Source of the DNA: Kiritimatiellia bacterium
GTDB taxonomy: Bacteria > Verrucomicrobiota > Kiritimatiellia > UBA8416 > JABMPJ01
Reading direction: 5' to 3'
DNA: 64,000 nt
NCBI GenBank assembly: GCA_016783675.1
Contig: JADHWE010000004.1
Coordinates: forward strand, 1 to 64,000
Part shown: positions 1 through 64,000 of the stretch, piece after piece
How the letters are laid out: each line of letters starts with the position of its first letter
Numbering within the stretch: position 1 is the stretch's first letter
Notes under the pieces: model-generated
The model's database searches: none
Seen by the model: the letters and a program-made list of their open reading frames with translations, nothing else
Told to the model about the DNA's origin: nothing
Position numbers and translations under genes: made by a program

Positions 1-2
1 CA

Positions 3-116
3 GATCTGACTGAGGAAGCGGTGCTCGGCAATATCAAGCGCCGGCACCGAACACGGCAACGAGATATTGACTCCGCCTACCGAAGACAACAGAATCAGGG
101 CACCAATAACGAATGA
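3..116 (+). CDS. C-terminal end of an unidentified protein (cut by window start)
   Basis: An open frame enters from the left edge and stops at TGA, giving the last 37 residues of a protein whose start lies outside the window. The tail is very polar, with several Arg, Gln and Asn residues, and has no recognisable domain. It is co-directional with the exopolysaccharide genes downstream, so it may be the end of another gene of that locus, but the visible part does not identify it. The frame is the only one of the three forward frames open from base 3 to 116. Confidence 0.4.
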   Translation, partial: DLTEEAVLGNIKRRHRTRQRDIDSAYRRQQNQGTNNE

Positions 117-437
117 ATGATCTTAACAAAGTAGAATTACATGGCCCCTGTCTTCACCCAACAGCGAACCTACACATGCGGCAAACAAAAGGCAACCCCT
201 TTTTGGCCATTATTTCGACGCCCGAAAAGGCCCGGAAAAGCGGGGTGTTGGTGGCTGTTGCTCTGACTGTTGGCAGGAAGAGCGGTGGTCCGGTCCGGCA
301 ACGGTCACAATACACAGACTCGCAGCTCATCTTTTCTGCGATTTCGGGTTGACAGCGAGTCCCGTTAGTAGTAATAAAGGTGGTGAGACTGGAATCAGTC
401 TGCCCAATGATATTGTGCACAGAAAGTGAGAGATAGA
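117..437 (+). other. Intergenic leader with no recognisable gene
   Basis: About 320 bases lie between the partial frame and the next gene. The two ORFs in the track here are not convincing: no ribosome binding site and unlike-protein composition. A weak 6-bp hairpin (AAAAGG paired with CCTTTT) lies at 187-203. I see no tRNA, riboswitch core or convincing sigma-70 or sigma-54 promoter. Confidence 0.4.
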
Positions 438-860
438 ATGAAGGTGCGTACCTATATGGTAATGGCGTTGCTGGTTGCGCTCGCTTGCGGGGCAGCCTAC
501 GCGGCGCGTCCGGACCTGTCGGTTCTTCCGGCCAGGGTGCGGGGCGTTGTTCTGTTGCCTGATGGTGAGACACCGGTCAGTGGTCTGCAGGTTCGCCTGT
601 GGAACGCCGAGAGTGAGGAAGTGATCTTCAGAAGCCGGACGAACAAGGACGGTGTTTTTGAAGTTCCGAAGATGACCGAAGGTTCTCACTACGTGACCGT
701 AGGACCGGTCCGGATTGATATGCGTATTCTAACGGCACGTGCCGGCGTCACGCCGCAGCCCCATGGGCTGGTGGTCGTGGTTCCCAAGCGCTTGCCCATG
801 ATGCCCGTGTTGATTCCCGGGGCAACGGCAATGGCACTTCCCCGCGTCATGAGTCCCTGA
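438..860 (+). CDS. Secreted carboxypeptidase-regulatory-like (prealbumin-fold) protein
   Basis: A 140-residue protein with an N-terminal signal peptide (hydrophobic stretch ending near AAYA) followed by one small beta-sandwich domain of the carboxypeptidase-regulatory or SpaA type. The pattern GVVLLPDGETPVSGLQVRLW followed later by TNKDGVFEVP is typical of that fold. The track begins at an upstream GTG, but the ATG at 438, with a GAGAGA-like site before it, is the more likely start. It lies directly upstream of the polysaccharide export gene and is probably an accessory exported protein of that locus. Its exact role is unknown. Confidence 0.6.
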   Translation: MKVRTYMVMALLVALACGAAYAARPDLSVLPARVRGVVLLPDGETPVSGLQVRLWNAESEEVIFRSRTNKDGVFEVPKMTEGSHYVTVGPVRIDMRILTARAGVTPQPHGLVVVVPKRLPMMPVLIPGATAMALPRVMSP

Positions 861-919
861 AGACGCATGGTGCAGGAGTTGGCATACGATACCCGTCTAG
901 TAGGCGGGTGTCAGGGAAA

Positions 920-953
920 GGTGGCAAAAGCGTGAGCTGATGCCGCCTTTTTT
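920..953 (+). terminator. Candidate Rho-independent terminator
   Basis: A 7-bp stem (GGTGGCA with TGCCGCC, one G-T pair) closes a 14-base loop and is followed directly by six Ts. It lies 60 bases after the preceding gene and 33 before the export lipoprotein gene, so it would separate the two transcripts or act as an attenuator. Confidence 0.45.
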
Positions 954-985
954 CTAGAATTTTCCCTCTTAAGGATTGCGTGACC

Positions 986-2437
986 ATGAAACGAGTCTGT
1001 CTGTGGTTGATCCTCCTCGTTTTGGTCGGCTTGGTCGGCTGTAGCAGCCAGGATTTTGGTCGACCTATCGCGCGTATCGGTGATGTGGTCGATTCAGGCC
1101 AGGCCTATGTTGAGGACAGCGATAGCGAGGAGGGAATGCGTCGCGCCCAGCAACTCGCCCAGATTCTTGCCGAGTGGGAACGTCAGAAGGCGACCGTGGA
1201 CAAGGACTACACGCTTGGTCCTGATGACGTGTTGACGATCGGCATCCTCTCGCTGGAGGTGCCTGGCGAGATCGCAGAGCTGACGCGTGCGATCAGCAAG
1301 GACGGAACGGTTGCGTTGCCGCTCGTCGGCGCGATCCCCTGTGCGGGCATGACGGCACGGACGTTCCAGGATAGCATCGTCGAGGCCTACAAAGGAGGCT
1401 ACCTGCAGGATCCGCAGGTGGATGTGGCGGTTCTGGAGTATCTCAGCGCATCGGTCGTGGTGACCGGAGCGGTCGGGGAGCCGGGTGTCTACTACCTGCG
1501 CCACAACCGCAGCAGTGTGCTGCAGGTGCTTTCCATGGCCGGTGGCCTCAGCTTGGAAGCCGGCAATGATCTCCTTATAGTACGTAAGCGCGACAGTGCC
1601 GGTCAGCGCGAAGGCGAGGGAGGTGTTGCGGCGCCGGAACCGGAATCCGTCGACATTGCGCCCCCTGTGACTGAGCCCGAGCCGGCGACGCCGGAGCCTT
1701 GGACGGGGAGTCATATCGTGGACCTGGTGAACAGCATGGCTGCCGAGCTGGACGGGGAGTCCGAACCCGAGTCGTGGAGCGGGAGTCGGATTTCCGAGCG
1801 CGTGGCCGCCCTGGAGGCGGAGGGGGCCGCGGCCAAGGCGGCCGCACAGGAGCCTGCAGATGAAGCCCCGGAAGACACGGCGGTTGTTGAGAAGAAACCG
1901 ACTGCCGCCGATGCGGAGATGATTGCGGCCGATGGCGAAGCGATTACGCCGGCAGAGGATGACGCCGGCGGGCAAGCGTCGGCTGACCTGTCCGGTCTTG
2001 ATGCGGATCTGATCACCGTGGACTTGGAAGCCCTGCTGGATGAAGGTGACATCCGGCTCAATCTTCCGATCAAGGGCGGCGACATCGTGACCGTGCCTCC
2101 GGGCCGCAACGAATATGTATACGTGCTCGGTTACGTGCAGCGTCCGGGCGCCTTCGATCTGCGCGGCCGCAGGCGTGTGCGTGCGTTGCAGGCGGTGGCC
2201 ATGGCCGGCGGCTTGTCGGGTGCGGCGCGGGCACAGAATTCTTTCCTGGTCATTGACAAACCCTCCGGTCGGCAAGTAATCTCGATCGACTTGACCAAGA
2301 TTGCGCGTGGTCAGCGACCACCAGTCTACATGGAGTCAGGACACACACTTGTCGTCGGGTCAGGTGTGTTTGCTCGCCTGGCGGAGTTTATCAAGCCCAG
2401 CGTAACGGCGGGGGCTGACTTGTCGCCGGGCCCGTGA
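986..2437 (+). CDS. Polysaccharide export lipoprotein with SLBB domains (Wza-like)
   Basis: Outer-membrane polysaccharide export protein that would carry exopolysaccharide through the outer membrane. The N-terminus is a lipoprotein signal with lipobox LVGC. The Poly_export domain begins at YTLGPDDVLTIGIL, a first SLBB domain follows (VVTGAVGEPGVYYLR), and a second SLBB domain lies near the C-terminus (YVLGYVQRPGAFDLRG). Between the two SLBB domains is an insert of about 130 residues rich in Ala, Glu, Asp and Pro, which most Wza relatives lack. ATG at 986 is preferred over the GTG at 980 because AAGGA lies at a normal distance from it. The Wzz/BY-kinase gene follows 49 bases later, the usual partner. 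Confidence 0.85.
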   Translation: MKRVCLWLILLVLVGLVGCSSQDFGRPIARIGDVVDSGQAYVEDSDSEEGMRRAQQLAQILAEWERQKATVDKDYTLGPDDVLTIGILSLEVPGEIAELTRAISKDGTVALPLVGAIPCAGMTARTFQDSIVEAYKGGYLQDPQVDVAVLEYLSASVVVTGAVGEPGVYYLRHNRSSVLQVLSMAGGLSLEAGNDLLIVRKRDSAGQREGEGGVAAPEPESVDIAPPVTEPEPATPEPWTGSHIVDLVNSMAAELDGESEPESWSGSRISERVAALEAEGAAAKAAAQEPADEAPEDTAVVEKKPTAADAEMIAADGEAITPAEDDAGGQASADLSGLDADLITVDLEALLDEGDIRLNLPIKGGDIVTVPPGRNEYVYVLGYVQRPGAFDLRGRRRVRALQAVAMAGGLSGAARAQNSFLVIDKPSGRQVISIDLTKIARGQRPPVYMESGHTLVVGSGVFARLAEFIKPSVTAGADLSPGP

Positions 2438-2486
2438 ACCGATGGTATGACATCTATCTGTGCCGTGTTGGCCGGAAAGAGACCGC

Positions 2487-5400
2487 ATGACAACCGACAA
2501 TCAGCCAGTGTCCCCCTCCTCACCGGCCTCGCCTCCACTTCAGCAGGACCACTCGCTGTTGGCTTACTACCTGGGTATCCTCCAGCGACGGGTGTGGATC
2601 ATTATCTCGCTGGTGATCATCGGATCGACCCTGGGGTTGATTCGTAGCGTCCGCCAGCCACGCATCTACATGGCCACGACGCGTGTACTGGTCGAGAAGC
2701 AAGGCCCCAACGTCATGCAATTCGACCAGGGCGGATACGAGGGGAGGAGATGGGATTCCTCCTACTATGAGACCCAGACTCGGTTGGTCGGCAGCCGTGT
2801 CGTGCTGGAAATCGCGCTGCGCCACTCAAGGATTCGTGATCTGGCCGATAGGAGCAGCGGCAAATCCCGAAAGTCGATGATCAAAGAGTTGCGCCGTTCG
2901 CTGCTTGCCTTGCTCGGCGCCGCACCGGTACCACTGGATGAACCGTGGGAACGTCTCCAGGAATGGATCACAGCTCAACATGTGGCCGAGACTCACTTCG
3001 TGGACATCTCGGCCATGAACCAGGACAAGGAAAGCACGGTTCGGCTCGCCAACCATGTGGCCGAGGCCTTTGAGACGTACCACCGCCAGACGCGCGAGGA
3101 ATCACTGGGGGATGCCTTCGTGAAGCTCGAGCGCGAGAAAGAGAAAGAGGAGCTGGCTCTGCTCGACGCAGAGCAGGAGCTGCAGGATTTCAGGGAGAGT
3201 GCCCAGGGCGTTTCGCTTTCGACGACAGGCGGCAAGCCACAGCCGGCCGTGGAACGCCTGAACAGTCTTAACCGGAAACTCACGGAGGTGCAGCTGCAGC
3301 GCATCGAACTCGAGTCGCAGATCGGGGTCATGGAGACAGCCATGGCGTCCGAGGCAATGGACGACGAGGTGGCCAACCGGTCCCTCTTCGCGTTTCCCGC
3401 GATCAGCGAAGACCGTACGCTTACTGAAGCACAGCAGGCCCTGGCCGCGGCCCAGGAAGAATACGCCATGCTGGCACAGACTTACGGAGCGGCACATCCG
3501 TTGCTCCAGGCCGCTACGTCGAAGGCGACGCTGCTGCTGGAGCAGTTTCGAACAGCCCTCCAGAATCTTCTGCAGGCGGAACGCAACCGGTTTGCCATGC
3601 TGGGCAATGAAGAACGCGAGCTCCGTCGGCAGTATGCAGAGCAGAAGGCTTCGGCGCTCGAGCTGGCCAAAGAGGATTTTCAGTTTACACGCCTGCAAAA
3701 CGCGGTCGACCGTCATCGTCGCCTGTATGATGCCCTCGTGGCGCGCATGCGTGAGGTGGATGTCAGCGCGGGCTTGATCCAGACCAACGTCCGTATCGTG
3801 GAGCGGGCCTCCATGCCGGATGAGCCGGTCAGTCCGGGGCTTGGGCGCACGGTCGCCCTCTCGCTGATGATCAGCCTGCTGCTCGGCGTAGGACTGGCGT
3901 TTGTCTTTGAGAACCTGGATGATACGGTCAAGACTCCCGAGGACCTGAAGGAGCGGCTGACTGTTCCGCTGCTGGGCTTTGTGCCTTCGATTCTCGGTGA
4001 GGAAGAGCCGGGCTCCGAGACAGCGGACGACACGCAACACTCGTTTGTCAAGGAGCTGGTCGCGAACATTACGACGATGGTACGGGATCGGCTTATCCTG
4101 ATGCGGCCCGAGTGGTCCAACAAGCCTCAGGAGGTCCCGACGGATCAGCAGAACGCCGAGCGGCATCGTCGCGGCATGATGGTGGCAACCGAGCCCGCTT
4201 CGTCCGTCGCCGAAGCCTATCGAGGCATACGTACGAGCCTCTTCTACTCCATCCCGGCCAATACCGTCCGGACGTTGGCCGTTACCTCGTGCCGGCCGCA
4301 GGAAGGCAAGACGACGACATGTTCAAACCTGGCGCTCTCAATCGCGCAGACCGGGAAGCGCGTGATGCTGATCGACGGCGACTTGCATCGTCCCATGCTC
4401 CATCGCACCCTTTGCATTGAGCGCCGGGCCGGCCTCACGAGTATCCTGGTCGGTGAATGCTCGTGGCGCGACGCGGTTGAGCGAATCGAGATCAACAAGG
4501 AAACCGAGCAGTTCCTGGACGTCATCACGTCGGGCCCCGCGTCGCCCAATCCCTCCGAGCTCCTGGGGTCGGTCCAGATGCGTGAGTTCGTCGAGGAGAT
4601 GCAGAAAGACTACGACTGGGTCATCATCGACACACCGCCGGTTCTGTTTGTCTCGGACGCCAGCGTGATGAGCGTCCTGTGCGATGGTGTGATTGTTGTG
4701 GTGAAGTCGGGGACAAGCACGCGTACGCTCCTGCACCGTGCGCGCGAACAGCTCGACAGCGTATCGGCCAATATCCTGGGCTCCATTCTCAACAACGTTC
4801 TGGTCTCACGGATGGGGCGACACTCCTCGGCGTACTACAACTACGGCTATTCGCGCTACGCCAAGGACTACAAGAGTCTCTACTATGCCAGCAGCGATAC
4901 GGAAGCGGACGAGGAGCCCGTCGTATCCGCCCCTGTACCCCCCCCTGTGCCCGTGCCCGAACCGGCTCCGGCTCCGGTTGAAGAAAAGCCTGAACCAGTT
5001 GTTGAAGAGAAGGCTGAGCCGGAAGCGGGAGAACCGGAGGAAGCGGACACCAACGGCGCTGAGGACAATGGCGAAGCCGATGCGCTGTCGGAGCCCCGCG
5101 AGTATCTTGTCGATGCGCATCCGAAGTCACGCTACGCACGGCAGATTCGGAAGGCGCTGCTCCTGGCCAGGGCCGGGCATGCCGAGCGGGCCGAGGAACT
5201 GATTCAATCGCTCCTGACGCTCGAGCCGGATGACATCCCCGTGCGCGAGGCCGTGGTAAGGCTCAAGCTCGACACGGGTAAGGCGGAGGAGGCCGAGGCG
5301 CTGGCCGGTGAGTTGTTGGCGGCCGATCCGGGCAATCCATACGGTCTTTATGTCCGTGGATCGATGGCTATCGTGCGGGGCGAGTACGACGAGGCCAAGG

Positions 5401-5798
5401 ACAGGCTGATGGAGAGTGTGACACAGCGTCCGCAGCCGGAGTCACTCAACAACCTGGCCTGGTTGCTCAACGAGACAGGCCGGCACGAGGAAGCGGAGCC
5501 GTATGCAAGCCAAGCCGTCGAGATGGATCCCTCAGTTTATCACGCTTGGGATACGCTGGGGCTGGTGTTGCTCAAACAGGGCGATGTCGAGGGCGCCAGC
5601 GAAGCTTTCAAGAAGGCGCTCAAGCTGGAAGAAGGTGACATCTGCGCCAATTTGAACATGGCCGAGATCAGCGTGCGCCAGGGCAGACTCCGCGTGGCGC
5701 GCAAACTGTTGCGACATCTCGAACCCCGTCAGAACGAAATGTTGGCGTCCGAACGTGAACGCTTCCAGGCGCTCGAGATCGCCGCGATGAAGTCTTAA
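2487..5798 (+). CDS. Wzz/BY-kinase chain-length regulator fused to C-terminal TPRs
   Basis: A polysaccharide co-polymerase and tyrosine autokinase of 1103 residues. Order: Wzz domain with a membrane segment at about residues 30-50, long coiled coil, second membrane segment before the cytoplasmic part, then a CpsD/BY-kinase domain with Walker A CRPQEGKTTT (about 601), Walker A' VMLIDGDLHRP and Walker B WVIIDTPP. A tyrosine cluster with eight Tyr in 19 residues follows, as expected for autophosphorylation. Unusually the protein continues through a Pro/Glu-rich linker into about 220 residues of TPR-like repeats. The start is ATG 2487 with GGAAAGAG upstream, not the earlier GTG in the track. It probably controls polymer length together with the flanking export lipoprotein and ligase. 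Confidence 0.85.
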   Translation: MTTDNQPVSPSSPASPPLQQDHSLLAYYLGILQRRVWIIISLVIIGSTLGLIRSVRQPRIYMATTRVLVEKQGPNVMQFDQGGYEGRRWDSSYYETQTRLVGSRVVLEIALRHSRIRDLADRSSGKSRKSMIKELRRSLLALLGAAPVPLDEPWERLQEWITAQHVAETHFVDISAMNQDKESTVRLANHVAEAFETYHRQTREESLGDAFVKLEREKEKEELALLDAEQELQDFRESAQGVSLSTTGGKPQPAVERLNSLNRKLTEVQLQRIELESQIGVMETAMASEAMDDEVANRSLFAFPAISEDRTLTEAQQALAAAQEEYAMLAQTYGAAHPLLQAATSKATLLLEQFRTALQNLLQAERNRFAMLGNEERELRRQYAEQKASALELAKEDFQFTRLQNAVDRHRRLYDALVARMREVDVSAGLIQTNVRIVERASMPDEPVSPGLGRTVALSLMISLLLGVGLAFVFENLDDTVKTPEDLKERLTVPLLGFVPSILGEEEPGSETADDTQHSFVKELVANITTMVRDRLILMRPEWSNKPQEVPTDQQNAERHRRGMMVATEPASSVAEAYRGIRTSLFYSIPANTVRTLAVTSCRPQEGKTTTCSNLALSIAQTGKRVMLIDGDLHRPMLHRTLCIERRAGLTSILVGECSWRDAVERIEINKETEQFLDVITSGPASPNPSELLGSVQMREFVEEMQKDYDWVIIDTPPVLFVSDASVMSVLCDGVIVVVKSGTSTRTLLHRAREQLDSVSANILGSILNNVLVSRMGRHSSAYYNYGYSRYAKDYKSLYYASSDTEADEEPVVSAPVPPPVPVPEPAPAPVEEKPEPVVEEKAEPEAGEPEEADTNGAEDNGEADALSEPREYLVDAHPKSRYARQIRKALLLARAGHAERAEELIQSLLTLEPDDIPVREAVVRLKLDTGKAEEAEALAGELLAADPGNPYGLYVRGSMAIVRGEYDEAKDRLMESVTQRPQPESLNNLAWLLNETGRHEEAEPYASQAVEMDPSVYHAWDTLGLVLLKQGDVEGASEAFKKALKLEEGDICANLNMAEISVRQGRLRVARKLLRHLEPRQNEMLASERERFQALEIAAMKS

Positions 5799-5808
5799 CT
5801 GTTTTACC

Positions 5809-7851
5809 ATGGGCGCAATGCGTACATCCAAGACCCAGCGTGTCCTGCAGGGCGCGGCGCGCTGGCTGGCCACCTCGGCTGTTATCCTTTCGCCGTGGCT
5901 GTTCGGTAGCTCTGAGCCATGGGCCTACCTCATGATATCGGGCCTGGCGGGATTGGCCACCATTACGTGGCTGTTCGCCGTGGCGTGTTCTCACAGCCCC
6001 GATTTCAATCGGCCCGTATTCTCAATCCTGCTCCTGGTGTTGGTCGCCGTAACGGTTCTGCAGGTTGTGACCATGCCGAGTGCGGTGGTTTCCGTTCTAA
6101 ACCCTTTCTCGGCCACCATAACCGATGCGGCGAACAGTGCGTTTGCGGACATCGCACAGGTCGGAGGCCAGCCGGCATCCGCACCGGTAGGCTATACACT
6201 TTCGCTCTCGCCCAGCGCGACGTGGCGTAGTGTGTGGCTGTTGGTGGCCTACGTCGGTGTTGTGCTGGTTCTTATCAACACGTGTCGGCATTGGCACCAC
6301 ATGGCGCAGCTTGCCACGGCGGTCGTAGTGTCGGGTTTCTTCATGGCGCTGATCGCGCTGGTCCACCGCTTTTCAGGGTCATACAACATTCTCTGGATTC
6401 ATGAGCCGCGCTACGGCGGCAGCATTTTCGGGCCCTTCACCAATCGCAACCATTTTGCGGCACACATGAACATGCTCTTCGGCATGGCGCTGGGACTGTT
6501 CCTGTCTTCGCAGCACATCAGCGAGATTCTGTCCTGGCCAAGCTGGCGAGAGCGGATCGCCTGGCTGTCGAGCCGCAGCGCGAGCCGTATCGCGCTGGCG
6601 GCGTTTGCCGTAGTTCTTATCGGTGGCGTATCCTGCGCCACCGCGTCGCGGGGCGGGATGCTGAGCCTGGCGATCGGTCTGACTGTGGCCGCCGTCGTCG
6701 TAACGCGGCATCGCAGTATCTCGCGCCCGGCACGCCTGGCCGTATTTGCCGTCTGCGCGCTGGTGGTCTTGCTTGTGTTGTGGCTCTCGCGCGAGGAAGT
6801 CTTTCACCGTCTTACCATGCTCGTGACCACCATCCGCAGCCCCATGGAAGACCTGCGGACGATTGCCACGGGTGATACACTGCGGCTCTATATGCGCTGC
6901 CCGCTGACCGGTTGCGGATTCGGCGCTTTCCGCCATGCGTACACGATCGTGCAGAGCCCTGACCTTTCGTCCCGGTGGCTGCACGCCCACAACGATTGGG
7001 CACAGCTCCTGGCCGAGGGGGGATGGATCGGAGCGGTGACTTTCCTCGGAGCCCTGGTGGTCTTTGCGAAGTATGTCATTACACGTTTCGTGGAACTGTC
7101 GGACCGCGCCCGGCTGTACGTGCTGGGCGTTTCGGTGGGGCTGTGCACCATCGGGCTGCACAGCATCGTCGACTACAGCCTTCACAAGCCCGGCAACGCA
7201 CTTCTGCTCTGCTTCCTCGTGGCCCAGGCGATCCTCGCGATTCATCTGCGGCATCGTGCGCGGCCGCAGGCGGTTCGCCACGAGCATGAATTGCTCCGTA
7301 CCATGAGCCATGGTGGTCCCCGACGGCGTCGGCCCTGGCTGGAGGGCGTCGCGCGCAGACGTGTCATGCGCGGAATCGCGATCGTGGCCCTGGTTTTCAT
7401 CTGTCTGCTGATGGTGCTGGAGGGGCGCGCCTTGCGTGGCGAGCTGGCTCTGTCCCGGTTCTTCTACTTTGAGAAGTTGGCCGAGAAGATGGACGAAGCG
7501 GACGTGTTGGCGTCGATCGTCAGTCGCGCGTTGGACGAGGCCGAACTGGTCAAGACGCTCGCGCCGCACAATCCGGACGGGCTGGCGGAAGTGACATCGG
7601 GCATGCTCGCCTGGACCTTGGACGGCCGCCTCCCACGAGAGCTGCGCACCGGCGTTGCCACGCGCGCAGTCGAGAGCGCAACCGTCTCGGTACACGGGGC
7701 GCCATCTGATTACCTGCCCTGGCTGGCGCTGGCACGCACCTATTTCACGCTGGGACTGTGGGACCAGGCCGAGATCGCACTGAAACAGGCCCGCTACCTC
7801 GTGCGTCACCGTGACCAGGTGCGCATGTTTGCTGCACCCTCGGACGAATAG
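5809..7851 (+). CDS. O-antigen ligase/polymerase family membrane protein
   Basis: A 680-residue polytopic inner-membrane protein with about a dozen hydrophobic segments and the large periplasmic loop typical of the Wzy/WaaL family. The family signature around HAHNDWAQLLAEGGWIG is clear. The C-terminal 150 residues are soluble and helical, resembling TPRs, as in many long O-antigen ligase homologues. It starts 10 bases after the BY-kinase stop and is probably co-transcribed with it. Whether it polymerises repeat units or ligates finished chains cannot be decided from sequence. It converges with the GT39 gene, leaving only 5 bases between stop codons. Confidence 0.8.
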   Translation: MGAMRTSKTQRVLQGAARWLATSAVILSPWLFGSSEPWAYLMISGLAGLATITWLFAVACSHSPDFNRPVFSILLLVLVAVTVLQVVTMPSAVVSVLNPFSATITDAANSAFADIAQVGGQPASAPVGYTLSLSPSATWRSVWLLVAYVGVVLVLINTCRHWHHMAQLATAVVVSGFFMALIALVHRFSGSYNILWIHEPRYGGSIFGPFTNRNHFAAHMNMLFGMALGLFLSSQHISEILSWPSWRERIAWLSSRSASRIALAAFAVVLIGGVSCATASRGGMLSLAIGLTVAAVVVTRHRSISRPARLAVFAVCALVVLLVLWLSREEVFHRLTMLVTTIRSPMEDLRTIATGDTLRLYMRCPLTGCGFGAFRHAYTIVQSPDLSSRWLHAHNDWAQLLAEGGWIGAVTFLGALVVFAKYVITRFVELSDRARLYVLGVSVGLCTIGLHSIVDYSLHKPGNALLLCFLVAQAILAIHLRHRARPQAVRHEHELLRTMSHGGPRRRRPWLEGVARRRVMRGIAIVALVFICLLMVLEGRALRGELALSRFFYFEKLAEKMDEADVLASIVSRALDEAELVKTLAPHNPDGLAEVTSGMLAWTLDGRLPRELRTGVATRAVESATVSVHGAPSDYLPWLALARTYFTLGLWDQAEIALKQARYLVRHRDQVRMFAAPSDE

Positions 7852-7856
7852 CCTCG

Positions 7857-9314
7857 TCAGCCATCGCCGTGATACCCCCTACACGGGTGCAGGAAGAACT
7901 TCCTGACCGGTTTGCCGTCCCGCTGGCTCCAGATCTCCTTCGGAGGATCGATCGCGGTGAACTGTTGGCGCAGGTCGTTCGGAGGCAGGCTCTCGCGCGT
8001 GACATAGAGCGCATCCTGTCCGACCTCCTTGTCGCCGTACGTTGGCCAGAGCGAGTACTGGTTCTGGACGCGCGGTCGATCCACGATGAACGTGTCCGGG
8101 TGGTCCGCCATGTAGAAGGCGAGTAGGCTGGCGGTCTGGTAGTGGTCGCCAATGACGAAGGAGAGGCTCTCGGCCTCGTTGAATTGTTCGACCCGGCGGG
8201 CCAGGTCCTGCCATCCCCGTATGCGGTAGAGCAGGGCCTCCACACGCGGAATCCGCGTGGCCGGTGCTGCCAGCAGGACCGCGGCCAGCAACACCGCGGG
8301 GGCAAGCGCCACCCATGTCAGCGTGCGCGCCACACGACTGGTAGCGCTCAGCGCGCACCAGGTACCTGCCAATAGCGGGAGCGCACTGATAATAGCGGCG
8401 GCGGTCCAGTTGGCCTCGCCGGCATCGTTCAGGGCGAGGATGGAATAGAAGACCAGGAGCGGGATGATGAGACTGGCCAGGAACCGGTAGGCCACCGGGG
8501 CGTTCTGGCGGATGCGTCCATGGATTAGACTGAAGACAATGCCGATGAAGAAGAGGGGCCCATAGGCGGCCAGCTGACCGACAACGTATTGGAGAAACTC
8601 CGGAACAGAGAAACGCCAGGCGCGGTCCAGCGCGCCCCGCTCCTGGAGGTGGACGAAGGTGATCCAGTCGTGGCGGGCATTCCACCACACCACCGGTGCC
8701 AGGCAGGCCAACGCCACGAGACACATCAGCCAGAAGTTTGCCCTGCGCAGGTGGCCGCGGTAAGGCTTGGACCATGCCAGGAAGAGAGCGAAAGAGGGCA
8801 GCAGCGCCACGCTGGTATACTTGGCCAGCATCCCCAGGCCGACCAGCAGGCCGGTCAGTAGCCATGGGCCGATCCGGTCCGTGTGTTTCGCTCTCCAGAA
8901 CAGGCAGGCGGATGCCAGCCAGAAGAAGATGAAGAGCGGGTCGATCGTCATCAGCAGGCTGCCGACCACGAACAGGGGTGTGCAAGCGGCCAGGACCAGT
9001 GTCCATAGTGCCACACGCCGGGAGAAAAGGCGCCGGGTCAGCCAATAGAGCAGGAGCAAGGTGCCCGTTCCGAAGCAGACGCTGAAGAAACGAATGCCGA
9101 GCACGGTGTTGCCAAAGATCAGCGTTCCCAGCCGAATCGTCCATGCCACCAACGGTCCCTTGCTGTAGTAGCACCAGTCGAGATGGCGCGACCACTGCCA
9201 GTAATAGGCTTCGTCGCCGATGAGGTCAAAGGTCGTGCAGATCCAGAGGCGCAGGGCGGTCAGTACGGCGAGGCCGCCCGCGATCCATCCCCAGCTCCGG
9301 TCTTCCTGCTGCAT
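7857..9314 (-). CDS. Glycosyltransferase family 39 (ArnT/PMT-like) membrane protein
   Basis: A 485-residue integral membrane glycosyltransferase that would transfer a sugar from a polyprenyl-phosphate donor to lipid A, a protein or another envelope acceptor. The N-terminus has one membrane helix followed by the GT39 periplasmic motif GDEAYYWQWSRHLDW, whose acidic residues are the catalytic site in this family, and then KGPLVAW. About ten further hydrophobic segments follow. It lies 6 bases downstream of the LptF/G-like permease gene on the same strand, so a role in lipopolysaccharide or surface glycan modification is reasonable. The acceptor is unknown. Confidence 0.8.
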   Translation of the reverse strand: MQQEDRSWGWIAGGLAVLTALRLWICTTFDLIGDEAYYWQWSRHLDWCYYSKGPLVAWTIRLGTLIFGNTVLGIRFFSVCFGTGTLLLLYWLTRRLFSRRVALWTLVLAACTPLFVVGSLLMTIDPLFIFFWLASACLFWRAKHTDRIGPWLLTGLLVGLGMLAKYTSVALLPSFALFLAWSKPYRGHLRRANFWLMCLVALACLAPVVWWNARHDWITFVHLQERGALDRAWRFSVPEFLQYVVGQLAAYGPLFFIGIVFSLIHGRIRQNAPVAYRFLASLIIPLLVFYSILALNDAGEANWTAAAIISALPLLAGTWCALSATSRVARTLTWVALAPAVLLAAVLLAAPATRIPRVEALLYRIRGWQDLARRVEQFNEAESLSFVIGDHYQTASLLAFYMADHPDTFIVDRPRVQNQYSLWPTYGDKEVGQDALYVTRESLPPNDLRQQFTAIDPPKEIWSQRDGKPVRKFFLHPCRGYHGDG

Positions 9315-9320
9315 CCGGAG

Positions 9321-10424
9321 CTAATCCTTTCTGCGCACGAGCCGGATGCCCAGCGCGCCGAAGATGACCACCGGCAACCAGATCAGCAGGTGCGGCTGTG
9401 CCGCCGGAACCTTCACCAGCGATTGCGCCAGCAGGGTGGTCATGTAGAAGGCGAGAAAAATAACCAGGCTCAGCGCCACACCTATGCCGGTCGACTTGCG
9501 GTGGGAGCGGATGCCCAACGGAATGCCGATCAGGATCAGGGCCAGGCTGGAGAACGCCATGGCCGAGCGGCGGTTGATTTCAAAGAGAATAAAGGAACGT
9601 TGTATGGCGAGGTCCTTCTCATCCAGCTCCGCGTACTCGGAGCGCAGGTTGCGCAGTGACGCCCATAGCTCGGTGGAGCGCGCGTCTTCTTCGTCGGGCC
9701 GGTAGGAGCCCTTCTGACCAAGCTGTTCAATCTCCAGCGCCCACTTGTCAACGTAGACCGCTTTGGGCATGTCCCTGGAGAAAGGGTTGATGCGAGCATT
9801 GACCAGGTCCATGGCCAGGTTCTTACCCTCTCCCGTCTCGTAGACACGGCCATGGTGGGCCTGGATCTCGCGCACCAATCCCGGCTCCCGGCTGTCGTAG
9901 ATGCGCACATCCTTGATCCGGTCATCACGTCGGTGCCCGATGTACATCGTGACTTGCGGGGTTATGTGGAAGAAGCGGCCCTCCTCGATCAGGTCGAGCG
10001 GGGAGACCGACCGCAGGCGGGCCTGCTCGGTCCGCCGCCACAAGTGGGCGCGTGGCTCGACTTCGTGGTTGATGTAGAGCGAGAGTATCACCAGGCCGAC
10101 TACCACGACTATGGTGCTGCGGATGATCGTGCCCAATCCCAGCCCAAGTGTCTGCATCGCCATCACCTCGCCATCGTCGGAGAGCCGACCGTAGATGAGG
10201 AGACAGCTCACGAGGCAGCCCAGGGGAATGGCCATGACGATGGAGGTGGGCATCGAGTAGAGGAAGATCTTGACGATGGGCACCCAGGGAACGCCACGCG
10301 CGATGAGGTCCATCACTTTGAAGACGGCGCCAATCGAGGTGGCAAAGGTCACAAAGACCATCGCCATCACGAACGTCAGTAGAAAATCCAGCCCGACATA
10401 CCGGTCGAGCGTGCGGCTTCCCAT
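9321..10424 (-). CDS. LptF/LptG-family lipopolysaccharide export permease
   Basis: A 367-residue YjgP/YjgQ-family permease. Pairs of these form the membrane part of the LptB2FG transporter that extracts lipopolysaccharide from the inner membrane. Visible are the N-terminal amphipathic helix and first membrane segment (LDRYVGLDFLLTF), a second pair of segments, the motif GRLSDDGEVMAM typical of the coupling region, a periplasmic beta-jellyroll of about 170 residues, and two C-terminal membrane helices with ALILIGIPLGIRSHR. Sequence alone does not decide between LptF and LptG, and no partner gene is in the window. The GT39 gene follows 6 bases downstream. Confidence 0.85.
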   Translation of the reverse strand: MGSRTLDRYVGLDFLLTFVMAMVFVTFATSIGAVFKVMDLIARGVPWVPIVKIFLYSMPTSIVMAIPLGCLVSCLLIYGRLSDDGEVMAMQTLGLGLGTIIRSTIVVVVGLVILSLYINHEVEPRAHLWRRTEQARLRSVSPLDLIEEGRFFHITPQVTMYIGHRRDDRIKDVRIYDSREPGLVREIQAHHGRVYETGEGKNLAMDLVNARINPFSRDMPKAVYVDKWALEIEQLGQKGSYRPDEEDARSTELWASLRNLRSEYAELDEKDLAIQRSFILFEINRRSAMAFSSLALILIGIPLGIRSHRKSTGIGVALSLVIFLAFYMTTLLAQSLVKVPAAQPHLLIWLPVVIFGALGIRLVRRKD

Positions 10425-10474
10425 GGTCGGCTCCTTCGCTGGTTACGTCCAGCCAGTCACGACCTTACAACAGG

Positions 10475-10699
10475 TTAATCCCCGTTGGCCAGTTTGTAGA
10501 GCGTCAGGTCGGCCTCGTTGGCGCAGCCACAGCCGGAGCAGCCGCCTCCGCAGAGGAGTGACGTGGTTAGCTGGCCCTTGTCGACCAGCAGTCGCAGCAT
10601 GGGTTCGATTGCCTCCGGCGCCATCTTGAAGTGCCGGGCGAGCTGTCGAAGCGTCATTTGGCCCCGGTCACGCAGTAGGGCTTTGATCTCGCTCATCAT
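10475..10699 (-). CDS. feoC: FeoC-like winged-helix protein with cysteine cluster
   Basis: A 74-residue protein at the end of the feo operon. It has a small winged helix (MTLRQLARHFKMAPEAIEPM) followed by a cysteine-rich loop, CGGGCSGCGC, matching the iron-sulfur-binding wing of FeoC. The start at 10699 overlaps the feoB stop by 4 bases (ATGA); a second Met codon follows immediately. The track extends it far upstream inside feoB, which is not real. FeoC is thought to modulate FeoB stability or activity. Confidence 0.75.
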   Translation of the reverse strand: MMSEIKALLRDRGQMTLRQLARHFKMAPEAIEPMLRLLVDKGQLTTSLLCGGGCSGCGCANEADLTLYKLANGD

Positions 10700-12999
10700 G
10701 ATGACGCCTCCTGTCGCCCGCCCGCAATGCGGAGCCCGGCATAGAGGGCCACGAGAATACCGACTCCGATTCCGATCCACATGGCTGAGCTGGAGGGGTG
10801 GCGGATAAACGTACCGGCCTGGTAGAAGATCGTGGAGATCACCCACGCCAGGAGCGTGAGATAGAAGACCGCGAACGCGGCCCATTTGAACGAGGTCTCC
10901 TTGAAGATCGCGCCCACCGCAGCGACGCAGGGCGCATAGATCAGGATGAAAAGCAGGTAGGCAAATGCGCCAACTCTGCCGTCAAAAAAGCGCGCCATGG
11001 TCGCCATGGTACGGTCGCCGATCTCTATGTCTGCGGCCACGCCGTCTGCATCCGCCAGCTTGTCGCCCATCCTGACTCCGAGCGGGTCCGCCAGCCGGTC
11101 TCCGAAGTCCTCGAATCCTGCCGGTATGGCGCGGAACGAATCGATGATTCCTTCCCAGAAATCGAATGATGCTTCGTCTGTCGCCACCTCCTGTTCTGCG
11201 CTGATCTGCGTGTAGAGCGCATCAAGCGTGCCGACGACCGCCTCTTTTGCGAAGAGACCTGCGAACATCCCCACGGCGCCCGGCCAGTTCTCCGGCGTCA
11301 GCCCCATGGGGTAGAAGACCGGGGCTACTTTGCGGCTCACGGCACTCAGGACCGAATCTTCGCTGTCGGCATGGCCGATGCTGCCGTCGGTGCCGATCGT
11401 GTTGAGGAAGCTCAGAATGATGACCGCGATGATGACGACCTGGCCGGCGCGGACGATGAAGCTCTTCAGGCGCGTCCAGGTGTGGAACAGAATTCCGCGC
11501 AGAGTGGGAAGGTGGTAGGGGGGCAGTTCCATGACGAAGGACGCGGCCTCGCCCTGTAGAATGGTCTGCTTGAAGAGCAGGCCCGTGAGAATCGCGAGCA
11601 CGATGCCGATCAGATAGAGCCCGAAGATGACCAATCCGCCGCTTTGCGGGAAGAAGGCCGCCGCGAAGAGCGCATACACCGGTAGCCGCGCGCCGCACGA
11701 CATGAACGGATTCATCATGATCGTCAAGATGCGGTCGCGGTCGTTTTCCAGCGTACGCGTGGCGAGGATGGCGGGCACGTTGCAGCCGAAGCCGACCAGC
11801 ATCGGGATGAACGCCTTGCCGGGCAGCCCGATTGTGCGCAGGAAGCGGTCCATCACGAACGCCGCACGCGCCATGTAGCCGGAGTCTTCCAGGAACGCCA
11901 GGCAGAGGAATATGAGGGAGATCGGAGGAATGAACGTTGCGACCGTCTGGATGCCACCGCCGATGCCGTGCGCGAGCAGAGCCAGCAGCCAGTCGGGACA
12001 GGGCAGCATGCCCAGCAGAGCCGCAAAACCATCGACAAAGATGGTGCCACAGAAACCGTCGAAGAAGTCAATGAACGGGGCACCCACGTTGATCGTGATC
12101 ATAAAGACCGCGTACATGATGCCGAAGAATATCGGAATACCCACCACGCGGTTGAGGAGCACCTTGTCGATGGCATGTGATAGGGTTCGCCTTATCTCGT
12201 TTTCGCGATGGACGACATCGCGCGCCAGGCCATGGATGAAGCCGTAGCGTCCATCCGCGATCACGATGTCAATGTCATCGCCGGTATGGGCTTCAACGCG
12301 TTTTGATTCCGATGCGACCAGGTCGTTCAGCGCGGCGTCGCCCAGGAGATCGGCTGCGATTTCATCGCGCTCCAGCAGCTTTAGCGACAGCCAGCGCGTA
12401 TTAACTGTTCGCTTCTCGGCCTCGGGTTCCACATGCGCCTCGATTCGCTTGATCGCCTTCTCAAGCTCCGAGTCGTATTGGACGCGGGTCGGGGAGACCG
12501 CGGCGCGTTGTGCCGCCTCGTTGATGGCGTTGCGCAGTGCTTCGATACCTTCTTTCTTCGGTACCACGACAGGGATCACGGAGCACCCGAGGTGGCGGGC
12601 CAGGTGTTCAACTTCCACCTTGATACGCCGCTTGCGAGCCACGTCCACCATGCTCAGAGCCACCACCACGGGAACCCGCATCTCCAGGAGCTGGGTGGTC
12701 AGGAAGAGGTTGCGCTCCACGTTGGTGGCATCGACGATGTTGACCACGACGTCTGGTTTGCTGCGCAGGATGTGTTCCCGAGCTACGGTCTCGTCGACGG
12801 AGTAGGCGGAAAAGGAGTAGATCCCGGGCAGGTCGGTCACGTGGACCTGTGCCCCGTTATGTTCGTAGGAGCCTTCGATCCGTTCCACGGTCACGCCCGG
12901 CCAATTGCCCACCTGCTGCCGCGAGCCGGTGAGCGCGTTGAAGAGGGTGGTTTTGCCGGAGTTGGGGTTGCCGGCGATGGCGATCTCGAGCTTCTTCAT
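10696..12999 (-). CDS. feoB: Ferrous iron transporter FeoB
   Basis: Inner-membrane Fe(II) transporter of 767 residues. It has an N-terminal G domain (G1 GNPNSGKT at 10-17, G3 DLPG at 56-59), a helical guanine-dissociation-inhibitor region, and a polytopic domain with Gate motifs such as FGCNVPAILATRTLEN. The G4 motif, normally N-x-x-D, reads SMVD at 116-119, so the guanine-specifying Asn is replaced by Ser. The gene overlaps feoA upstream and feoC downstream by 4 bases each, indicating translational coupling. Expression is expected to follow the DtxR-type regulator at the head of the operon. Confidence 0.95.
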   Translation of the reverse strand: MKKLEIAIAGNPNSGKTTLFNALTGSRQQVGNWPGVTVERIEGSYEHNGAQVHVTDLPGIYSFSAYSVDETVAREHILRSKPDVVVNIVDATNVERNLFLTTQLLEMRVPVVVALSMVDVARKRRIKVEVEHLARHLGCSVIPVVVPKKEGIEALRNAINEAAQRAAVSPTRVQYDSELEKAIKRIEAHVEPEAEKRTVNTRWLSLKLLERDEIAADLLGDAALNDLVASESKRVEAHTGDDIDIVIADGRYGFIHGLARDVVHRENEIRRTLSHAIDKVLLNRVVGIPIFFGIMYAVFMITINVGAPFIDFFDGFCGTIFVDGFAALLGMLPCPDWLLALLAHGIGGGIQTVATFIPPISLIFLCLAFLEDSGYMARAAFVMDRFLRTIGLPGKAFIPMLVGFGCNVPAILATRTLENDRDRILTIMMNPFMSCGARLPVYALFAAAFFPQSGGLVIFGLYLIGIVLAILTGLLFKQTILQGEAASFVMELPPYHLPTLRGILFHTWTRLKSFIVRAGQVVIIAVIILSFLNTIGTDGSIGHADSEDSVLSAVSRKVAPVFYPMGLTPENWPGAVGMFAGLFAKEAVVGTLDALYTQISAEQEVATDEASFDFWEGIIDSFRAIPAGFEDFGDRLADPLGVRMGDKLADADGVAADIEIGDRTMATMARFFDGRVGAFAYLLFILIYAPCVAAVGAIFKETSFKWAAFAVFYLTLLAWVISTIFYQAGTFIRHPSSSAMWIGIGVGILVALYAGLRIAGGRQEASS

Positions 13000-13481
13000 G
13001 GTGACGTGATGACCTCGATCTCGATGGCATTGGCCTCGGTCTTGCGCAGCGTCAGGTTCGATCCGCGCAGCTCGATGACCACCGGATCGCCCAGCGGCGC
13101 CACGCGTACCAGCTTGAACTCGGCCTGCTTTACCATGCCCATCCGCAGCAGCTTGTGGCGGTAGTCCCGGTCACTCGTGGCGTAGCCGGTGACTCGCGCT
13201 CTCTGACCGATCTGTAGGTCCCTGATCGTCACACGGCTCCTCACCCGAATCTTGTCTGCCATGCCGCGCCCGATCGTTATCCGGGAGTCGCCGCTGCTTA
13301 ACACGACAGGACCCTCACCGCCGTCCGCGCTTCCATTCTGCACCACTTCGATCCTGGACCCGATGTTCAATCCCTGGCTGGTGATTCGCTGCAGAAAATC
13401 GCGTCCGCCGCGCAGAGCCACCACGTAGCCGCCCTGGCCCTCTGCCATCTTGCTCAACAGTTGGCTTGACGACTTATGCAT
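12996..13481 (-). CDS. feoA: FeoA protein with two tandem FeoA domains
   Basis: A 161-residue cytoplasmic partner of FeoB made of two SH3-like FeoA domains, about residues 7-80 and 83-160. The second carries the familiar pattern YRHKLLRMGMVKQAEF followed by LGDPVVIELRGSNLTLR. FeoA is usually a single domain of 75-85 residues, so this is a duplicated form. ATG at 13481 is chosen because it overlaps the dtxR stop by 8 bases; the longer track version runs 25 residues into dtxR. It overlaps feoB by 4 bases. Confidence 0.85.
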   Translation of the reverse strand: MHKSSSQLLSKMAEGQGGYVVALRGGRDFLQRITSQGLNIGSRIEVVQNGSADGGEGPVVLSSGDSRITIGRGMADKIRVRSRVTIRDLQIGQRARVTGYATSDRDYRHKLLRMGMVKQAEFKLVRVAPLGDPVVIELRGSNLTLRKTEANAIEIEVITSP

Positions 13482-13917
13482 CCTGGACAAACCCCTTGCC
13501 TTCGACCCACGTGGCGTTGCCGTTGCCCGACTGTCGGTTGTACTCAATGTAAGCAATCAGGCGCTCCAGAATCACGTCACCCACGATGTGCTCCATCTTA
13601 CAGGCGCAATCCGTGGCGGTCTTCTCGTCGACCGACAGCACTTCGGTGAAGAAATTGGCCAGCACCTCGTGACGATGTACCACGTCACGTGCCACGCGCT
13701 CGCCCTCATTCGTGAGCGTGATCAGGTCGTACGGTTCATGGTTGATCAGGTCTCGCTTCACGAGTCCCTGCAATGCATTTGTCACGGAGGAGGCGGCCAC
13801 GCTAAGGCGGTCGGCGATATCCTTGGCTCTTGCCTCACCACGCTCCGCAATCACCTGATAGATCGCCTCCAGGTAATCCTCCAAGCTGGCGCTCAGCTCT
13901 AATGCGGTCGTGCTCAC
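13474..13917 (-). CDS. DtxR/MntR-family metal-dependent repressor
   Basis: A 147-residue winged-helix regulator, two-domain type without the C-terminal SH3 domain. The N-terminal helix-turn-helix covers ARAKDIADRLSVAASSVTNAL. The dimerisation/metal domain contains DCACKMEH, which matches the Cys-x-x-Glu-His primary site of the iron-sensing DtxR/IdeR group rather than the Glu-x-x-Glu-His of manganese-sensing MntR. Being first in an operon with feoA, feoB and feoC, it most likely represses ferrous iron uptake when iron is sufficient, through the palindromes just upstream. Confidence 0.9.
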   Translation of the reverse strand: MSTTALELSASLEDYLEAIYQVIAERGEARAKDIADRLSVAASSVTNALQGLVKRDLINHEPYDLITLTNEGERVARDVVHRHEVLANFFTEVLSVDEKTATDCACKMEHIVGDVILERLIAYIEYNRQSGNGNATWVEGKGFVQDA

Positions 13918-13980
13918 GATGCCTCTTCCCCCCCCCTATGCCGTCGCCCCTCGATGGGGGCACGTCCGACAAGTCGCATA

Positions 13981-13996
13981 TTTAGACATGTCTAAA
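13981..13996. promoter_or_regulatory. Perfect 16-bp palindrome, predicted DtxR operator 1
   Basis: TTTAGACATGTCTAAA is a perfect inverted repeat 64 bases upstream of the dtxR start. On the minus strand it lies between a possible -35 (TTGCGA) and a possible -10 (TAAATA), so binding would block the feo promoter. Its form resembles DtxR/TroR-type boxes; assignment to the adjacent regulator is inference. Confidence 0.65.
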
Positions 13997-14014
13997 GTAC
14001 GGTCGCAACCTTTT

Positions 14015-14030
14015 TTTAGTCATAGCTAAA
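14015..14030. promoter_or_regulatory. Imperfect palindrome, predicted DtxR operator 2
   Basis: TTTAGTCATAGCTAAA shares the TTTAG/CTAAA ends of operator 1 with two mismatched pairs in the middle. The two centres are 34 bp apart, about three helical turns, so repressor dimers could sit on the same DNA face. The insertion sequence begins three bases to its right. Confidence 0.5.
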
Positions 14031-14032
14031 AT

Positions 14033-14055
14033 AGAGCCTGTCCCATTGCCGCCGG
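14033..14055 (+). repeat. Left terminal inverted repeat of the IS
   Basis: Begins AGAGCCTGTCCC and pairs with the right end; the first 12 bases are identical to the complement of the right end and about 19 of 23 match overall. Confidence 0.8.
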
Positions 14056-14220
14056 TTTTCGGGATCGCCGCCCGCTCGGGGCGCGCCGAGATCCCCGTTT
14101 CTCTGCCGCCAAGAGCCGACCGAGAGACAACGGGCGAAAACCCTAGTAAATCCAGCGATTTCGGGCAGACCTTTCCTTTGTTTTCCTGCGTCCAATAACG
14201 TCTGATCGGCGGCGGCCTTT

Positions 14221-15744
14221 TCAGGCCACCGCGTCAAGTTCCTCAGCTTGTTCCTCAGCCAACGGCAACCGGGCAATGACCCAGAGATTGTGCGTCAGCA
14301 CCGCCCAAGCCACCCGGTTCTCACGATGCACGAACCCCTTGCTGCGCATCGGCCGCCCCAGGAACCCATTCTTAAAGATCGCGATGCGCGACTCGGTCTG
14401 TGCCCGGCGCGTTTGTAGCTGAGCGAAGTCTTCCTCTTTCATCCGCTCACGAAGATCACTCACGCTACGTGGACAGATGGCGTTGTACACCCCGTTCTTC
14501 TCCAACCGATTGCGATTGCGCTTGCTGTCAAAGCCGCGATCCCCAGCCATCGCACCGGGCAACGACCCGAATACGTCTTCGAACCGATCCAGGCTGCCGG
14601 GCACCATCTTGCTGTCCGCCGGGGCCTGGTCTTTGATCAGTTCCCAGTCGACAATGACTCCCTGCCGCTGCTCGGCCAGCAGCAGCGTGTTGCCGAACTC
14701 CACCTCCGCGCCGGCCTTGCCGCGAACCAGTACATGAACATCCGGCTCATACAGACTGAGGATCTTGTCTGCATTGGCAACTTTCCGACCGCCGATGATC
14801 CGTTCATGCGCCTGCCTGATTGCCTGGGGGAGCAACTCACGCACCCCGTCAATGCGCTTGATGATCGCGGCGGCCTCTCCCTCCGTCAACTCGGTCTGTT
14901 CTCGCTCCTCTATCAGTAAATCACAGTGCTTTCTTGCATGCCCATCGATTCTTTTCATCAGCTTCTTCATGGACCGGAGTACGCGCTTGCGGGCTTTCTT
15001 GCTGTCGGGCCGACGCCGTGTGTGCGTCATCTCGATGCTTAAACGATTGATGTCTCGAATGAACTCTGCGGGCTCGTTCATTCGGTTCTTCAGCCCGTAC
15101 TTGCGGATCAGCGCCACCGCCTTCATCAGCGTACGTGTCGCATCCCGAAGCAGAACCCAGTCCACCGGGAAATGGATATTGGCTTTCACACAACTTGTGT
15201 CCAGGAAGAGTGCGTCGATATCCAAGGGCTTCCTCAGATCGAACATCGCTTGCCCGTCCGCGTTGGTCGAGGCCGCCACGCCGTTGAGGTGATCGACCAG
15301 CTTACGAACCACCGCCTCGGGTACCAGCTTCTCATAGCGATCCAGTGCACTCTTGCTCGGCACGCGTACCACATCCATCCGGTCAATCCGGCAGAACCAC
15401 TGCAGCAACTCGCTGTCGGCCAGACGAACACTCAACCTCCGTGCGCTTTCGTCGGTCAACTCGCGGACTATGTTGCACCGCAGCGCTTTCACGGCGTGCT
15501 CCTGCACCTTGCCCCGTTCTTTCTCGCTGATCTGGCGGGGCGTCTTCCCCAGGCTCTCGGCATGCGCAACGAGGTCTTTCTCGTAGGCTTCCATATGTGA
15601 GCGAACGAACTCGGACTCGACCCCGCTATCAATCAGTAGCCGGGCGATCCGCTCCAGCGTTGCCCTGAAATCAGTGTAATCAACGTTGCCGGTAACTTCG
15701 CGAAGTGCTGGACTCAGCTCGGGTTGGTAGGATACAATTCTCAT
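14221..15744 (-). CDS. DDE transposase of the insertion sequence
   Basis: A 507-residue transposase of the RNase-H-like DDE class. The likely catalytic residues are visible in order: Asp in LDTSCVKANIHFPVD, Asp in AMAGDRGFDS, and Glu in AQTESRIAIFKNG. The C-terminal block MRSKGF...VAWAVLTHNLWVIAR is typical of this type. The family is probably ISNCY or an IS5 relative, which I cannot settle without a database. The frame is intact with no frameshift, so the element may still be active. Confidence 0.85.
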   Translation of the reverse strand: MRIVSYQPELSPALREVTGNVDYTDFRATLERIARLLIDSGVESEFVRSHMEAYEKDLVAHAESLGKTPRQISEKERGKVQEHAVKALRCNIVRELTDESARRLSVRLADSELLQWFCRIDRMDVVRVPSKSALDRYEKLVPEAVVRKLVDHLNGVAASTNADGQAMFDLRKPLDIDALFLDTSCVKANIHFPVDWVLLRDATRTLMKAVALIRKYGLKNRMNEPAEFIRDINRLSIEMTHTRRRPDSKKARKRVLRSMKKLMKRIDGHARKHCDLLIEEREQTELTEGEAAAIIKRIDGVRELLPQAIRQAHERIIGGRKVANADKILSLYEPDVHVLVRGKAGAEVEFGNTLLLAEQRQGVIVDWELIKDQAPADSKMVPGSLDRFEDVFGSLPGAMAGDRGFDSKRNRNRLEKNGVYNAICPRSVSDLRERMKEEDFAQLQTRRAQTESRIAIFKNGFLGRPMRSKGFVHRENRVAWAVLTHNLWVIARLPLAEEQAEELDAVA

Positions 15745-15862
15745 TGATGTGCTCCTTGATTATGTGACGTTTTCAAAGATAACACATCGTTTTGGGACAA
15801 GGCAGTCATTTTAGGCTGTCTTGTTCCTTTCTCACCCATCAATTCGCCTTGATATTATTGAC

Positions 15863-15886
15863 CCAGCCGCCAACGGGACAGGCTCT
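15863..15886 (-). repeat. Right terminal inverted repeat of the IS
   Basis: Ends GGGACAGGCTCT, the exact complement of the first 12 bases of the left end, and is followed by the AAAAT duplication. Confidence 0.8.
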
Positions 15887-16058
15887 AAAATACAGATGGC
15901 CTTTTCGCGGCTCCGGATTGGATGAGTCGGGGCGGAATATCGTCGTGGCGATGCTGTCCACTTTCTGGGTGACAGCCAGACTGTCAGGTACTAGGGTGAG
16001 CACTCAAGGCGGTTGCGAGCCGCTCACAGATATCAACCAACAGAGAGGAGGCTGGATA

Positions 16059-16559
16059 ATGGCCACAATGGATAACCTACAGGATGCGTTCGCAGGCGAA
16101 AGCCAGGCGAATCGTAAGTATCTCGCTTTCGCAAAGAAGGCCGATGAGGATGGTCTGCCCCAGGTGGCGAAGCTGTTCCGCGCTGCGGCCGAGGCGGAAA
16201 CCGTGCATGCCCATGCGCACTTCCGCGCGATGGGTGGGGTCAAGACGACCACGGAGAATCTCGAGGCGGCTGTCGCCGGTGAGGGATACGAGGTCGAAGA
16301 GATGTATCCGCCGATGCTGGCCACGGCAGTGGAAGACGGGGTGAAGCAGGCGGAGATCTCGTTCAAGAACGCGCTCGCGGTTGAGAAGGTCCACTTTGCG
16401 CTCTACACCAAGGCGCTGGAAGCGGTGAAAGCCGGCAGCGACATGGCGGCTACGAGCATCTACATCTGCCCGGTGTGCGGCAACACGGTCGAAGGCGGCG
16501 TTCCGGACGTATGCGACGTCTGCAACGTGCCCGGCAGCAAGTTCGTCGAAATCGCCTAG
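16059..16559 (+). CDS. rbr: Rubrerythrin
   Basis: A 166-residue peroxide-scavenging protein of anaerobes that reduces hydrogen peroxide to water. It has an N-terminal ferritin-like diiron domain with GESQANRKY, EAETVHAHAH and AVEKVHFALY supplying the Glu and His ligands, and a C-terminal rubredoxin-like domain CPVCGNTVEGGVPDVCDVC with spacing C-x2-C-x12-C-x2-C. The start at 16059 follows a strong AGAGGAGG site; the track ORF runs 89 residues further upstream, back into the IS, and is not real. Electrons probably come from the rubredoxin-reductase fusion encoded next door. The 172 bases between the IS and this start hold no other gene. Confidence 0.93.
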   Translation: MATMDNLQDAFAGESQANRKYLAFAKKADEDGLPQVAKLFRAAAEAETVHAHAHFRAMGGVKTTTENLEAAVAGEGYEVEEMYPPMLATAVEDGVKQAEISFKNALAVEKVHFALYTKALEAVKAGSDMAATSIYICPVCGNTVEGGVPDVCDVCNVPGSKFVEIA

Positions 16560-16570
16560 AGTTGGCACTG

Positions 16571-16604
16571 GCGGGGTCGCGGTCCAGTCGGATCGCGACC
16601 CCGC
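16571..16604 (+). terminator. Strong intercistronic hairpin
   Basis: A perfect 11-bp stem (GCGGGGTCGCG with CGCGACCCCGC) and 12-base loop lie between rubrerythrin and the reductase gene. Only a short, mixed T/C run follows, so it may be a partial terminator or mRNA stabiliser that lowers expression of the reductase relative to rubrerythrin. Confidence 0.6.
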
Positions 16605-16625
16605 TTCCTTCGGCAGGAGACCACG

Positions 16626-18125
16626 ATGAGCGCACCTGAGAAGAGTTGGATCTGCACGGTTTGCGGGTACGTTCATCACGGACCGGTGGCCCCCGAAGTC
16701 TGCTGTATCTGCGGTGCAACGAGCGATCTCTTCGAGTTGCAGGAGGAAGCGCCTCCTGCTCCCGCAGCCGCAGCTCCCACGGCGTCGCGGTGGCGCTGCC
16801 TGAATTGCGAGTATATCCACGACGGCGACGCGCCGCCGGAATTCTGCCCGGTCTGCGGGGCGCCGCCGGAACGGTTCGAGCCCGTGGCCGCTGCGGCTCC
16901 GGCCATCGGCACGGCTGAAGCCGGTCGTGTGGTGATCGTCGGCGCCGGAATCGCCGGCGTATCGGCCGCGGAGGCGGCGCGCAAGCATGCCCCCGATGCC
17001 GAGATACTCCTTCTCTCGAAAGAAGAACCGTTGCCCTATTACCGGTTGAACCTGACCCGCTACCTGGCCGGGGAAGTCGGGAAGGACGAACTGGTGCTGC
17101 AGTCGGATGCCTGGTTCAAGGAGCAGAATATCCAGGTGCAGATGGGATGTGAACTTTGTGCGATCGATCCGGCGAAGAAGACCCTCGCTCTGCGCGACGG
17201 GCAGTCGCTTTCGTACGACCGCCTTGTGCTGGCCATGGGCGCACACCCGTTCATTCCGCCGTTCCCGGGCGCGACGCGTGAGAACGTGACGGCCCTGCGG
17301 ACCCTTGCGGATGCGGACCGGATTCTAAGCGCCGCCGGGGAGGGCACGCGCTGCGCGGTCATCGGCGGCGGCCTGCTCGGGCTCGAAACGGCCGGGGCGC
17401 TGGCACGGCGCGGGGCCGACGTGACGCTGCTGGAGGGACACGGCTGGCTGCTGCCGCGCCAGTTGAACCAGACGGCCGCGCGCTACCTGGAAGCCAAAGT
17501 TGAAGAGACCGGTATCAAACTGCGGAGACAGGCCCGCACGCAAGAGCTTATCGGCGAAGAAGGTGTGCGCGGCGTACTGCTTGAAGACGGCGACACGATT
17601 GACGCCGAGCTGGTGGTGATTGCCACCGGCGTGCGCTCCAACACGTATATTGCGCGCATGGCCGGCCTGGAAGTCAATCGGGGGATTGTCGTGAACGACC
17701 ACCTGCAGACATCGCAGCCCGATATATTTGCGGCCGGGGATGTGGCCGAACACCGTGGGGTTGCTTACGGTACGTGGGGCCCGTCACAGTTCCAGGGCAC
17801 CATGGCCGGCCTCAATGCCGTCGGCGGGGCCGCGGAGTTTGCCGGGATGCCGCGCTCGAACATGCTGAAGGTCCTCGGCTATGACCTCTTCAGTATCGGG
17901 CAGGTGAAGCCCGAAGACGCCAGCTACCGCGAGGTCGAAGGGCTGCACGAGGGACACTACTACTCATTCATTTTCCGCGACTCCCACATGGTCAGCGCCA
18001 TCCTGATGGGCGACACAGCGCTGAGCGCTGCCGTCAAACGTGTGGCGGAACAGAAGGAAGACTGCGCCGATCTGCTGGCCGCGCGACCGTCTGTGGCGGA
18101 AGTCATGGCGTTCCTGGGGCGCTGA
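16626..18125 (+). CDS. NAD(P)H:rubredoxin oxidoreductase with two N-terminal rubredoxin-like domains
   Basis: A 499-residue flavoprotein expected to pass electrons from NAD(P)H through FAD to rubredoxin-type centres. Residues 1-90 hold two short rubredoxin-like modules, C10/C13/C26/C29 and C58/C61/C74/C77, both with the C-x2-C-x12-C-x2-C spacing of the rubrerythrin tail rather than that of free rubredoxin. An Ala/Pro linker leads to a pyridine-nucleotide-disulfide-oxidoreductase fold with FAD motif VIVGAGIAG, NAD(P) motif CAVIGGGLLGLE and the second FAD motif DIFAAGDVAEH. No redox-active disulfide is seen, as in rubredoxin or nitrite-type reductases. Encoded just after rubrerythrin, it is probably that protein's reductase. 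Confidence 0.85.
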   Translation: MSAPEKSWICTVCGYVHHGPVAPEVCCICGATSDLFELQEEAPPAPAAAAPTASRWRCLNCEYIHDGDAPPEFCPVCGAPPERFEPVAAAAPAIGTAEAGRVVIVGAGIAGVSAAEAARKHAPDAEILLLSKEEPLPYYRLNLTRYLAGEVGKDELVLQSDAWFKEQNIQVQMGCELCAIDPAKKTLALRDGQSLSYDRLVLAMGAHPFIPPFPGATRENVTALRTLADADRILSAAGEGTRCAVIGGGLLGLETAGALARRGADVTLLEGHGWLLPRQLNQTAARYLEAKVEETGIKLRRQARTQELIGEEGVRGVLLEDGDTIDAELVVIATGVRSNTYIARMAGLEVNRGIVVNDHLQTSQPDIFAAGDVAEHRGVAYGTWGPSQFQGTMAGLNAVGGAAEFAGMPRSNMLKVLGYDLFSIGQVKPEDASYREVEGLHEGHYYSFIFRDSHMVSAILMGDTALSAAVKRVAEQKEDCADLLAARPSVAEVMAFLGR

Positions 18126-18257
18126 GCGGCATCCATCAGGTTGCCGGAGATGGCGCGGTAGAGCGTGCTGACCGCGAGAATGGCAGCGTGCTTCTTCATG
18201 GTTCTTAACATAGATACCTGCATGGAGCATGCCCGTGTGTGTGGCGTGGCTCAAGGT

Positions 18258-18923
18258 CTACCACGACTTATTCTGCAATCTGCCTCCCGCCAGGCACAGG
18301 CAGCGATGGGTCACGGCGCGCAGGAAGTCGGCGTTGTGCGAGACGATGATCATGGCCTGGGGGAGTGAGAGCAGCAGGTTTTGGACACGTTCATAGGAGG
18401 GGGGGTCCAGCCCGTTCTCCGGTTCGTCCAGGAGCAGGACGTCGGGGTGCATGGCCAGTAGCGTGGCCAGCGAGACCAGGCGTTTCTCGCCGCCGGAGAG
18501 ATGGTGCGTGATGCGATGCTCGAGGCCCGCCATGCCTACGAGCGCGAGTGCTTCGTGAACGGCATGGTGCGCCGCCTCGCGGCTCTTGCCCTGGTTGAGC
18601 GGACCGAAGGCCACGTCTTCCTCGACCGTCGGACAGAAGAGCTGGTCATCCGGGTCCTGGAACAGCAGGCCCACCCGTTCCCGCACCTCCCAGAAATCGT
18701 GCTCCTCGCGGCGGGGCTTGCCGAAGATCTCGATCCGGCCGCGGTCCGGCGCGAGCAGCCCGACGACCAGGTGCAACAGCGTGGTCTTGCCCGATCCGAT
18801 CGCGCCCTGCAGCCCGATGCGCTCGCCCGCGCGCAGGGCTAGGTCGACCTCGGCCAGGACAGGTTCCGCATCGGTATGGCTGAAGGATAGGCTGTGCAGG
18901 TTCAACAGGGGTTCGTCACTCAT
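18258..18923 (-). CDS. nikO: Nickel/cobalt ECF transporter ATPase (NikO/CbiO)
   Basis: ATP-binding subunit of an energy-coupling-factor transporter, 221 residues. Walker A is GAIGSGKTT, the Q-loop FQDPDDQLF is typical of CbiO-type ATPases, the signature is HHLSGGEKRLVSLA, and Walker B is VLLLDEPENGLD. ATG at 18923 overlaps the nikQ stop by 4 bases. It is the last gene of the operon. One ATPase would act as a homodimer with NikQ and NikM. The 130 bases beyond, up to the rubredoxin reductase stop, hold nothing I recognise. Confidence 0.9.
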   Translation of the reverse strand: MSDEPLLNLHSLSFSHTDAEPVLAEVDLALRAGERIGLQGAIGSGKTTLLHLVVGLLAPDRGRIEIFGKPRREEHDFWEVRERVGLLFQDPDDQLFCPTVEEDVAFGPLNQGKSREAAHHAVHEALALVGMAGLEHRITHHLSGGEKRLVSLATLLAMHPDVLLLDEPENGLDPPSYERVQNLLLSLPQAMIIVSHNADFLRAVTHRCLCLAGGRLQNKSW

Positions 18924-19687
18924 GGCAGGCCGCCTCCCGGTATCCATTCAATACAGACAAACAGGATCAATACCAGCGTCGATACCAGGCAGAACACGGC
19001 GTCGCGCCGGTGAAAGGCAAAGTGCCGATAGGTCAGGAAGCGGCCCTTGAAGCCGCGGCATTTCATGGCGTCCATGACGCGCTCCGCCCGTTCCAGGCTG
19101 CGCACCAGGAGCATGGCCATGAGGGACCCGTAGCTACGATAGGTGTGGAGGTTCATGCGCGGCCGGAAGGCGCGGGCCTTCATGGCGCGTAGCAGCCCCA
19201 GGTAGGCGTGGTGCAGAACATCTAGGTAGCGGAGCGTGAACAGGAAGAGATGAACCAGCTTGCCCGGCACGCGCAGATGGTGAAACGCATGCCCCAGCGC
19301 CGCGAGCTCGACCGTCCCGAGCAGGGCCGTGAAGGCCAGCACAATGGCATTGGCCTTGAGCGTGATGACCGTTGCCATGTGTACCCCTTCACGACTGAAC
19401 GGGAGATGGAGGATGGTGAACATCGGGTCCCCCGGTGATGTGACCGGGAGCAGGAGCAAGAGGACCAGCATGAATCCGTTAACGCGCAGAAGCCGTTTCG
19501 CCAGCGGCGGCGCCGGCAGGCGTGCCAGCAGGGCCAGCAGCGCGCCGACAGCCAGGCCGGCGCACAGGGCCGGGTAGTGGCGGCTCAGCGCGACGAGGAT
19601 GGCAAAGACCAGGGTGGCGACAATTCGCGGGCGGGGATCGAGCCGGTGCACGATCGTGTGTCCTGCGAAATGGGTCGAACAACTCAT
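18920..19687 (-). CDS. nikQ: Nickel/cobalt ECF transporter transmembrane subunit (NikQ/CbiQ)
   Basis: A 255-residue membrane coupling subunit with five or six hydrophobic segments. The C-terminal half carries the cytoplasmic motifs that dock to the ATPase: LLRAMKARAFRPR and, later, DAMKCRGFKGR, the two Ala-Arg-Gly-like coupling helices of the T component. ATG 19687 overlaps the nikM stop by 4 bases. The track ORF is falsely extended 136 residues upstream into nikM. Confidence 0.88.
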   Translation of the reverse strand: MSCSTHFAGHTIVHRLDPRPRIVATLVFAILVALSRHYPALCAGLAVGALLALLARLPAPPLAKRLLRVNGFMLVLLLLLPVTSPGDPMFTILHLPFSREGVHMATVITLKANAIVLAFTALLGTVELAALGHAFHHLRVPGKLVHLFLFTLRYLDVLHHAYLGLLRAMKARAFRPRMNLHTYRSYGSLMAMLLVRSLERAERVMDAMKCRGFKGRFLTYRHFAFHRRDAVFCLVSTLVLILFVCIEWIPGGGLP

Positions 19688-20319
19688 GACAGGGTCCCTG
19701 TTCCGAGCGTCCGCGGGATCTCGAAGGCCCGGGGATAGACCCTGAAGAGAAACGCGCTCACGAATCCGGTAAAAGCCCCTTCCACACCCAGGATGGCGAG
19801 GTGCGGGACCAGCGCGAGCTTTACGATGACGGCCAGCGATTTGCCGCTCAAGACCAGCGCCCCCGCCCAGAGAAGGAAAGAGAAGAGCAGCGCGGTCACT
19901 CCCGCCGCTGCCCCCAACCAGAACGCCGCCCGCGCGCTCCCGCACCGCCGGAGCGAACGATTGAAGCCATAGTAGCAGAGGACGGCCGGCGCTCCCATGA
20001 CCACGGTATTCAGTCCCAACGTGGTAATGCCGCCGAACTGAAACAGCAACGCCTGCAGAAAGAGGGCGACGAGAAAGACCGGTACCGCCGCCCACCCGAG
20101 CAGCAGACCTGCGAGACCGTTGAGCACCGGGTGTACGCTGGAAGGGCCCAGCGGCAGACGGATGAGCAGCGAGGCCGCAAAGATGGCGGAGGCCATGATC
20201 GCCGCACGCGGGATCTGCTCGTCTTTCATGGCGCGCAGTCCCGCCACTACGCCTCCGGCGGCGAGGAGCGCGCCGGCTGCGGCGACCGATGCCGGGGCTA
20301 CTCCTTCGGTGATGTGCAT
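19684..20319 (-). CDS. nikM: Nickel-binding ECF substrate component (NikM/CbiM)
   Basis: A 211-residue seven-helix substrate-specificity membrane protein. The start at 20319 gives MHITEG at the N-terminus; in NikM/CbiM proteins the amino group and His2 bind the metal, so this start is functionally required. A second conserved His region is SVHPVLNGLAGLLLG. It lies inside the nik operon, overlapping the nikL stop by 22 bases and nikQ by 4. Nickel rather than cobalt is inferred from the nikR, nikK and nikL neighbours. Confidence 0.9.
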   Translation of the reverse strand: MHITEGVAPASVAAAGALLAAGGVVAGLRAMKDEQIPRAAIMASAIFAASLLIRLPLGPSSVHPVLNGLAGLLLGWAAVPVFLVALFLQALLFQFGGITTLGLNTVVMGAPAVLCYYGFNRSLRRCGSARAAFWLGAAAGVTALLFSFLLWAGALVLSGKSLAVIVKLALVPHLAILGVEGAFTGFVSAFLFRVYPRAFEIPRTLGTGTLS

Positions 20320-20792
20320 GCGCACTCCTCTCCCCCGCAACCGGTCTTGGGCGGGGGCTGTTGCTTCCCGCACCGGGCCAGGCTGTAGATGCCGAACAGA
20401 CCGAAGATGATGCTCAGTCCCGTCACGAGCGCGATGGGGCGGGGGATGCGGGCGTCATGGCCGGGCTGATCGTGCCTGCCGTTGGCGTCCATGTGTCCAA
20501 CGAGTACGTCGGCCGTCACGACATGCCCCATGCCGTCGTCGACGGTCAGTTTCCAGAGGCCATTGGTGTCGGGCACAAACGCAAAGCGTCCGTGCGGATC
20601 CGTCTCACCGTTCTGATAGCTGTCGGGCGAATTCGCCGGCGAGGTGACCGTCACATCGCAAAAGGCCATGGGCCTGCCGTCATCATACGCGGCCTCGATC
20701 GCCGTGCCTTCGCGACACGCGTGGTACGATACCCCGTGGGCCATGCTGAGCACAGGCAGGAACAGTGTGAAAATGAAGACCAGCCTGTTCAC
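20298..20792 (-). CDS. nikL: NikL-like auxiliary nickel-uptake protein
   Basis: A 164-residue exported, membrane-anchored component. A GTG start at 20792 overlaps the nikK TGA (GTGA). A signal peptide ends at LSMA, so the mature protein would start with HGVSYH. A small beta-sandwich domain follows (VTVTSPANSPDSYQNGETD, then GRFAFVPDTNGLWKLTV), then one transmembrane helix (IALVTGLSIIFGLFGIYSLA) and a short cytoplasmic tail with a cysteine cluster CGGEECAC that could bind metal. The arrangement matches the NikL partner of NikM in nikKMLQO systems. Confidence 0.75.
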   Translation of the reverse strand: MNRLVFIFTLFLPVLSMAHGVSYHACREGTAIEAAYDDGRPMAFCDVTVTSPANSPDSYQNGETDPHGRFAFVPDTNGLWKLTVDDGMGHVVTADVLVGHMDANGRHDQPGHDARIPRPIALVTGLSIIFGLFGIYSLARCGKQQPPPKTGCGGEECACTSPKE

Positions 20793-21496
20793 TTGCTGAC
20801 CTCCGACTTCTGACTTCCGCCCTCGGATCCTTTGACCTCGAACACCAATGAAGCGCCTCGACCTTCGTGGGTGGACGTTACCAGGTAGCGGCCGGCTTTG
20901 CGGAGGGTGAGCGTGGCGGCTTGGTCGATGCCGGTCGTCAGCAGCGAGGTCTTGCCGCCCGCCGCCGACGCGGAGATGGACCCTTTGACACGCCGTCCGT
21001 CCATCCACAGGGCGATTCCCACCTTGTCGCCTTTTCGCAACGCGGAGACTGGCTGCTCCGGGACCAGCTCCAGCCCGACGCCCGATGTGTAACGGTTCGT
21101 GCTGTCCCCCGAATCCCCGACGATCAAGATCACCTTGCCCTCGTAGCTCGGCGCCTGGGCGCGCGGCCGCTTCAGCGTGAAGCTCAGGATGTGAACCCCC
21201 TCATCTGTCGCGCCGAAAGTGCCGGACCGTTGCGCGGCCCCTACCACGGTATGAAAGGGGACCGTCACGCCATCGGAACGCTGCCAATCCACGCCCGCGA
21301 GAACCTTGTCCTGTAGGGCAAATGAACTTTTTGGAAAGTAGTGCCCGCTGCACAGATGCACCGTCACGGTTTGCCCCGCCTCCGGGTAGAAGCACTCCGC
21401 ATTCAGCCAGTGCTCATGCGCCCCCGCCACGGCGCAGAGTAATGCCATAGCGCTTGCCAGCTTCACCATGCCCCATTCGCGTCCATTCGTGTGCAT
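20789..21496 (-). CDS. nikK: NikK-like periplasmic DUF4198 protein
   Basis: A 235-residue exported protein of the DUF4198 family found with nickel ECF transporters. After a signal peptide ending VAGA the mature protein would begin HEHWLNAECFYPEAGQTVTV, the usual His-rich start of this family. The rest is predicted beta-sandwich. ATG 21496 has a GGAGGA site 4-5 bases upstream, which supports the full-length start over the internal Met at 21469. It probably captures nickel in the periplasm and passes it to NikM. Confidence 0.8.
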   Translation of the reverse strand: MHTNGREWGMVKLASAMALLCAVAGAHEHWLNAECFYPEAGQTVTVHLCSGHYFPKSSFALQDKVLAGVDWQRSDGVTVPFHTVVGAAQRSGTFGATDEGVHILSFTLKRPRAQAPSYEGKVILIVGDSGDSTNRYTSGVGLELVPEQPVSALRKGDKVGIALWMDGRRVKGSISASAAGGKTSLLTTGIDQAATLTLRKAGRYLVTSTHEGRGASLVFEVKGSEGGSQKSEVSK

Positions 21497-21547
21497 CTTG
21501 TCCTCCGAAGCCTTTGGCGAAGGATGGGTCCGTGGTTCTCTTCCTCT

Positions 21548-22321
21548 CTAGAACCGATACATCATCGTCACATTCGCCCGCAGGGCATCGGCACCATCGG
21601 CCTTGCCGAACTCCAGGCCGGTCTTGAGCGTGATGTTGGGGCTGCCGATGGGCATGTAGACGCCCGGCAGGATCGACCAGTTGTCGCCGGCATTCTCGAA
21701 GTTGCCCATGATCTCCACGCCGGCCGCGATGCCGTGCGGGTCGGCCGAGATCGGGGCCTTCACGCCCAGCGCCCACGACGTCTCGTGTTCATCGCCTTCT
21801 TCCTCGTAGCCAAGGTTCAGGGTGATATTGCTGTGTTCGCCGAGGTCCTTGCCTATGATCAGCATGCCGGCAACCACGATGTCTTCGCTGCCCAGAAGCG
21901 TCTCGGCCCGGCTGAACGGCACTTCGAGTGTTGCGGCCACGGCAATGTCGACCAGCCAGTCTTCGACCAGGCGGTACTGGAGGCTCCCTGCCACGGCCTC
22001 CATGAACGGGGAGGGGCCGTTTGGTTCATAGGTTGCGCGTTGCTCCTCAACGACATGGTCGATCCCGAATCCTGCAAAATGGGTGTGAATATCCAGCATC
22101 AACCGGTCCGTCACTCCGTAAGAGACCCCTGGAGTGAATTCCCAGTGATCGAAGTCGGGGTTATCCGCGTCGTCGACCATGTAGTCGTAATGCAGATGCA
22201 ACACCGACTCCCCCCGCCGTGCGGTGGAGTAGCTCTCCATCTCGATGTATTCCATGGCGTGATGCGCCACTGCGCTTCCTGTCAGCATCCCGACGCAGAG
22301 CGCCACAATAACTCGTCTCAT
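21548..22321 (-). CDS. Outer-membrane beta-barrel protein in the nickel operon
   Basis: A 257-residue exported protein. From ATG 22321, with GGGAGAGG upstream, it has a signal peptide ending AVA, and the mature N-terminus would be HHAMEYIEMES. The remainder is alternating polar/hydrophobic beta strands (LHLHYDYMV, GVSYGVTDRLMLDI, NITLNLGYE), ending in the aromatic C-terminus MMYRF expected for barrels inserted by BamA. I do not recognise a named family. Its place between nikR and nikK suggests an outer-membrane route or binding site for nickel. Confidence 0.7.
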   Translation of the reverse strand: MRRVIVALCVGMLTGSAVAHHAMEYIEMESYSTARRGESVLHLHYDYMVDDADNPDFDHWEFTPGVSYGVTDRLMLDIHTHFAGFGIDHVVEEQRATYEPNGPSPFMEAVAGSLQYRLVEDWLVDIAVAATLEVPFSRAETLLGSEDIVVAGMLIIGKDLGEHSNITLNLGYEEEGDEHETSWALGVKAPISADPHGIAAGVEIMGNFENAGDNWSILPGVYMPIGSPNITLKTGLEFGKADGADALRANVTMMYRF

Positions 22322-22366
22322 CCTGCCTCTCCCTTTGTTGTTGACTGGCACACGATTGTGAACTTC

Positions 22367-22373
22367 GTAACAC
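22367..22373. promoter_or_regulatory. NikR-like half-site upstream of the outer-membrane protein gene
   Basis: GTAACAC, identical to the right half of the site upstream of nikR, lies 45 bases before the omp start in the nikR-omp gap. The expected left half is not recognisable, so this may be a weak secondary site or chance. Confidence 0.25.
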
Positions 22374-22406
22374 TGCATGGACAAAAAACCGTCTGCCGGC
22401 GCATGG

Positions 22407-22823
22407 CTATTCAAGGTCCTTCCCGGTTGAGCTCAACGAGAGACTGGCGTGTAGCACGCCTTTCTGTTGCCGCAGCATATCGGCCATCTCCTGGATCTCT
22501 CCAGCCGGCCCCTTCGTCAAGACCATCTCGGCACACATGTGCGCGTCCAGGTGCACATGGGTCGACGCCAGAACCAGGTCGTGATGGTGATGCTGCAGGC
22601 GCGTCAGCTTCTTGCTGAGTTCGCGCGTCTCATGATCGTAGACCAGCGTGATCGTGCCCACTACCTCGGCATTGCCCTTCCACTCTTCCTCGACCAGACG
22701 CTCGCGCAACAGGTCCCGCACAAATTCCGAGCGGTTCGCATAGGCGTGCTTCCTGACCAGGCTTTCCAGCCGCTCAAGAAGCCCCTGCTCAATCGAAATG
22801 CTGAATCGGGATAGTTCAGTCAT
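22407..22823 (-). CDS. nikR: Nickel-responsive regulator NikR
   Basis: A 138-residue ribbon-helix-helix repressor with a C-terminal ACT-like metal domain. The DNA-binding N-terminus is LSRFSISIEQGLLERLESL. The nickel site is complete: His in the HHHH run and the downstream THVHLDAHMC element, which supplies the two His and the Cys of the square-planar site. Start MTELSRF at 22823. It is the first gene of the nickel uptake operon and a NikR-type operator begins 11 bases upstream, so it should repress itself and the operon when nickel is plentiful. Confidence 0.93.
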   Translation of the reverse strand: MTELSRFSISIEQGLLERLESLVRKHAYANRSEFVRDLLRERLVEEEWKGNAEVVGTITLVYDHETRELSKKLTRLQHHHHDLVLASTHVHLDAHMCAEMVLTKGPAGEIQEMADMLRQQKGVLHASLSLSSTGKDLE

Positions 22824-22833
22824 GGGTCTCCGA

Positions 22834-22860
22834 GTGTTATGAACAAGAATACCGTAACAC
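22834..22860. promoter_or_regulatory. Predicted NikR operator
   Basis: GTGTTAT, 13 bases, then GTAACAC. This fits the GTGTTAC-N13/14-GTAACAC form of NikR sites reported for several bacterial groups, with one mismatch in the left half. It lies directly before nikR. Confidence 0.7.
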
Positions 22861-22861
22861 T

Positions 22862-22880
22862 TTGACCTTTTGGTGGTCAA
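22862..22880. promoter_or_regulatory. Inverted repeat in the nikR/tetR divergent region
   Basis: TTGACC, 7 bases, GGTCAA: a perfect 6-bp inverted repeat. Its right arm, read on the minus strand, would also serve as the nikR -35 (TTGACC). No regulator can be assigned. Confidence 0.35.
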
Positions 22881-22914
22881 CGCGTTTCTCAGCCCGACTT
22901 CCCGGCCTCCTTGC

Positions 22915-22944
22915 TTGACATACATGCATGAATGTATGTATAGA
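22915..22944 (+). promoter_or_regulatory. Sigma-70 promoter overlapped by AcrR-like operator
   Basis: TTGACA, 18 bases, TATAGA forms a good promoter for the tetR-efflux operon. Covering it is a near-palindrome with arms ACATACAT and ATGTATGT (22917-22940). From memory of the E. coli acrAB operator, 20 of 24 positions agree. Binding would cover both promoter boxes, indicating autorepression by the TetR-family protein encoded next. Confidence 0.75.
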
Positions 22945-22969
22945 TTTCTGCACAACCAGGGAGAAGGCC

Positions 22970-23644
22970 ATGCCAAGGCGAACAAAAGAAGAGGCGGAGG
23001 CGACGCGTGAGAGTGTCTTGAGAGCCGCGCTCGACCTCTTCAGCGAGAAGGGCTACTCGCGCACAACGCTGAACGATATCGCCAAGCGAATCGGGATGAG
23101 CCGGGGCGCGGTATACTGGCATTTTGTCAACAAGGAAGCGCTGCTGGCGGCGCTGATTGAATTTGCCCACAACTACAAGGAGCAATTGGTCGAGACGCAG
23201 ATTCCCGATATCCAAACGCTGGCCGACCTGCGTGATGCTTTCGTGATGTACGCCCGCGTGGTGGCGGAGGACGAGCTGATCCGCAAGTTCGAGTTTTTCA
23301 TGCACTTCCAGATGGAGTGGTCACAGGAACTTCTGACCGAGACCCACAAGAAGCTAACCGAAATCCGTCAGAGTCCGCTCGAGGAATTCAAGACCTGCTT
23401 CGAAAACCCGCAGATTGCGCCGTTGCTCAAAGAAGGAACCGACCTGGACCAGCTGGTCGTGACGCTGGCTGCGTTTTGGATGGGCACCTGCAACATGTTC
23501 CTGGGTGGCTGTCCATTTGTTGAGCTGTCCTCTGCGGACGAGCAAGCTACGGATGGGCAGTGGCGTCTTGATCTCGTACAGGCTATTGCAAACGGATTTG
23601 ATCTGATAATGAACGGAGTTCTGAAAAGGGAAAACGATGAGTAA
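22970..23644 (+). CDS. TetR/AcrR-family repressor of the efflux operon
   Basis: A 224-residue regulator. The N-terminal TetR helix-turn-helix is clear: LFSEKGYSRTTLNDIAKRIGMSRGAVYWHF, close to AcrR/TtgR. The C-terminal ligand domain is helical with a few Cys residues. Start MPRRTK at 22970 follows GGGAGAAGG; the track start lies inside the operator. It overlaps the adaptor gene by 8 bases and is first in the operon, so it should sense a pump substrate and derepress both itself and the pump. Confidence 0.9.
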   Translation: MPRRTKEEAEATRESVLRAALDLFSEKGYSRTTLNDIAKRIGMSRGAVYWHFVNKEALLAALIEFAHNYKEQLVETQIPDIQTLADLRDAFVMYARVVAEDELIRKFEFFMHFQMEWSQELLTETHKKLTEIRQSPLEEFKTCFENPQIAPLLKEGTDLDQLVVTLAAFWMGTCNMFLGGCPFVELSSADEQATDGQWRLDLVQAIANGFDLIMNGVLKRENDE

Positions 23645-24731
23645 AACAGCAGCAGTACGAACAATACTCGCAGTGGCGATCGGCGCAGGCGCCGGATGGT
23701 TCGGGCGTGGTTTCATGGGCGGCGGAGGCGCGCCGCCCATGATGGGAATGGAAATGCCGCCGGCCATGGTGAAGGTGCTTGCGGTGCAGGAGTCCCTGCT
23801 GGCCGCGAGCGACGAGTATATCGCCGGCGTCGAGGCGATGCAGGAGGTCGTGATCCGCCCGGAAGTCGCCGGTCGAATTGTGAAGGTGCACTTCACGGAA
23901 GGATCCGCGGTGAACGCGGGTGACCTGCTCTTCTCCATCGATCCCTCCATCTACCAGGCGACTGCCGCCGCGGCCGCTGCGGAGATGAGCCGGGCCAAGA
24001 GGCGTTATGACCGCCTGAAGAAAGCCGATGCCCGTAGTGTATCAGCGTCCGAACTCGAATCGGCCGAGAGCGACTACCTGCGGGCCAAGGCCGCCCTGGA
24101 CCTGGCGCAGGTGAATCTCAACTACACCGAGATCAAGGCGCCGGTCAGCGGCCGTATCGGCACGGCAATGGTCAAGCAAGGCAACTATGTCACACCCGGC
24201 GCAGCCGATCTGGCGCGTATCGTGCAGCTCGACCCCATCCGCGTGGTCTTCTCGCAGTCCGACCGTGAATACCTGGCCCACCGTCGCCGTGAACTGGCCG
24301 GCGACAGCCCTGCACTTGAAGCACGCGTCGTGCTACCCGACGGTTCGGTGCTCCCGAACGTAGGGAAGAAGGATTTTGACGACAACGCCATCAACCCGGC
24401 CACCGGCACCATTGCGGTGCGCTACCTGTTTGACAATGCTGACGGCCTGCTCATCCCGGGCGGCTATGTCACCGCGCAGCTCAGCAACCCGGCCGGCGAG
24501 ACTGGCATCAAGATTCCGCAACGGGCGTTGCTGATCGACCAGGAGGGGGCCTACGTGTTGACGGTCGACGAGGCCGGAACCGTCGGGATGATCCGTGTCG
24601 AAACCGGCGATCGTGTCGGCCGGGATGTCATCATTCCCGCCGGGCTCAAGCCGGGGTACCGCATCGTAACCGACGGCGTGCAGAAAGCCATGCCGGGCGC
24701 CACGGTCATGGTCATGCCGACGGAGGGCTGA
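23637..24731 (+). CDS. RND efflux periplasmic adaptor (membrane fusion protein)
   Basis: A 364-residue HlyD/AcrA-type adaptor that links an inner-membrane RND pump to an outer-membrane channel. The N-terminus has one hydrophobic segment ([18 protein letters not shown]) without an obvious lipobox, then a Gly/Met/Pro-rich stretch. The lipoyl half-motifs are [20 protein letters not shown] and [15 protein letters not shown], flanking an alpha-hairpin, followed by the beta-barrel ([14 protein letters not shown]) and membrane-proximal domains. The hairpin is short. It sits two bases upstream of the pump gene. Confidence 0.9.
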
Positions 24732-24733
24732 AG

Positions 24734-27700
24734 ATGATCTCACGCGTATTCATTGAGCGCCCGCGCCTGGCCGGCGTCATCTCCATTGTCCTGACCCTGG
24801 CGGGCATCATCTCAATCGGTGCACTGCCGATTGCTCAGTTCCCGCAAGTGACGCCTCCGCAAGTTGTCGTGCGCGCCATGTATCCCGGCGCAGGCGCCGA
24901 GGTGCTGGCCGCTACGGTTGCCGGACCCATCGAGGATGCCGTCAACGGTGTCAACGACATGATCTACATGTCATCCACGTCCGACAGCGCGGGCAACTAC
25001 GCGCTCATGGTGACCTTCGAGGTCGGCACTGACCCCGACATGGCACAGGTGCAGGTGCAGAATCGTGTGGCCCAAGCCGAGCCACTGCTGCCGATGGAGG
25101 TGACGCAACAGGGGGTTACGGTTGAGACCGAGGCATCCGATTTTCTCGGTTTCCTCATGGTGCAGTCGCCAGACCACAGTCGTGACGACATCTTCATGAG
25201 CGATTACACCTACAAGGTGATCAAGCCGGCGCTCGAACGTATTCCTGGCGTCAGCCGGGCGCAGGTCTACGCGCCGCGTTACAGCATGCGTGTCTGGATG
25301 GACGCCGACCGCCTCGCCGCGCTTGGCATGACCGACGACGATGTCATCGGCGCCATCCGCAGCCAGAACATCCAGGCCTCGGTGGGGTCCGTCGGCAGTG
25401 CTCCCGGTAACAGTGCGGTCGTCTACACGCTCAAGGCTGAAGGTCGTCTTAACGATCCGGAGCGTTTCGAGAACATCATCGTGCGCACCGGTTCTGACGG
25501 TGCAGTGGTGTGCCTTAAAGATGTTGCCCGGATCGAGAAGGGCGCCGATAGCTATCTCTTCAGCGCCAAGTTCAACGGCAGGCAGGCCGTGGCCATAGGT
25601 GTCAGCCGTTCAGCCGGATCGAACGCCTTGGATGCCATGGAAGCCATGCGTGCCGAACTGGCATCGCTGTCCGAGCAGATTCCCGCAGGCATCGAGGTGG
25701 TGCTGCCGTGGGACGCCACCGATTACGTTCGGTCCAGCATTCGCGAGATCGTAACCACGTTGCTGTTGACGGTCTTCCTGGTGGTGATCGTCTGCTACAT
25801 CTTCCTGCAGGACTGGCGCGCCACGCTGGTTCCTTCCCTGACGATCCCGGTTTCGCTCTGCTCGACGTTCGGTGTGCTGTTGGCGTTTGGTTACAGCATT
25901 AACACGTTAACGCTCTTTGGACTCGTGCTGGCCATCGGGTTGGTGGTCGACGACGCCATCGTGGTGGTTGAGCGTGTGCTTCACCTCATGGAACACGACG
26001 GTCTCGATCACAAGGCGGCTACCATCAAGGCCATGGAGCAGGTGACCGGTGCTGTCATCGCCACGACGCTGGTGCTGCTCGCAATCTTTGTGCCGATCGG
26101 TTTTGTGGGTGGCATCACCGGCAAGATCTACCAGCAGTTTGCCGTCGCCATCTCCGCGGCTGTCTTCTTCTCAACAGTCAACGCACTGACACTCAGCCCG
26201 GCCCTCTGTTCCGTACTGCTCCACGTGGCCAAACCCAAGCAGCACGGTCCGCTCCGCTGGTTCAACACGGGGCTTGCGCGCGTCCGCGGTCACTACGTCA
26301 GCGGCACCACGCGCCTGGCGCGGCGGCTGGTACTGACCACGTTCATCCTGGCCGGCGTGATCGGGGGGGCGGTCTTCCTTAGTTCTATGAGTCCGACTGC
26401 TTTTCTGCCGGAAGAGGACCAGGGCGTGATCTTCGGCGTCATGCAGTTGCCGGAGGGCGCCTCGCGTGAACGCACCGACGACCTGCTGGCACGGGTCATC
26501 ACGCCTATCGGGGATGAGCCCGGCATCGCGTATACCGTCGAGGTGGCCGGCTACGGCATGATGGGCGGTATGGGTGAGAATGTCGCCTTCTTCCTCTTCG
26601 GCCTGGAGAGCTGGGATAAGCGACGTAGCCCGGAACTTCAGATCACGGCCATCCAGCAGCGGCTCCAGGGCGCTCTGATGATGGAACCGGGCGCCCAGAT
26701 CAGCCTCTTTGTGCCACCGGCCATCATGGGGCTCGGTGCCAGCGGCGGCTTGGATATCCGCCTGCAGGCCATCGACGATGATGACCCGCAGAAGCTCAGT
26801 GGCGTGCTTCAAAGCTTCCTGATGCAGCTTAACATGATGCCTGAGACGATGTTTGCGTTCAGCGGCTACGCGGCCAACGCCCCTCATCTTTCCCTGGAGA
26901 TAGACCGGGCGAAGGCCGCTCTGCTGCAGGTGGAAATCAGCGACATCTTCTCCGCCCTGCAGAGCAGCTTTGGCTCCCGCTATGTCAATGACGTCAACTT
27001 CGAAGGGCAGGTCAACCGGGTCATGGTACAGGCCGAGACCGGTTTCCGTAAGAGCCAGGAGGATATCGAGCAGCTTTACGTGCGCAGTCGCGCGGGAGCC
27101 ATGGTTCCGTTGGGGAGCGTTCTCTCCATCACGCCCACACTCGCGCCGCGTGCGGTCGAGCGCTACAACAAGTTCGTCTCCGCTTCGATCAACGCCGTAC
27201 TGATTCCCATTTTCAGCAGCGGCGTGGTGATGGAGAAGGTGAGCGAGATGGCCAAGACGGCTTTGCCGCCCGGCTACAACCTGGCGTGGTCCGGGATCAG
27301 TTACCAGGAGGCCAAGGCTTCCGGTGGCGCCGCGATCCTTATCGTGATGGCGATCTTGTTCGCTTACCTCTTCCTCGTGGCGCAGTACGAAAGCTGGACC
27401 ATCCCGTTGCCGGTGATGCTCTCGACGTCAGTGGCCGCCTTTGGTGCGCTGGTGACGCTCTTCTTCATGCAGATGCCGCTGAGCATCTACGCGCAGCTCG
27501 GCCTGATCCTCCTGATTGGATTGGCCAGCAAGAATGCCATCCTCATCGTCGAGTTTTCCAAGACGCGGCGCGAGGAGGGGCTCTCCATCATTGATGCCGC
27601 CGCCGATGGGGCAGGGCAGCGATTCCGTGCCGTCTTGATGACCGCCTTTACCTTCATCCTCGGCATCTTCCCCATGGTGATTGCCGTGGGAGCAGGCCAG

Positions 27701-29215
27701 TCGGCTCGTCGCGTGATCGGTACGACCGTGTTTGCCGGCATGCTGGCGGCGACACTCTTTGGTATTATCCTGGTGCCCGCACTGTATGTTCTCTTCCAGA
27801 CCCTGCGCGAGAAAGGGCATGGCGTTCGTGTGAAGCTCATCAGTCGAATGCATCTGTTGGCTATCCTCCTGATACCCTTCGTCCTTGGTGGCTGCCTGAC
27901 CGTTGGCCCGGACTATGAGCCGCCCGAATGGCCTGTCGTCGGCGATGCCGAGTGTGAGCCGCCCGCCGAGTGGTGGTCCACGTTCAGTGACCCGTTGCTG
28001 GTCGAGCTGGTTGACGAGGCGCTCACGAACAACCCCGACCTGAAGTCGTCGATTGCCGCCGTGCGTGCCGCGCGCGCACAGCTCGGTATCGTCCGCTCAT
28101 CGCTCGGTCCGCGCGTCGATGCACGCGCCGGACTCAACAGCAGCAGCCCGAGTGCATCAGTGCCTATGTCTGTCGATGGCGATCTGTACAGCGCGGGCTT
28201 TGATGCCGTGTGGGAACTCGACATTTTTGGCGGTGTGCGCCGGGCCAAGGAGGCCGCCACGGCTTTCCTCGAGGGCCAAGCCGCGTCGCTTGCGCATGTT
28301 GAAGTGTCGCTTGCCGCCGAGACCGCGCAGGCCTACGTGCGACTGCGCGGAGCGCAGCAGCGCCTCAGCGTTGCACGCAGGAACCTGGAGCTACAGCAGC
28401 AAACCTTCGACCTGCTACAGTCGCAGCGCGACAGCGGACTCGTCAACGAACTCGCCCTGCAACAGGCCAGGGCGAACCTTGAGAGCACGCGCGCCACCGT
28501 ACCCTCGCTCGAGACTGCGGTTGAGCAGATCCTGAATGCCCTGGCCGTCTTGACCGGCGCCATGCCCGGTACGCTGCACGACCGGCTCGCAGAGGTGCAG
28601 GAGGTCCCCGTGGCCGGCATGGCCGATGTTGCCGGCATACCGGCCGACCTGCTGCGTCGCCGTCCCGATGTGCAGATGGCCGAACGCAACCTGGCGGAGC
28701 AGACCGCCCGCATCGGCATCGCCAAGTCTGACTACTTCCCGAAATTGACCCTCAGCGGATCCATCGGCGTGGAAGCGATCACCTTCTCCGGTCTGAGTGA
28801 ATCCGGGAACCAGAACTCCAGTTTCGGGCCTTCCATCGGCTGGGCAATCCTACGCAGCGGCCAGATTCGCAATAATGTTAAGGCGCAGGAGGCAGCGAAG
28901 GACCAGGCGTTTGCCGCCTACGAGAAGAGTGTGCTGTCCGCGGTACAGGAGACCCGTGACGCGCTCGTTGCCTTCCGCAACGAGACCCGTCGTCTCGATG
29001 CCCTGTCATCCGCGGCGGATGCCGCGCGCACCGCGGCCGAGGTGGCGGACGACCGTTACCAGAATGGACTCGAGCCGTTCAACATCGTGCTCGACAGCCA
29101 GCGCGTCCAACTCCAACTCGAAGACCAGCAAGTCCAGAGCCGCAGCGAAAGCGCCCTCTCGGTCATCCGTCTCTACAAAGCCCTTGGCGGCGGCTGGGTT
29201 GCGGGTACCCGTTAG
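24734..29215 (+). CDS. RND (HAE-1) multidrug pump fused in frame to an OprM/NodT-type outer-membrane channel
   Basis: One uninterrupted 1493-codon frame. Residues 1 to about 1032 are a complete AcrB-like pump: [15 protein letters not shown] at the start, proton-relay Asp pair in [14 protein letters not shown], and [15 protein letters not shown] near the end. With no stop, the frame continues into a lipoprotein signal (M1039, lipobox LGGC at C1054) and a complete outer-membrane factor to residue 1493, with [18 protein letters not shown], the ELDIFGG motif and [17 protein letters not shown]. Each half has the usual length of a separate protein. An internal GTG at 27830 or ATG at 27848, with GAAAGGG upstream, might allow separate translation of the channel. 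CusA-TolC-type fusions are known for metal pumps, but this pump belongs to the drug-efflux branch. Confidence 0.88.
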
Positions 29216-30843
29216 AAGCGTGGCCCCGGCGGCTCATGTTCACCCTCCACGGGGTGACTGGGCTGATGGGGTGGCGGGGACGATGGCCGTTGGCGCAGAC
29301 CCGGCCTATCGCGTCGTCCCGGTTCGCGTTCAGCTCCGGGGCGGCGCTCCGGCGGTGCTGGTCGGCGACCGCCGCTGGCTTCGGCTTCCTCGAGTCGGGT
29401 TTTCCAGCGCAGCGCCTCCTTGCTGTCGGGGTCGGCTGCGAGCCAGTTGTCGAGTGTGGCGCGGGCCGGCTCGAGGTGGCCGACTTCGAGGAGGAGGGAG
29501 ATCAGTGCAGCGGCGATGTCCCCATTCCCGGGATCCAGCGCGTGGGCGCGTCGCAGCTTGTCCGTTCCTGTGCGGCGCTCGCCATGGGCGAGGTCGGTCA
29601 TGCCTTCTTCGTAAAGCGCACGCGCCGCCGGGGCACTCGGATTCTCGGTGCGGGCGGCTGCGGGTGACGCCTCCGGCGTGGGACGGAAATGCTTCACCCC
29701 GAGGATTGCGGCCGCGGCAAGCGCGGCCAGGATGACGGCACTGGCGATGATGGCCGTGTTGACACGTGCCGGTTTGCGGGCGCCGCTGCCATGCGGCCCC
29801 AATGGGGCTTGGCCTGCGGCGAGGCGGTTCAGGTCCTCGAGTACATCATTCATGCTCGCATAACGATCGCGCAGCTCACGTGCCATGCACCATTCGACCA
29901 CGGCAACCAGCGGCGCCGAGGTGCCGGGGCTGGCTGTCGCGAGCGGCGCGGGTGGTCCGTCGATCACGGCCTGGACGATACGCATCGGGTCGTGACCTGT
30001 GTAGGGCGGCTTGCCCGCCAGCATTTCGTAGAGCGTGGCGCCGAAGGCGTAGATATCGGCGCGGGTGTCTTCGGCGAGCCCTTCCGCGATACGTGGCGAC
30101 ATGTAGGCCGGTGTGCCGACCGGGTGTGCGGTCTGTCCATCAACCAGCGAATCGTTGAAGAAGGGCCGGACCAGGCCGAAGTCGGCGATCAGGGCGCGAC
30201 CTTCGTCGTCGAGCAGGATGTTGGCCGGCTTGAGATCGCGATGGATCAACCCTTTGCCGTGCGCGTAGGAGAGACCTTCAGCGACCTGGCTAGCGATCGA
30301 AATGGTCTCGGCTGGGGGTAGCCCGTTTTTGCCGATCTTCTGGTCGAGACTACCTTGCGCCATGAAGGACATCACGAAGAAGGCACCGTCCTGCTCACCC
30401 GACACTTCAAGGACTTTGAGGATGTGGGGATGGAAAAGCTCGTACATGTGGCGGGCTTCCGCGAGGAAGCACTTCACGACGCGTGGGTCCCTGGCCAGCT
30501 CGGGCTTGAGCGTTTTCAACGCCACGTAGGCGCCCGTGATGGGCTCGACGCCGAGCAGTACCTCTGCCATACCGCCCTGGCCGAGGCGTTTAACGATCTC
30601 GAACTTGCCGATCCGGCCCAGCGATCCGAGGCGCGAAGGCGGCTGCATGTGCCCGCCCTGTAACAGCGCGGCGTCGCCGGCGGGTATGCTTGAAGCCGGG
30701 GGTACGGTGAGATCGTGCTCCGGGTCTACGATTCCGGGCATGGTGGGATCGTCAGGCGTCATGACGGGCTGGGCGCACTGCGGGCAGTTGCCGGAGGTAT
30801 CCGCAATGACGGTTTCGCCACAGTTCTGGCAGGTGACGCTCAT
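29212..30843 (-). CDS. Membrane-anchored Ser/Thr protein kinase with N-terminal zinc ribbon and C-terminal TPR
   Basis: A 543-residue Hanks-type kinase. Order: zinc ribbon C5/C8/C20/C23, linker, kinase domain about 78-345 with glycine loop LGQGGMAEV, Lys110, catalytic HRDLKPANI at 201 and DFG at 221, and activation segment GTPAYMSP. A transmembrane helix lies near 362-382, followed by TPR-like repeats and a Pro/Arg-rich tail. The catalytic residues are complete, so it should be active. Its start overlaps the upstream unknown gene by 4 bases, and its stop overlaps the convergent pump stop. Linkage to an ECF sigma factor is common in Planctomycetes and relatives. Confidence 0.9.
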
Positions 30844-31367
30844 GATGGTTCTTCCTCCCGGCCCAGTGCTTCAAGACCTGAACGTAGCACGTCGCAGGCT
30901 TCGGGCGCGAGCCATTCGCGGGAGAGCGCCCAGCGAATTCCGTCAACGATGCTGTCGTCGCTGAGCGTGGAGATGCGCCGTCGGCAGCGGCCCAGCGCCA
31001 CGGCGATGCTGGCGAAATAGAGGACCCGGGCGACGTCATGGGGCACAACCGAGTGCGGGCTGTTCAGGCAGCGCTTGGCAAACTCCTTGGTCAACTTGAG
31101 CAATGGCAGTGGGGGGCGCTCGTGGGTGAGGAGATCACCGAAGCTGCGCAGGAGCAGGTTCTTGGATGATGCCAGCATCTCGACGCGTTGCGCGAAGGCG
31201 TCGTCCAGTCCGCCCAGGTCCATCGCGAGGGGGGCTTTCCATTGGTGGGCGAAGACGTCCTGCAGATCGCTGTCCGACCAGAGCTGGTCCTCGGCGGCGG
31301 TGTCGTTGAGAAGAGATCGGATGCCGGCGGGCGGGGCATCCAGGATACTGGGTTGAGGTCTGTTCAT
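30840..31367 (-). CDS. Protein of unknown function coupled to the Ser/Thr kinase
   Basis: A 175-residue, apparently soluble and mostly helical protein with no signal peptide or membrane segment. Features include a hydrophobic helical middle (PHDVARVLYFASIAVALGRCRR) and an acidic C-terminus. I do not recognise a family. It overlaps the kinase start by 4 bases and follows the ECF sigma gene by 81 bases, so it is probably a partner of the kinase or sigma factor, perhaps a substrate or anti-sigma-like adaptor. That role is a guess. Confidence 0.6.
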   Translation of the reverse strand: MNRPQPSILDAPPAGIRSLLNDTAAEDQLWSDSDLQDVFAHQWKAPLAMDLGGLDDAFAQRVEMLASSKNLLLRSFGDLLTHERPPLPLLKLTKEFAKRCLNSPHSVVPHDVARVLYFASIAVALGRCRRRISTLSDDSIVDGIRWALSREWLAPEACDVLRSGLEALGREEEPS

Positions 31368-31448
31368 AGCGTCGTCTGTCTGTTGTGTCCGGCGCTTTCT
31401 TGCCCGCCGGCATAGTGTGCTACGCGGTCTGTCCCGGAATCCTGCATC

Positions 31449-32159
31449 TCATAGACACTTTTTCAATTCTTCCAGTTCTGCCTCAGCCTGCGTGGGGTCG
31501 TCGACCGTTTCAACCACAACTGCGTGGAGATGGCGGGAGAACATGCGTTTGGCGGTAATCAGGAGGTTGGCGGCCTGGCTGGGCGAGTCCAGCTTGAGCT
31601 GTTTGACCAGCTCGCCGTACGGGGTTGGCGTGGCCCCTTCAAGCATCGGCTCAAGCAGACGTACGCGGAAGATGGTCCAGACGTCGTCCCTGTCGTGTTG
31701 GGCGCATTCTTCCCGCACACCCTCAACTGCTATACCGACCATCTGGCTGATCCACGCCTGCTGGAATTGTCGGTCCAGGTTGTCATCCGTGCTAGTGCCA
31801 TCGGCCTCCTCAAGTGGAAGCAGCGGCCCGCCGGACGGCGCGCGCCGCGCGGCTCCGGCCCGGCGCAGCTCATCGCGGATGTAGTTCTGGAAGGCGTTGA
31901 GCAGAAAGGTGCGAAACCGCCCGCGCGATCGGTCGGCGCGCTCGAGAATGCTGTGCTCAAGGATCTTGGACGCGATAAACCCCTGCACCAAATCCTCGCG
32001 CCGGTGTGCATCCAAGCCGGGATGACGTGTGAGATACCAGTGCAGCACCGGCAGATAACGCTCCAGCAGATCATTAAGCGCTTCTATCCGCACCTCGTCG
32101 CTGCCCTCATGGGCTCGCGCGATAAGTGACCAGCGTGTTACTTGGGGCTCAGAAGTCAT
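31449..32159 (-). CDS. ECF-like RNA polymerase sigma factor linked to a Ser/Thr kinase
   Basis: A 236-residue sigma-70-family protein, longer than a classic ECF factor. The sigma-2 region is recognisable in LDAHRREDLVQGFIASKIL followed by RGRFRTFLLNAFQNYIRDE. The sigma-4 region is divergent (PYGELVKQLKLDSPSQAANLLITAKRMFSRHLHAVV). This type, without an anti-sigma and next to a Hanks kinase, is known from Planctomycetes and related phyla, where phosphorylation is thought to replace anti-sigma control. It overlaps the fic stop by 4 bases. Confidence 0.8.
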   Translation of the reverse strand: MTSEPQVTRWSLIARAHEGSDEVRIEALNDLLERYLPVLHWYLTRHPGLDAHRREDLVQGFIASKILEHSILERADRSRGRFRTFLLNAFQNYIRDELRRAGAARRAPSGGPLLPLEEADGTSTDDNLDRQFQQAWISQMVGIAVEGVREECAQHDRDDVWTIFRVRLLEPMLEGATPTPYGELVKQLKLDSPSQAANLLITAKRMFSRHLHAVVVETVDDPTQAEAELEELKKCL

Positions 32160-33376
32160 TTCGTAACTACCGGTAGATCCATGAACAGGCTTGGGAAGTA
32201 GAATGGTAGTGTCTTCGATGGAAAGGCGATCCGCAGGATCCCTTTCTGGGATGGGCTCTGGAAATAGCCCTCCGCCAGTCCCAGTTTGATGATCTCAGCC
32301 GCAGTTGTGGCTCCCTTGCCCGTGATCTGCTTGACCCTTTCGCGCGGGAACTCACCTTCGTCGGCAAGCGCCCGGGTGACTTTCATGATCGCTTCTTGAT
32401 GCCGGGGCAGGTGCAATGCTTCAAATTGGAAGTAGCGTTCGATCCGTGTCCGCAGGGCGGTTAGATCGAGCAGTCCGCTCATGAACTGTACCTGGTCGAG
32501 GATCGTTTCCAGGAAGAACACACAGAAACGGGACAGGGCCCTGGCGCTGAGATTGCCTCGGCCATCATAGTCGTTCTCGCGCGGCCGATCGGCCTCCTGG
32601 AGTCTTGTGAAATAGGTCTCACGCATGCGTGCCAGCCCGCGCGAGAGTGTCCAGAGCCCTCCGCCATCCAGTCCGTGGCGGAGGAGAAGTGCGTGCGAAT
32701 GAAGGCGTACAACTCGGCCATTGCCATCGCCAAAAGGGTGAATCCAAGCCAGGCGGTGATGGGCTGCAGCTATGGCCGTCAGTCGGTCGGTTGCGCGAAT
32801 AGGGGTTTGACCGTAGAAGACGTGGAACCGATCCATGAACCCCTGCAGTGCAGAGAAGTCGGGAGGTGTGTGTCTACCCACGTCCACCATGACCTCTCGC
32901 ATCTTTCCGGGTGTGACTCTGTATTCCTCGCCTGATTCCGTATGAGAAACGTGCAGGGCATCCGGAAGTCGACTGTAGAAATGCTCATGAATCCAGCAGA
33001 TGAACTCAGGGGCGTAGACGTCCAGGGTCTCATCCTCCAGCCGCAATACCATTGCTTCCTCTGTGTCGATATGGGCCTGTGCCAATAACTGATTGTTCCG
33101 CTGTTCCGGGTCCGTGGACAGCTTGTCCTGGTTGGCTTGTTCGATGTCTCTCGGAAGTGTTCTGTGCCCTTCGATCAGGTTTGAGTAGTAGCAGTTCATC
33201 GTACGGATCAGCGAGGCGAGTTCTGCTCTAACGGCCGGGCAGTGCACCGCCCCGTCCAGTCTCCCCGTGGCCACCGCAACCGCCTGCGAAAGCTCGGAAA
33301 GCCGGGGATCCTTCGGGTCTGGAAGTAGCGGTTCCATGGACGCTATATGTCTGTATACGGCTGATGTGTCAGGCAT
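32156..33376 (-). CDS. Fic-domain protein (predicted AMPylator)
   Basis: A 406-residue Fic protein that would transfer AMP, or another nucleotide moiety, to a protein hydroxyl. The active motif HPFGDGNGRVVR (213-224) is complete. An upstream inhibitory helix, SNLIEGH at 65-71, matches the [S/T]-x-x-x-E-[G/N] motif, making this a class II, self-inhibited Fic. The C-terminal region resembles a winged helix (ITGKGATTAAEIIKLGLAEGYF). No Shine-Dalgarno site is visible before ATG 33376; Met14 at 33337 is an alternative. Its stop overlaps the ECF sigma start by 4 bases, so the two are probably co-translated. The 86 bases upstream are unusually AT-rich. Confidence 0.9.
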   Translation of the reverse strand: MPDTSAVYRHIASMEPLLPDPKDPRLSELSQAVAVATGRLDGAVHCPAVRAELASLIRTMNCYYSNLIEGHRTLPRDIEQANQDKLSTDPEQRNNQLLAQAHIDTEEAMVLRLEDETLDVYAPEFICWIHEHFYSRLPDALHVSHTESGEEYRVTPGKMREVMVDVGRHTPPDFSALQGFMDRFHVFYGQTPIRATDRLTAIAAAHHRLAWIHPFGDGNGRVVRLHSHALLLRHGLDGGGLWTLSRGLARMRETYFTRLQEADRPRENDYDGRGNLSARALSRFCVFFLETILDQVQFMSGLLDLTALRTRIERYFQFEALHLPRHQEAIMKVTRALADEGEFPRERVKQITGKGATTAAEIIKLGLAEGYFQSPSQKGILRIAFPSKTLPFYFPSLFMDLPVVTK

Positions 33377-33622
33377 AATGAAGATCTATCTGAATATAAT
33401 AATGAAGATATAGCAACTGTGTAAACTGCTAACTAGTATCGTCTTATATCATATCCATATCGTATGTCAACGAAAAACCGAAGATCTGTTCGAATATCAT
33501 GTCCCGGAGGATCCGGTGCCGATATGTGGCCTACCTCTGCGGTTGTCGCTGCAACCGTCAGGCAGGCCGTCGCGCAGGATGCAGTGACGGAGCGCGTAGC
33601 ACGAGGCAGAAGGAGAGACGTC
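33377..33622. promoter_or_regulatory. AT-rich divergent region between fic and the DUF1566 gene
   Basis: The 246 bases hold direct repeats of the form AATGAAGAT-(C/A)-TA just upstream of fic, and several ATATC/GATAT words further right. The region is distinctly poorer in GC than its neighbours. Promoter boxes for either gene cannot be assigned with confidence. The track extends the DUF1566 gene through part of it, but a far better start exists at 33623. Confidence 0.35.
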
Positions 33623-35149
33623 ATGAGAATGAAGGACAGAGCTTGCGTGGGCATGGCGCTGGGGATTGTATCGGTGAGCTTGGGGGGCGAACTGAGCTAT
33701 CCGGTTGTGGATACGGGTCAAGACCGTTGCTACGACACGTGGCGGGAGATTCGCTATCCGAGTGTTGGCGCGTCCTGCTTTGGTCAGGATGCGCAGTATA
33801 GCGGCAGCCAGCCGTCTTACCGGAACAACCGGAACGGTACCGTCACGGACCTGAACACGGGCCTGATGTGGCAGGCGGATCCTGGGGCGAAGAAGACATA
33901 CGCCCAGGCCGTTGCCGGCGCCGCGCGTTGCCGGACTGGTGGCTACAATGATTGGCGGCTGCCCACGATCAAGGAGTTGTATTCCCTGATCGACTTCAGC
34001 GGCACCGACCCCGATCCGAGAGCCAGTTCAGCCGTCAGCAAGAAGCCGTTCATCAATACGCGCTATTTCAATTTCCAGTACGGGAAGACCAGTGACGGTG
34101 AGCGCATCATCGATTCCCAGTGGGCGACCTCCACGCTCTATGTCGGCAAGGTGATGAACGGTCAACAGGCCATGTTCGGCGTCAACTTCGCCGATGGCCG
34201 CATCAAGGGTTATCCCACCGGACGAGATCCCCGGGGACGCACCAAGACCTACTATGTCATCTACGTTCGAGGCAATGCCAACTATGGGAAGAACGATTTC
34301 GTAGACAACGGCGACGGCACGGTGACCGACCGTGCGACGGGGCTCACCTGGATGAAGGTCGACAGTGGCAAGGGCATGGATTGGCCCTCTGCACTGAAGC
34401 ATGCGGAGGAAATGGACTATGCGGGTCACTCCGATTGGCGACTGCCCAACGCCAAGGAGCTGCAGAGCATCGTCGACTACACCCGCTCACCCGATACCAC
34501 CCGAAGTGCCGCGATCGATCCGGTCTTCACGTGCACCCGGATGCGGAACGAGGCGGGGCAGAGCGACTACGGTCATTACTGGAGCAGTACCACGCATGTC
34601 AGCCAGCGCGGCGGAAGTCGGGGCGTGTACATCGCGTTCGGTCGCGGACTTGGTTACATGCACAGCCGTTGGATGGATGTCCATGGTGCAGGCTGTCAGC
34701 GCAGTGATGCGAAGTCCGGGAATGAATCCGACATGCCGCAGGGACATGGCTCGCAGGGCGATGCGCAGCGAATCAACAACTTCGTTCGCCTCGTCCGCGG
34801 CGGAACCGCTGAGCCACGCGCGACGGGTCCCGCGGTCGCGATGCGGGCTGCCGATCGGCAGTCCGGACGTCAACAGTCCGAACAGCGCGGTCGTCCACAG
34901 GACTCCAGGGGAGGGAACCGACATGGTCGATCCCAGCTTGGTGGTCGCCCCACCGACTCGAGTTCCGCTGGGGGCAGCGGTGGATTCGTCACTCGCCTCG
35001 ATCGCGATGGTGATGGCCGCGTTTCGCGCCAGGAGTTTGACGGCCCTAGTCAGCATTTCCCTGTCCTGGACAAGAACAGCGACGGCTACCTCTCCGAGAC
35101 GGAAGCGCCCCCGCCTCCGCCGAACGGTCATTTCCGTCCGCAGCGATGA
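33623..35149 (+). CDS. Secreted protein with two DUF1566 modules and C-terminal EF-hands
   Basis: A 508-residue exported protein. The start at 33623 follows AGGAGAGAC; a hydrophobic signal segment follows. Two DUF1566 (Legionella collagen-like C-terminal) modules are present, marked by GTVTDLNTGLMWQ and later GTVTDRATGLTWMKVD, each followed by a DWRLP block (YNDWRLPTIKELYSLIDF and HSDWRLPNAKELQSIVDY). An Arg/Gln/Gly-rich linker leads to two EF-hand loops, DRDGDGRVSRQEF and DKNSDGYLSETE, which should bind calcium. It is closely related to the next gene. It is probably a surface or extracellular ligand-binding protein. Confidence 0.75.
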   Translation: MRMKDRACVGMALGIVSVSLGGELSYPVVDTGQDRCYDTWREIRYPSVGASCFGQDAQYSGSQPSYRNNRNGTVTDLNTGLMWQADPGAKKTYAQAVAGAARCRTGGYNDWRLPTIKELYSLIDFSGTDPDPRASSAVSKKPFINTRYFNFQYGKTSDGERIIDSQWATSTLYVGKVMNGQQAMFGVNFADGRIKGYPTGRDPRGRTKTYYVIYVRGNANYGKNDFVDNGDGTVTDRATGLTWMKVDSGKGMDWPSALKHAEEMDYAGHSDWRLPNAKELQSIVDYTRSPDTTRSAAIDPVFTCTRMRNEAGQSDYGHYWSSTTHVSQRGGSRGVYIAFGRGLGYMHSRWMDVHGAGCQRSDAKSGNESDMPQGHGSQGDAQRINNFVRLVRGGTAEPRATGPAVAMRAADRQSGRQQSEQRGRPQDSRGGNRHGRSQLGGRPTDSSSAGGSGGFVTRLDRDGDGRVSRQEFDGPSQHFPVLDKNSDGYLSETEAPPPPPNGHFRPQR

Positions 35150-35156
35150 CTGCTGG

Positions 35157-35179
35157 CCTTACGTAAGCCGTACGTAAGG
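35157..35179 (+). terminator. Hairpin after the first DUF1566 gene
   Basis: A perfect 9-bp stem, CCTTACGTA with TACGTAAGG, and a 5-base loop, starting 8 bases after the stop codon. It is followed by a G run rather than Ts, so it may be a Rho-assisted terminator or mRNA end-protecting structure. Confidence 0.45.
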
Positions 35180-35322
35180 GGGGGGCGCCGGGCGTGGAAC
35201 ATCACGTGCCATGAGTAAGTTCACATCTGACATGCAGGATTCCGCTGCAGGTTACGTAGCACATGGCAGAAGACATTGTGGTAGAGTCAACAGGTTCGCG
35301 GGGCGGGCCGGGAGCGGATGAG

Positions 35323-38300
35323 ATGAAGACGGTAAGCTTGGCGAAGACAGGGCGGGTCGGCAGGGCGTGGCAGGTGGTGGGCGTTCTGCTTCTCTTGGCT
35401 GGACTGGCGTGTGGCCAAGTGCCGTTGGAGAACGAGATTCTAACGGTGTCGCCAAACTGGGCTGAGCCGGGCACGAACGTGACCGTGACGTTCACGTTGG
35501 ATACCGATGTCCCTCCTCCTCCGCCGTTCGCGCCGGAGACCGTGATGATGGGGTCCATCTCGTGCGTCTCTACCTCGCATCCCTCCAGCAACGTCGTCAT
35601 AGGGGTGTTCAACATTCCCGCCGGAGAATCGCTCGGGGCCAAGGACTGCGTCATAACGTTCGAAGTGGTGCCCGGGACACTTACGTTCTCGAAGACGGGC
35701 GGATTTACCGTTGGGTCGGAGCCGGTGCCCGACGGTGAGCCGTCCACGAACGGTGCGCCTTCGGCCGGCTACAACCTGTTCGGGTCGATTAACTCGACTG
35801 ACACCTACCTGATGGATAACGATGAGAATATCCTGAAGACGTGGTCGAGCAGTTACACGGTGGGCAACTCGGTCTACCTGCTGGAAGACGGTTCGCTGAT
35901 GCGGACGGCCAAACCGTCGAACAGCGAGTTCAACTCGGGCGGTGCCGGTGGGCGCGTGGAACAGTTCGATTGGGACGGCAGCCTGGTCTGGTCATTCGAT
36001 TACAATACGTTGTCCAACCGTTCGCACCACGATATCGACGTGCTGCCCAACGGCAACATCCTGATGATGGCATGGGAGTTGAAGACCGGGGCCGAGGCGA
36101 TCGCCGCGGGACGCAATCCATCGCTGCTTACGAAAACCAACCTGTGGCCGGATACGGTCATCGAAGTGGCCCCGACGGGATCCTATGGCGGCGACATCGT
36201 CTGGGAGTGGCATGCATGGGACCATCTGGTTCAGGACTATGACGCCGGCAAACCCAATTACGGGGTCGTGGCGGATCACCCGGAACTGATCGACCTCAAC
36301 TACGCGCAGAACGGTGCCGCCGATTGGCATCACATCAATGCGATCGACTACAATGCAGCTCTCGATCAGATCGTTCTCAGCGTCCGCAACTTCAGTGAGA
36401 TCTGGGTGATCGATCATGACACCACCACCGCCGAAGCCGCCGGCCCGGCCGGTGACCTGCTCTACCGCTGGGGCAACCCGGAGGCTTACGATTCCGGCGG
36501 CCCGGGCGACCAGCAGCTCTTCGTTCAGCATGATGCCAAGTGGATCGAAGAAGGGCTCGAAGGTGAGGACAATATCCTGATCTTCAACAACGGACAGGGG
36601 CGCCCTGGTGGCAACTACTCCTCGGTCGTTGAGATCGAACCGCCCGTGGCGGGTGACGGTACGTACACGAATGGACTGCCTGCCGCGCCGGTATGGATCT
36701 ATACGAACGCGATCCCGACCAACTTCTACTCGTCAAACATCTCCGGTGCGCAGCGTCTGCCGAACGGCAACACGCTGATCTGCGAGGGCGCCGAAAGCTA
36801 TGCCTTTGAGGTCACACCCGATGGCGACCTGGTCTGGGACTACTCCCACACCGCCCAGATGTTCCGCTTCGAGCGCTACGCGCCCGACTATCTCGGCTTC
36901 ATCGGTACCGAGCTGGCGTTGTCCGCGCGAACCTACCCCATTGTAGATACGGCGCAGGACGGCTTCTACGATGACGTCGACGACATATCGGAGCCCGGCA
37001 CGAACGATGCTTTCTACGGCCAGGACGCGTGCTACGACGGGAACCAGCCGGCCTACCTCGTCAGCCCCGATGGCTTGACGGTCTACGATTACAACACCGG
37101 CCTGACCTGGACCCGGTCGCACGACTGGAGTGATGACGGCGAACTGGATGCGGACGACAAGATGCTGCAGAGCGCGGCGGTGGTGTATGCAGCTACGCTG
37201 AACGCTGCTGAGTACGGCGGCTGCTCGGACTGGCGCTTGCCGAGCATCAAGGAGCTCTACTCGCTGATGGATTTCCGCGGCACAGACCCCAACGTGGAAG
37301 CCACGGACAGTTCAGGACTGACGCCCTTCATCGACGACACAATCTTCGAGATTGGCTACGGCGATGTTGGGGCAGGGGAGCGGCTCATCGATTCACAGTT
37401 CGCCACGACGACGATCTATGTCGATTTCGTCATGGTGGACCAAGAAGCCATGTTTGGCCTCAATCTTGTTGATGGACGCATCAAGGGCTATCCGACTCAG
37501 AATAAAACCTACTATGCCTATTACTGTCGCGGAAACACGTCCTACGGCATCAACAGCTTTGCGAACAACGGTGACGCCACCATCACTGACCATGCCACCG
37601 GCCTGATGTGGGCGCAGGCCGACAGCATCGTGGGCATGGACTGGTCCAATGCGCTGGCCTACGCCGAGGGATCGACGCTGGCGGGGCACACGGACTGGCG
37701 GCTACCCAACACGAAGGAGCTGCAGAGCATCGTCGACTACACCCGATCACCGGGCACCCACGGCACCGCAGCCATCGACCCGGCTTTCGCCTGCACCCAG
37801 ATCACCAACATGGAAAACCAGGCGGACTTCCCCTGGTACTGGGCTTCCACCACGCACCTGAAGTACACGGGTGTTGACGACCAGGGCTCCTACGTCTGTT
37901 TCGGACGCGGTACGGGAACGATGGACGGTACGAACGTTATTGATGTCCATGGTGCCGGCTGCCAGCGCAGTGATCCCAAGACCGGCGACCCCGGCTCATA
38001 CCCCTCATCCGGCCACGGTCCGCAGGGCGACGTCCGCCGCGTCTTCAACCACGTCCGCATCGTGCGCGACCTCGCTCCAATCGCTGACTACGACGACGAT
38101 GGCCTCACCGATGCTGATGAGAGGGGTGTCTACAGCACCAGCCCCTACGATTCGGATACGGATGGAGACGGGGCCACGGACGGCGACGAGGTATATGCCG
38201 GGACGGGGCCCACGGATGACGCATCGTTCTTTGCGCTCAGTGGACTGGAGATCACGTCTACCACGAACGTTGTCCTCCAGTGGTCCAGCGTCTCCAACCG

Positions 38301-38448
38301 CACCTACGCGGTCTGGGGTTCATCCAACCTGCTCTCCAACACCTGGTGGTTCATCGAAGGCGGCATCACAAGCACTCCATCCGTCAACGTCTACACCACC
38401 ACGCTCCAGAATGCAGCAGGTGAGTTTTACCGGATCGAGGTGGAGTAG
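35323..38448 (+). CDS. Large secreted arylsulfotransferase-like/DUF1566 protein
   Basis: A 1041-residue exported protein. ATG 35323 has GGAG at a good distance and begins a signal peptide (VVGVLLLLAGLACG). A short beta domain with Pro runs is followed by a beta-propeller like bacterial arylsulfotransferase (ASST): HHDIDVLPNGNIL, WHHINAIDYN, SVRNFSEIWVIDH and QHDAKW supply His and Arg residues in the order seen in that enzyme's active site. Two DUF1566 modules follow, then a thrombospondin-3-like calcium segment (DSDTDGDGATDGDE) and a C-terminal beta domain common in secreted Verrucomicrobia/Kiritimatiellota proteins. It may move sulfate between phenolic compounds or glycans; the enzymatic role is inferred. 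Confidence 0.75.
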   Translation: MKTVSLAKTGRVGRAWQVVGVLLLLAGLACGQVPLENEILTVSPNWAEPGTNVTVTFTLDTDVPPPPPFAPETVMMGSISCVSTSHPSSNVVIGVFNIPAGESLGAKDCVITFEVVPGTLTFSKTGGFTVGSEPVPDGEPSTNGAPSAGYNLFGSINSTDTYLMDNDENILKTWSSSYTVGNSVYLLEDGSLMRTAKPSNSEFNSGGAGGRVEQFDWDGSLVWSFDYNTLSNRSHHDIDVLPNGNILMMAWELKTGAEAIAAGRNPSLLTKTNLWPDTVIEVAPTGSYGGDIVWEWHAWDHLVQDYDAGKPNYGVVADHPELIDLNYAQNGAADWHHINAIDYNAALDQIVLSVRNFSEIWVIDHDTTTAEAAGPAGDLLYRWGNPEAYDSGGPGDQQLFVQHDAKWIEEGLEGEDNILIFNNGQGRPGGNYSSVVEIEPPVAGDGTYTNGLPAAPVWIYTNAIPTNFYSSNISGAQRLPNGNTLICEGAESYAFEVTPDGDLVWDYSHTAQMFRFERYAPDYLGFIGTELALSARTYPIVDTAQDGFYDDVDDISEPGTNDAFYGQDACYDGNQPAYLVSPDGLTVYDYNTGLTWTRSHDWSDDGELDADDKMLQSAAVVYAATLNAAEYGGCSDWRLPSIKELYSLMDFRGTDPNVEATDSSGLTPFIDDTIFEIGYGDVGAGERLIDSQFATTTIYVDFVMVDQEAMFGLNLVDGRIKGYPTQNKTYYAYYCRGNTSYGINSFANNGDATITDHATGLMWAQADSIVGMDWSNALAYAEGSTLAGHTDWRLPNTKELQSIVDYTRSPGTHGTAAIDPAFACTQITNMENQADFPWYWASTTHLKYTGVDDQGSYVCFGRGTGTMDGTNVIDVHGAGCQRSDPKTGDPGSYPSSGHGPQGDVRRVFNHVRIVRDLAPIADYDDDGLTDADERGVYSTSPYDSDTDGDGATDGDEVYAGTGPTDDASFFALSGLEITSTTNVVLQWSSVSNRTYAVWGSSNLLSNTWWFIEGGITSTPSVNVYTTTLQNAAGEFYRIEVE

Positions 38449-38503
38449 CGGGGGGAGTGACACCAGAGCCACACGTCTATCAGCAGGGGATACCTGCGAA
38501 GGT

Positions 38504-39478
38504 TCAGGCGTGACCCACTGACGTCACGGCGTCTTGCGGCGTTTGGTAGGATTGCAGCAGGGTCGTGAGATTTGTGGTCGTGTTGGTGACGCCGAGTTTG
38601 CGGCGAATGTGTTCACGGTGGCGGCTGATCGTGGCGGCCGAAACACCGCGGAGCGCGGCAATGTCTTTGGTCTGCATCCCGCGCCGAATCATGTCGCAGA
38701 TCCTCACTTCGGTCGGGGTAAGCGAGGCATACCGTTGTGTCAGTTGGTTGACAAACGGCGAGACGAGGTCTTCGAGATTGTCGCGCAGCAGTTCCACATA
38801 CTTGCGGTCGGACGTGGGGATTCTCAGCATCAGCGCATGGATGATGGGCATCAGGATTCTTTCCACATTGGTCTGAACATCCCGAGCGATATCTCGTTTC
38901 TCATCTTCAATACGGGCGAGAACGCCCCGCAAGGCAATATTCGATTCCGCCAGCGCCTTGCGCTCCACCTCCAGTTGACGATTGGTCTCCTGCAGTTCCC
39001 GCTCAACATCCATGCGCGCCGCGGCCATACCAATCCGTTCGGCCACGGCATTGAGCAGCGCCCGCTCTTCACGCAGGAACGGTCCCTCAACGGCAGCGGG
39101 ACACCGCTGCGTGTACACCACGATTACCTCGCCGACATTCTCGCCCTGGACGAAGACCGGTGCTGCCTGCATCCACGGCATGGCTCGGTAGCCGGCGGTC
39201 TTGTAGGTCGATCCTCGGAATCGGATGGCCGCTTCAGTCAGCTCGGGGAACTGCCACGATGGCGGGAGGAGCATTACCACGTTTTCCATAAACGCCTCCA
39301 GCGAGTCTGGATGCAGCTCGGCAACCCGTGAGATCGCGTAGAGGCAGTTCAGCTCCTTGATGCGTTCACCCAGCGCACGCTCGACTTTTCCCGGCTCCTT
39401 CTCCGCACTCGGCGGAATGAGCCAGAGCGGATGCCCTGCGGAATCATCGAAGGTGTCATTGTGGGCCGCGGTCTGCAT
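38504..39478 (-). CDS. GAF-like/coiled-coil regulator with LuxR-type HTH
   Basis: A 324-residue transcription regulator. Residues about 35-165 form a GAF-like sensor domain (LNCLYAISRVAELHPDSLEAF at its start, GEVIVVYTQRC in its core). A coiled coil runs over 165-210 (ERELQETNRQLEVERKALAE). The C-terminal LuxR helix-turn-helix is clear: SLTPTEVRICDMIRRGMQTK followed by ISRHREHIRRKLG. No receiver domain or phosphorylation site is seen. It is divergent from the DUF1846 gene, with a repeat-rich promoter region between them. Confidence 0.85.
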   Translation of the reverse strand: MQTAAHNDTFDDSAGHPLWLIPPSAEKEPGKVERALGERIKELNCLYAISRVAELHPDSLEAFMENVVMLLPPSWQFPELTEAAIRFRGSTYKTAGYRAMPWMQAAPVFVQGENVGEVIVVYTQRCPAAVEGPFLREERALLNAVAERIGMAAARMDVERELQETNRQLEVERKALAESNIALRGVLARIEDEKRDIARDVQTNVERILMPIIHALMLRIPTSDRKYVELLRDNLEDLVSPFVNQLTQRYASLTPTEVRICDMIRRGMQTKDIAALRGVSAATISRHREHIRRKLGVTNTTTNLTTLLQSYQTPQDAVTSVGHA

Positions 39479-39491
39479 ATGAATGCTTATG

Positions 39492-39536
39492 TATATAGGC
39501 CTCTATACTGCCTATGTCAAATAGGCAATATATAGG
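39492..39536. promoter_or_regulatory. Symmetric repeat cluster in the divergent promoter region
   Basis: A perfect inverted repeat, TGCCTAT-N5-ATAGGCA (39509-39527), is flanked by two direct copies of TATATAGG (39492-39499 and 39529-39536). The cluster lies 14 bases upstream of the LuxR-type gene and 83 upstream of the DUF1846 gene, as expected for an operator controlling both. Confidence 0.5.
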
Positions 39537-39618
39537 TGGAATAATCGCATTTACGTGATCTGATAGCGCCTCTACCATCTACGGAGCGAGAATCGTTACG
39601 GAACGGGAGGCAGAAGGC

Positions 39619-41139
39619 ATGGGGAATCAGGCAGTGGGATTTGATAGTGCGCGTTACTTGGAGGAGCAGAGCGAGTATATCCTTGAGCGCGCGAAGTCTT
39701 TCGATGACCGTCTGTACCTCGAATTCGGAGGCAAACTGATCTCCGACCACCACGCCTCCCGCGTCCTGCCGGGCTTCGATCCGCATGCCAAGGTGCGACT
39801 ACTGCAGCGCCTGAAAGATGTGACCGACATCATTCTCTGTATCTATGCGGGGGATATTGAGCGCAAGAAGCTGCGCGCGGACTTTGGGATCACCTACGAT
39901 GTTGATGTCCTTCGTCTGCTCGACGAATTCGCATCGTGGGGGCTGCATGTTGCTGCCGTGGTTATCACCCGGTACGAAGAGCAGCCCGCTGCGGTTCAGT
40001 TCAAGCACGGATTGGAGCGGCGGGGGGTCCGGGTCTATACGCACCGCGCGACGAAAGGGTATCCCACGGATGTGGATACCATTGCCAGCGAGGAAGGGTA
40101 TGGTGCCAATCCCTATATCGAAGTGAGCCGCCCGGTGGTTGTGGTCACGGCGCCAGGGCCCGGCAGCGGCAAGATGGCGACCTGCCTGTCGCAGGTCTAC
40201 CATGACCATCAACGCGGTCGAAAATCCGGCTACTCGAAGTTCGAGACGTTCCCAATCTGGAATCTCCCCCTCAAGCATCCCGTCAACATTGCCTATGAAG
40301 CCGCGACCGCGGACCTGGGCGATGTCAATATGGTGGACCCGTTTCACCTGGAAGCCACGGGCGAACAGGCCATCAACTACAACCGCGATATCGAGATCTT
40401 TCCAGTGCTCAGGCGCATCCTGGAAAAGGTTACCGGGGCGGAGTCACCCTATCAGTCCCCCACACAGATGGGCGTTAACCGGGCGGGATTTGCCATCACG
40501 GATGATGCGGTCGTGCGCGAGGCGGCCACGCAGGAGGTGATCCGGCGCTATTTCCGCTATGGCTGTGAACACGCCCTCGGGTTCGCCTCTCCCGAGACGC
40601 TTGAACGGGCCACCTTGCTGATGGAAGAGATTGGCGGGTCCCCGGAACAGCGTCCCGTCGTACCCGTGGCACGTGAGGCGGCCACGCGGGCCGTCGATGC
40701 CGGCAAGGGCAAGGAGGGGGTCTATTGTGGTGCCGCCCTCTGTCTGTCGGACGGACGTATTGTCGCGGGAAGTAATTCGAATGCTATGCATGCAACATCC
40801 AGCCTCGTGCTGAATGCCGTCAAAACGCTCGCCGAGATCCCGCACGAGATGGAGATCCTGACCGAGAATACGATCGCCTCCATTACGCGGCTCAAACGCG
40901 ATATCCTCGAAACCCGCCAGTTGAGCCTGGACCTGGAGGAGACGCTGATCGCGCTGAGTGTCAGTGCCATATCGAATTCGGCCGCGAAGGTTGCCATGGA
41001 GAAGTTGACCGCGCTGCGTGGCTGCGAGATGCACCTGACGCATATGCCGCCCCCAGGCGATGAAGCCGGGCTCCGGGTCCTGGGCGTCAACGTGACAAGC
41101 GATCCTCATTTCGCGGGAAAGAATCTCTACATCACCTGA
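39619..41139 (+). CDS. DUF1846 (UPF0371) family protein
   Basis: A 506-residue cytosolic protein matching DUF1846 in length and sequence. Visible blocks include RLYLEFGGKLISDHHASRVL near the start, RPVVVVTAPGPGSGKMATC, a P-loop-like turn, and YSKFETFPIWNLPL. The gene starts with ATG 39619 after a GGGAGG-containing leader. Structures exist for the family but its function remains poorly defined. carB follows 64 bases downstream and could share a transcript. Confidence 0.88.
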   Translation: MGNQAVGFDSARYLEEQSEYILERAKSFDDRLYLEFGGKLISDHHASRVLPGFDPHAKVRLLQRLKDVTDIILCIYAGDIERKKLRADFGITYDVDVLRLLDEFASWGLHVAAVVITRYEEQPAAVQFKHGLERRGVRVYTHRATKGYPTDVDTIASEEGYGANPYIEVSRPVVVVTAPGPGSGKMATCLSQVYHDHQRGRKSGYSKFETFPIWNLPLKHPVNIAYEAATADLGDVNMVDPFHLEATGEQAINYNRDIEIFPVLRRILEKVTGAESPYQSPTQMGVNRAGFAITDDAVVREAATQEVIRRYFRYGCEHALGFASPETLERATLLMEEIGGSPEQRPVVPVAREAATRAVDAGKGKEGVYCGAALCLSDGRIVAGSNSNAMHATSSLVLNAVKTLAEIPHEMEILTENTIASITRLKRDILETRQLSLDLEETLIALSVSAISNSAAKVAMEKLTALRGCEMHLTHMPPPGDEAGLRVLGVNVTSDPHFAGKNLYIT

Positions 41140-41203
41140 ACCACCCATTTCACTCACAACCAGAACGCAGAAAAGACGCACGTCACAACGGAAGGATGAC
41201 CCC

Positions 41204-44405
<3,202 letters not shown>

Positions 44406-44407
<2 letters not shown>

Positions 44408-44422
44408 TCGCTGCACGCGATC
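44406..44422. terminator. Small hairpin between convergent carB and vapC-like genes
   Basis: GATCGC, TGCAC, GCGATC: a perfect 6-bp stem overlapping both gene ends. No T-run follows on either side, so termination efficiency is doubtful. Confidence 0.3.
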
Positions 44423-44813
44423 AGGCGAGGCTGTGCACGTGGGGATAGTCGAGGATCTTGCGGTCGGCGGTGACGATGGACATGCGGTGCAACCGCGCCG
44501 CGGCGACGATGAACCGGTCGGCTGGATCGCGGTGGAAGTCTCCCGGCAGAGAGAAGGCTTCCTGCACGGTCTCAAGGTCGATATCCAGCACGGACCACCC
44601 GTTCTCGGCGATGGCGTTGTCGAACCAGGTCCGCCAGTGTGGAACCATTTCGATTCGGCCCTTCTCGGCGAGGCAGGCAATCTCGGCGCAGCTGATAGCA
44701 GAGACGAAGACTGAGCTGTCAGCGGCTGTGACAACATCACGCACCGCTTCAGATAGACGGTCTGGATCCGAAACACACCAGACGATGGCACAGGTGTCCA
44801 AAAGCACGTTCAT
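44421..44813 (-). CDS. vapC: PIN-domain ribonuclease toxin (VapC-like)
   Basis: A 130-residue PIN-domain protein, a presumed Mg-dependent endoribonuclease. The acidic residues of the site are all visible: Asp in LLDTCAIVW, Glu in SCAEIACLAEKGRIE, and Asp residues in HRDPADRFIVAAARL and TADRKILDY. ATG 44813 overlaps the antitoxin stop by 4 bases; the track's extra five residues are dropped. The pair sits between carB and hom. Confidence 0.85.
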   Translation of the reverse strand: MNVLLDTCAIVWCVSDPDRLSEAVRDVVTAADSSVFVSAISCAEIACLAEKGRIEMVPHWRTWFDNAIAENGWSVLDIDLETVQEAFSLPGDFHRDPADRFIVAAARLHRMSIVTADRKILDYPHVHSLA

Positions 44814-45064
44814 CGTAGCGTGCCCCATTCTTCCTCGTCCATCGCCGGAGCGGTCAGGTCACAGGTCACGACGACGCTGTCCCTGGCTGATCCCAGGCGA
44901 GTACGGTTGGGTTGCAGCGCCGTTTCAACCGGGACGAGCTCGGCCACGGGCTTGTTGCGGCGGCAGACCACCACCGTCTTCCCCTGTTCCGCCATCGTCA
45001 CATACGCACTCAAGCTCTCCTTGATCTGTGCGATGTTGGCCCGCTCTGTCTTGTACTCTTTCAT
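44810..45064 (-). CDS. vapB: Phd/YefM-type antitoxin partnered with the PIN toxin
   Basis: An 84-residue protein with the Phd/YefM fold: NIAQIKESLSAYVTMAEQG followed by KTVVVCRRNKPVAELVPVE, the characteristic dimer/DNA-binding pattern. The C-terminus is acidic and probably flexible (AMDEEEWGTLR), the part that would cover the toxin site. The start is ATG 45064. The track ORF running to 45580 is an artefact through the opposite-strand hom gene. Three GACTAT repeats directly upstream are a likely autoregulatory operator. Confidence 0.82.
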   Translation of the reverse strand: MKEYKTERANIAQIKESLSAYVTMAEQGKTVVVCRRNKPVAELVPVETALQPNRTRLGSARDSVVVTCDLTAPAMDEEEWGTLR

Positions 45065-45099
45065 GACTATATAGTTGACTATAAGTGAGACTATGTCAA
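45065..45099 (-). promoter_or_regulatory. Promoter/operator of the toxin-antitoxin pair with three phased repeats
   Basis: GACTAT occurs at 45065, 45077 and 45089, exactly 12 bases apart; the first lies in the 10-bp palindrome ACTATATAGT. On the minus strand a consensus -35 TTGACA (45099-45094) lies 17 bases before a weak -10 (AACTAT) only 6 bases from the start codon, suggesting a nearly leaderless mRNA. Confidence 0.55.
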
Positions 45100-45155
45100 G
45101 CGAGACGGCATCGGCATATTCGGGTGAGCCTGCCGTCGCCCCGTCGGCTTTGTGC

Positions 45156-45185
45156 TTGTACAGGCAATCGGGGGGCGGGTATTGT
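45156..45185 (+). promoter_or_regulatory. Candidate promoter of hom-ask-cimA
   Basis: TTGTAC, 18 bases, TATTGT, 81 bases upstream of hom. A moderate match to sigma-70 boxes with a G-rich spacer. No leader peptide or riboswitch was recognised in the stretch before hom. Confidence 0.35.
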
Positions 45186-45266
45186 CTGGGGTTTGCTTGG
45201 AAAAGAGCGCAAAACATATGGTGCGCGTGGCTTAGGCGCGGCGCTGCGTGAGAGAGTGGTGTGGCT

Positions 45267-46559
45267 ATGAAAGAGATTGGATTGGGACTGTTGGGGTTTG
45301 GAACCGTCGGGGCCGGCGTGGTCCGTGGACTGCAGGCCAACGGGGAGCTGATGGCGAGCCGGTTGGGCGTGAAGCTGGTGTTGCGGCGGATTGCGGACTT
45401 GGACCTCGAGAGCGACCGCGGTGTGACCGTGGATCCGGGCGTCCTAACGACCGATGCGAAGGCGGTGATCGATGATCCGGCCGTGGACGTGGTGATCGAG
45501 CTGGTGGGCGGCACCGGCGTGGCGAAGGAGTTTGTCCTGCGCGCGTTGGAGCAGGGCAAGCCGGTCGTGACCGCCAACAAGGCGTTGCTGGCCGATTTCG
45601 GGGCCGAGATTTTCGACCTGGCCCGCGAGAAAAAGACGGATATCTACTTCGGGGCCAGTGTCGGCGGCGGCATTCCTATTATAAGGGCGCTGCGCGAGGG
45701 GCTCTCAGCCAACCGGATCGAGAGCATCCACGGCATCCTGAACGGGACCTGCAACTACATCCTGACCGAGATGGAGCGTGCCGGTGTGCCGTTCGACGAG
45801 TGCCTGGCCGATGCGCAGGCGAAGGGCTATGCCGAGGCGGAGCCGAGCCTGGATATCGACGGATTTGACACGGCCCACAAGGCCGTGATCCTGGCCTCGC
45901 TCGCGTACGGCGGGACGGTGCCGATGGACGCGGTGTTCGTGGAGGGTATCCGCGGGCTGTCGGACCTGGATATCGGCTATGCGCGCGACTTGGGCTACCG
46001 GGTGAAGCTGCTGGCGGTGATCAGGGCAAACGAGGGGGCCGTGGAAATCCGCGTGCATCCGTCGCTGGTACCATTGGACAGCATGCTTGCATCGGTGAGC
46101 GGTGTGTTCAACGCGGTGCTGGTGAATGGCGATATGACCGGCGATACGCTCTACTACGGGCGCGGGGCCGGGGCGGACCCGACCGCCAGCACGGTGCTGG
46201 GCGATGTGGTGGACGTGGTGCGGAGCCTTGAGTCGGGCTCGGCCCACCGTATTGCGGCGATCCCGGAATCGGGCGACGAGATTCGGATTAGGCCCATGCC
46301 GGAGATCACGACGCGCTACTACCTGCGGCTCTGCCTCAAGGATGAGCCGGGGGTGCTGTCGACGATTACGAGTGTGTTGGGCAAGCACCAGATCAGTTTG
46401 GCTTCGGCCTTGCAGAAGGATGAGCCGGAAGAGAACCACGTGCCGGTGGTCTTTATGACCCACGCGGCCGCGGAAGCGGAAATGGACGCGGCATTGAAGG
46501 AGATCGCCGCATTGGACTGTGTCGGTGCCGAGCCGGTGCGGTTGCGGATAGAAGGATAG
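45267..46559 (+). CDS. hom: Homoserine dehydrogenase
   Basis: A 430-residue enzyme reducing aspartate semialdehyde to homoserine for threonine, methionine and, through 2-oxobutyrate, isoleucine. The NAD(P) motif is GLLGFGTVGAGVV; GGGIPIIRALREGL and GILNGTCNYILTEM are signature blocks of the active site. A C-terminal ACT domain (YYLRLCLKDEPGVLSTITSV) suggests feedback by threonine. ATG 45267 is preferred over GTG 45261 by spacing from AGAGAG. The aspartokinase gene follows 5 bases later. Confidence 0.95.
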   Translation: MKEIGLGLLGFGTVGAGVVRGLQANGELMASRLGVKLVLRRIADLDLESDRGVTVDPGVLTTDAKAVIDDPAVDVVIELVGGTGVAKEFVLRALEQGKPVVTANKALLADFGAEIFDLAREKKTDIYFGASVGGGIPIIRALREGLSANRIESIHGILNGTCNYILTEMERAGVPFDECLADAQAKGYAEAEPSLDIDGFDTAHKAVILASLAYGGTVPMDAVFVEGIRGLSDLDIGYARDLGYRVKLLAVIRANEGAVEIRVHPSLVPLDSMLASVSGVFNAVLVNGDMTGDTLYYGRGAGADPTASTVLGDVVDVVRSLESGSAHRIAAIPESGDEIRIRPMPEITTRYYLRLCLKDEPGVLSTITSVLGKHQISLASALQKDEPEENHVPVVFMTHAAAEAEMDAALKEIAALDCVGAEPVRLRIEG

Positions 46560-46564
46560 GGACG

Positions 46565-47926
46565 ATGAAGGTTTGTAAGTTTGGTGGAAGTTCGTTGGCA
46601 GATGCGTCGCAGGTGGCACAGGTGTGCGATGTGGTGACGGCCGATCCGGAGCGCCGGCTGGTCGTGGTGTCTGCACCCGGCAAGCGGCATAAAGAGGATA
46701 TCAAGGTCACCGACCTGCTGATCGCCTGTGCAAATGCGCGGCTCGATGGCAAGTCGACCGACGAGGCGCTCGAGGCTGTTGTGGCCCGCTATCGCGAGAT
46801 CCAGGAGACGCTGGGTGTGGACGCGACCGTTATCGAGTCGATCAGCGAGAACCTGTCGACGACGCTGGCCGGAAACACGGAGCACCGCGAGCGCTTCATG
46901 GACGCCATGAAGGCCGCCGGCGAGGACAACTCGGCCCGGCTGGTCGCGGCGGAGCTGCAGCGGCGTGGCGAGACGGCGCGCTACCAGAATCCCGGCGATG
47001 CCGGTCTGCTCCTGAGCGACGAATACGGCAATGCCCGGTTGCTACCGGAGTCGTACGACAACCTGGCGCGGCTGCGCGAGGCGGAGGGGATCACAGTCTT
47101 TCCCGGTTTCTTTGGCTACACGCGCGAAGGTGAAGTGGTGACGTTTCCGCGCGGCGGGTCGGACATCACGGGATCGATCCTGGCCGCCGCTGTGAAAGCG
47201 GATCTCTACGAGAACTTCACGGACGTGGATTCGGTGTGCTCCATCGACCCCGACCTGGCGCCGAACGTGCAGCCGATCACCGAGATCACCTATCGCGAGA
47301 TGCGGGAACTGTCGTATGCTGGTTTTGGCGTGCTGCACGACGAGGCCATCATCCCGGCCGTGCATGCGGGGATCCCGATCCGGATCGCGAACACGAACCG
47401 GCCCGACCTGCCGGGGACGCTGATCATGTCCGAGCGCGAAGTGACGCACGGCACGGTGGTCGGCATCGCCGCTTCGTCCGGGTTCTGCACGGTGTTTGCG
47501 AGCAAGTACCTGATGAACCGCGAGGTCGGGTTCGGCCGGCGCTTCCTGCAGTTCTTCGAGGAAGAGGGACTGTCGTTCGAGCATATGCCGTCGGGTGTCG
47601 ACAACATCTCGATCATCCTGCGCGAGGACGAGCTGGACGAGGCGACCGTGGAACGCATTGTGACGCACGTACGCGACGAGCTGGGCGCAGACAGCGTCAA
47701 TGTTGAGCATGGTCTCGCGCTGGTGATGCTGGTGGGCGAGGGGATGCACTACACCGTGGGCGTGGCCCGGCGGGCGACGGCGGCGCTGGCGGACGCGAAT
47801 GTTAATATCGAGATGATTAACCAGGGCTCTTCGGAGATCAGCATTATGTTCGGCGTTAAGGAGTCGGATCGCACAGTGGCAATGCAAGCGCTGTATAGAG
47901 AGTTTTTTTTGAGCAGCGGAAGGTGA
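46565..47926 (+). CDS. Aspartate kinase
   Basis: A 453-residue monofunctional aspartokinase, first enzyme of the aspartate amino-acid family. It starts with the KFGGSSLAD motif; the substrate region FPRGGSDITGSILAAA is clear, and two C-terminal ACT units (SSGFCTVFASKYLMNREVGF, and HYTVGVARRATAALADANVNIEM) imply allosteric feedback. An upstream GGATAGGG element overlaps the end of hom. The position between hom and cimA suggests use mainly for threonine, methionine or branched-chain precursors. Confidence 0.95.
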   Translation: MKVCKFGGSSLADASQVAQVCDVVTADPERRLVVVSAPGKRHKEDIKVTDLLIACANARLDGKSTDEALEAVVARYREIQETLGVDATVIESISENLSTTLAGNTEHRERFMDAMKAAGEDNSARLVAAELQRRGETARYQNPGDAGLLLSDEYGNARLLPESYDNLARLREAEGITVFPGFFGYTREGEVVTFPRGGSDITGSILAAAVKADLYENFTDVDSVCSIDPDLAPNVQPITEITYREMRELSYAGFGVLHDEAIIPAVHAGIPIRIANTNRPDLPGTLIMSEREVTHGTVVGIAASSGFCTVFASKYLMNREVGFGRRFLQFFEEEGLSFEHMPSGVDNISIILREDELDEATVERIVTHVRDELGADSVNVEHGLALVMLVGEGMHYTVGVARRATAALADANVNIEMINQGSSEISIMFGVKESDRTVAMQALYREFFLSSGR

Positions 47927-47929
47927 ATC

Positions 47930-49531
47930 ATGAGTAACAAGAGAGTTTCACTCTACGACACCACACTGCGTGACGGTGCGCAGGCGGAGGGAGTGTCCTT
48001 TTCGGCCGCGGGCAAGCTGCAGCTTGTGCGGCGACTGGATGCTTTCGGCGTGGACTACATTGAGGGCGGCTACGCGGGATCCAACGAGAAGGATATGGCC
48101 TTCTTCAAGTCTCTGCGCGAGGAACCGCTCAAGCATGCGCGCGTCGCCGCATTCGGCAGCACGCGCCGGGCGCGGACCAAGGTGAAGGCTGACCCCTACG
48201 TGCCGAGCCTGGTCAAGGCCGGCACCCCGGTCTGCACAATCTTCGGCAAGACGTGGAAGCTGCACGTCAAGGACGTGCTGCGCACCACGCTCAAGGAAAA
48301 CCTGGCGATGATCGCCGACACGGTGGGGTACCTCAAGGACCACGACCGCGAGGTGTTCTTCGATGCCGAGCATTTCTTTGATGGCTACAAGGACGATCCG
48401 GATTACGCCATGCGCTGTCTCGAGGCGGCGATAGGCGCCGGGGCGGATGGCGTCGTGCTGTGCGATACGAACGGCGGCACACTGCCGCACGAGGTATTTG
48501 CGGCGACCCGCGCCGTCGTTGCAGCCGTCAAGGCTTCCGTTGGCATCCATACGCACAACGACAGTGGTACGGCTGTGGCCAATGCGTTGGAGGGTGTACG
48601 TGCCGGCGCCACGCAGGTGCAGGGCACGGTCAACGGCTATGGCGAACGCTGTGGGAATGCGAACCTGACCGCCCTGATACCGGCCTTGCAGCTCAAGATG
48701 GGCCGCCGCTGCGTGCGCGCGTCCCAGATGGGTACGCTCAGGGAGCTGTCGCTGTTCGTGGACGACCTGGTCAACCTGCGTCCCGATCAGCGCGCCCCGT
48801 TCGTGGGGTCGAGTGCTTTCAGTCACAAGGGCGGATCGCACGTCAATGCCGTGCGCAAGAATCCGGTCACGTTCGAACACATCGAACCGGCCGAGGTCGG
48901 CAACCAGCGCAAGATATTGGTGTCTGAGCTTTCGGGCGGCAGCAACGTCCTGCTCAAGGCCATAGAGCTGGGCGCCGGGCACGAGCAGTCGGCTGAGGAT
49001 ACGCGTGAGGTCCTGAAGGCGCTCAAAGAGCTGGAGAGCAAGGGCTATGCTTTTGAAGCGGCGGATGCGTCGTTCCGGATGTTGATCCAGAAGGTGCTCA
49101 AGGAACACAAGCCGTTCTTCGACTTGGAGGGGTTCCGCGTAATCGTCGAGAAGCGTGGCAAGGACGAGGATTGCGTGTCGGAAGCCACGATCAAGGTACG
49201 CGTAAAGGGCGAGATCGAACAAACGGTCGCGGAAGGCGATGGTCCGGTCAACGCGCTGGACGGCGCGCTGCGCAAGGCTTTGATACGATTCTACCCTGAG
49301 ATAGCCAATGTTGTGCTGACCGACTTCCGGGTTCGTATCCTGGACCCGCAGGAAGCCACGGCGGCCAAAACACGCGTGCTGATCGAGTCGAGCGACGGCG
49401 AAGAAAGCTGGGGCACCGTCGGCGTGTCGGAAAACATCATCGAAGCCGCCTGGGAAGCCCTGATCGACAGCGTCGAGTACAAGCTCTTCCGCGAAGAAGA
49501 GAAGAAGCGCCGCCGCAAGCGGAAGAACTAA
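47930..49531 (+). CDS. cimA: (R)-citramalate synthase (CimA family)
   Basis: A 533-residue DRE-TIM metallolyase of the CimA type, expected to condense pyruvate and acetyl-CoA to citramalate, a threonine-independent route to isoleucine. Motifs: LYDTTLRDGAQAEGVSFS at the start, VLCDTNGGTLPHEV, SVGIHTHNDSGTAVAN with metal-binding His residues, and YGERCGNANL. The C-terminal LeuA-type allosteric domain is present. Related families (2-isopropylmalate or homocitrate synthases) are less likely given the length and motif details. It begins 3 bases after the aspartokinase stop. A 52-bp palindrome starts right after the stop codon. Confidence 0.9.
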   Translation: MSNKRVSLYDTTLRDGAQAEGVSFSAAGKLQLVRRLDAFGVDYIEGGYAGSNEKDMAFFKSLREEPLKHARVAAFGSTRRARTKVKADPYVPSLVKAGTPVCTIFGKTWKLHVKDVLRTTLKENLAMIADTVGYLKDHDREVFFDAEHFFDGYKDDPDYAMRCLEAAIGAGADGVVLCDTNGGTLPHEVFAATRAVVAAVKASVGIHTHNDSGTAVANALEGVRAGATQVQGTVNGYGERCGNANLTALIPALQLKMGRRCVRASQMGTLRELSLFVDDLVNLRPDQRAPFVGSSAFSHKGGSHVNAVRKNPVTFEHIEPAEVGNQRKILVSELSGGSNVLLKAIELGAGHEQSAEDTREVLKALKELESKGYAFEAADASFRMLIQKVLKEHKPFFDLEGFRVIVEKRGKDEDCVSEATIKVRVKGEIEQTVAEGDGPVNALDGALRKALIRFYPEIANVVLTDFRVRILDPQEATAAKTRVLIESSDGEESWGTVGVSENIIEAAWEALIDSVEYKLFREEEKKRRRKRKN

Positions 49532-49583
49532 CATGGATATACAGGATAGGCAGGATGCATCCTGCCTATCCTGTCGATCCATG
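49532..49583. terminator. 52-bp near-perfect palindrome between cimA and valS
   Basis: The inner 34 bases (49541-49574) are perfectly palindromic, with arm ACAGGATAGGCAGGATG. Two mismatched bases each side are followed by outer arms CATGGAT and ATCCATG. It begins at the base after the cimA stop and ends 13 bases before the valS ATG. The RNA would form a 25-bp-scale hairpin with almost no loop and no T-run. It could be a terminator, an RNase barrier or a cruciform-prone protein site. Confidence 0.7.
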
Positions 49584-49596
49584 TGAATGGAACTTT

Positions 49597-52302
49597 ATGG
49601 ACAAGCATTACGATACACATCGAATTGAAGACGCCTGGTACGAGACCTGGCTGTAGACCGGTGCGTTCCACAGCGATCACACGCAGGGCGGGGACCCGTA
49701 CTGCGTGATGATCCCGCCCCCGAACGTCACCGGCATTCTGCACATGGGCCACGCGCTCAACAACACGATCCAGGATATCCTCGTGCGCTGGCGGCGCATG
49801 GAAGGGCGCAACGTGATCTGGATGCCCGGCACCGACCACGCCGGCATTGCCACGCAGAACGTGGTGGAGCGCGCGCTGAAGAAGGAGAACAAGAGCCGCG
49901 ACGATCTCGGGCGCGATGCCTTCATTGAGCGGGTCTGGAAGTGGCGTGCCGAGTATGGCGGTACAATCGTGCGCCAGCTCAAGCGGTTGGGGGCTTCCTG
50001 CGACTGGGAACGCGAACGTTTCACGATGGACGAAGGTCTGAGTGATGCGGTCGCGGAGGTCTTCGTGCGCCTTTACGAAAAAGGGCTGATCTACCGCGCC
50101 AACTACATCATCAACTGGTGTCCGCGCTGTCACACCGCACTCTCCGACGAAGAGAGCGAGCACCAGGACAGTGTCGGCAAGCTCTACCACCTCCGCTACC
50201 CGGTCAAGGGCGGCGAAGAGGGCGAGTACATCGTCGTCGCGACGACCCGTCCGGAAACGCTCCTGGGTGATACCGCCGTGGCGGTGCATCCGGAAGATGA
50301 GCGCTATGCCGACCTGGACCAGAAGGCGATCGTTCTGCCCGTGCTCAAGCGCGAGCTGCGGGTGATCCGTGACGAGTATGTCGACCCGAAATTCGGTACC
50401 GGTATCGTCAAGGTCACGCCTGCGCACGATCCCAACGACTTTGAGATGGGTCAGCGCCACGACCTCGAGCAGATCAACGTTATGAACGGTGACGGGACCA
50501 TGAACGAAGCGGCCGGCCCCTATGCCGGCATGGACCGTTTTGCCTGTCGCCGTAAGATTCTTGAGGATCTGAAGGAACAGGACCTGATCGAGAAGATCGA
50601 TGACCACCACCACGCCGTGGGCCACTGCTATCGCTGCGACACGGTCGTGGAACCGCGTCTCTCGCCGCAGTGGTTCGTCAAGATGAAGCCCCTGGCCGAG
50701 CCTGCCCTGGCGGCGGTCCAGAACGGCGACGTCAACTTCGTGCCGGCGCGTTGGACCAAGGTCTACATGGAGTGGATGGAGAACATCCGCGACTGGTGCA
50801 TCTCGCGCCAGATCTGGTGGGGGCACCGGATTCCGGTTTTCACCTGCACCGCTTGCCAACACGAGTGGGCCGCCAAGGGCCGCCCCGACACCTGCCCGGA
50901 ATGCGGCAGTGGCGATGTGACGCAGGATGAGGACGTGCTGGACACCTGGTTCTCCTCGTGGCTGTGGCCCTTCAGCACGTTGGGCTGGCCCGACCAGAAT
51001 CCGGATCTGGCCCATTTCTACCCGACCCATGACCTCGTCACCGCCTCGGAGATCATCTTCTTCTGGGTCGCGCGCATGGTCATGGCTGGATATGAGTTCA
51101 TGGGCGGCGTCCCGTTCGACACGGTCTATATTCACGGCACCGTGCGCGATGACGCCGGCAAGAAGATGAGTAAGAGCCTGGGGAATGCGCTCGATCCGCT
51201 CGATATCATCAAGGACTTCAGTGCGGACGCGCTGCGGTTCAGCCTGACCATGCTCACGGCCACGGGTCAGGATGTCTACATCTCGAAGGAGAAGTTCGAG
51301 CTGGGTCGCAACTTCGGCACCAAGCTCTGGAACGCCTCCCGCTTCATCCGCATGCAAGATGGAGACATCGAGGCACCGGCGCCGCAACGAGATGTCATCA
51401 GTGTTCCTGACCTGGACCCATCCCTGCTGACGGCAGATGACCGGCACCTGTTGGGCAAACTCGACGCGGCCGTCCGAGATTGCACGGATGCCCTCGAGAA
51501 GTACCGGTTCAACGATGCCGCGCACGTTATCTACGAGTTCCTCTGGCACCAGTATTGCGACTGGTACATCGAGTACAGCAAGGGCACGTTGAACGGCGAC
51601 GATGAAGCACGGCGCGCACAAGTGCTACGCATCATGCATTATGCCCTTGGCAGCGCGCTGCGACTGCTCCATCCGATCATGCCCTTCCTCACCGAAGAGT
51701 TGTGGCATGCGATGGGCTACTCCAGTGCTACCGACCGCCAGGAGCCAACCGGCTTCATCATGAAAGCCCAGTGGCCAAAGCCGCAGAGCGAGGAGCAACT
51801 CAAGGCGTGGGGCATCGACACCGAAACGACGGAGTATGTCGAGAGCAAGCACGAGTTGATTCGCCTCGGACGCACGTTGCGTGCTGATTTCGGGGTCGTG
51901 CCGAACAAGGCGATCGACTATACGCTCAAGCCGCACGACACAGAGACCGCCGCGCGGCTCGAGGCCGACCGGGTTTCGATTGCGGCCCTGCTCAAGGCGG
52001 AAAACCTGCAGATCGATGCCGCGTTCGCGCCGGAGCAGGCCACACCCTCCAGCGTTGGCGGCATCGGCACCATCTACATGCCGCTGGCAGGCCTGCTCGA
52101 TGTCGAAGCCGAACTCAAGCGCCTCGGTGGCCAGCTCGAGAAGGTCGTCAAGGGGATCGACCAGGTGACGCGTAAACTCTCCAACAACGAGTTCGTGACC
52201 CGCGCCCCCGAGGCTGTCGTCGAACAGCAGCGCCAGAACCAGAAGGACTTGATGGAGAAGCGCGACAAGATCGAGCGGCTGATGGAAACGATAAAGGGGT
52301 AA
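49597..52302 (+). CDS. valS: Valyl-tRNA synthetase with an in-frame amber codon at position 20
   Basis: Charges tRNA-Val. From ATG 49597 the frame reads a normal ValS start (WYETWL), meets TAG at 49654-49656, then continues in the same frame with the expected sequence (TGAFHSD, PPPNVTGILHMGH, KMSKSLGN, C-terminal coiled coil) to 52302. The expected residue is probably Glu (GAG), one base away. The track therefore lists only 49705-52302 (865 residues), which lacks about 36 N-terminal residues but keeps HMGH, KMSKS, the editing domain and the anticodon domain. TAG serves as a normal stop in several genes here, so recoding is unlikely. Options: sequencing or assembly error, a real nonsense mutation with restart at GTG/ATG 49702-49705, or suppression. 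Confidence 0.85.
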
Positions 52303-52306
52303 TACT

Positions 52307-52786
52307 ATGGATAAACTGCTGAAGCTGTTGAAGGAGAACGCGCTGGAGACGCCGGAGAACCTGGCGAAGATGCTGGGTGTGTCCGTTGAGGACGTGAAGG
52401 CGCGCATCGCGGAGTATGAACAGACGGGCATTATCTGTGGTTACCGCGCCGTGGTGAACGAGGACCAGCTCGATATCGAGAAGGTGCGCGCGGTGATCGA
52501 GGTGAAGATCACGCCCGAGCGGGGTGGGGGATATGACCGCATTGCCAGCCGGATCTCGCGCTTCTCGCAGGTGGACTCGCTCTTCCTGATGTCGGGAACG
52601 TATGACCTGCTCGTGTTTGTCGTGGGACGGACACTGCACGAAGTGGCCACATTCGTGAACGAACAGCTCGCCACGATTGAGGGCGTGCTCTCGACCACAA
52701 CCCATTTTACGCTGAAAACCTACAAGGACCAGGGGGTCCTGATGAAGATTGAGGATGATCATGAGCGACTCCAAGTCACCCCGTGA
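52307..52786 (+). CDS. Lrp/AsnC-family regulator
   Basis: A 159-residue Lrp-type protein. The N-terminus is a winged helix (NALETPENLAKMLGVSVEDVKARIAEYEQTG), followed by the RAM/AsnC ligand domain (VRAVIEVKITPERGGGYDRIA, then FLMSGTYDLLVFVVGRTLHEVATFV). It starts 4 bases after valS and overlaps the aminotransferase gene by 26 bases, so the regulator and the enzyme are co-translated and it probably senses an amino acid related to that enzyme. Confidence 0.88.
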   Translation: MDKLLKLLKENALETPENLAKMLGVSVEDVKARIAEYEQTGIICGYRAVVNEDQLDIEKVRAVIEVKITPERGGGYDRIASRISRFSQVDSLFLMSGTYDLLVFVVGRTLHEVATFVNEQLATIEGVLSTTTHFTLKTYKDQGVLMKIEDDHERLQVTP

Positions 52787-53936
52787 TTTTGTCGCCCGGC
52801 ACGTGAGCGGAATGCCCCGCTCCGGCATCCGCGACTTCTTTGGGATGGTCAGCACGCGCGAGGGCGTGATCAGTCTGAGCATCGGCGAGCCGGACTTCGT
52901 GACTCCGTGGCACATCCGCGAGGCCGCGATCTGGGCGCTGGAGCATGGCGCCACCACCTATACCTCCAACCTGGGGTTGCTGCGGCTGCGTCGGGCTATC
53001 ACCAACTATGTGAAGCGGTCCTACGGCCTCGAGTACAGCCACGAGGACGAGGCGTTGGTGACAGTGGGCGTCAGCGAAGCGCTCGACCTGGCCATCCGCG
53101 CCGTCGTGGAGCCGGGTGACGAGGTGATCTACCACGAGCCCTGCTACGTATCCTACTCACCGGTCATCACGCTGGCCTTCGGGAAGCCTGTTGCCGTGGC
53201 GACGAAGCGCGAGAACGATTTTCGTCTCCGCCGCGAGGATATCGAGCCGGTCGTGACGGACAAGTCGAAGGTGTTGGTCCTGAACTTCCCGACGAACCCC
53301 ACCGGCGGTGTGCTGACGCGCGAGGACATGGAAGGGATCGCCGCCCTGGCCTGCGAACGCGATCTACTCGTGATCAGTGACGAGGTGTACTCGGAGCTGA
53401 CCTACGATTCCGAGCGTATCAGCATTGCCTCGCTGCCCGGGATGCGGGAACGCACGATCTTTCTGAACGGTCTTTCCAAGGCCTGGGCCATGACCGGCTT
53501 TCGCATGGGCTATGCCTGTGCACCGCCCGTGCTGGTCGAGGCCATGATGAAGATTCACCAGTACTCCATGCTGTGCGCCCCGATTCTCAGCCAGGAGGCC
53601 TCCATCGAAGCCTTGAAGAACGGTGACGGTGACGTGCAAGAGATGCGGGAGGCCTATGACCTGCGTCGCCGGTACATTCACGGTGCCCTGAACGAGATGG
53701 GCCTGTCGTGTCATCTGCCCGGCGGGGCGTTTTATGCCTTTCCTTATATCGGGGACACCGGGCTGAGCTCGCACGAGTTCTCTATGCGCCTGCTGGAGGA
53801 AGAGAACGTGGCCTGTGTGCCGGGGACAGCCTTCGGTCCTTCCGGAGAAGGCTATCTTCGCTGCTCGTATGCTACGGCTATGGATGAGATTCAGAAGGCC
53901 ATGGAGCGTATGCAGCGGTTTGTCGCCTCGCTGTGA
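52761..53936 (+). CDS. PLP-dependent aminotransferase, class I/II
   Basis: A 391-residue fold-type I aminotransferase. The PLP Lys lies in LNGLSKAWAMTGFRMGY; NFPTNPTGGVL and SDEVYSELTYD supply cofactor-contacting Asn, Asp and Tyr; the C-terminal Arg for the substrate carboxylate is in GEGYLRCSYA. It is closest in feel to aspartate/aromatic or MalY-like aminotransferases of archaea and bacteria; the substrate cannot be fixed. Start MSDSKSP at 52761 after GAGGATG. It is coupled to the Lrp-type gene upstream. Confidence 0.88.
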   Translation: MSDSKSPRDFVARHVSGMPRSGIRDFFGMVSTREGVISLSIGEPDFVTPWHIREAAIWALEHGATTYTSNLGLLRLRRAITNYVKRSYGLEYSHEDEALVTVGVSEALDLAIRAVVEPGDEVIYHEPCYVSYSPVITLAFGKPVAVATKRENDFRLRREDIEPVVTDKSKVLVLNFPTNPTGGVLTREDMEGIAALACERDLLVISDEVYSELTYDSERISIASLPGMRERTIFLNGLSKAWAMTGFRMGYACAPPVLVEAMMKIHQYSMLCAPILSQEASIEALKNGDGDVQEMREAYDLRRRYIHGALNEMGLSCHLPGGAFYAFPYIGDTGLSSHEFSMRLLEEENVACVPGTAFGPSGEGYLRCSYATAMDEIQKAMERMQRFVASL

Positions 53937-54028
53937 TCCTTGTCGCCAGCGCTCCCCCATTCGCGTACAATGCGAATTGTCGGCTCCGTACAAGGCTCTG
54001 GTCATATGTGGCGGGCCGTCGAATCGAG

Positions 54029-54057
54029 TTGACGCGGGAGCGGGGGCTTTCTATAGT
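54029..54057 (+). promoter_or_regulatory. Sigma-70 promoter for the GspC-like/secretin cluster
   Basis: TTGACG, 17 bases, TATAGT, 48 bases upstream of the first gene of the cluster. Both boxes are one base from consensus or close to it and the spacing is ideal. Confidence 0.65.
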
Positions 54058-54105
54058 CCGCTGACCCTATTTGCCTAGGGCTTTGTAGCGAGGAATGCGG
54101 TTTCT

Positions 54106-54966
54106 ATGGGAGATGAGGAAAAAACACTCGACGCGGTAGAGGAAACTGCCTCAGATGAGGCAGCCGAAACGCCTGAAGCTGCTGTCACTATTGACTCGGA
54201 AGAAGCCCCCGAACCGGAAGCCCCGAAGCTGAAGCTTGCCCCGCAAGAGGACGAGGGTGCGGACGAATTGCTGGGTGCGCCGGAAGAATCGGAGACGCTG
54301 GAAGATGAAGGCCAGCTTGGTCTTCCCGACGCCGTTCCGCCCAAGAAAGGCTTGGCCGCCCTCTTTGGCGGATCCAAGGCTGCCGCCGGACCCGATGCCG
54401 AAGACGAGACTCCCAAGTGGGCCATGCCGGGTGCGCGCACCAAACGGCAGGGCAGTGGTATACGCGTGGTCAACCGCGTCCTGGCAGCGGCGGTCATCTT
54501 GATTCTGGTCTTTGGCGTGCTGGACCTCTTTGCCACGATTCGACAGGCCCCGAGTGACCTGGCCCTGCTCGACTCACCGGCCCCTTCGGGCGACCTGCCT
54601 GCCGGCGATACCTCCGGCTCTTCAGAGGGGCTGCCCGTGCTCGCAAACCTCTTGGAATCTTTCTCAAAACGCCCTATAGTCCGTGATTTGGACCGTGGTG
54701 GCGGTGAGACTACCGTTCAGGTCGTGCCGACTCGTACGAAGGTGCCCGACTGGAGGGTGCGCGCCCAGAAGCTGGACCTGATCGGTTTGTCGGGTTCGCC
54801 CAACGGCGAGATGGAAGCGATTGTGGCGGACCGCGAAGCCAGCCGCATGCATTTCCTGAAGGTGGGACAGGATATGGTGGTGGGCGAAAACCAGTTTAAG
54901 CTGGTCCGCATCGCCACCGATCACGTCGCCTTTGAAAAAGACGGCGACGAAGTGATAGTGAAGTAA
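54106..54966 (+). CDS. GspC/PilP-like inner-membrane protein with acidic N-terminus
   Basis: A 286-residue single-pass protein. Residues 1-100 are strongly acidic and low-complexity (Glu, Asp, Ala, Pro). A membrane helix lies near 128-145 (VLAAAVILILVFGVLDLFATI). The periplasmic C-terminus WRVRAQKLDLIGLSGSPNG followed by VADREASRMHFLKVGQDM resembles the homology region of type II secretion GspC or pilus PilP, which contacts the secretin. The secretin gene follows 17 bases later, consistent with that. No named family was recognised for the whole protein. Confidence 0.6.
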   Translation: MGDEEKTLDAVEETASDEAAETPEAAVTIDSEEAPEPEAPKLKLAPQEDEGADELLGAPEESETLEDEGQLGLPDAVPPKKGLAALFGGSKAAAGPDAEDETPKWAMPGARTKRQGSGIRVVNRVLAAAVILILVFGVLDLFATIRQAPSDLALLDSPAPSGDLPAGDTSGSSEGLPVLANLLESFSKRPIVRDLDRGGGETTVQVVPTRTKVPDWRVRAQKLDLIGLSGSPNGEMEAIVADREASRMHFLKVGQDMVVGENQFKLVRIATDHVAFEKDGDEVIVK

Positions 54967-54983
54967 AGCGGGGGCGTTGAAGA

Positions 54984-56567
54984 ATGGCCAATTGTAAACA
55001 CAAGGTTACGAAGTTCATCTTGCCCCTTCTGTCGGCGGCCCTTCTTCTGTCCGGACTCATGCCTTCGACGGGGATGGCGCAGCCGAAACCGCTTACCGAG
55101 TATGATCTCCCCGGCTTGGAAAACACCGTCAGTCTTACCTCCCTCGACCCATGGGATGTCGTACAACTCATCGAGTTCCTGGCCCATCGTGGTGGTTTGA
55201 ACAACATGGTGATCGGCCCGGGTGTGGCGGGACTGACCACGAAGCTTAAGTTTGAGAACGTCACGGTGGGCGAGGCCCTCGAGGTCGTTCTTTCCGTGAA
55301 CAGCCTCGCGTACCAGATCCGCGGTGGCATTGTCACGATCATGACTGACGCCGAGTACCAGGCGCAGCACGGCACCAGTTTCTACGACAACAAGGAAGTC
55401 AAGGTTATCACCCTCAAGTACGCCGACCCCGCGCGCGTGGCCACGATGCTCGAGCCCATCAAGAGTTCGATCGGTACCGTGGTGGCGGATCCGGTGACCG
55501 GGACACTCATACTGATCGATACCTCGAGCAAGATCGCCGAGATGGAGGTTATCATCGAGGGCGCCGATCTCGCCACCGTGTCGCGCATACTGCCGACCGA
55601 GACCCAGACCTTTGAACTGCAGTACGCCACCGTGGAAGACCTTCAGTCGGAAATTGCCGCGATCCTGACCCCCGAGATCGGCGACCTGCGCGTGGATAAA
55701 CGCACCAAGACATTCATCGTGACCGCGCTTCCGCACGAGATGGAGCAGATCAAGCACCTCATCGCCGTTTTCGACCGTCGTCCCCGCCAGGTCTTCATCG
55801 AAGCGAAGATTGTCCAGGTGTCGCTGGGCGACGAGTTCCGGATGGGCGTAAACTGGGATCATCTTTTCCAGGGCGTTGACCCGCGTTTCGCCCTGAACTC
55901 CGTCTCCTCGCCCGGGTCTCTCTCCGGCGTTGGCGCCGCCGTTAGTCCGTCCGCCAGTCTGAACTACAAGACGATTCTCGGCAACGGCGACCTGAACGTG
56001 GTGCTCGAAGCGCTCAAACAGGTGGGGGAAACGAAGATCCTATCCAACCCGCACGTGGCCGTCCTCGATGGCGAAGAAGCTACGATCAAGGTCGTCACCG
56101 ATCAGCCCTATGCCGAGGCCCAGCTCGAGAGCGGCACAACCAACGTCGTGGGTGAAACAGTTGTGTTCCTCGAAGTGGGTGTCACGCTGAGCGTTACCCC
56201 GCGGATCAGTGCCGACGGTATGATCAGCACCTCGATCCGCCCGGAGGTCAGCTCGGTCGTCGGCAGCTACCAGGCATTCCGGACCGTTCCGGTCGTACGC
56301 CGTTCCTATGCCGAGACCACCGTGATGGTCAAAGACCGCGAGACGGTCATTATCGCCGGCATGATCGAGAACTCGAAGCAGAACACCCAGACCCGCGTCC
56401 CGTTCCTGGGCCGCATTCCGCTGCTGGGTGTGTTGTTCAGGACCACGGCCGACCAGGTGGAGAGCCAAGAGCTGATTGCCTTCCTGACACCTCGCATTGT
56501 GTCGGGTGAAGAGCCGCATCAGCTTTCGGAGCGGCAGGGCAAGAGATTGAAGCCGATGCGTCGCTAG
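54984..56567 (+). CDS. Secretin (GspD/PilQ superfamily)
   Basis: A 527-residue outer-membrane secretin. After a signal peptide ending near GMAQ come N-domains (NNMVIGPGVAGLTTKLKFENVT is the STN-like N0 region; VKVITLKYADPARVATMLEPI an N1-type repeat; TETQTFELQYATVEDLQSEI another). The secretin domain begins around RRPRQVFIEAKIVQVSLGDE and contains the lip motif VPFLGRIPLLGVLFR near the C-terminus. The length fits a short PilQ-like secretin. Its neighbours are a GspC/PilP-like protein and a coiled-coil/TPR protein; no ATPase, pilin or platform gene is nearby. Confidence 0.88.
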   Translation: MANCKHKVTKFILPLLSAALLLSGLMPSTGMAQPKPLTEYDLPGLENTVSLTSLDPWDVVQLIEFLAHRGGLNNMVIGPGVAGLTTKLKFENVTVGEALEVVLSVNSLAYQIRGGIVTIMTDAEYQAQHGTSFYDNKEVKVITLKYADPARVATMLEPIKSSIGTVVADPVTGTLILIDTSSKIAEMEVIIEGADLATVSRILPTETQTFELQYATVEDLQSEIAAILTPEIGDLRVDKRTKTFIVTALPHEMEQIKHLIAVFDRRPRQVFIEAKIVQVSLGDEFRMGVNWDHLFQGVDPRFALNSVSSPGSLSGVGAAVSPSASLNYKTILGNGDLNVVLEALKQVGETKILSNPHVAVLDGEEATIKVVTDQPYAEAQLESGTTNVVGETVVFLEVGVTLSVTPRISADGMISTSIRPEVSSVVGSYQAFRTVPVVRRSYAETTVMVKDRETVIIAGMIENSKQNTQTRVPFLGRIPLLGVLFRTTADQVESQELIAFLTPRIVSGEEPHQLSERQGKRLKPMRR

Positions 56568-56593
56568 TTAAGAGCGATGGGAGAGTGCGCCGT

Positions 56594-57784
56594 ATGCGCA
56601 GGATTATCATAATGTCGGGATGCGCGCTGCTGGCGGTCCTGGCCTTGACCGCAACGCTGCAGGCCCAGGAAGCCGGCGACTTCGAATGGTCCTGGCGGGA
56701 CGAAGGGAAGCCGGCGGCCGGCCAGCCCACCGACCAGGCAACTGCCGAAGGCGGACTTGACCCCGAGACCTACAACCAGCTCCTCAAAGAGAATCTCAAC
56801 CTTCGCCGCAAACTCCAGGAAACGGATCGCGGTACCGAGACCATGCGCGAGGAGAACGCTCGCCTGCAACGCGAGATGACGACGCTGCAGTCGCAGATGA
56901 CCGACTCCAACAAGGAGATTGCGCGACTCAAGAACGAGTCGGCCGGTGCCACTGCTGATCCCGAGAAAGTCGTTGCCCTGAAAGCCGCGCTCGCCGCCGC
57001 CGAGAGCGCCAAGGCCAAGCTCGCCCAGGATCTGAACGTGCTCAAGAGCCGCGCGGAGCGCAACGAGGCACGCTCCGCCCCCGCCCCGGCCCGCGGCCCC
57101 ACCGTAAAGCCCGGCTCCGACCTGTTCACCGCACTTGAGGACGAGAACGCGGAGCTGCGCTCCAAGCTGTCCAACCTAGAGAGCGAAAAAGAAAAGGTCG
57201 TTAAGGAGTTGCGCGAAGTGGCGTCCGAAGTCGCCGCCAAGGCCGACTTGGAGGCCGAGATGGCCAGCGTCAGCGGCGAGACTTCGAAGCAGAAGGCGAT
57301 CATCCGCAAGTTGCTCGAACGTATTCCGGAGCTGGAGCAGGAATTGGCGGATACACAGTCGCGGGAGCGTGATCAGAGCGCGGAACTGTCACAGCGCCAG
57401 CGCGAGCTCCGAGCCCTCAAGGTGGAGCTGGATAAGCGTGAAGAGCGGCTGAAGAAAGCCGAGCGCGTTGCCGCCCTCCTCGCCAAGACGCGCACCGAAG
57501 TGCAGTTTGTCGGAACCAGCCGCCAGCGGGATGTCCATTACAATATGGGTGTCGTTTTCGCGAACCGCGGTCAGTTCAAAGATGCGGAACGGGAATACCT
57601 GCGTGCGCTTCGCCTCGATTCCGCCGACGCTGATACACATTACAACCTGGCCGTCCTGTACGATCAGAGCTTGAAGAAGTATCGCAAGGCCGTCAGCCAC
57701 TACCGGCGCTATCTCAAGCTTCGTCCCGACGCGCCCGACGCCAACGAGGTCCATATCTGGATCACGATGTGCGAGACAAGGTAG
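56594..57784 (+). CDS. Exported coiled-coil protein with C-terminal TPRs
   Basis: A 396-residue protein. The ATG at 56594 has GGGAG at a good distance; a signal peptide ends near LQAQ. Residues about 60-300 are almost entirely heptad coiled coil (repeated Leu, Glu, Lys, Arg, Ala). The C-terminus has two or three TPRs (VHYNMGVVFANRGQFKDAEREYLRAL, then HYNLAVLYDQSLKKYRKAVSHY). It resembles periplasmic scaffolds of secretion or pilus systems and is 26 bases downstream of the secretin, so it may stabilise or tether that channel. Confidence 0.7.
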   Translation: MRRIIIMSGCALLAVLALTATLQAQEAGDFEWSWRDEGKPAAGQPTDQATAEGGLDPETYNQLLKENLNLRRKLQETDRGTETMREENARLQREMTTLQSQMTDSNKEIARLKNESAGATADPEKVVALKAALAAAESAKAKLAQDLNVLKSRAERNEARSAPAPARGPTVKPGSDLFTALEDENAELRSKLSNLESEKEKVVKELREVASEVAAKADLEAEMASVSGETSKQKAIIRKLLERIPELEQELADTQSRERDQSAELSQRQRELRALKVELDKREERLKKAERVAALLAKTRTEVQFVGTSRQRDVHYNMGVVFANRGQFKDAEREYLRALRLDSADADTHYNLAVLYDQSLKKYRKAVSHYRRYLKLRPDAPDANEVHIWITMCETR

Positions 57785-57795
57785 GTTGAGACTAG

Positions 57796-57863
57796 GAGCG
57801 CGGGCCCTACCTCACGTTCGGATGATTCACGCACCCGGTAGAGCCCGCTCTCCGAGTGGGCCG
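57796..57863. repeat. Dispersed hairpin repeat, copy A (partial left arm)
   Basis: Contains GCGGGCCCTACCT, a loop with CGTTCGGATG, and a right arm GGTAGAGCCCGCTCTCCGAG. The outer half of the left arm is missing relative to copy C. It lies between the convergent TPR and anti-sigma genes and may end transcription from both sides. Confidence 0.6.
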
Positions 57864-57874
57864 CGATTCGCCGA

Positions 57875-58324
57875 TCATTCCGCATCCGTCCCTATCACCA
57901 CCGGAATGCCCGGTTCAATGGTGTCACGCCAAACCCTGTAGCGGCGCAGACCGAAGAAGACCGAGGCAATCACGATGGCGGCAACCAGTGCCGACACCAG
58001 GATGTGGTGCATGTATATCCAGTCGAGAACCGGATGCATGAGCGCCCGCACCAGGCGGCTGTGATGACGCTGTGAGAGGTGTTGCGGCAGCGTACCGTGT
58101 GCAAACGGGGCATCGTGAAGGATACCGAGTGTCTTCTGTAGCTCGATCGCCCTCTCATGGCAGGTCGTACAGCGGCGCGTGTGTTCGCGGACCAGGTCGG
58201 AACGACCCTCCCCCAGGCCGCGGTGCATGTAGTCGAGCATGAGTGCCTGGATATCTTCGCAGGGCAACTGCCGTTCGCTGCCGGGGACCGGTCGCATCTG
58301 TTTGGCGTTGTCTGGCGTTGTCAT
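57875..58324 (-). CDS. Membrane-anchored zinc-finger anti-sigma factor
   Basis: A 149-residue anti-sigma protein. The N-terminal domain has the zinc anti-sigma motif H-x3-C-x2-C in REHTRRCTTCHE, with an upstream Cys (QLPCEDIQALML) as the fourth ligand. One transmembrane helix follows at about 107-125 (ILVSALVAAIVIASVFFGL), leaving a very short periplasmic tail of about 20 residues. It overlaps the sigma start by 4 bases and should sequester that factor. With so little outside the membrane, the signal may be redox or zinc loss rather than proteolysis. Confidence 0.8.
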   Translation of the reverse strand: MTTPDNAKQMRPVPGSERQLPCEDIQALMLDYMHRGLGEGRSDLVREHTRRCTTCHERAIELQKTLGILHDAPFAHGTLPQHLSQRHHSRLVRALMHPVLDWIYMHHILVSALVAAIVIASVFFGLRRYRVWRDTIEPGIPVVIGTDAE

Positions 58325-58863
58325 GATGACGTGTCTCCCTCCAGCGCGCGCGCCAGCTTGCGCATGGCGTGGTGCAGAATATAGCCGACATTTCCGGTGG
58401 AGAGGCCCGTAATGGCGCCTATCTCTTTATACGACTTCTCCTCGTATACCTTTAGAACAACGAGCTGCCGTTCGCGCAGGTCAAGGGTCTGCAGGGCGGC
58501 GGCGGCCCGGGCCGCCTGGTCGCTGACCCGGAACTCCTGGCCCCGGTCAGGCGCGACCGTCTGCTCCCGCTCTTCGGCCACGCGACGGTGTAGCAGGCTA
58601 CGCCGGGCGATCTTGCGGACGTGATCGACCGCGCAGTTGTGCGCCACGCGGTAGAGCCAGTTGGTCATCTGTCCGCTCGGTTCCATCTCGCCCTTCCAGC
58701 GGTGCAGGAGGCGGATGAAACTGTCCTGGACGACATCCTGGGCTCCGTCGGGGTCGTTCAGGACGCGCGCGGCGTAGCGAAGCAGGGCGGACTCGTAGTG
58801 CCGGACCACCGCCTCAAAGGCTTCGAGGCGGTGTGCACGACTGGTCTTGGACGGCTTGGTCAC
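58321..58863 (-). CDS. ECF sigma factor (RpoE-like)
   Basis: A 180-residue extracytoplasmic-function sigma factor. Region 2 is clear: YAARVLNDPDGAQDVVQDSFIRLLHR for -10 binding and core contact, then NWLYRVAHNCAVDHVRK. Region 4 is LDLRERQLVVLKVYEEKSYKEIGAITGLSTGNVGYILHHAMRKL. It lies between serA and the anti-sigma gene with 4-bp overlaps on both sides. Confidence 0.93.
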   Translation of the reverse strand: MTKPSKTSRAHRLEAFEAVVRHYESALLRYAARVLNDPDGAQDVVQDSFIRLLHRWKGEMEPSGQMTNWLYRVAHNCAVDHVRKIARRSLLHRRVAEEREQTVAPDRGQEFRVSDQAARAAAALQTLDLRERQLVVLKVYEEKSYKEIGAITGLSTGNVGYILHHAMRKLARALEGDTSS

Positions 58864-60437
58864 AGCGTGATGTGGAAAGCGGCGATACTCTTGATTTCCT
58901 TGCTGATGGAATCGATGATCGTGGCCGGCACGCGCTGGTTCACCTTGAGGATGGCCAGCGAACGGTTGGTCTGGGGATCGTGCGGGTTACGCATGTCCTC
59001 GATGTTCACTCCGCTGTCGGCCAGCGTGCGGCCGATAATGCCGATGACACCCGGCCGGTCATCGTACAGGAAGAACACGGTGTGCCCGAGTGGCTCGAAG
59101 TAGAGTCGGTCGAACTCGTTGATCCGGGCCACCATCATGTTGCCTTCAGCCAGCGTGCCGCGGACGCTGATGCGCCGCAGGGAGTCGGAGTCGACTTCGC
59201 TGGTCAGGTCGAGCGTAATGGAATTGCCGTATCCCTTGCTCACATCGACCTCGCGCGAGACATACTCGATCCCCATCTCGTCCAGATAGTTGAAGGCAGC
59301 GTGGTAATCCATGCCCCGTTCGAAGTCCTCCCAAATGCCTGCCACGATTGGCACGGCGAGCCAGTTGGCGTACGGCTCGAGGTCGCCATAGAAGCTGGTT
59401 TCCACCATCTTGAGCGCGCTCTGTCGCCCCACAATGTTGCGGCACAGGCGGGCCAGCGTGTTGGCCAGCTCACAGTAGGCCTCGTCCAACCCCTCCGGAA
59501 TGTCGCGGTTCACGATAAAGCTGGTTACGCCCCTGTAATCGAGGTCGATCAGCTCTTCGGCCGCGCGACGGGCGGCGTTGTAGTTCGCCTCCTTCGTGCT
59601 CGCGCCGAGATGGGGCAGCATGATGTCGGCGATATCGGTCACCGTTTTGTCGCCTTCGGCGTCCTTCGGGTAGACGTCGTTCAAGAGCCTGAGTCCGCGG
59701 CTTTCCTTGGCGCGCCGGAAGGCATCCTCGTCCAGAATGCCCGCTCGTGCACAGTTCACAATCGTTGCGTCCTGCTTTGCCAGGGAAAGCAGGTCATCAC
59801 CGACCATGCCGCGCGTATCATCGTTCTCGGGGATGTGCAGCGTGATGTAGTCGCATTCTTCGAAGATGGTCTTGAGATCGGTTAGCGAGACATTGACCTC
59901 CTTGGCGCGTTCAGTTGATATCACGGGGTCGAATCCAAGGAGGCGGCAGTCGAACCCGCTCATACGCTTGGCAACCAGGCGGCCGATATTGCCGAGGCCG
60001 ACGATACCGACGGTCTTGTGGGCCAGCTCGCGTCCCATGAACGTCTTCTTCTCCCACTTGCCCGCCCGGGTGGAGGCGTCAGCGGGGATCAGGTGGCGTG
60101 CATCGGCCAGCATCATGGCGACGACCTCTTCGGCCACGGCGTTGGAGTTGGCACCCGGCGTATTCATCACGTCGATGCCCCTGGCGCGGGCATAGACCGT
60201 ATCGATCGTGTTGTAGCCGGCGCCCGCGCGCACCACCACCTGCAGGTTGGGGAGCGCGTCGATGATTTCGGGCGTCACCTTCTCGCTGCGAACGATGAGC
60301 GCATAGGCATCGGAATGGGTCGAGGCGAGATCTTTCAGGTCGGCCGAATCGTCCTGGATCACGGCGTAGTTGCCGTTCTCCTCCAAGATCTCTCTTGCCA
60401 CGAAATCCAACTTGGTGGGAATCAGTACCTTCTTCAT
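58860..60437 (-). CDS. serA: D-3-phosphoglycerate dehydrogenase
   Basis: A 525-residue long-form SerA that oxidises 3-phosphoglycerate in the first step of serine synthesis. The NAD motif is GIVGLGNIGRLVAKRM, and the catalytic His lies in LPHLGASTKEA. The intervening ASB domain is present, followed by a C-terminal ACT domain (TVFFLYDDRPGVIGIIGRTL) for serine feedback. GAGGAAGAG precedes ATG 60437. Its stop codon overlaps the ECF sigma start by 4 bases, an unusual link between a biosynthetic enzyme and a sigma factor. Confidence 0.95.
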   Translation of the reverse strand: MKKVLIPTKLDFVAREILEENGNYAVIQDDSADLKDLASTHSDAYALIVRSEKVTPEIIDALPNLQVVVRAGAGYNTIDTVYARARGIDVMNTPGANSNAVAEEVVAMMLADARHLIPADASTRAGKWEKKTFMGRELAHKTVGIVGLGNIGRLVAKRMSGFDCRLLGFDPVISTERAKEVNVSLTDLKTIFEECDYITLHIPENDDTRGMVGDDLLSLAKQDATIVNCARAGILDEDAFRRAKESRGLRLLNDVYPKDAEGDKTVTDIADIMLPHLGASTKEANYNAARRAAEELIDLDYRGVTSFIVNRDIPEGLDEAYCELANTLARLCRNIVGRQSALKMVETSFYGDLEPYANWLAVPIVAGIWEDFERGMDYHAAFNYLDEMGIEYVSREVDVSKGYGNSITLDLTSEVDSDSLRRISVRGTLAEGNMMVARINEFDRLYFEPLGHTVFFLYDDRPGVIGIIGRTLADSGVNIEDMRNPHDPQTNRSLAILKVNQRVPATIIDSISKEIKSIAAFHITL

Positions 60438-60556
60438 AGTCTCTTCCTCGTATTACCCAAAAAATGAAAGCGTCACGTTACCCCGAATGCCGTCGCCAAT
60501 CAACCCGCAAGTCGGGAAAGGCAACGCGCACGGGCACATAGCATGAGACAGGTCAT

Positions 60557-60646
60557 CCCCGGCTCGCTCGGAGAGCTCGCCCTACCAGACGGAGGGCATA
60601 CTCTCATCGACGGTCAGGTAGGGCGAGCTGTCCCCAGCGAGCCGGG
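60557..60646. repeat. Dispersed hairpin repeat, copy B
   Basis: Long arms of about 29-30 bases (left begins CCCGGCTCGCT, ends CGCCCTACC; right begins GGTAGGGCGAGC, ends GCGAGCCGGG) pair almost perfectly around a 31-base loop. It lies in the 260-base divergent region between serA and the phosphoesterase gene, where nothing else was recognised. Confidence 0.7.
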
Positions 60647-60697
60647 ATCCATCTAAACATGCTTGAGCGTCTCGGGGAACAGGGGCACACTGTATGA

Positions 60698-62167
60698 ATG
60701 TCAACAGGACAGACCATAGCCGTAATCGGTGACCTCCACTATGGGCGGGGCGAGGCCGAGAACCGTCACGGGGATATTGCGGACATCCTGCTCCATCGCG
60801 CGGTGGCCCATCTCAACGACATCGTGAAGCCGGATGTCACGCTGGTGATGGGCGATGTCCTGGACGATGGGAATGCCCCTGGCGCGGTGGTCAAGTATAG
60901 GCGTCTGGCCGACATCCTTCGCGATCTGCGTGGGCCGCACGTTATTATTCCCGGCAACCACGATGGGGACGTCAAAGCGTTTTACCGCAGCTTTGAACGT
61001 GTGCCTGGCATCATGAATGTGGCCGGCATGCGGGTGCTGCCCTTTATCGACGAAGACCGTCCCGACTACTGTGCGCAGCGCCCGGTGGCGGAGTTGGATC
61101 GGTTTCGCAAGGCACGTGAAGGGTTTGACGGACCCATCATCGCGCTCCAACACGTGCCCGTGTTTCCGGAAAGCGCAATCGACTGTCCGTTCAACCACCT
61201 TGACGCCGATGCCATTATCAAGGCCATGACCGCCGCCGATGTGCGGCTCTGTGTCAGCGGGCACTACCATCCCGGCCACGGGCCGCTGCAGCTCGGTCCC
61301 ACGACAGTTCTCACGGCGCCCGCCCTGGACACCTTTCCGTTCGAGCTGCTCGTGATACGGCTGGACGGTGACCGTGCGGACGTTGAGCTTCATCCCCTGG
61401 CCGTCGACTCGGCCCTGGAATTGCGGGATTACCATATTCACACGGAGTTCGGGTACTGCGCACAGGATGCCGAGTTTGAGCGCGGGGTCGACCTGGGGCG
61501 CCGATTCGGGATGGTCGAGGTGGGGTTCGCGGAGCACTCCGGGCAGCTCTATTTCACCGAGGAGGACTACTGGGGCGGGCGCTGTCACCGGGCAGGCGTT
61601 GACGCCATTGCGCCCTACGCCAACCGTATGGATGCCTACTTTGAAGGCGCGGCGGCCGTGCGAGGGCCATCCGTCAGGATCGGACTCGAACTGGACTTCG
61701 ACTTCCAGGGCCGCGCCGTGCTGTTGCCCCGCGACCGGGCCCGGGCCGACTACCTGCTGGGGGCGATCCACCGTCTTGGTGCGCTGGACCATGACCGTTG
61801 GGAGCCCGCCGTCGTGGTCGAGGAGTTTCTATGGATGGTGAAAAAGGTCGCGTCACAGGATATCGATATCCTGGCGCACCCGTTTCGCATTATCAAACGC
61901 GACAGCATCGAGATAGACCGCACGATCATTGAGCATGTCGTTGATGCCCTGTGCTGGACCAATACAGCGGCCGAAATCAACTTTCATCTCGGCGGTCCGC
62001 CGGTTGAGTTCATAGCGCTGTGCATGGATCGTGGCGTCAAGCTGGCGCTCGGGGGGGATGCACATCACCTGCTCGACGTCGGGAACTTCGCGCCGCACCT
62101 GGCGCTGTTGAAGGAAGCCGGCGCTCCGTCTGACCTGGGAGAGGTGTTGTTCAGGTTGCCTGAGTAA
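60698..62167 (+). CDS. Fusion of a metallophosphoesterase and a PHP-domain phosphoesterase
   Basis: A 489-residue protein with two metal-dependent phosphoesterase domains. Residues 1 to about 240 are calcineurin-like: GDLH at 11-14, GDVLDDGN, GNHDGD, QHVP and SGHYHPGH complete the dinuclear site. Residues about 243-489 are a PHP domain like histidinol phosphatase: DYHIHTEFGY, FAEHSG, IGLELDF, LAHPFR and GGDAHH supply the trinuclear ligands. Both sites look intact. No substrate is evident; the PHP part could be a histidinol-phosphatase, but no his genes are nearby. The gene stands alone between two hairpin repeats. Confidence 0.85.
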   Translation: MSTGQTIAVIGDLHYGRGEAENRHGDIADILLHRAVAHLNDIVKPDVTLVMGDVLDDGNAPGAVVKYRRLADILRDLRGPHVIIPGNHDGDVKAFYRSFERVPGIMNVAGMRVLPFIDEDRPDYCAQRPVAELDRFRKAREGFDGPIIALQHVPVFPESAIDCPFNHLDADAIIKAMTAADVRLCVSGHYHPGHGPLQLGPTTVLTAPALDTFPFELLVIRLDGDRADVELHPLAVDSALELRDYHIHTEFGYCAQDAEFERGVDLGRRFGMVEVGFAEHSGQLYFTEEDYWGGRCHRAGVDAIAPYANRMDAYFEGAAAVRGPSVRIGLELDFDFQGRAVLLPRDRARADYLLGAIHRLGALDHDRWEPAVVVEEFLWMVKKVASQDIDILAHPFRIIKRDSIEIDRTIIEHVVDALCWTNTAAEINFHLGGPPVEFIALCMDRGVKLALGGDAHHLLDVGNFAPHLALLKEAGAPSDLGEVLFRLPE

Positions 62168-62168
62168 G

Positions 62169-62251
62169 CCGCGGCCCGCGCGGAGCGCGGGCCCTACCTT
62201 GCGTTCGGATGCTCTCTGTGCCAGGTAGGGCCCGCTCTCCGAGCGGGCCGG
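62169..62251. repeat. Dispersed hairpin repeat, copy C
   Basis: The most complete GC-rich copy: the arms containing GCGGGCCCTACCT and AGGTAGGGCCCGCTCTCC pair at about 26 of 29 positions around a loop with CGTTCGGATG. It fills the gap between the convergent phosphoesterase and prmC genes, where it probably acts as a two-way terminator. Confidence 0.7.
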
Positions 62252-62252
62252 A

Positions 62253-63110
62253 CTAGATCGTCCCCACTGCAATCCTATCCCGCCCCGCGAGATCCTGGTT
62301 GATGGTTACACCCGTGAAGCCTTCTCCCTCCAGGATGCCGCGCACAGCCGCCGCCTGCGTGGCGCCTATCTCCAGGAAGATTCCTCCGCCGTGACGCAGG
62401 GCGATTGCCGCGTCCGGGACGACCTCGCGAATGATGTCCAGGCCATCCGGACCGCCGTCGAGCGCCGTGCGTGGGTCATGCTCGCGCACGTCACGCGGCA
62501 GGTCATCGCATGCTTCGCTGGCGATGTAGGGCAGGTTGGCCACGATGACATCCACGCTCTCCGGGTCCACGCAATCGGACAGGTCGGCCCGGGCGAATGC
62601 CACGCGCGAGTCGATCCCGAGTGCCGCCGCGTTGTCGCGGGCGAGCGCAAGTGCATCTTCGCTGACGTCGAGTCCCACACAGCGCAGGTTGGGACGGGCA
62701 AGGGCAAGGCTGATCACGATGCAGCCCGATCCCGTGCCCACATCCACGACCAGGGCGTCATCGTTCAGTCCCTCCCAGTCGAGCACCGCCTGGACCAGCA
62801 CCTCCGTTTCGGGGCGGGGAATGAGGGCGCGCGGGTCCACTTTGAATCGATGTCCGTGGAAGGTGACTTCGCCGAGAATGTGCTGAACCGGTTCCCCTGT
62901 GGCCAGGCGCTTGATGCCCCGGCGCATGGCTGCGACATGTGGCTCGCTCAGAATATGATCGAACCGCATGTACAGCTCCAGGCGGGGGCACGCCAACAGG
63001 CGCGCGGCGAGCAACTCGCACTTCAGACGCGGCTCGGAGATCTCGCGCGTCTCGAGAAACGCGGCCCCGGATTCGAGGGCATGTTTCATCGTGACGGGGG
63101 CCGTGCTCAT
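62253..63110 (-). CDS. prmC: Peptide chain release factor N5-glutamine methyltransferase
   Basis: A 285-residue SAM-dependent enzyme that methylates the Gln of the GGQ motif in release factors. The SAM motif is VVDVGTGSGCIVISLAL; the catalytic motif, usually NPPY, reads NLPY (VIVANLPYIASEA). The N-terminal helical domain that recognises the release factor is present (SEPRLKCELLAARLL). Start 63110 leaves one base after the prfA stop; the track start lies inside prfA. Neighbouring prfA, its substrate, is the classic arrangement. Confidence 0.92.
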   Translation of the reverse strand: MSTAPVTMKHALESGAAFLETREISEPRLKCELLAARLLACPRLELYMRFDHILSEPHVAAMRRGIKRLATGEPVQHILGEVTFHGHRFKVDPRALIPRPETEVLVQAVLDWEGLNDDALVVDVGTGSGCIVISLALARPNLRCVGLDVSEDALALARDNAAALGIDSRVAFARADLSDCVDPESVDVIVANLPYIASEACDDLPRDVREHDPRTALDGGPDGLDIIREVVPDAAIALRHGGGIFLEIGATQAAAVRGILEGEGFTGVTINQDLAGRDRIAVGTI

Positions 63111-63111
63111 A

Positions 63112-64000
63112 TCAGTCCGTTCCCAGTTCCTCGAGACGCAATTCAACGTCGTGCTGGCGAAGCGCATCGAACAGGGCGCTCAGTTCACCCTCCATGACGC
63201 GGTCGAGACTGTAGAGGGTCAGGTTGACGCGATGGTCCGTGAGCCGGTTCTGCGGGAAGTTGTAGGTGCGGATGCGCTGGCTGCGGTCCCCGGACCCGAT
63301 CAACGTGCGCCGGGCGTTGCCCTTCTCCTCGGCTTCTTCGCGTCGCTTCAGGTCAAGGATGCGTGATTTCAACACCGCCATGGCCTTTTCCCTGTTGCGG
63401 TGCTGGCTCTTCTCGTCCTGGCACTGCACCGTGATGCCGGTGGGTTCGTGCGTGATGCGGACGGCGGAGTCGGTCGTGTTCACGCTCTGACCGCCGGGGC
63501 CCGATGAGCGGAAGATATCGATCCGGATCTCGTCGGGCGGCAACGCGATATCGTCCTGCGGCTCGGCCTCGGGGAAAACCGCGACTGTGGCGGCAGAGGT
63601 GTGGATGCGGCCCTGCGATTCGGTCACGGGCACGCGCTGGACACGGTGGCCGCCGCTCTCGTAGTGCATGGCGCCGAAAGCGCCGGTGCCCTCAACGGAG
63701 AAGACGACTTCTTTGTAGCCGCCCACATCGCTGGTGCTCGCATCGATGACACCGATCTTCCAGCCTTGCGCTTCGGCATAGCGGCTATACATGCGGAACA
63801 GGTCGCCGGCGAAGAGGGCGGCCTCGTCGCCGCCGGTGCCCGCGCGTACCTCGACGATCGCATTGCGATCCTCGTCGGGATCTGACGGCAGCAGGGCCAC
63901 CATCAGCTCTTTTTCGGCATCGGGAAGTTGCGGCTCAAACCGGGCCAGCTCGGCTTCGGCCATCTCGCGCAGCTCGGGGTCGAGCTCGGGGTCGTCCAGC
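63112..64000 (-). CDS. prfA: Peptide chain release factor 1 (N-terminus cut by window end)
   Basis: Translation termination factor reading UAA and UAG. The last 296 residues are present; the frame stays open to base 64000, so the start is outside the window. The codon-recognition motif PVT ([15 protein letters not shown]), specific to RF1, and GGQ ([18 protein letters not shown]) are both visible. Cut upstream of residue [12 protein letters not shown]. Its presence means TAG is expected to be read as stop, relevant to the amber codon in valS. Confidence 0.95.

Follow-up and report, generated by a model that had tools for sequence, protein, structure and literature searches.

The three exported proteins of a nickel-import operon, an outer-membrane protein (OMP), NikK and NikL, are predicted from their sequences to be cut by signal peptidase I exactly before a conserved histidine. 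The operon was analysed in a 64,000-nucleotide stretch of Kiritimatiellia bacterium DNA, referred to here as the window. With moderate confidence, we read it as encoding a NikR-regulated NikKLMQO nickel importer with a dedicated OMP barrel, in which the mature N-terminal His of OMP, NikK and NikL would hold Ni(II). This reading was built on the processing sites, the conservation, the operon synteny and the NikR linkage. An invariant N-terminal His in all exported components would represent one simple chemical rule for the nickel route, with a bearing on how nickel crosses the outer membrane without a known TonB-dependent receptor and on the role of NikL. As far as open papers show, the OMP family, the pairing of His1 with His72 in NikL and a His rule common to every exported member of the operon are new.

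Operon Layout and Nickel Context

The genes are arranged on the minus strand of the window in the order nikR–OMP–nikK–nikL–nikM–nikQ–nikO. The nikR gene (22407..22823) encodes a nickel-responsive repressor (NikR_C 6.7e-29; NF003381 160.6 bits, exceeding the cut-off of 105) and is followed by the gene encoding OMP, an outer-membrane beta-barrel of an unnamed family (21548..22321). The product of nikK (20789..21496) is a periplasmic member of the DUF4198 family (PF10670 42.9 bits, above the gathering score of 34). The nikL gene (20298..20792) encodes an Ig-like domain with a C-terminal TM helix; its start codon is GTG and overlaps the stop codon of nikK. The remaining genes encode the nikM/cbiM S component (19684..20319; PF01891 7e-47), most of which lies outside the interval 20298-22321 covered by the sequence-only reading, the nikQ/cbiQ T component (18920..19687; TIGR02454 135.5 bits, above the cut-off) and the nikO/cbiO ATPase (18258..18947; ABC_tran 8.8e-28, with cbiO as the best NCBIfam match). 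The gene set of a NikKMLQO ECF importer is complete, with nikM, nikQ and nikO alongside nikK and nikL; nikN is absent.

A NikR-box-like palindrome, GTGTTAT-N13-GTAACAC (22834..22860, not assigned to a strand), is present upstream of nikR and the operon. It shows one mismatch to the NikR signal, which in delta-proteobacteria is GTGTTAC-N13/14-GTAACAC (PMC545781). No NikR box with two or fewer mismatches was found across 297 kb of the same genome. With nikR adjoining and a box one mismatch from the signal, the importer is predicted to be under NikR regulation. The palindrome lies in the intergenic region (22824-22970) between the nik genes and a TetR-RND efflux operon that runs in the opposite direction (from 22928), and nickel might therefore affect the TetR-RND operon too.

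Transport of cobalt, or of several metals together, in place of nickel is very unlikely. The S component is of the CbiM type, and some NikKMLQO systems have been predicted as cobalt importers (PMC2667541); however, the operon contains nikR and a NikR box, and NiFe-hydrogenase sequences were matched in the organism's own genome.

Signal Peptidase Sites Preceding Histidine

The sequence-only reading had described three exported proteins that each begin with His after cleavage, and the frames and sites were found as described. The OMP signal peptide, MRRVIVALCVGMLTGSAVA (22265..22321, minus strand), is followed by HHAMEY; the NikK signal peptide, MHTNGREWGMVKLASAMALLCAVAGA, is followed by HEHWLN, with the mature start at 21418; and the NikL signal peptide, VNRLVFIFTLFLPVLSMA, is followed by HGVSYH, with the mature start at 20738. 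Signal sites were scanned with a rule-based procedure rather than SignalP, ignoring the residues after the cut except Pro. The site directly before His was ranked first in all three window proteins.

Across homologues the pre-His site came first less consistently (11/18, 11/18 and 3/14 for the three families), as there are several small residues ahead of the cut. As the ranking was too noisy, a positional test of (-3,-1) legality was used instead. A legal site was present directly before the invariant His in 19/19 OMP, 19/19 NikK and 15/15 linked-operon NikL sequences from several phyla, which upholds the proposed conservation of the post-cleavage His. The signal peptides diverge among homologues while the pre-His site stays legal. 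Other nearby positions were legal in only some homologues, except for the position two residues downstream in NikL. The linked NikLs have this second legal site after AHG and before V. The canonical NikLs have a legal site at the His, with Ala followed by HK or HR in 32/32 (one with Ser at -1), and none of the 32 has a legal site after the His, which removes the ambiguity of NikL cleavage. Among distinct OMP N-termini, His was the first residue in 29/29.

Background frequency was estimated from 361 kb of this genome (including the window), where His followed any AxA-type site in 3 of 80 (3.75%) rule-predicted exported proteins, one of them the NikL of the window. Ordinary chance as the explanation for His after the cut in three neighbouring genes has this genome background of about 1-4% in its favour, from which the chance of three of three is ~1e-6 to 6e-5. 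It is extremely improbable, and was rejected because the conservation of the residue in 29 OMPs, 19 NikKs and 47 NikLs across phyla rules it out.

NikK

Nickel proteins with an N-terminal His are of a known kind, Ni superoxide dismutase being an example. The mature His1 of NikK (21416..21418, minus strand) and His26 of the GH.FP motif (21341..21343, minus strand), a candidate second ligand, were invariant in 14/14 sequences of the NikK alignment. An N-terminal-His nickel site has been known for DUF4198 since 2025: in the structure of the Ideonella sakaiensis DUF4198/NikK protein (9GCB), Ni(II) is held by the N-terminal His and His18 with a Kd of 18 nM, and an N-terminal His is present in 79% of the family (PMC12537917). 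By analogy, the nickel site predicted for NikK is one already published for a homologue. The window NikK resembles the 9GCB protein in its Pfam family, periplasmic location, cleaved N-terminal His, second invariant His and nickel gene neighbourhood. The sequence similarity between the two is nevertheless weak (profile E 0.053), and the alignment stops short of the N-terminus, so that His26 is at most a putative counterpart of His18. A PDB sequence search with NikK gave partial matches only, to 9GCB and Zcp (9MHI), neither covering the N-terminus. A term search of PMC12537917 found no mention of NikL, CbiM, the outer membrane or a barrel.

The proposal that the N-terminal His is a nickel ligand is thus supported for the NikK family by the 9GCB structure, and the context of NikR, NikMQO and NiFe-hydrogenase agrees with it. 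For OMP and NikL, we infer metal binding from their sequences.

NikL and NikM

The mature His1 of NikL (20736..20738, minus strand) and His72 of DDGMGH (20523..20525, minus strand), its predicted partner ligand, were kept in 42/42 aligned sequences (10/10 linked and 32/32 canonical), the latter residue within GMGH or GxGH and at the same position 72. In the NikL model, His1 is located just before the strand at 2-8 and His72 just before the strand at 73-80. A parallel pairing of these strands, of the kind known from Ig-like folds, would bring the two residues side by side. The nearest solved fold was that of Zcp, a metal-binding protein whose structures were determined with copper, zinc and cobalt. 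The PDB sequence search gave chance-level matches only. No report of a NikL metal site was found in open-licence papers.

The window NikL scored under the curated NF058648 cut-off (55.8 vs 100 bits), and profile-profile comparison with canonical NikL by hhalign gave 99.1%; on these scores it is classed as a divergent relative of the NF058648 family. It shares with canonical NikL (NF058648, HI1622 type) the Ig-like domain, the single TM helix and the invariant His1 and GH72, but starts with HG in place of HK or HR and has a Cys-containing cytosolic tail. This C-terminal tail (CGKQQPPPKTGCGGEECACTSPKE) follows the TM helix at 20298-20370, and its CTSPK ending is kept in loci L011 and L013. The tail is possibly a cytosolic metal site.

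The Met-His start of NikM (MHITEG), which the sequence-only reading had placed alongside the other N-terminal His residues, is present and is a general CbiM/NikM feature that aligns with solved structures, including the N-terminus of 4M58. The window protein resembles the NikM/CbiM S components 4M58 and 5X3X in this start and in being a membrane S component of about 200 residues. The ligands in the NikM2 structure are reportedly the Met1 amine and His2, a set different from the cleaved N-terminal His of OMP, NikK and NikL, and the Met-His start therefore falls outside that pattern. At one locus (L014:2024-3217, the same as L002/L058; L014/G223), nikL and nikM were observed in one open frame with no stop between them, which may represent a fusion, re-initiation or an assembly error; a free NikM N-terminus there would need re-initiation.

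The Outer-Membrane Protein

No Pfam, NCBIfam or PDB sequence match was found for OMP, and the finding points to a new outer-membrane protein family. The protein has 238 residues, of which ~19 precede strand 1, and its AlphaFold2 model is a 12-stranded barrel (pLDDT 90, pTM 0.83). Model confidence is lowest at the N-terminus (pLDDT 55 over residues 1-10). The C-terminal Phe is invariant in the homologue alignment.

Five conserved strand His residues, His23, His25, His40, His60 and His62, lie on strands 1-3 (residues 23-62; 22079..22198, minus strand), and all are predicted to be on the lumen face, the facing being derived from hydrophobicity alternation (P(all lumen) 0.036; P(all on strands 1-3 given lumen) 0.0003). 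Conserved Asp, Glu, Arg and Lys residues are also present on the lumen side. The model points to a His-rich site within the barrel, beside the segment carrying His1 and His2.

The nearest structure to the OMP model by Foldseek was FapF (TM 0.71), followed by the COG4313 channel 4RL8 (TM 0.64). In 4RL8, a 12-stranded channel, the N-terminal 14 residues are tucked into the lumen. OMP shares with the COG4313 channels (Pput2725, 4RL8) the number of strands and a short segment before strand 1 (about 14 residues in 4RL8 and 19 in OMP). They differ in that there is no sequence-family match, that these channels are linked to hydrophobic substrates, and that no His cluster like that of OMP is described for them in the passages covered. 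A COG4313 match was absent from 14/14 OMP family members at E<=1, and with no sequence match at all, membership was rejected. TonB-dependent nickel receptors (FecA3, FrpB4, CntO, NikH) are comparable in serving nickel entry at the outer membrane; however, OMP has no TonB plug domain, and assignment as a TonB receptor was rejected on its size and strand number, being only 238 residues and 12 strands.

The mature N-terminal segment of OMP, HHAMEYIEMESY (22229..22264, minus strand), contains His1, which is invariant, and His2. The first 12 mature residues showed a mean column conservation of 0.93 vs 0.71 for the whole protein. That this conservation extends well beyond the His residues would also suit a structural role, in which the segment plugs a general small-solute channel or serves in its assembly, its His residues are incidental and N-terminal metal sites occur only in NikK and NikL (plus NikM). 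Inserted N-termini serve as metal-free plugs in COG4313 channels. We consider this structural role rather unlikely, given that His1 is invariant and immediately preceded by a legal cut in 19/19, that five further conserved His residues are predicted to face the lumen, and that the gene is tightly linked to nik genes and NikR boxes.

Proposed Nickel Route

In the reading that we favour, in which the mature N-terminal His holds Ni(II), nickel sites are likely at three levels, and we infer a hand-to-hand relay between them. Each mature exported protein would present a free alpha-amine and a His imidazole to Ni(II), and further conserved His residues would complete the sites: GH26 in NikK, His72 in NikL, and His2 with the lumen His of strands 1-3 in OMP. 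A site of this kind, made of the amine and imidazole of His1 and a second His, would resemble a histidine brace, and NikK and NikL each conserve such a pair of His residues. The N-terminal segment of OMP, inserted in the barrel, would be a nickel-selective entry gate. NikK would act as a soluble periplasmic nickel carrier or buffer, and NikL, anchored in the membrane, would offer the metal to NikM at its Met-His site. The addition or removal of one residue at a cleavage site should abolish the metal site while leaving the fold untouched. The most specific form of this scheme is tentative and on the doubtful side: OMP may be a TonB-independent nickel-selective channel with a free His1 in a His-lined lumen, from which Ni(II) would pass to NikK, then to His1/His72 of NikL and on to NikM.

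OMP may instead admit or sense a nickel chelate (e.g., nickel-histidine or another ligand complex) that is recognised by its His cluster, with no relay of free Ni(II). A nickel-linked barrel without TonB features would suit a small complex that enters passively and selectively, as would the conserved Asp, Glu, Arg and Lys in the lumen. Nevertheless, no chelate-biosynthesis gene was visible in the operon, and this reading would leave unexplained why NikK and NikL also begin with His; we regard chelate uptake as quite unlikely.

Distribution of the Outer-Membrane Protein and Its Linkage to nik Genes

The OMP gene immediately precedes nikK in 24 operons, the one in the window included, from Kiritimatiellia, Krumholzibacteria, Aminicenantes, Hydrothermota, WOR-3 and Desulfobulbaceae. 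Perfect NikR boxes were present just upstream of OMP in loci L020, L163 and L168. Among 247 genomes of the phylum containing the Desulfobulbaceae locus, a NikL match was found in 123 and OMP in one. OMP is an accessory found with some NikKLMQO systems, and most are without it. No relatives of NikK, NikL or OMP were found in plasmid records.

Orphan OMPs, with no nikK alongside, were observed in loci L157 and L158. The latter (L158:3603-4376) adjoins a cytochrome-bd-like gene, lacks nik genes in its vicinity and has a NikR-box-like palindrome with two mismatches 44 nt upstream. A relative of OMP in a deltaproteobacterial MAG (L024:4998-5516) aligns with the family over the first third alone and is probably broken or divergent; nik genes are absent from its immediate surroundings. 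Weak OMP-like matches in L008/L123 (with L165), L009 and L010 were left out of the family counts. Downstream of the distant OMP-like gene in L165, a small lipoprotein-like ORF is repeated in tandem as four nearly identical copies (L165:3105-4460), with a period of about 335 nt.
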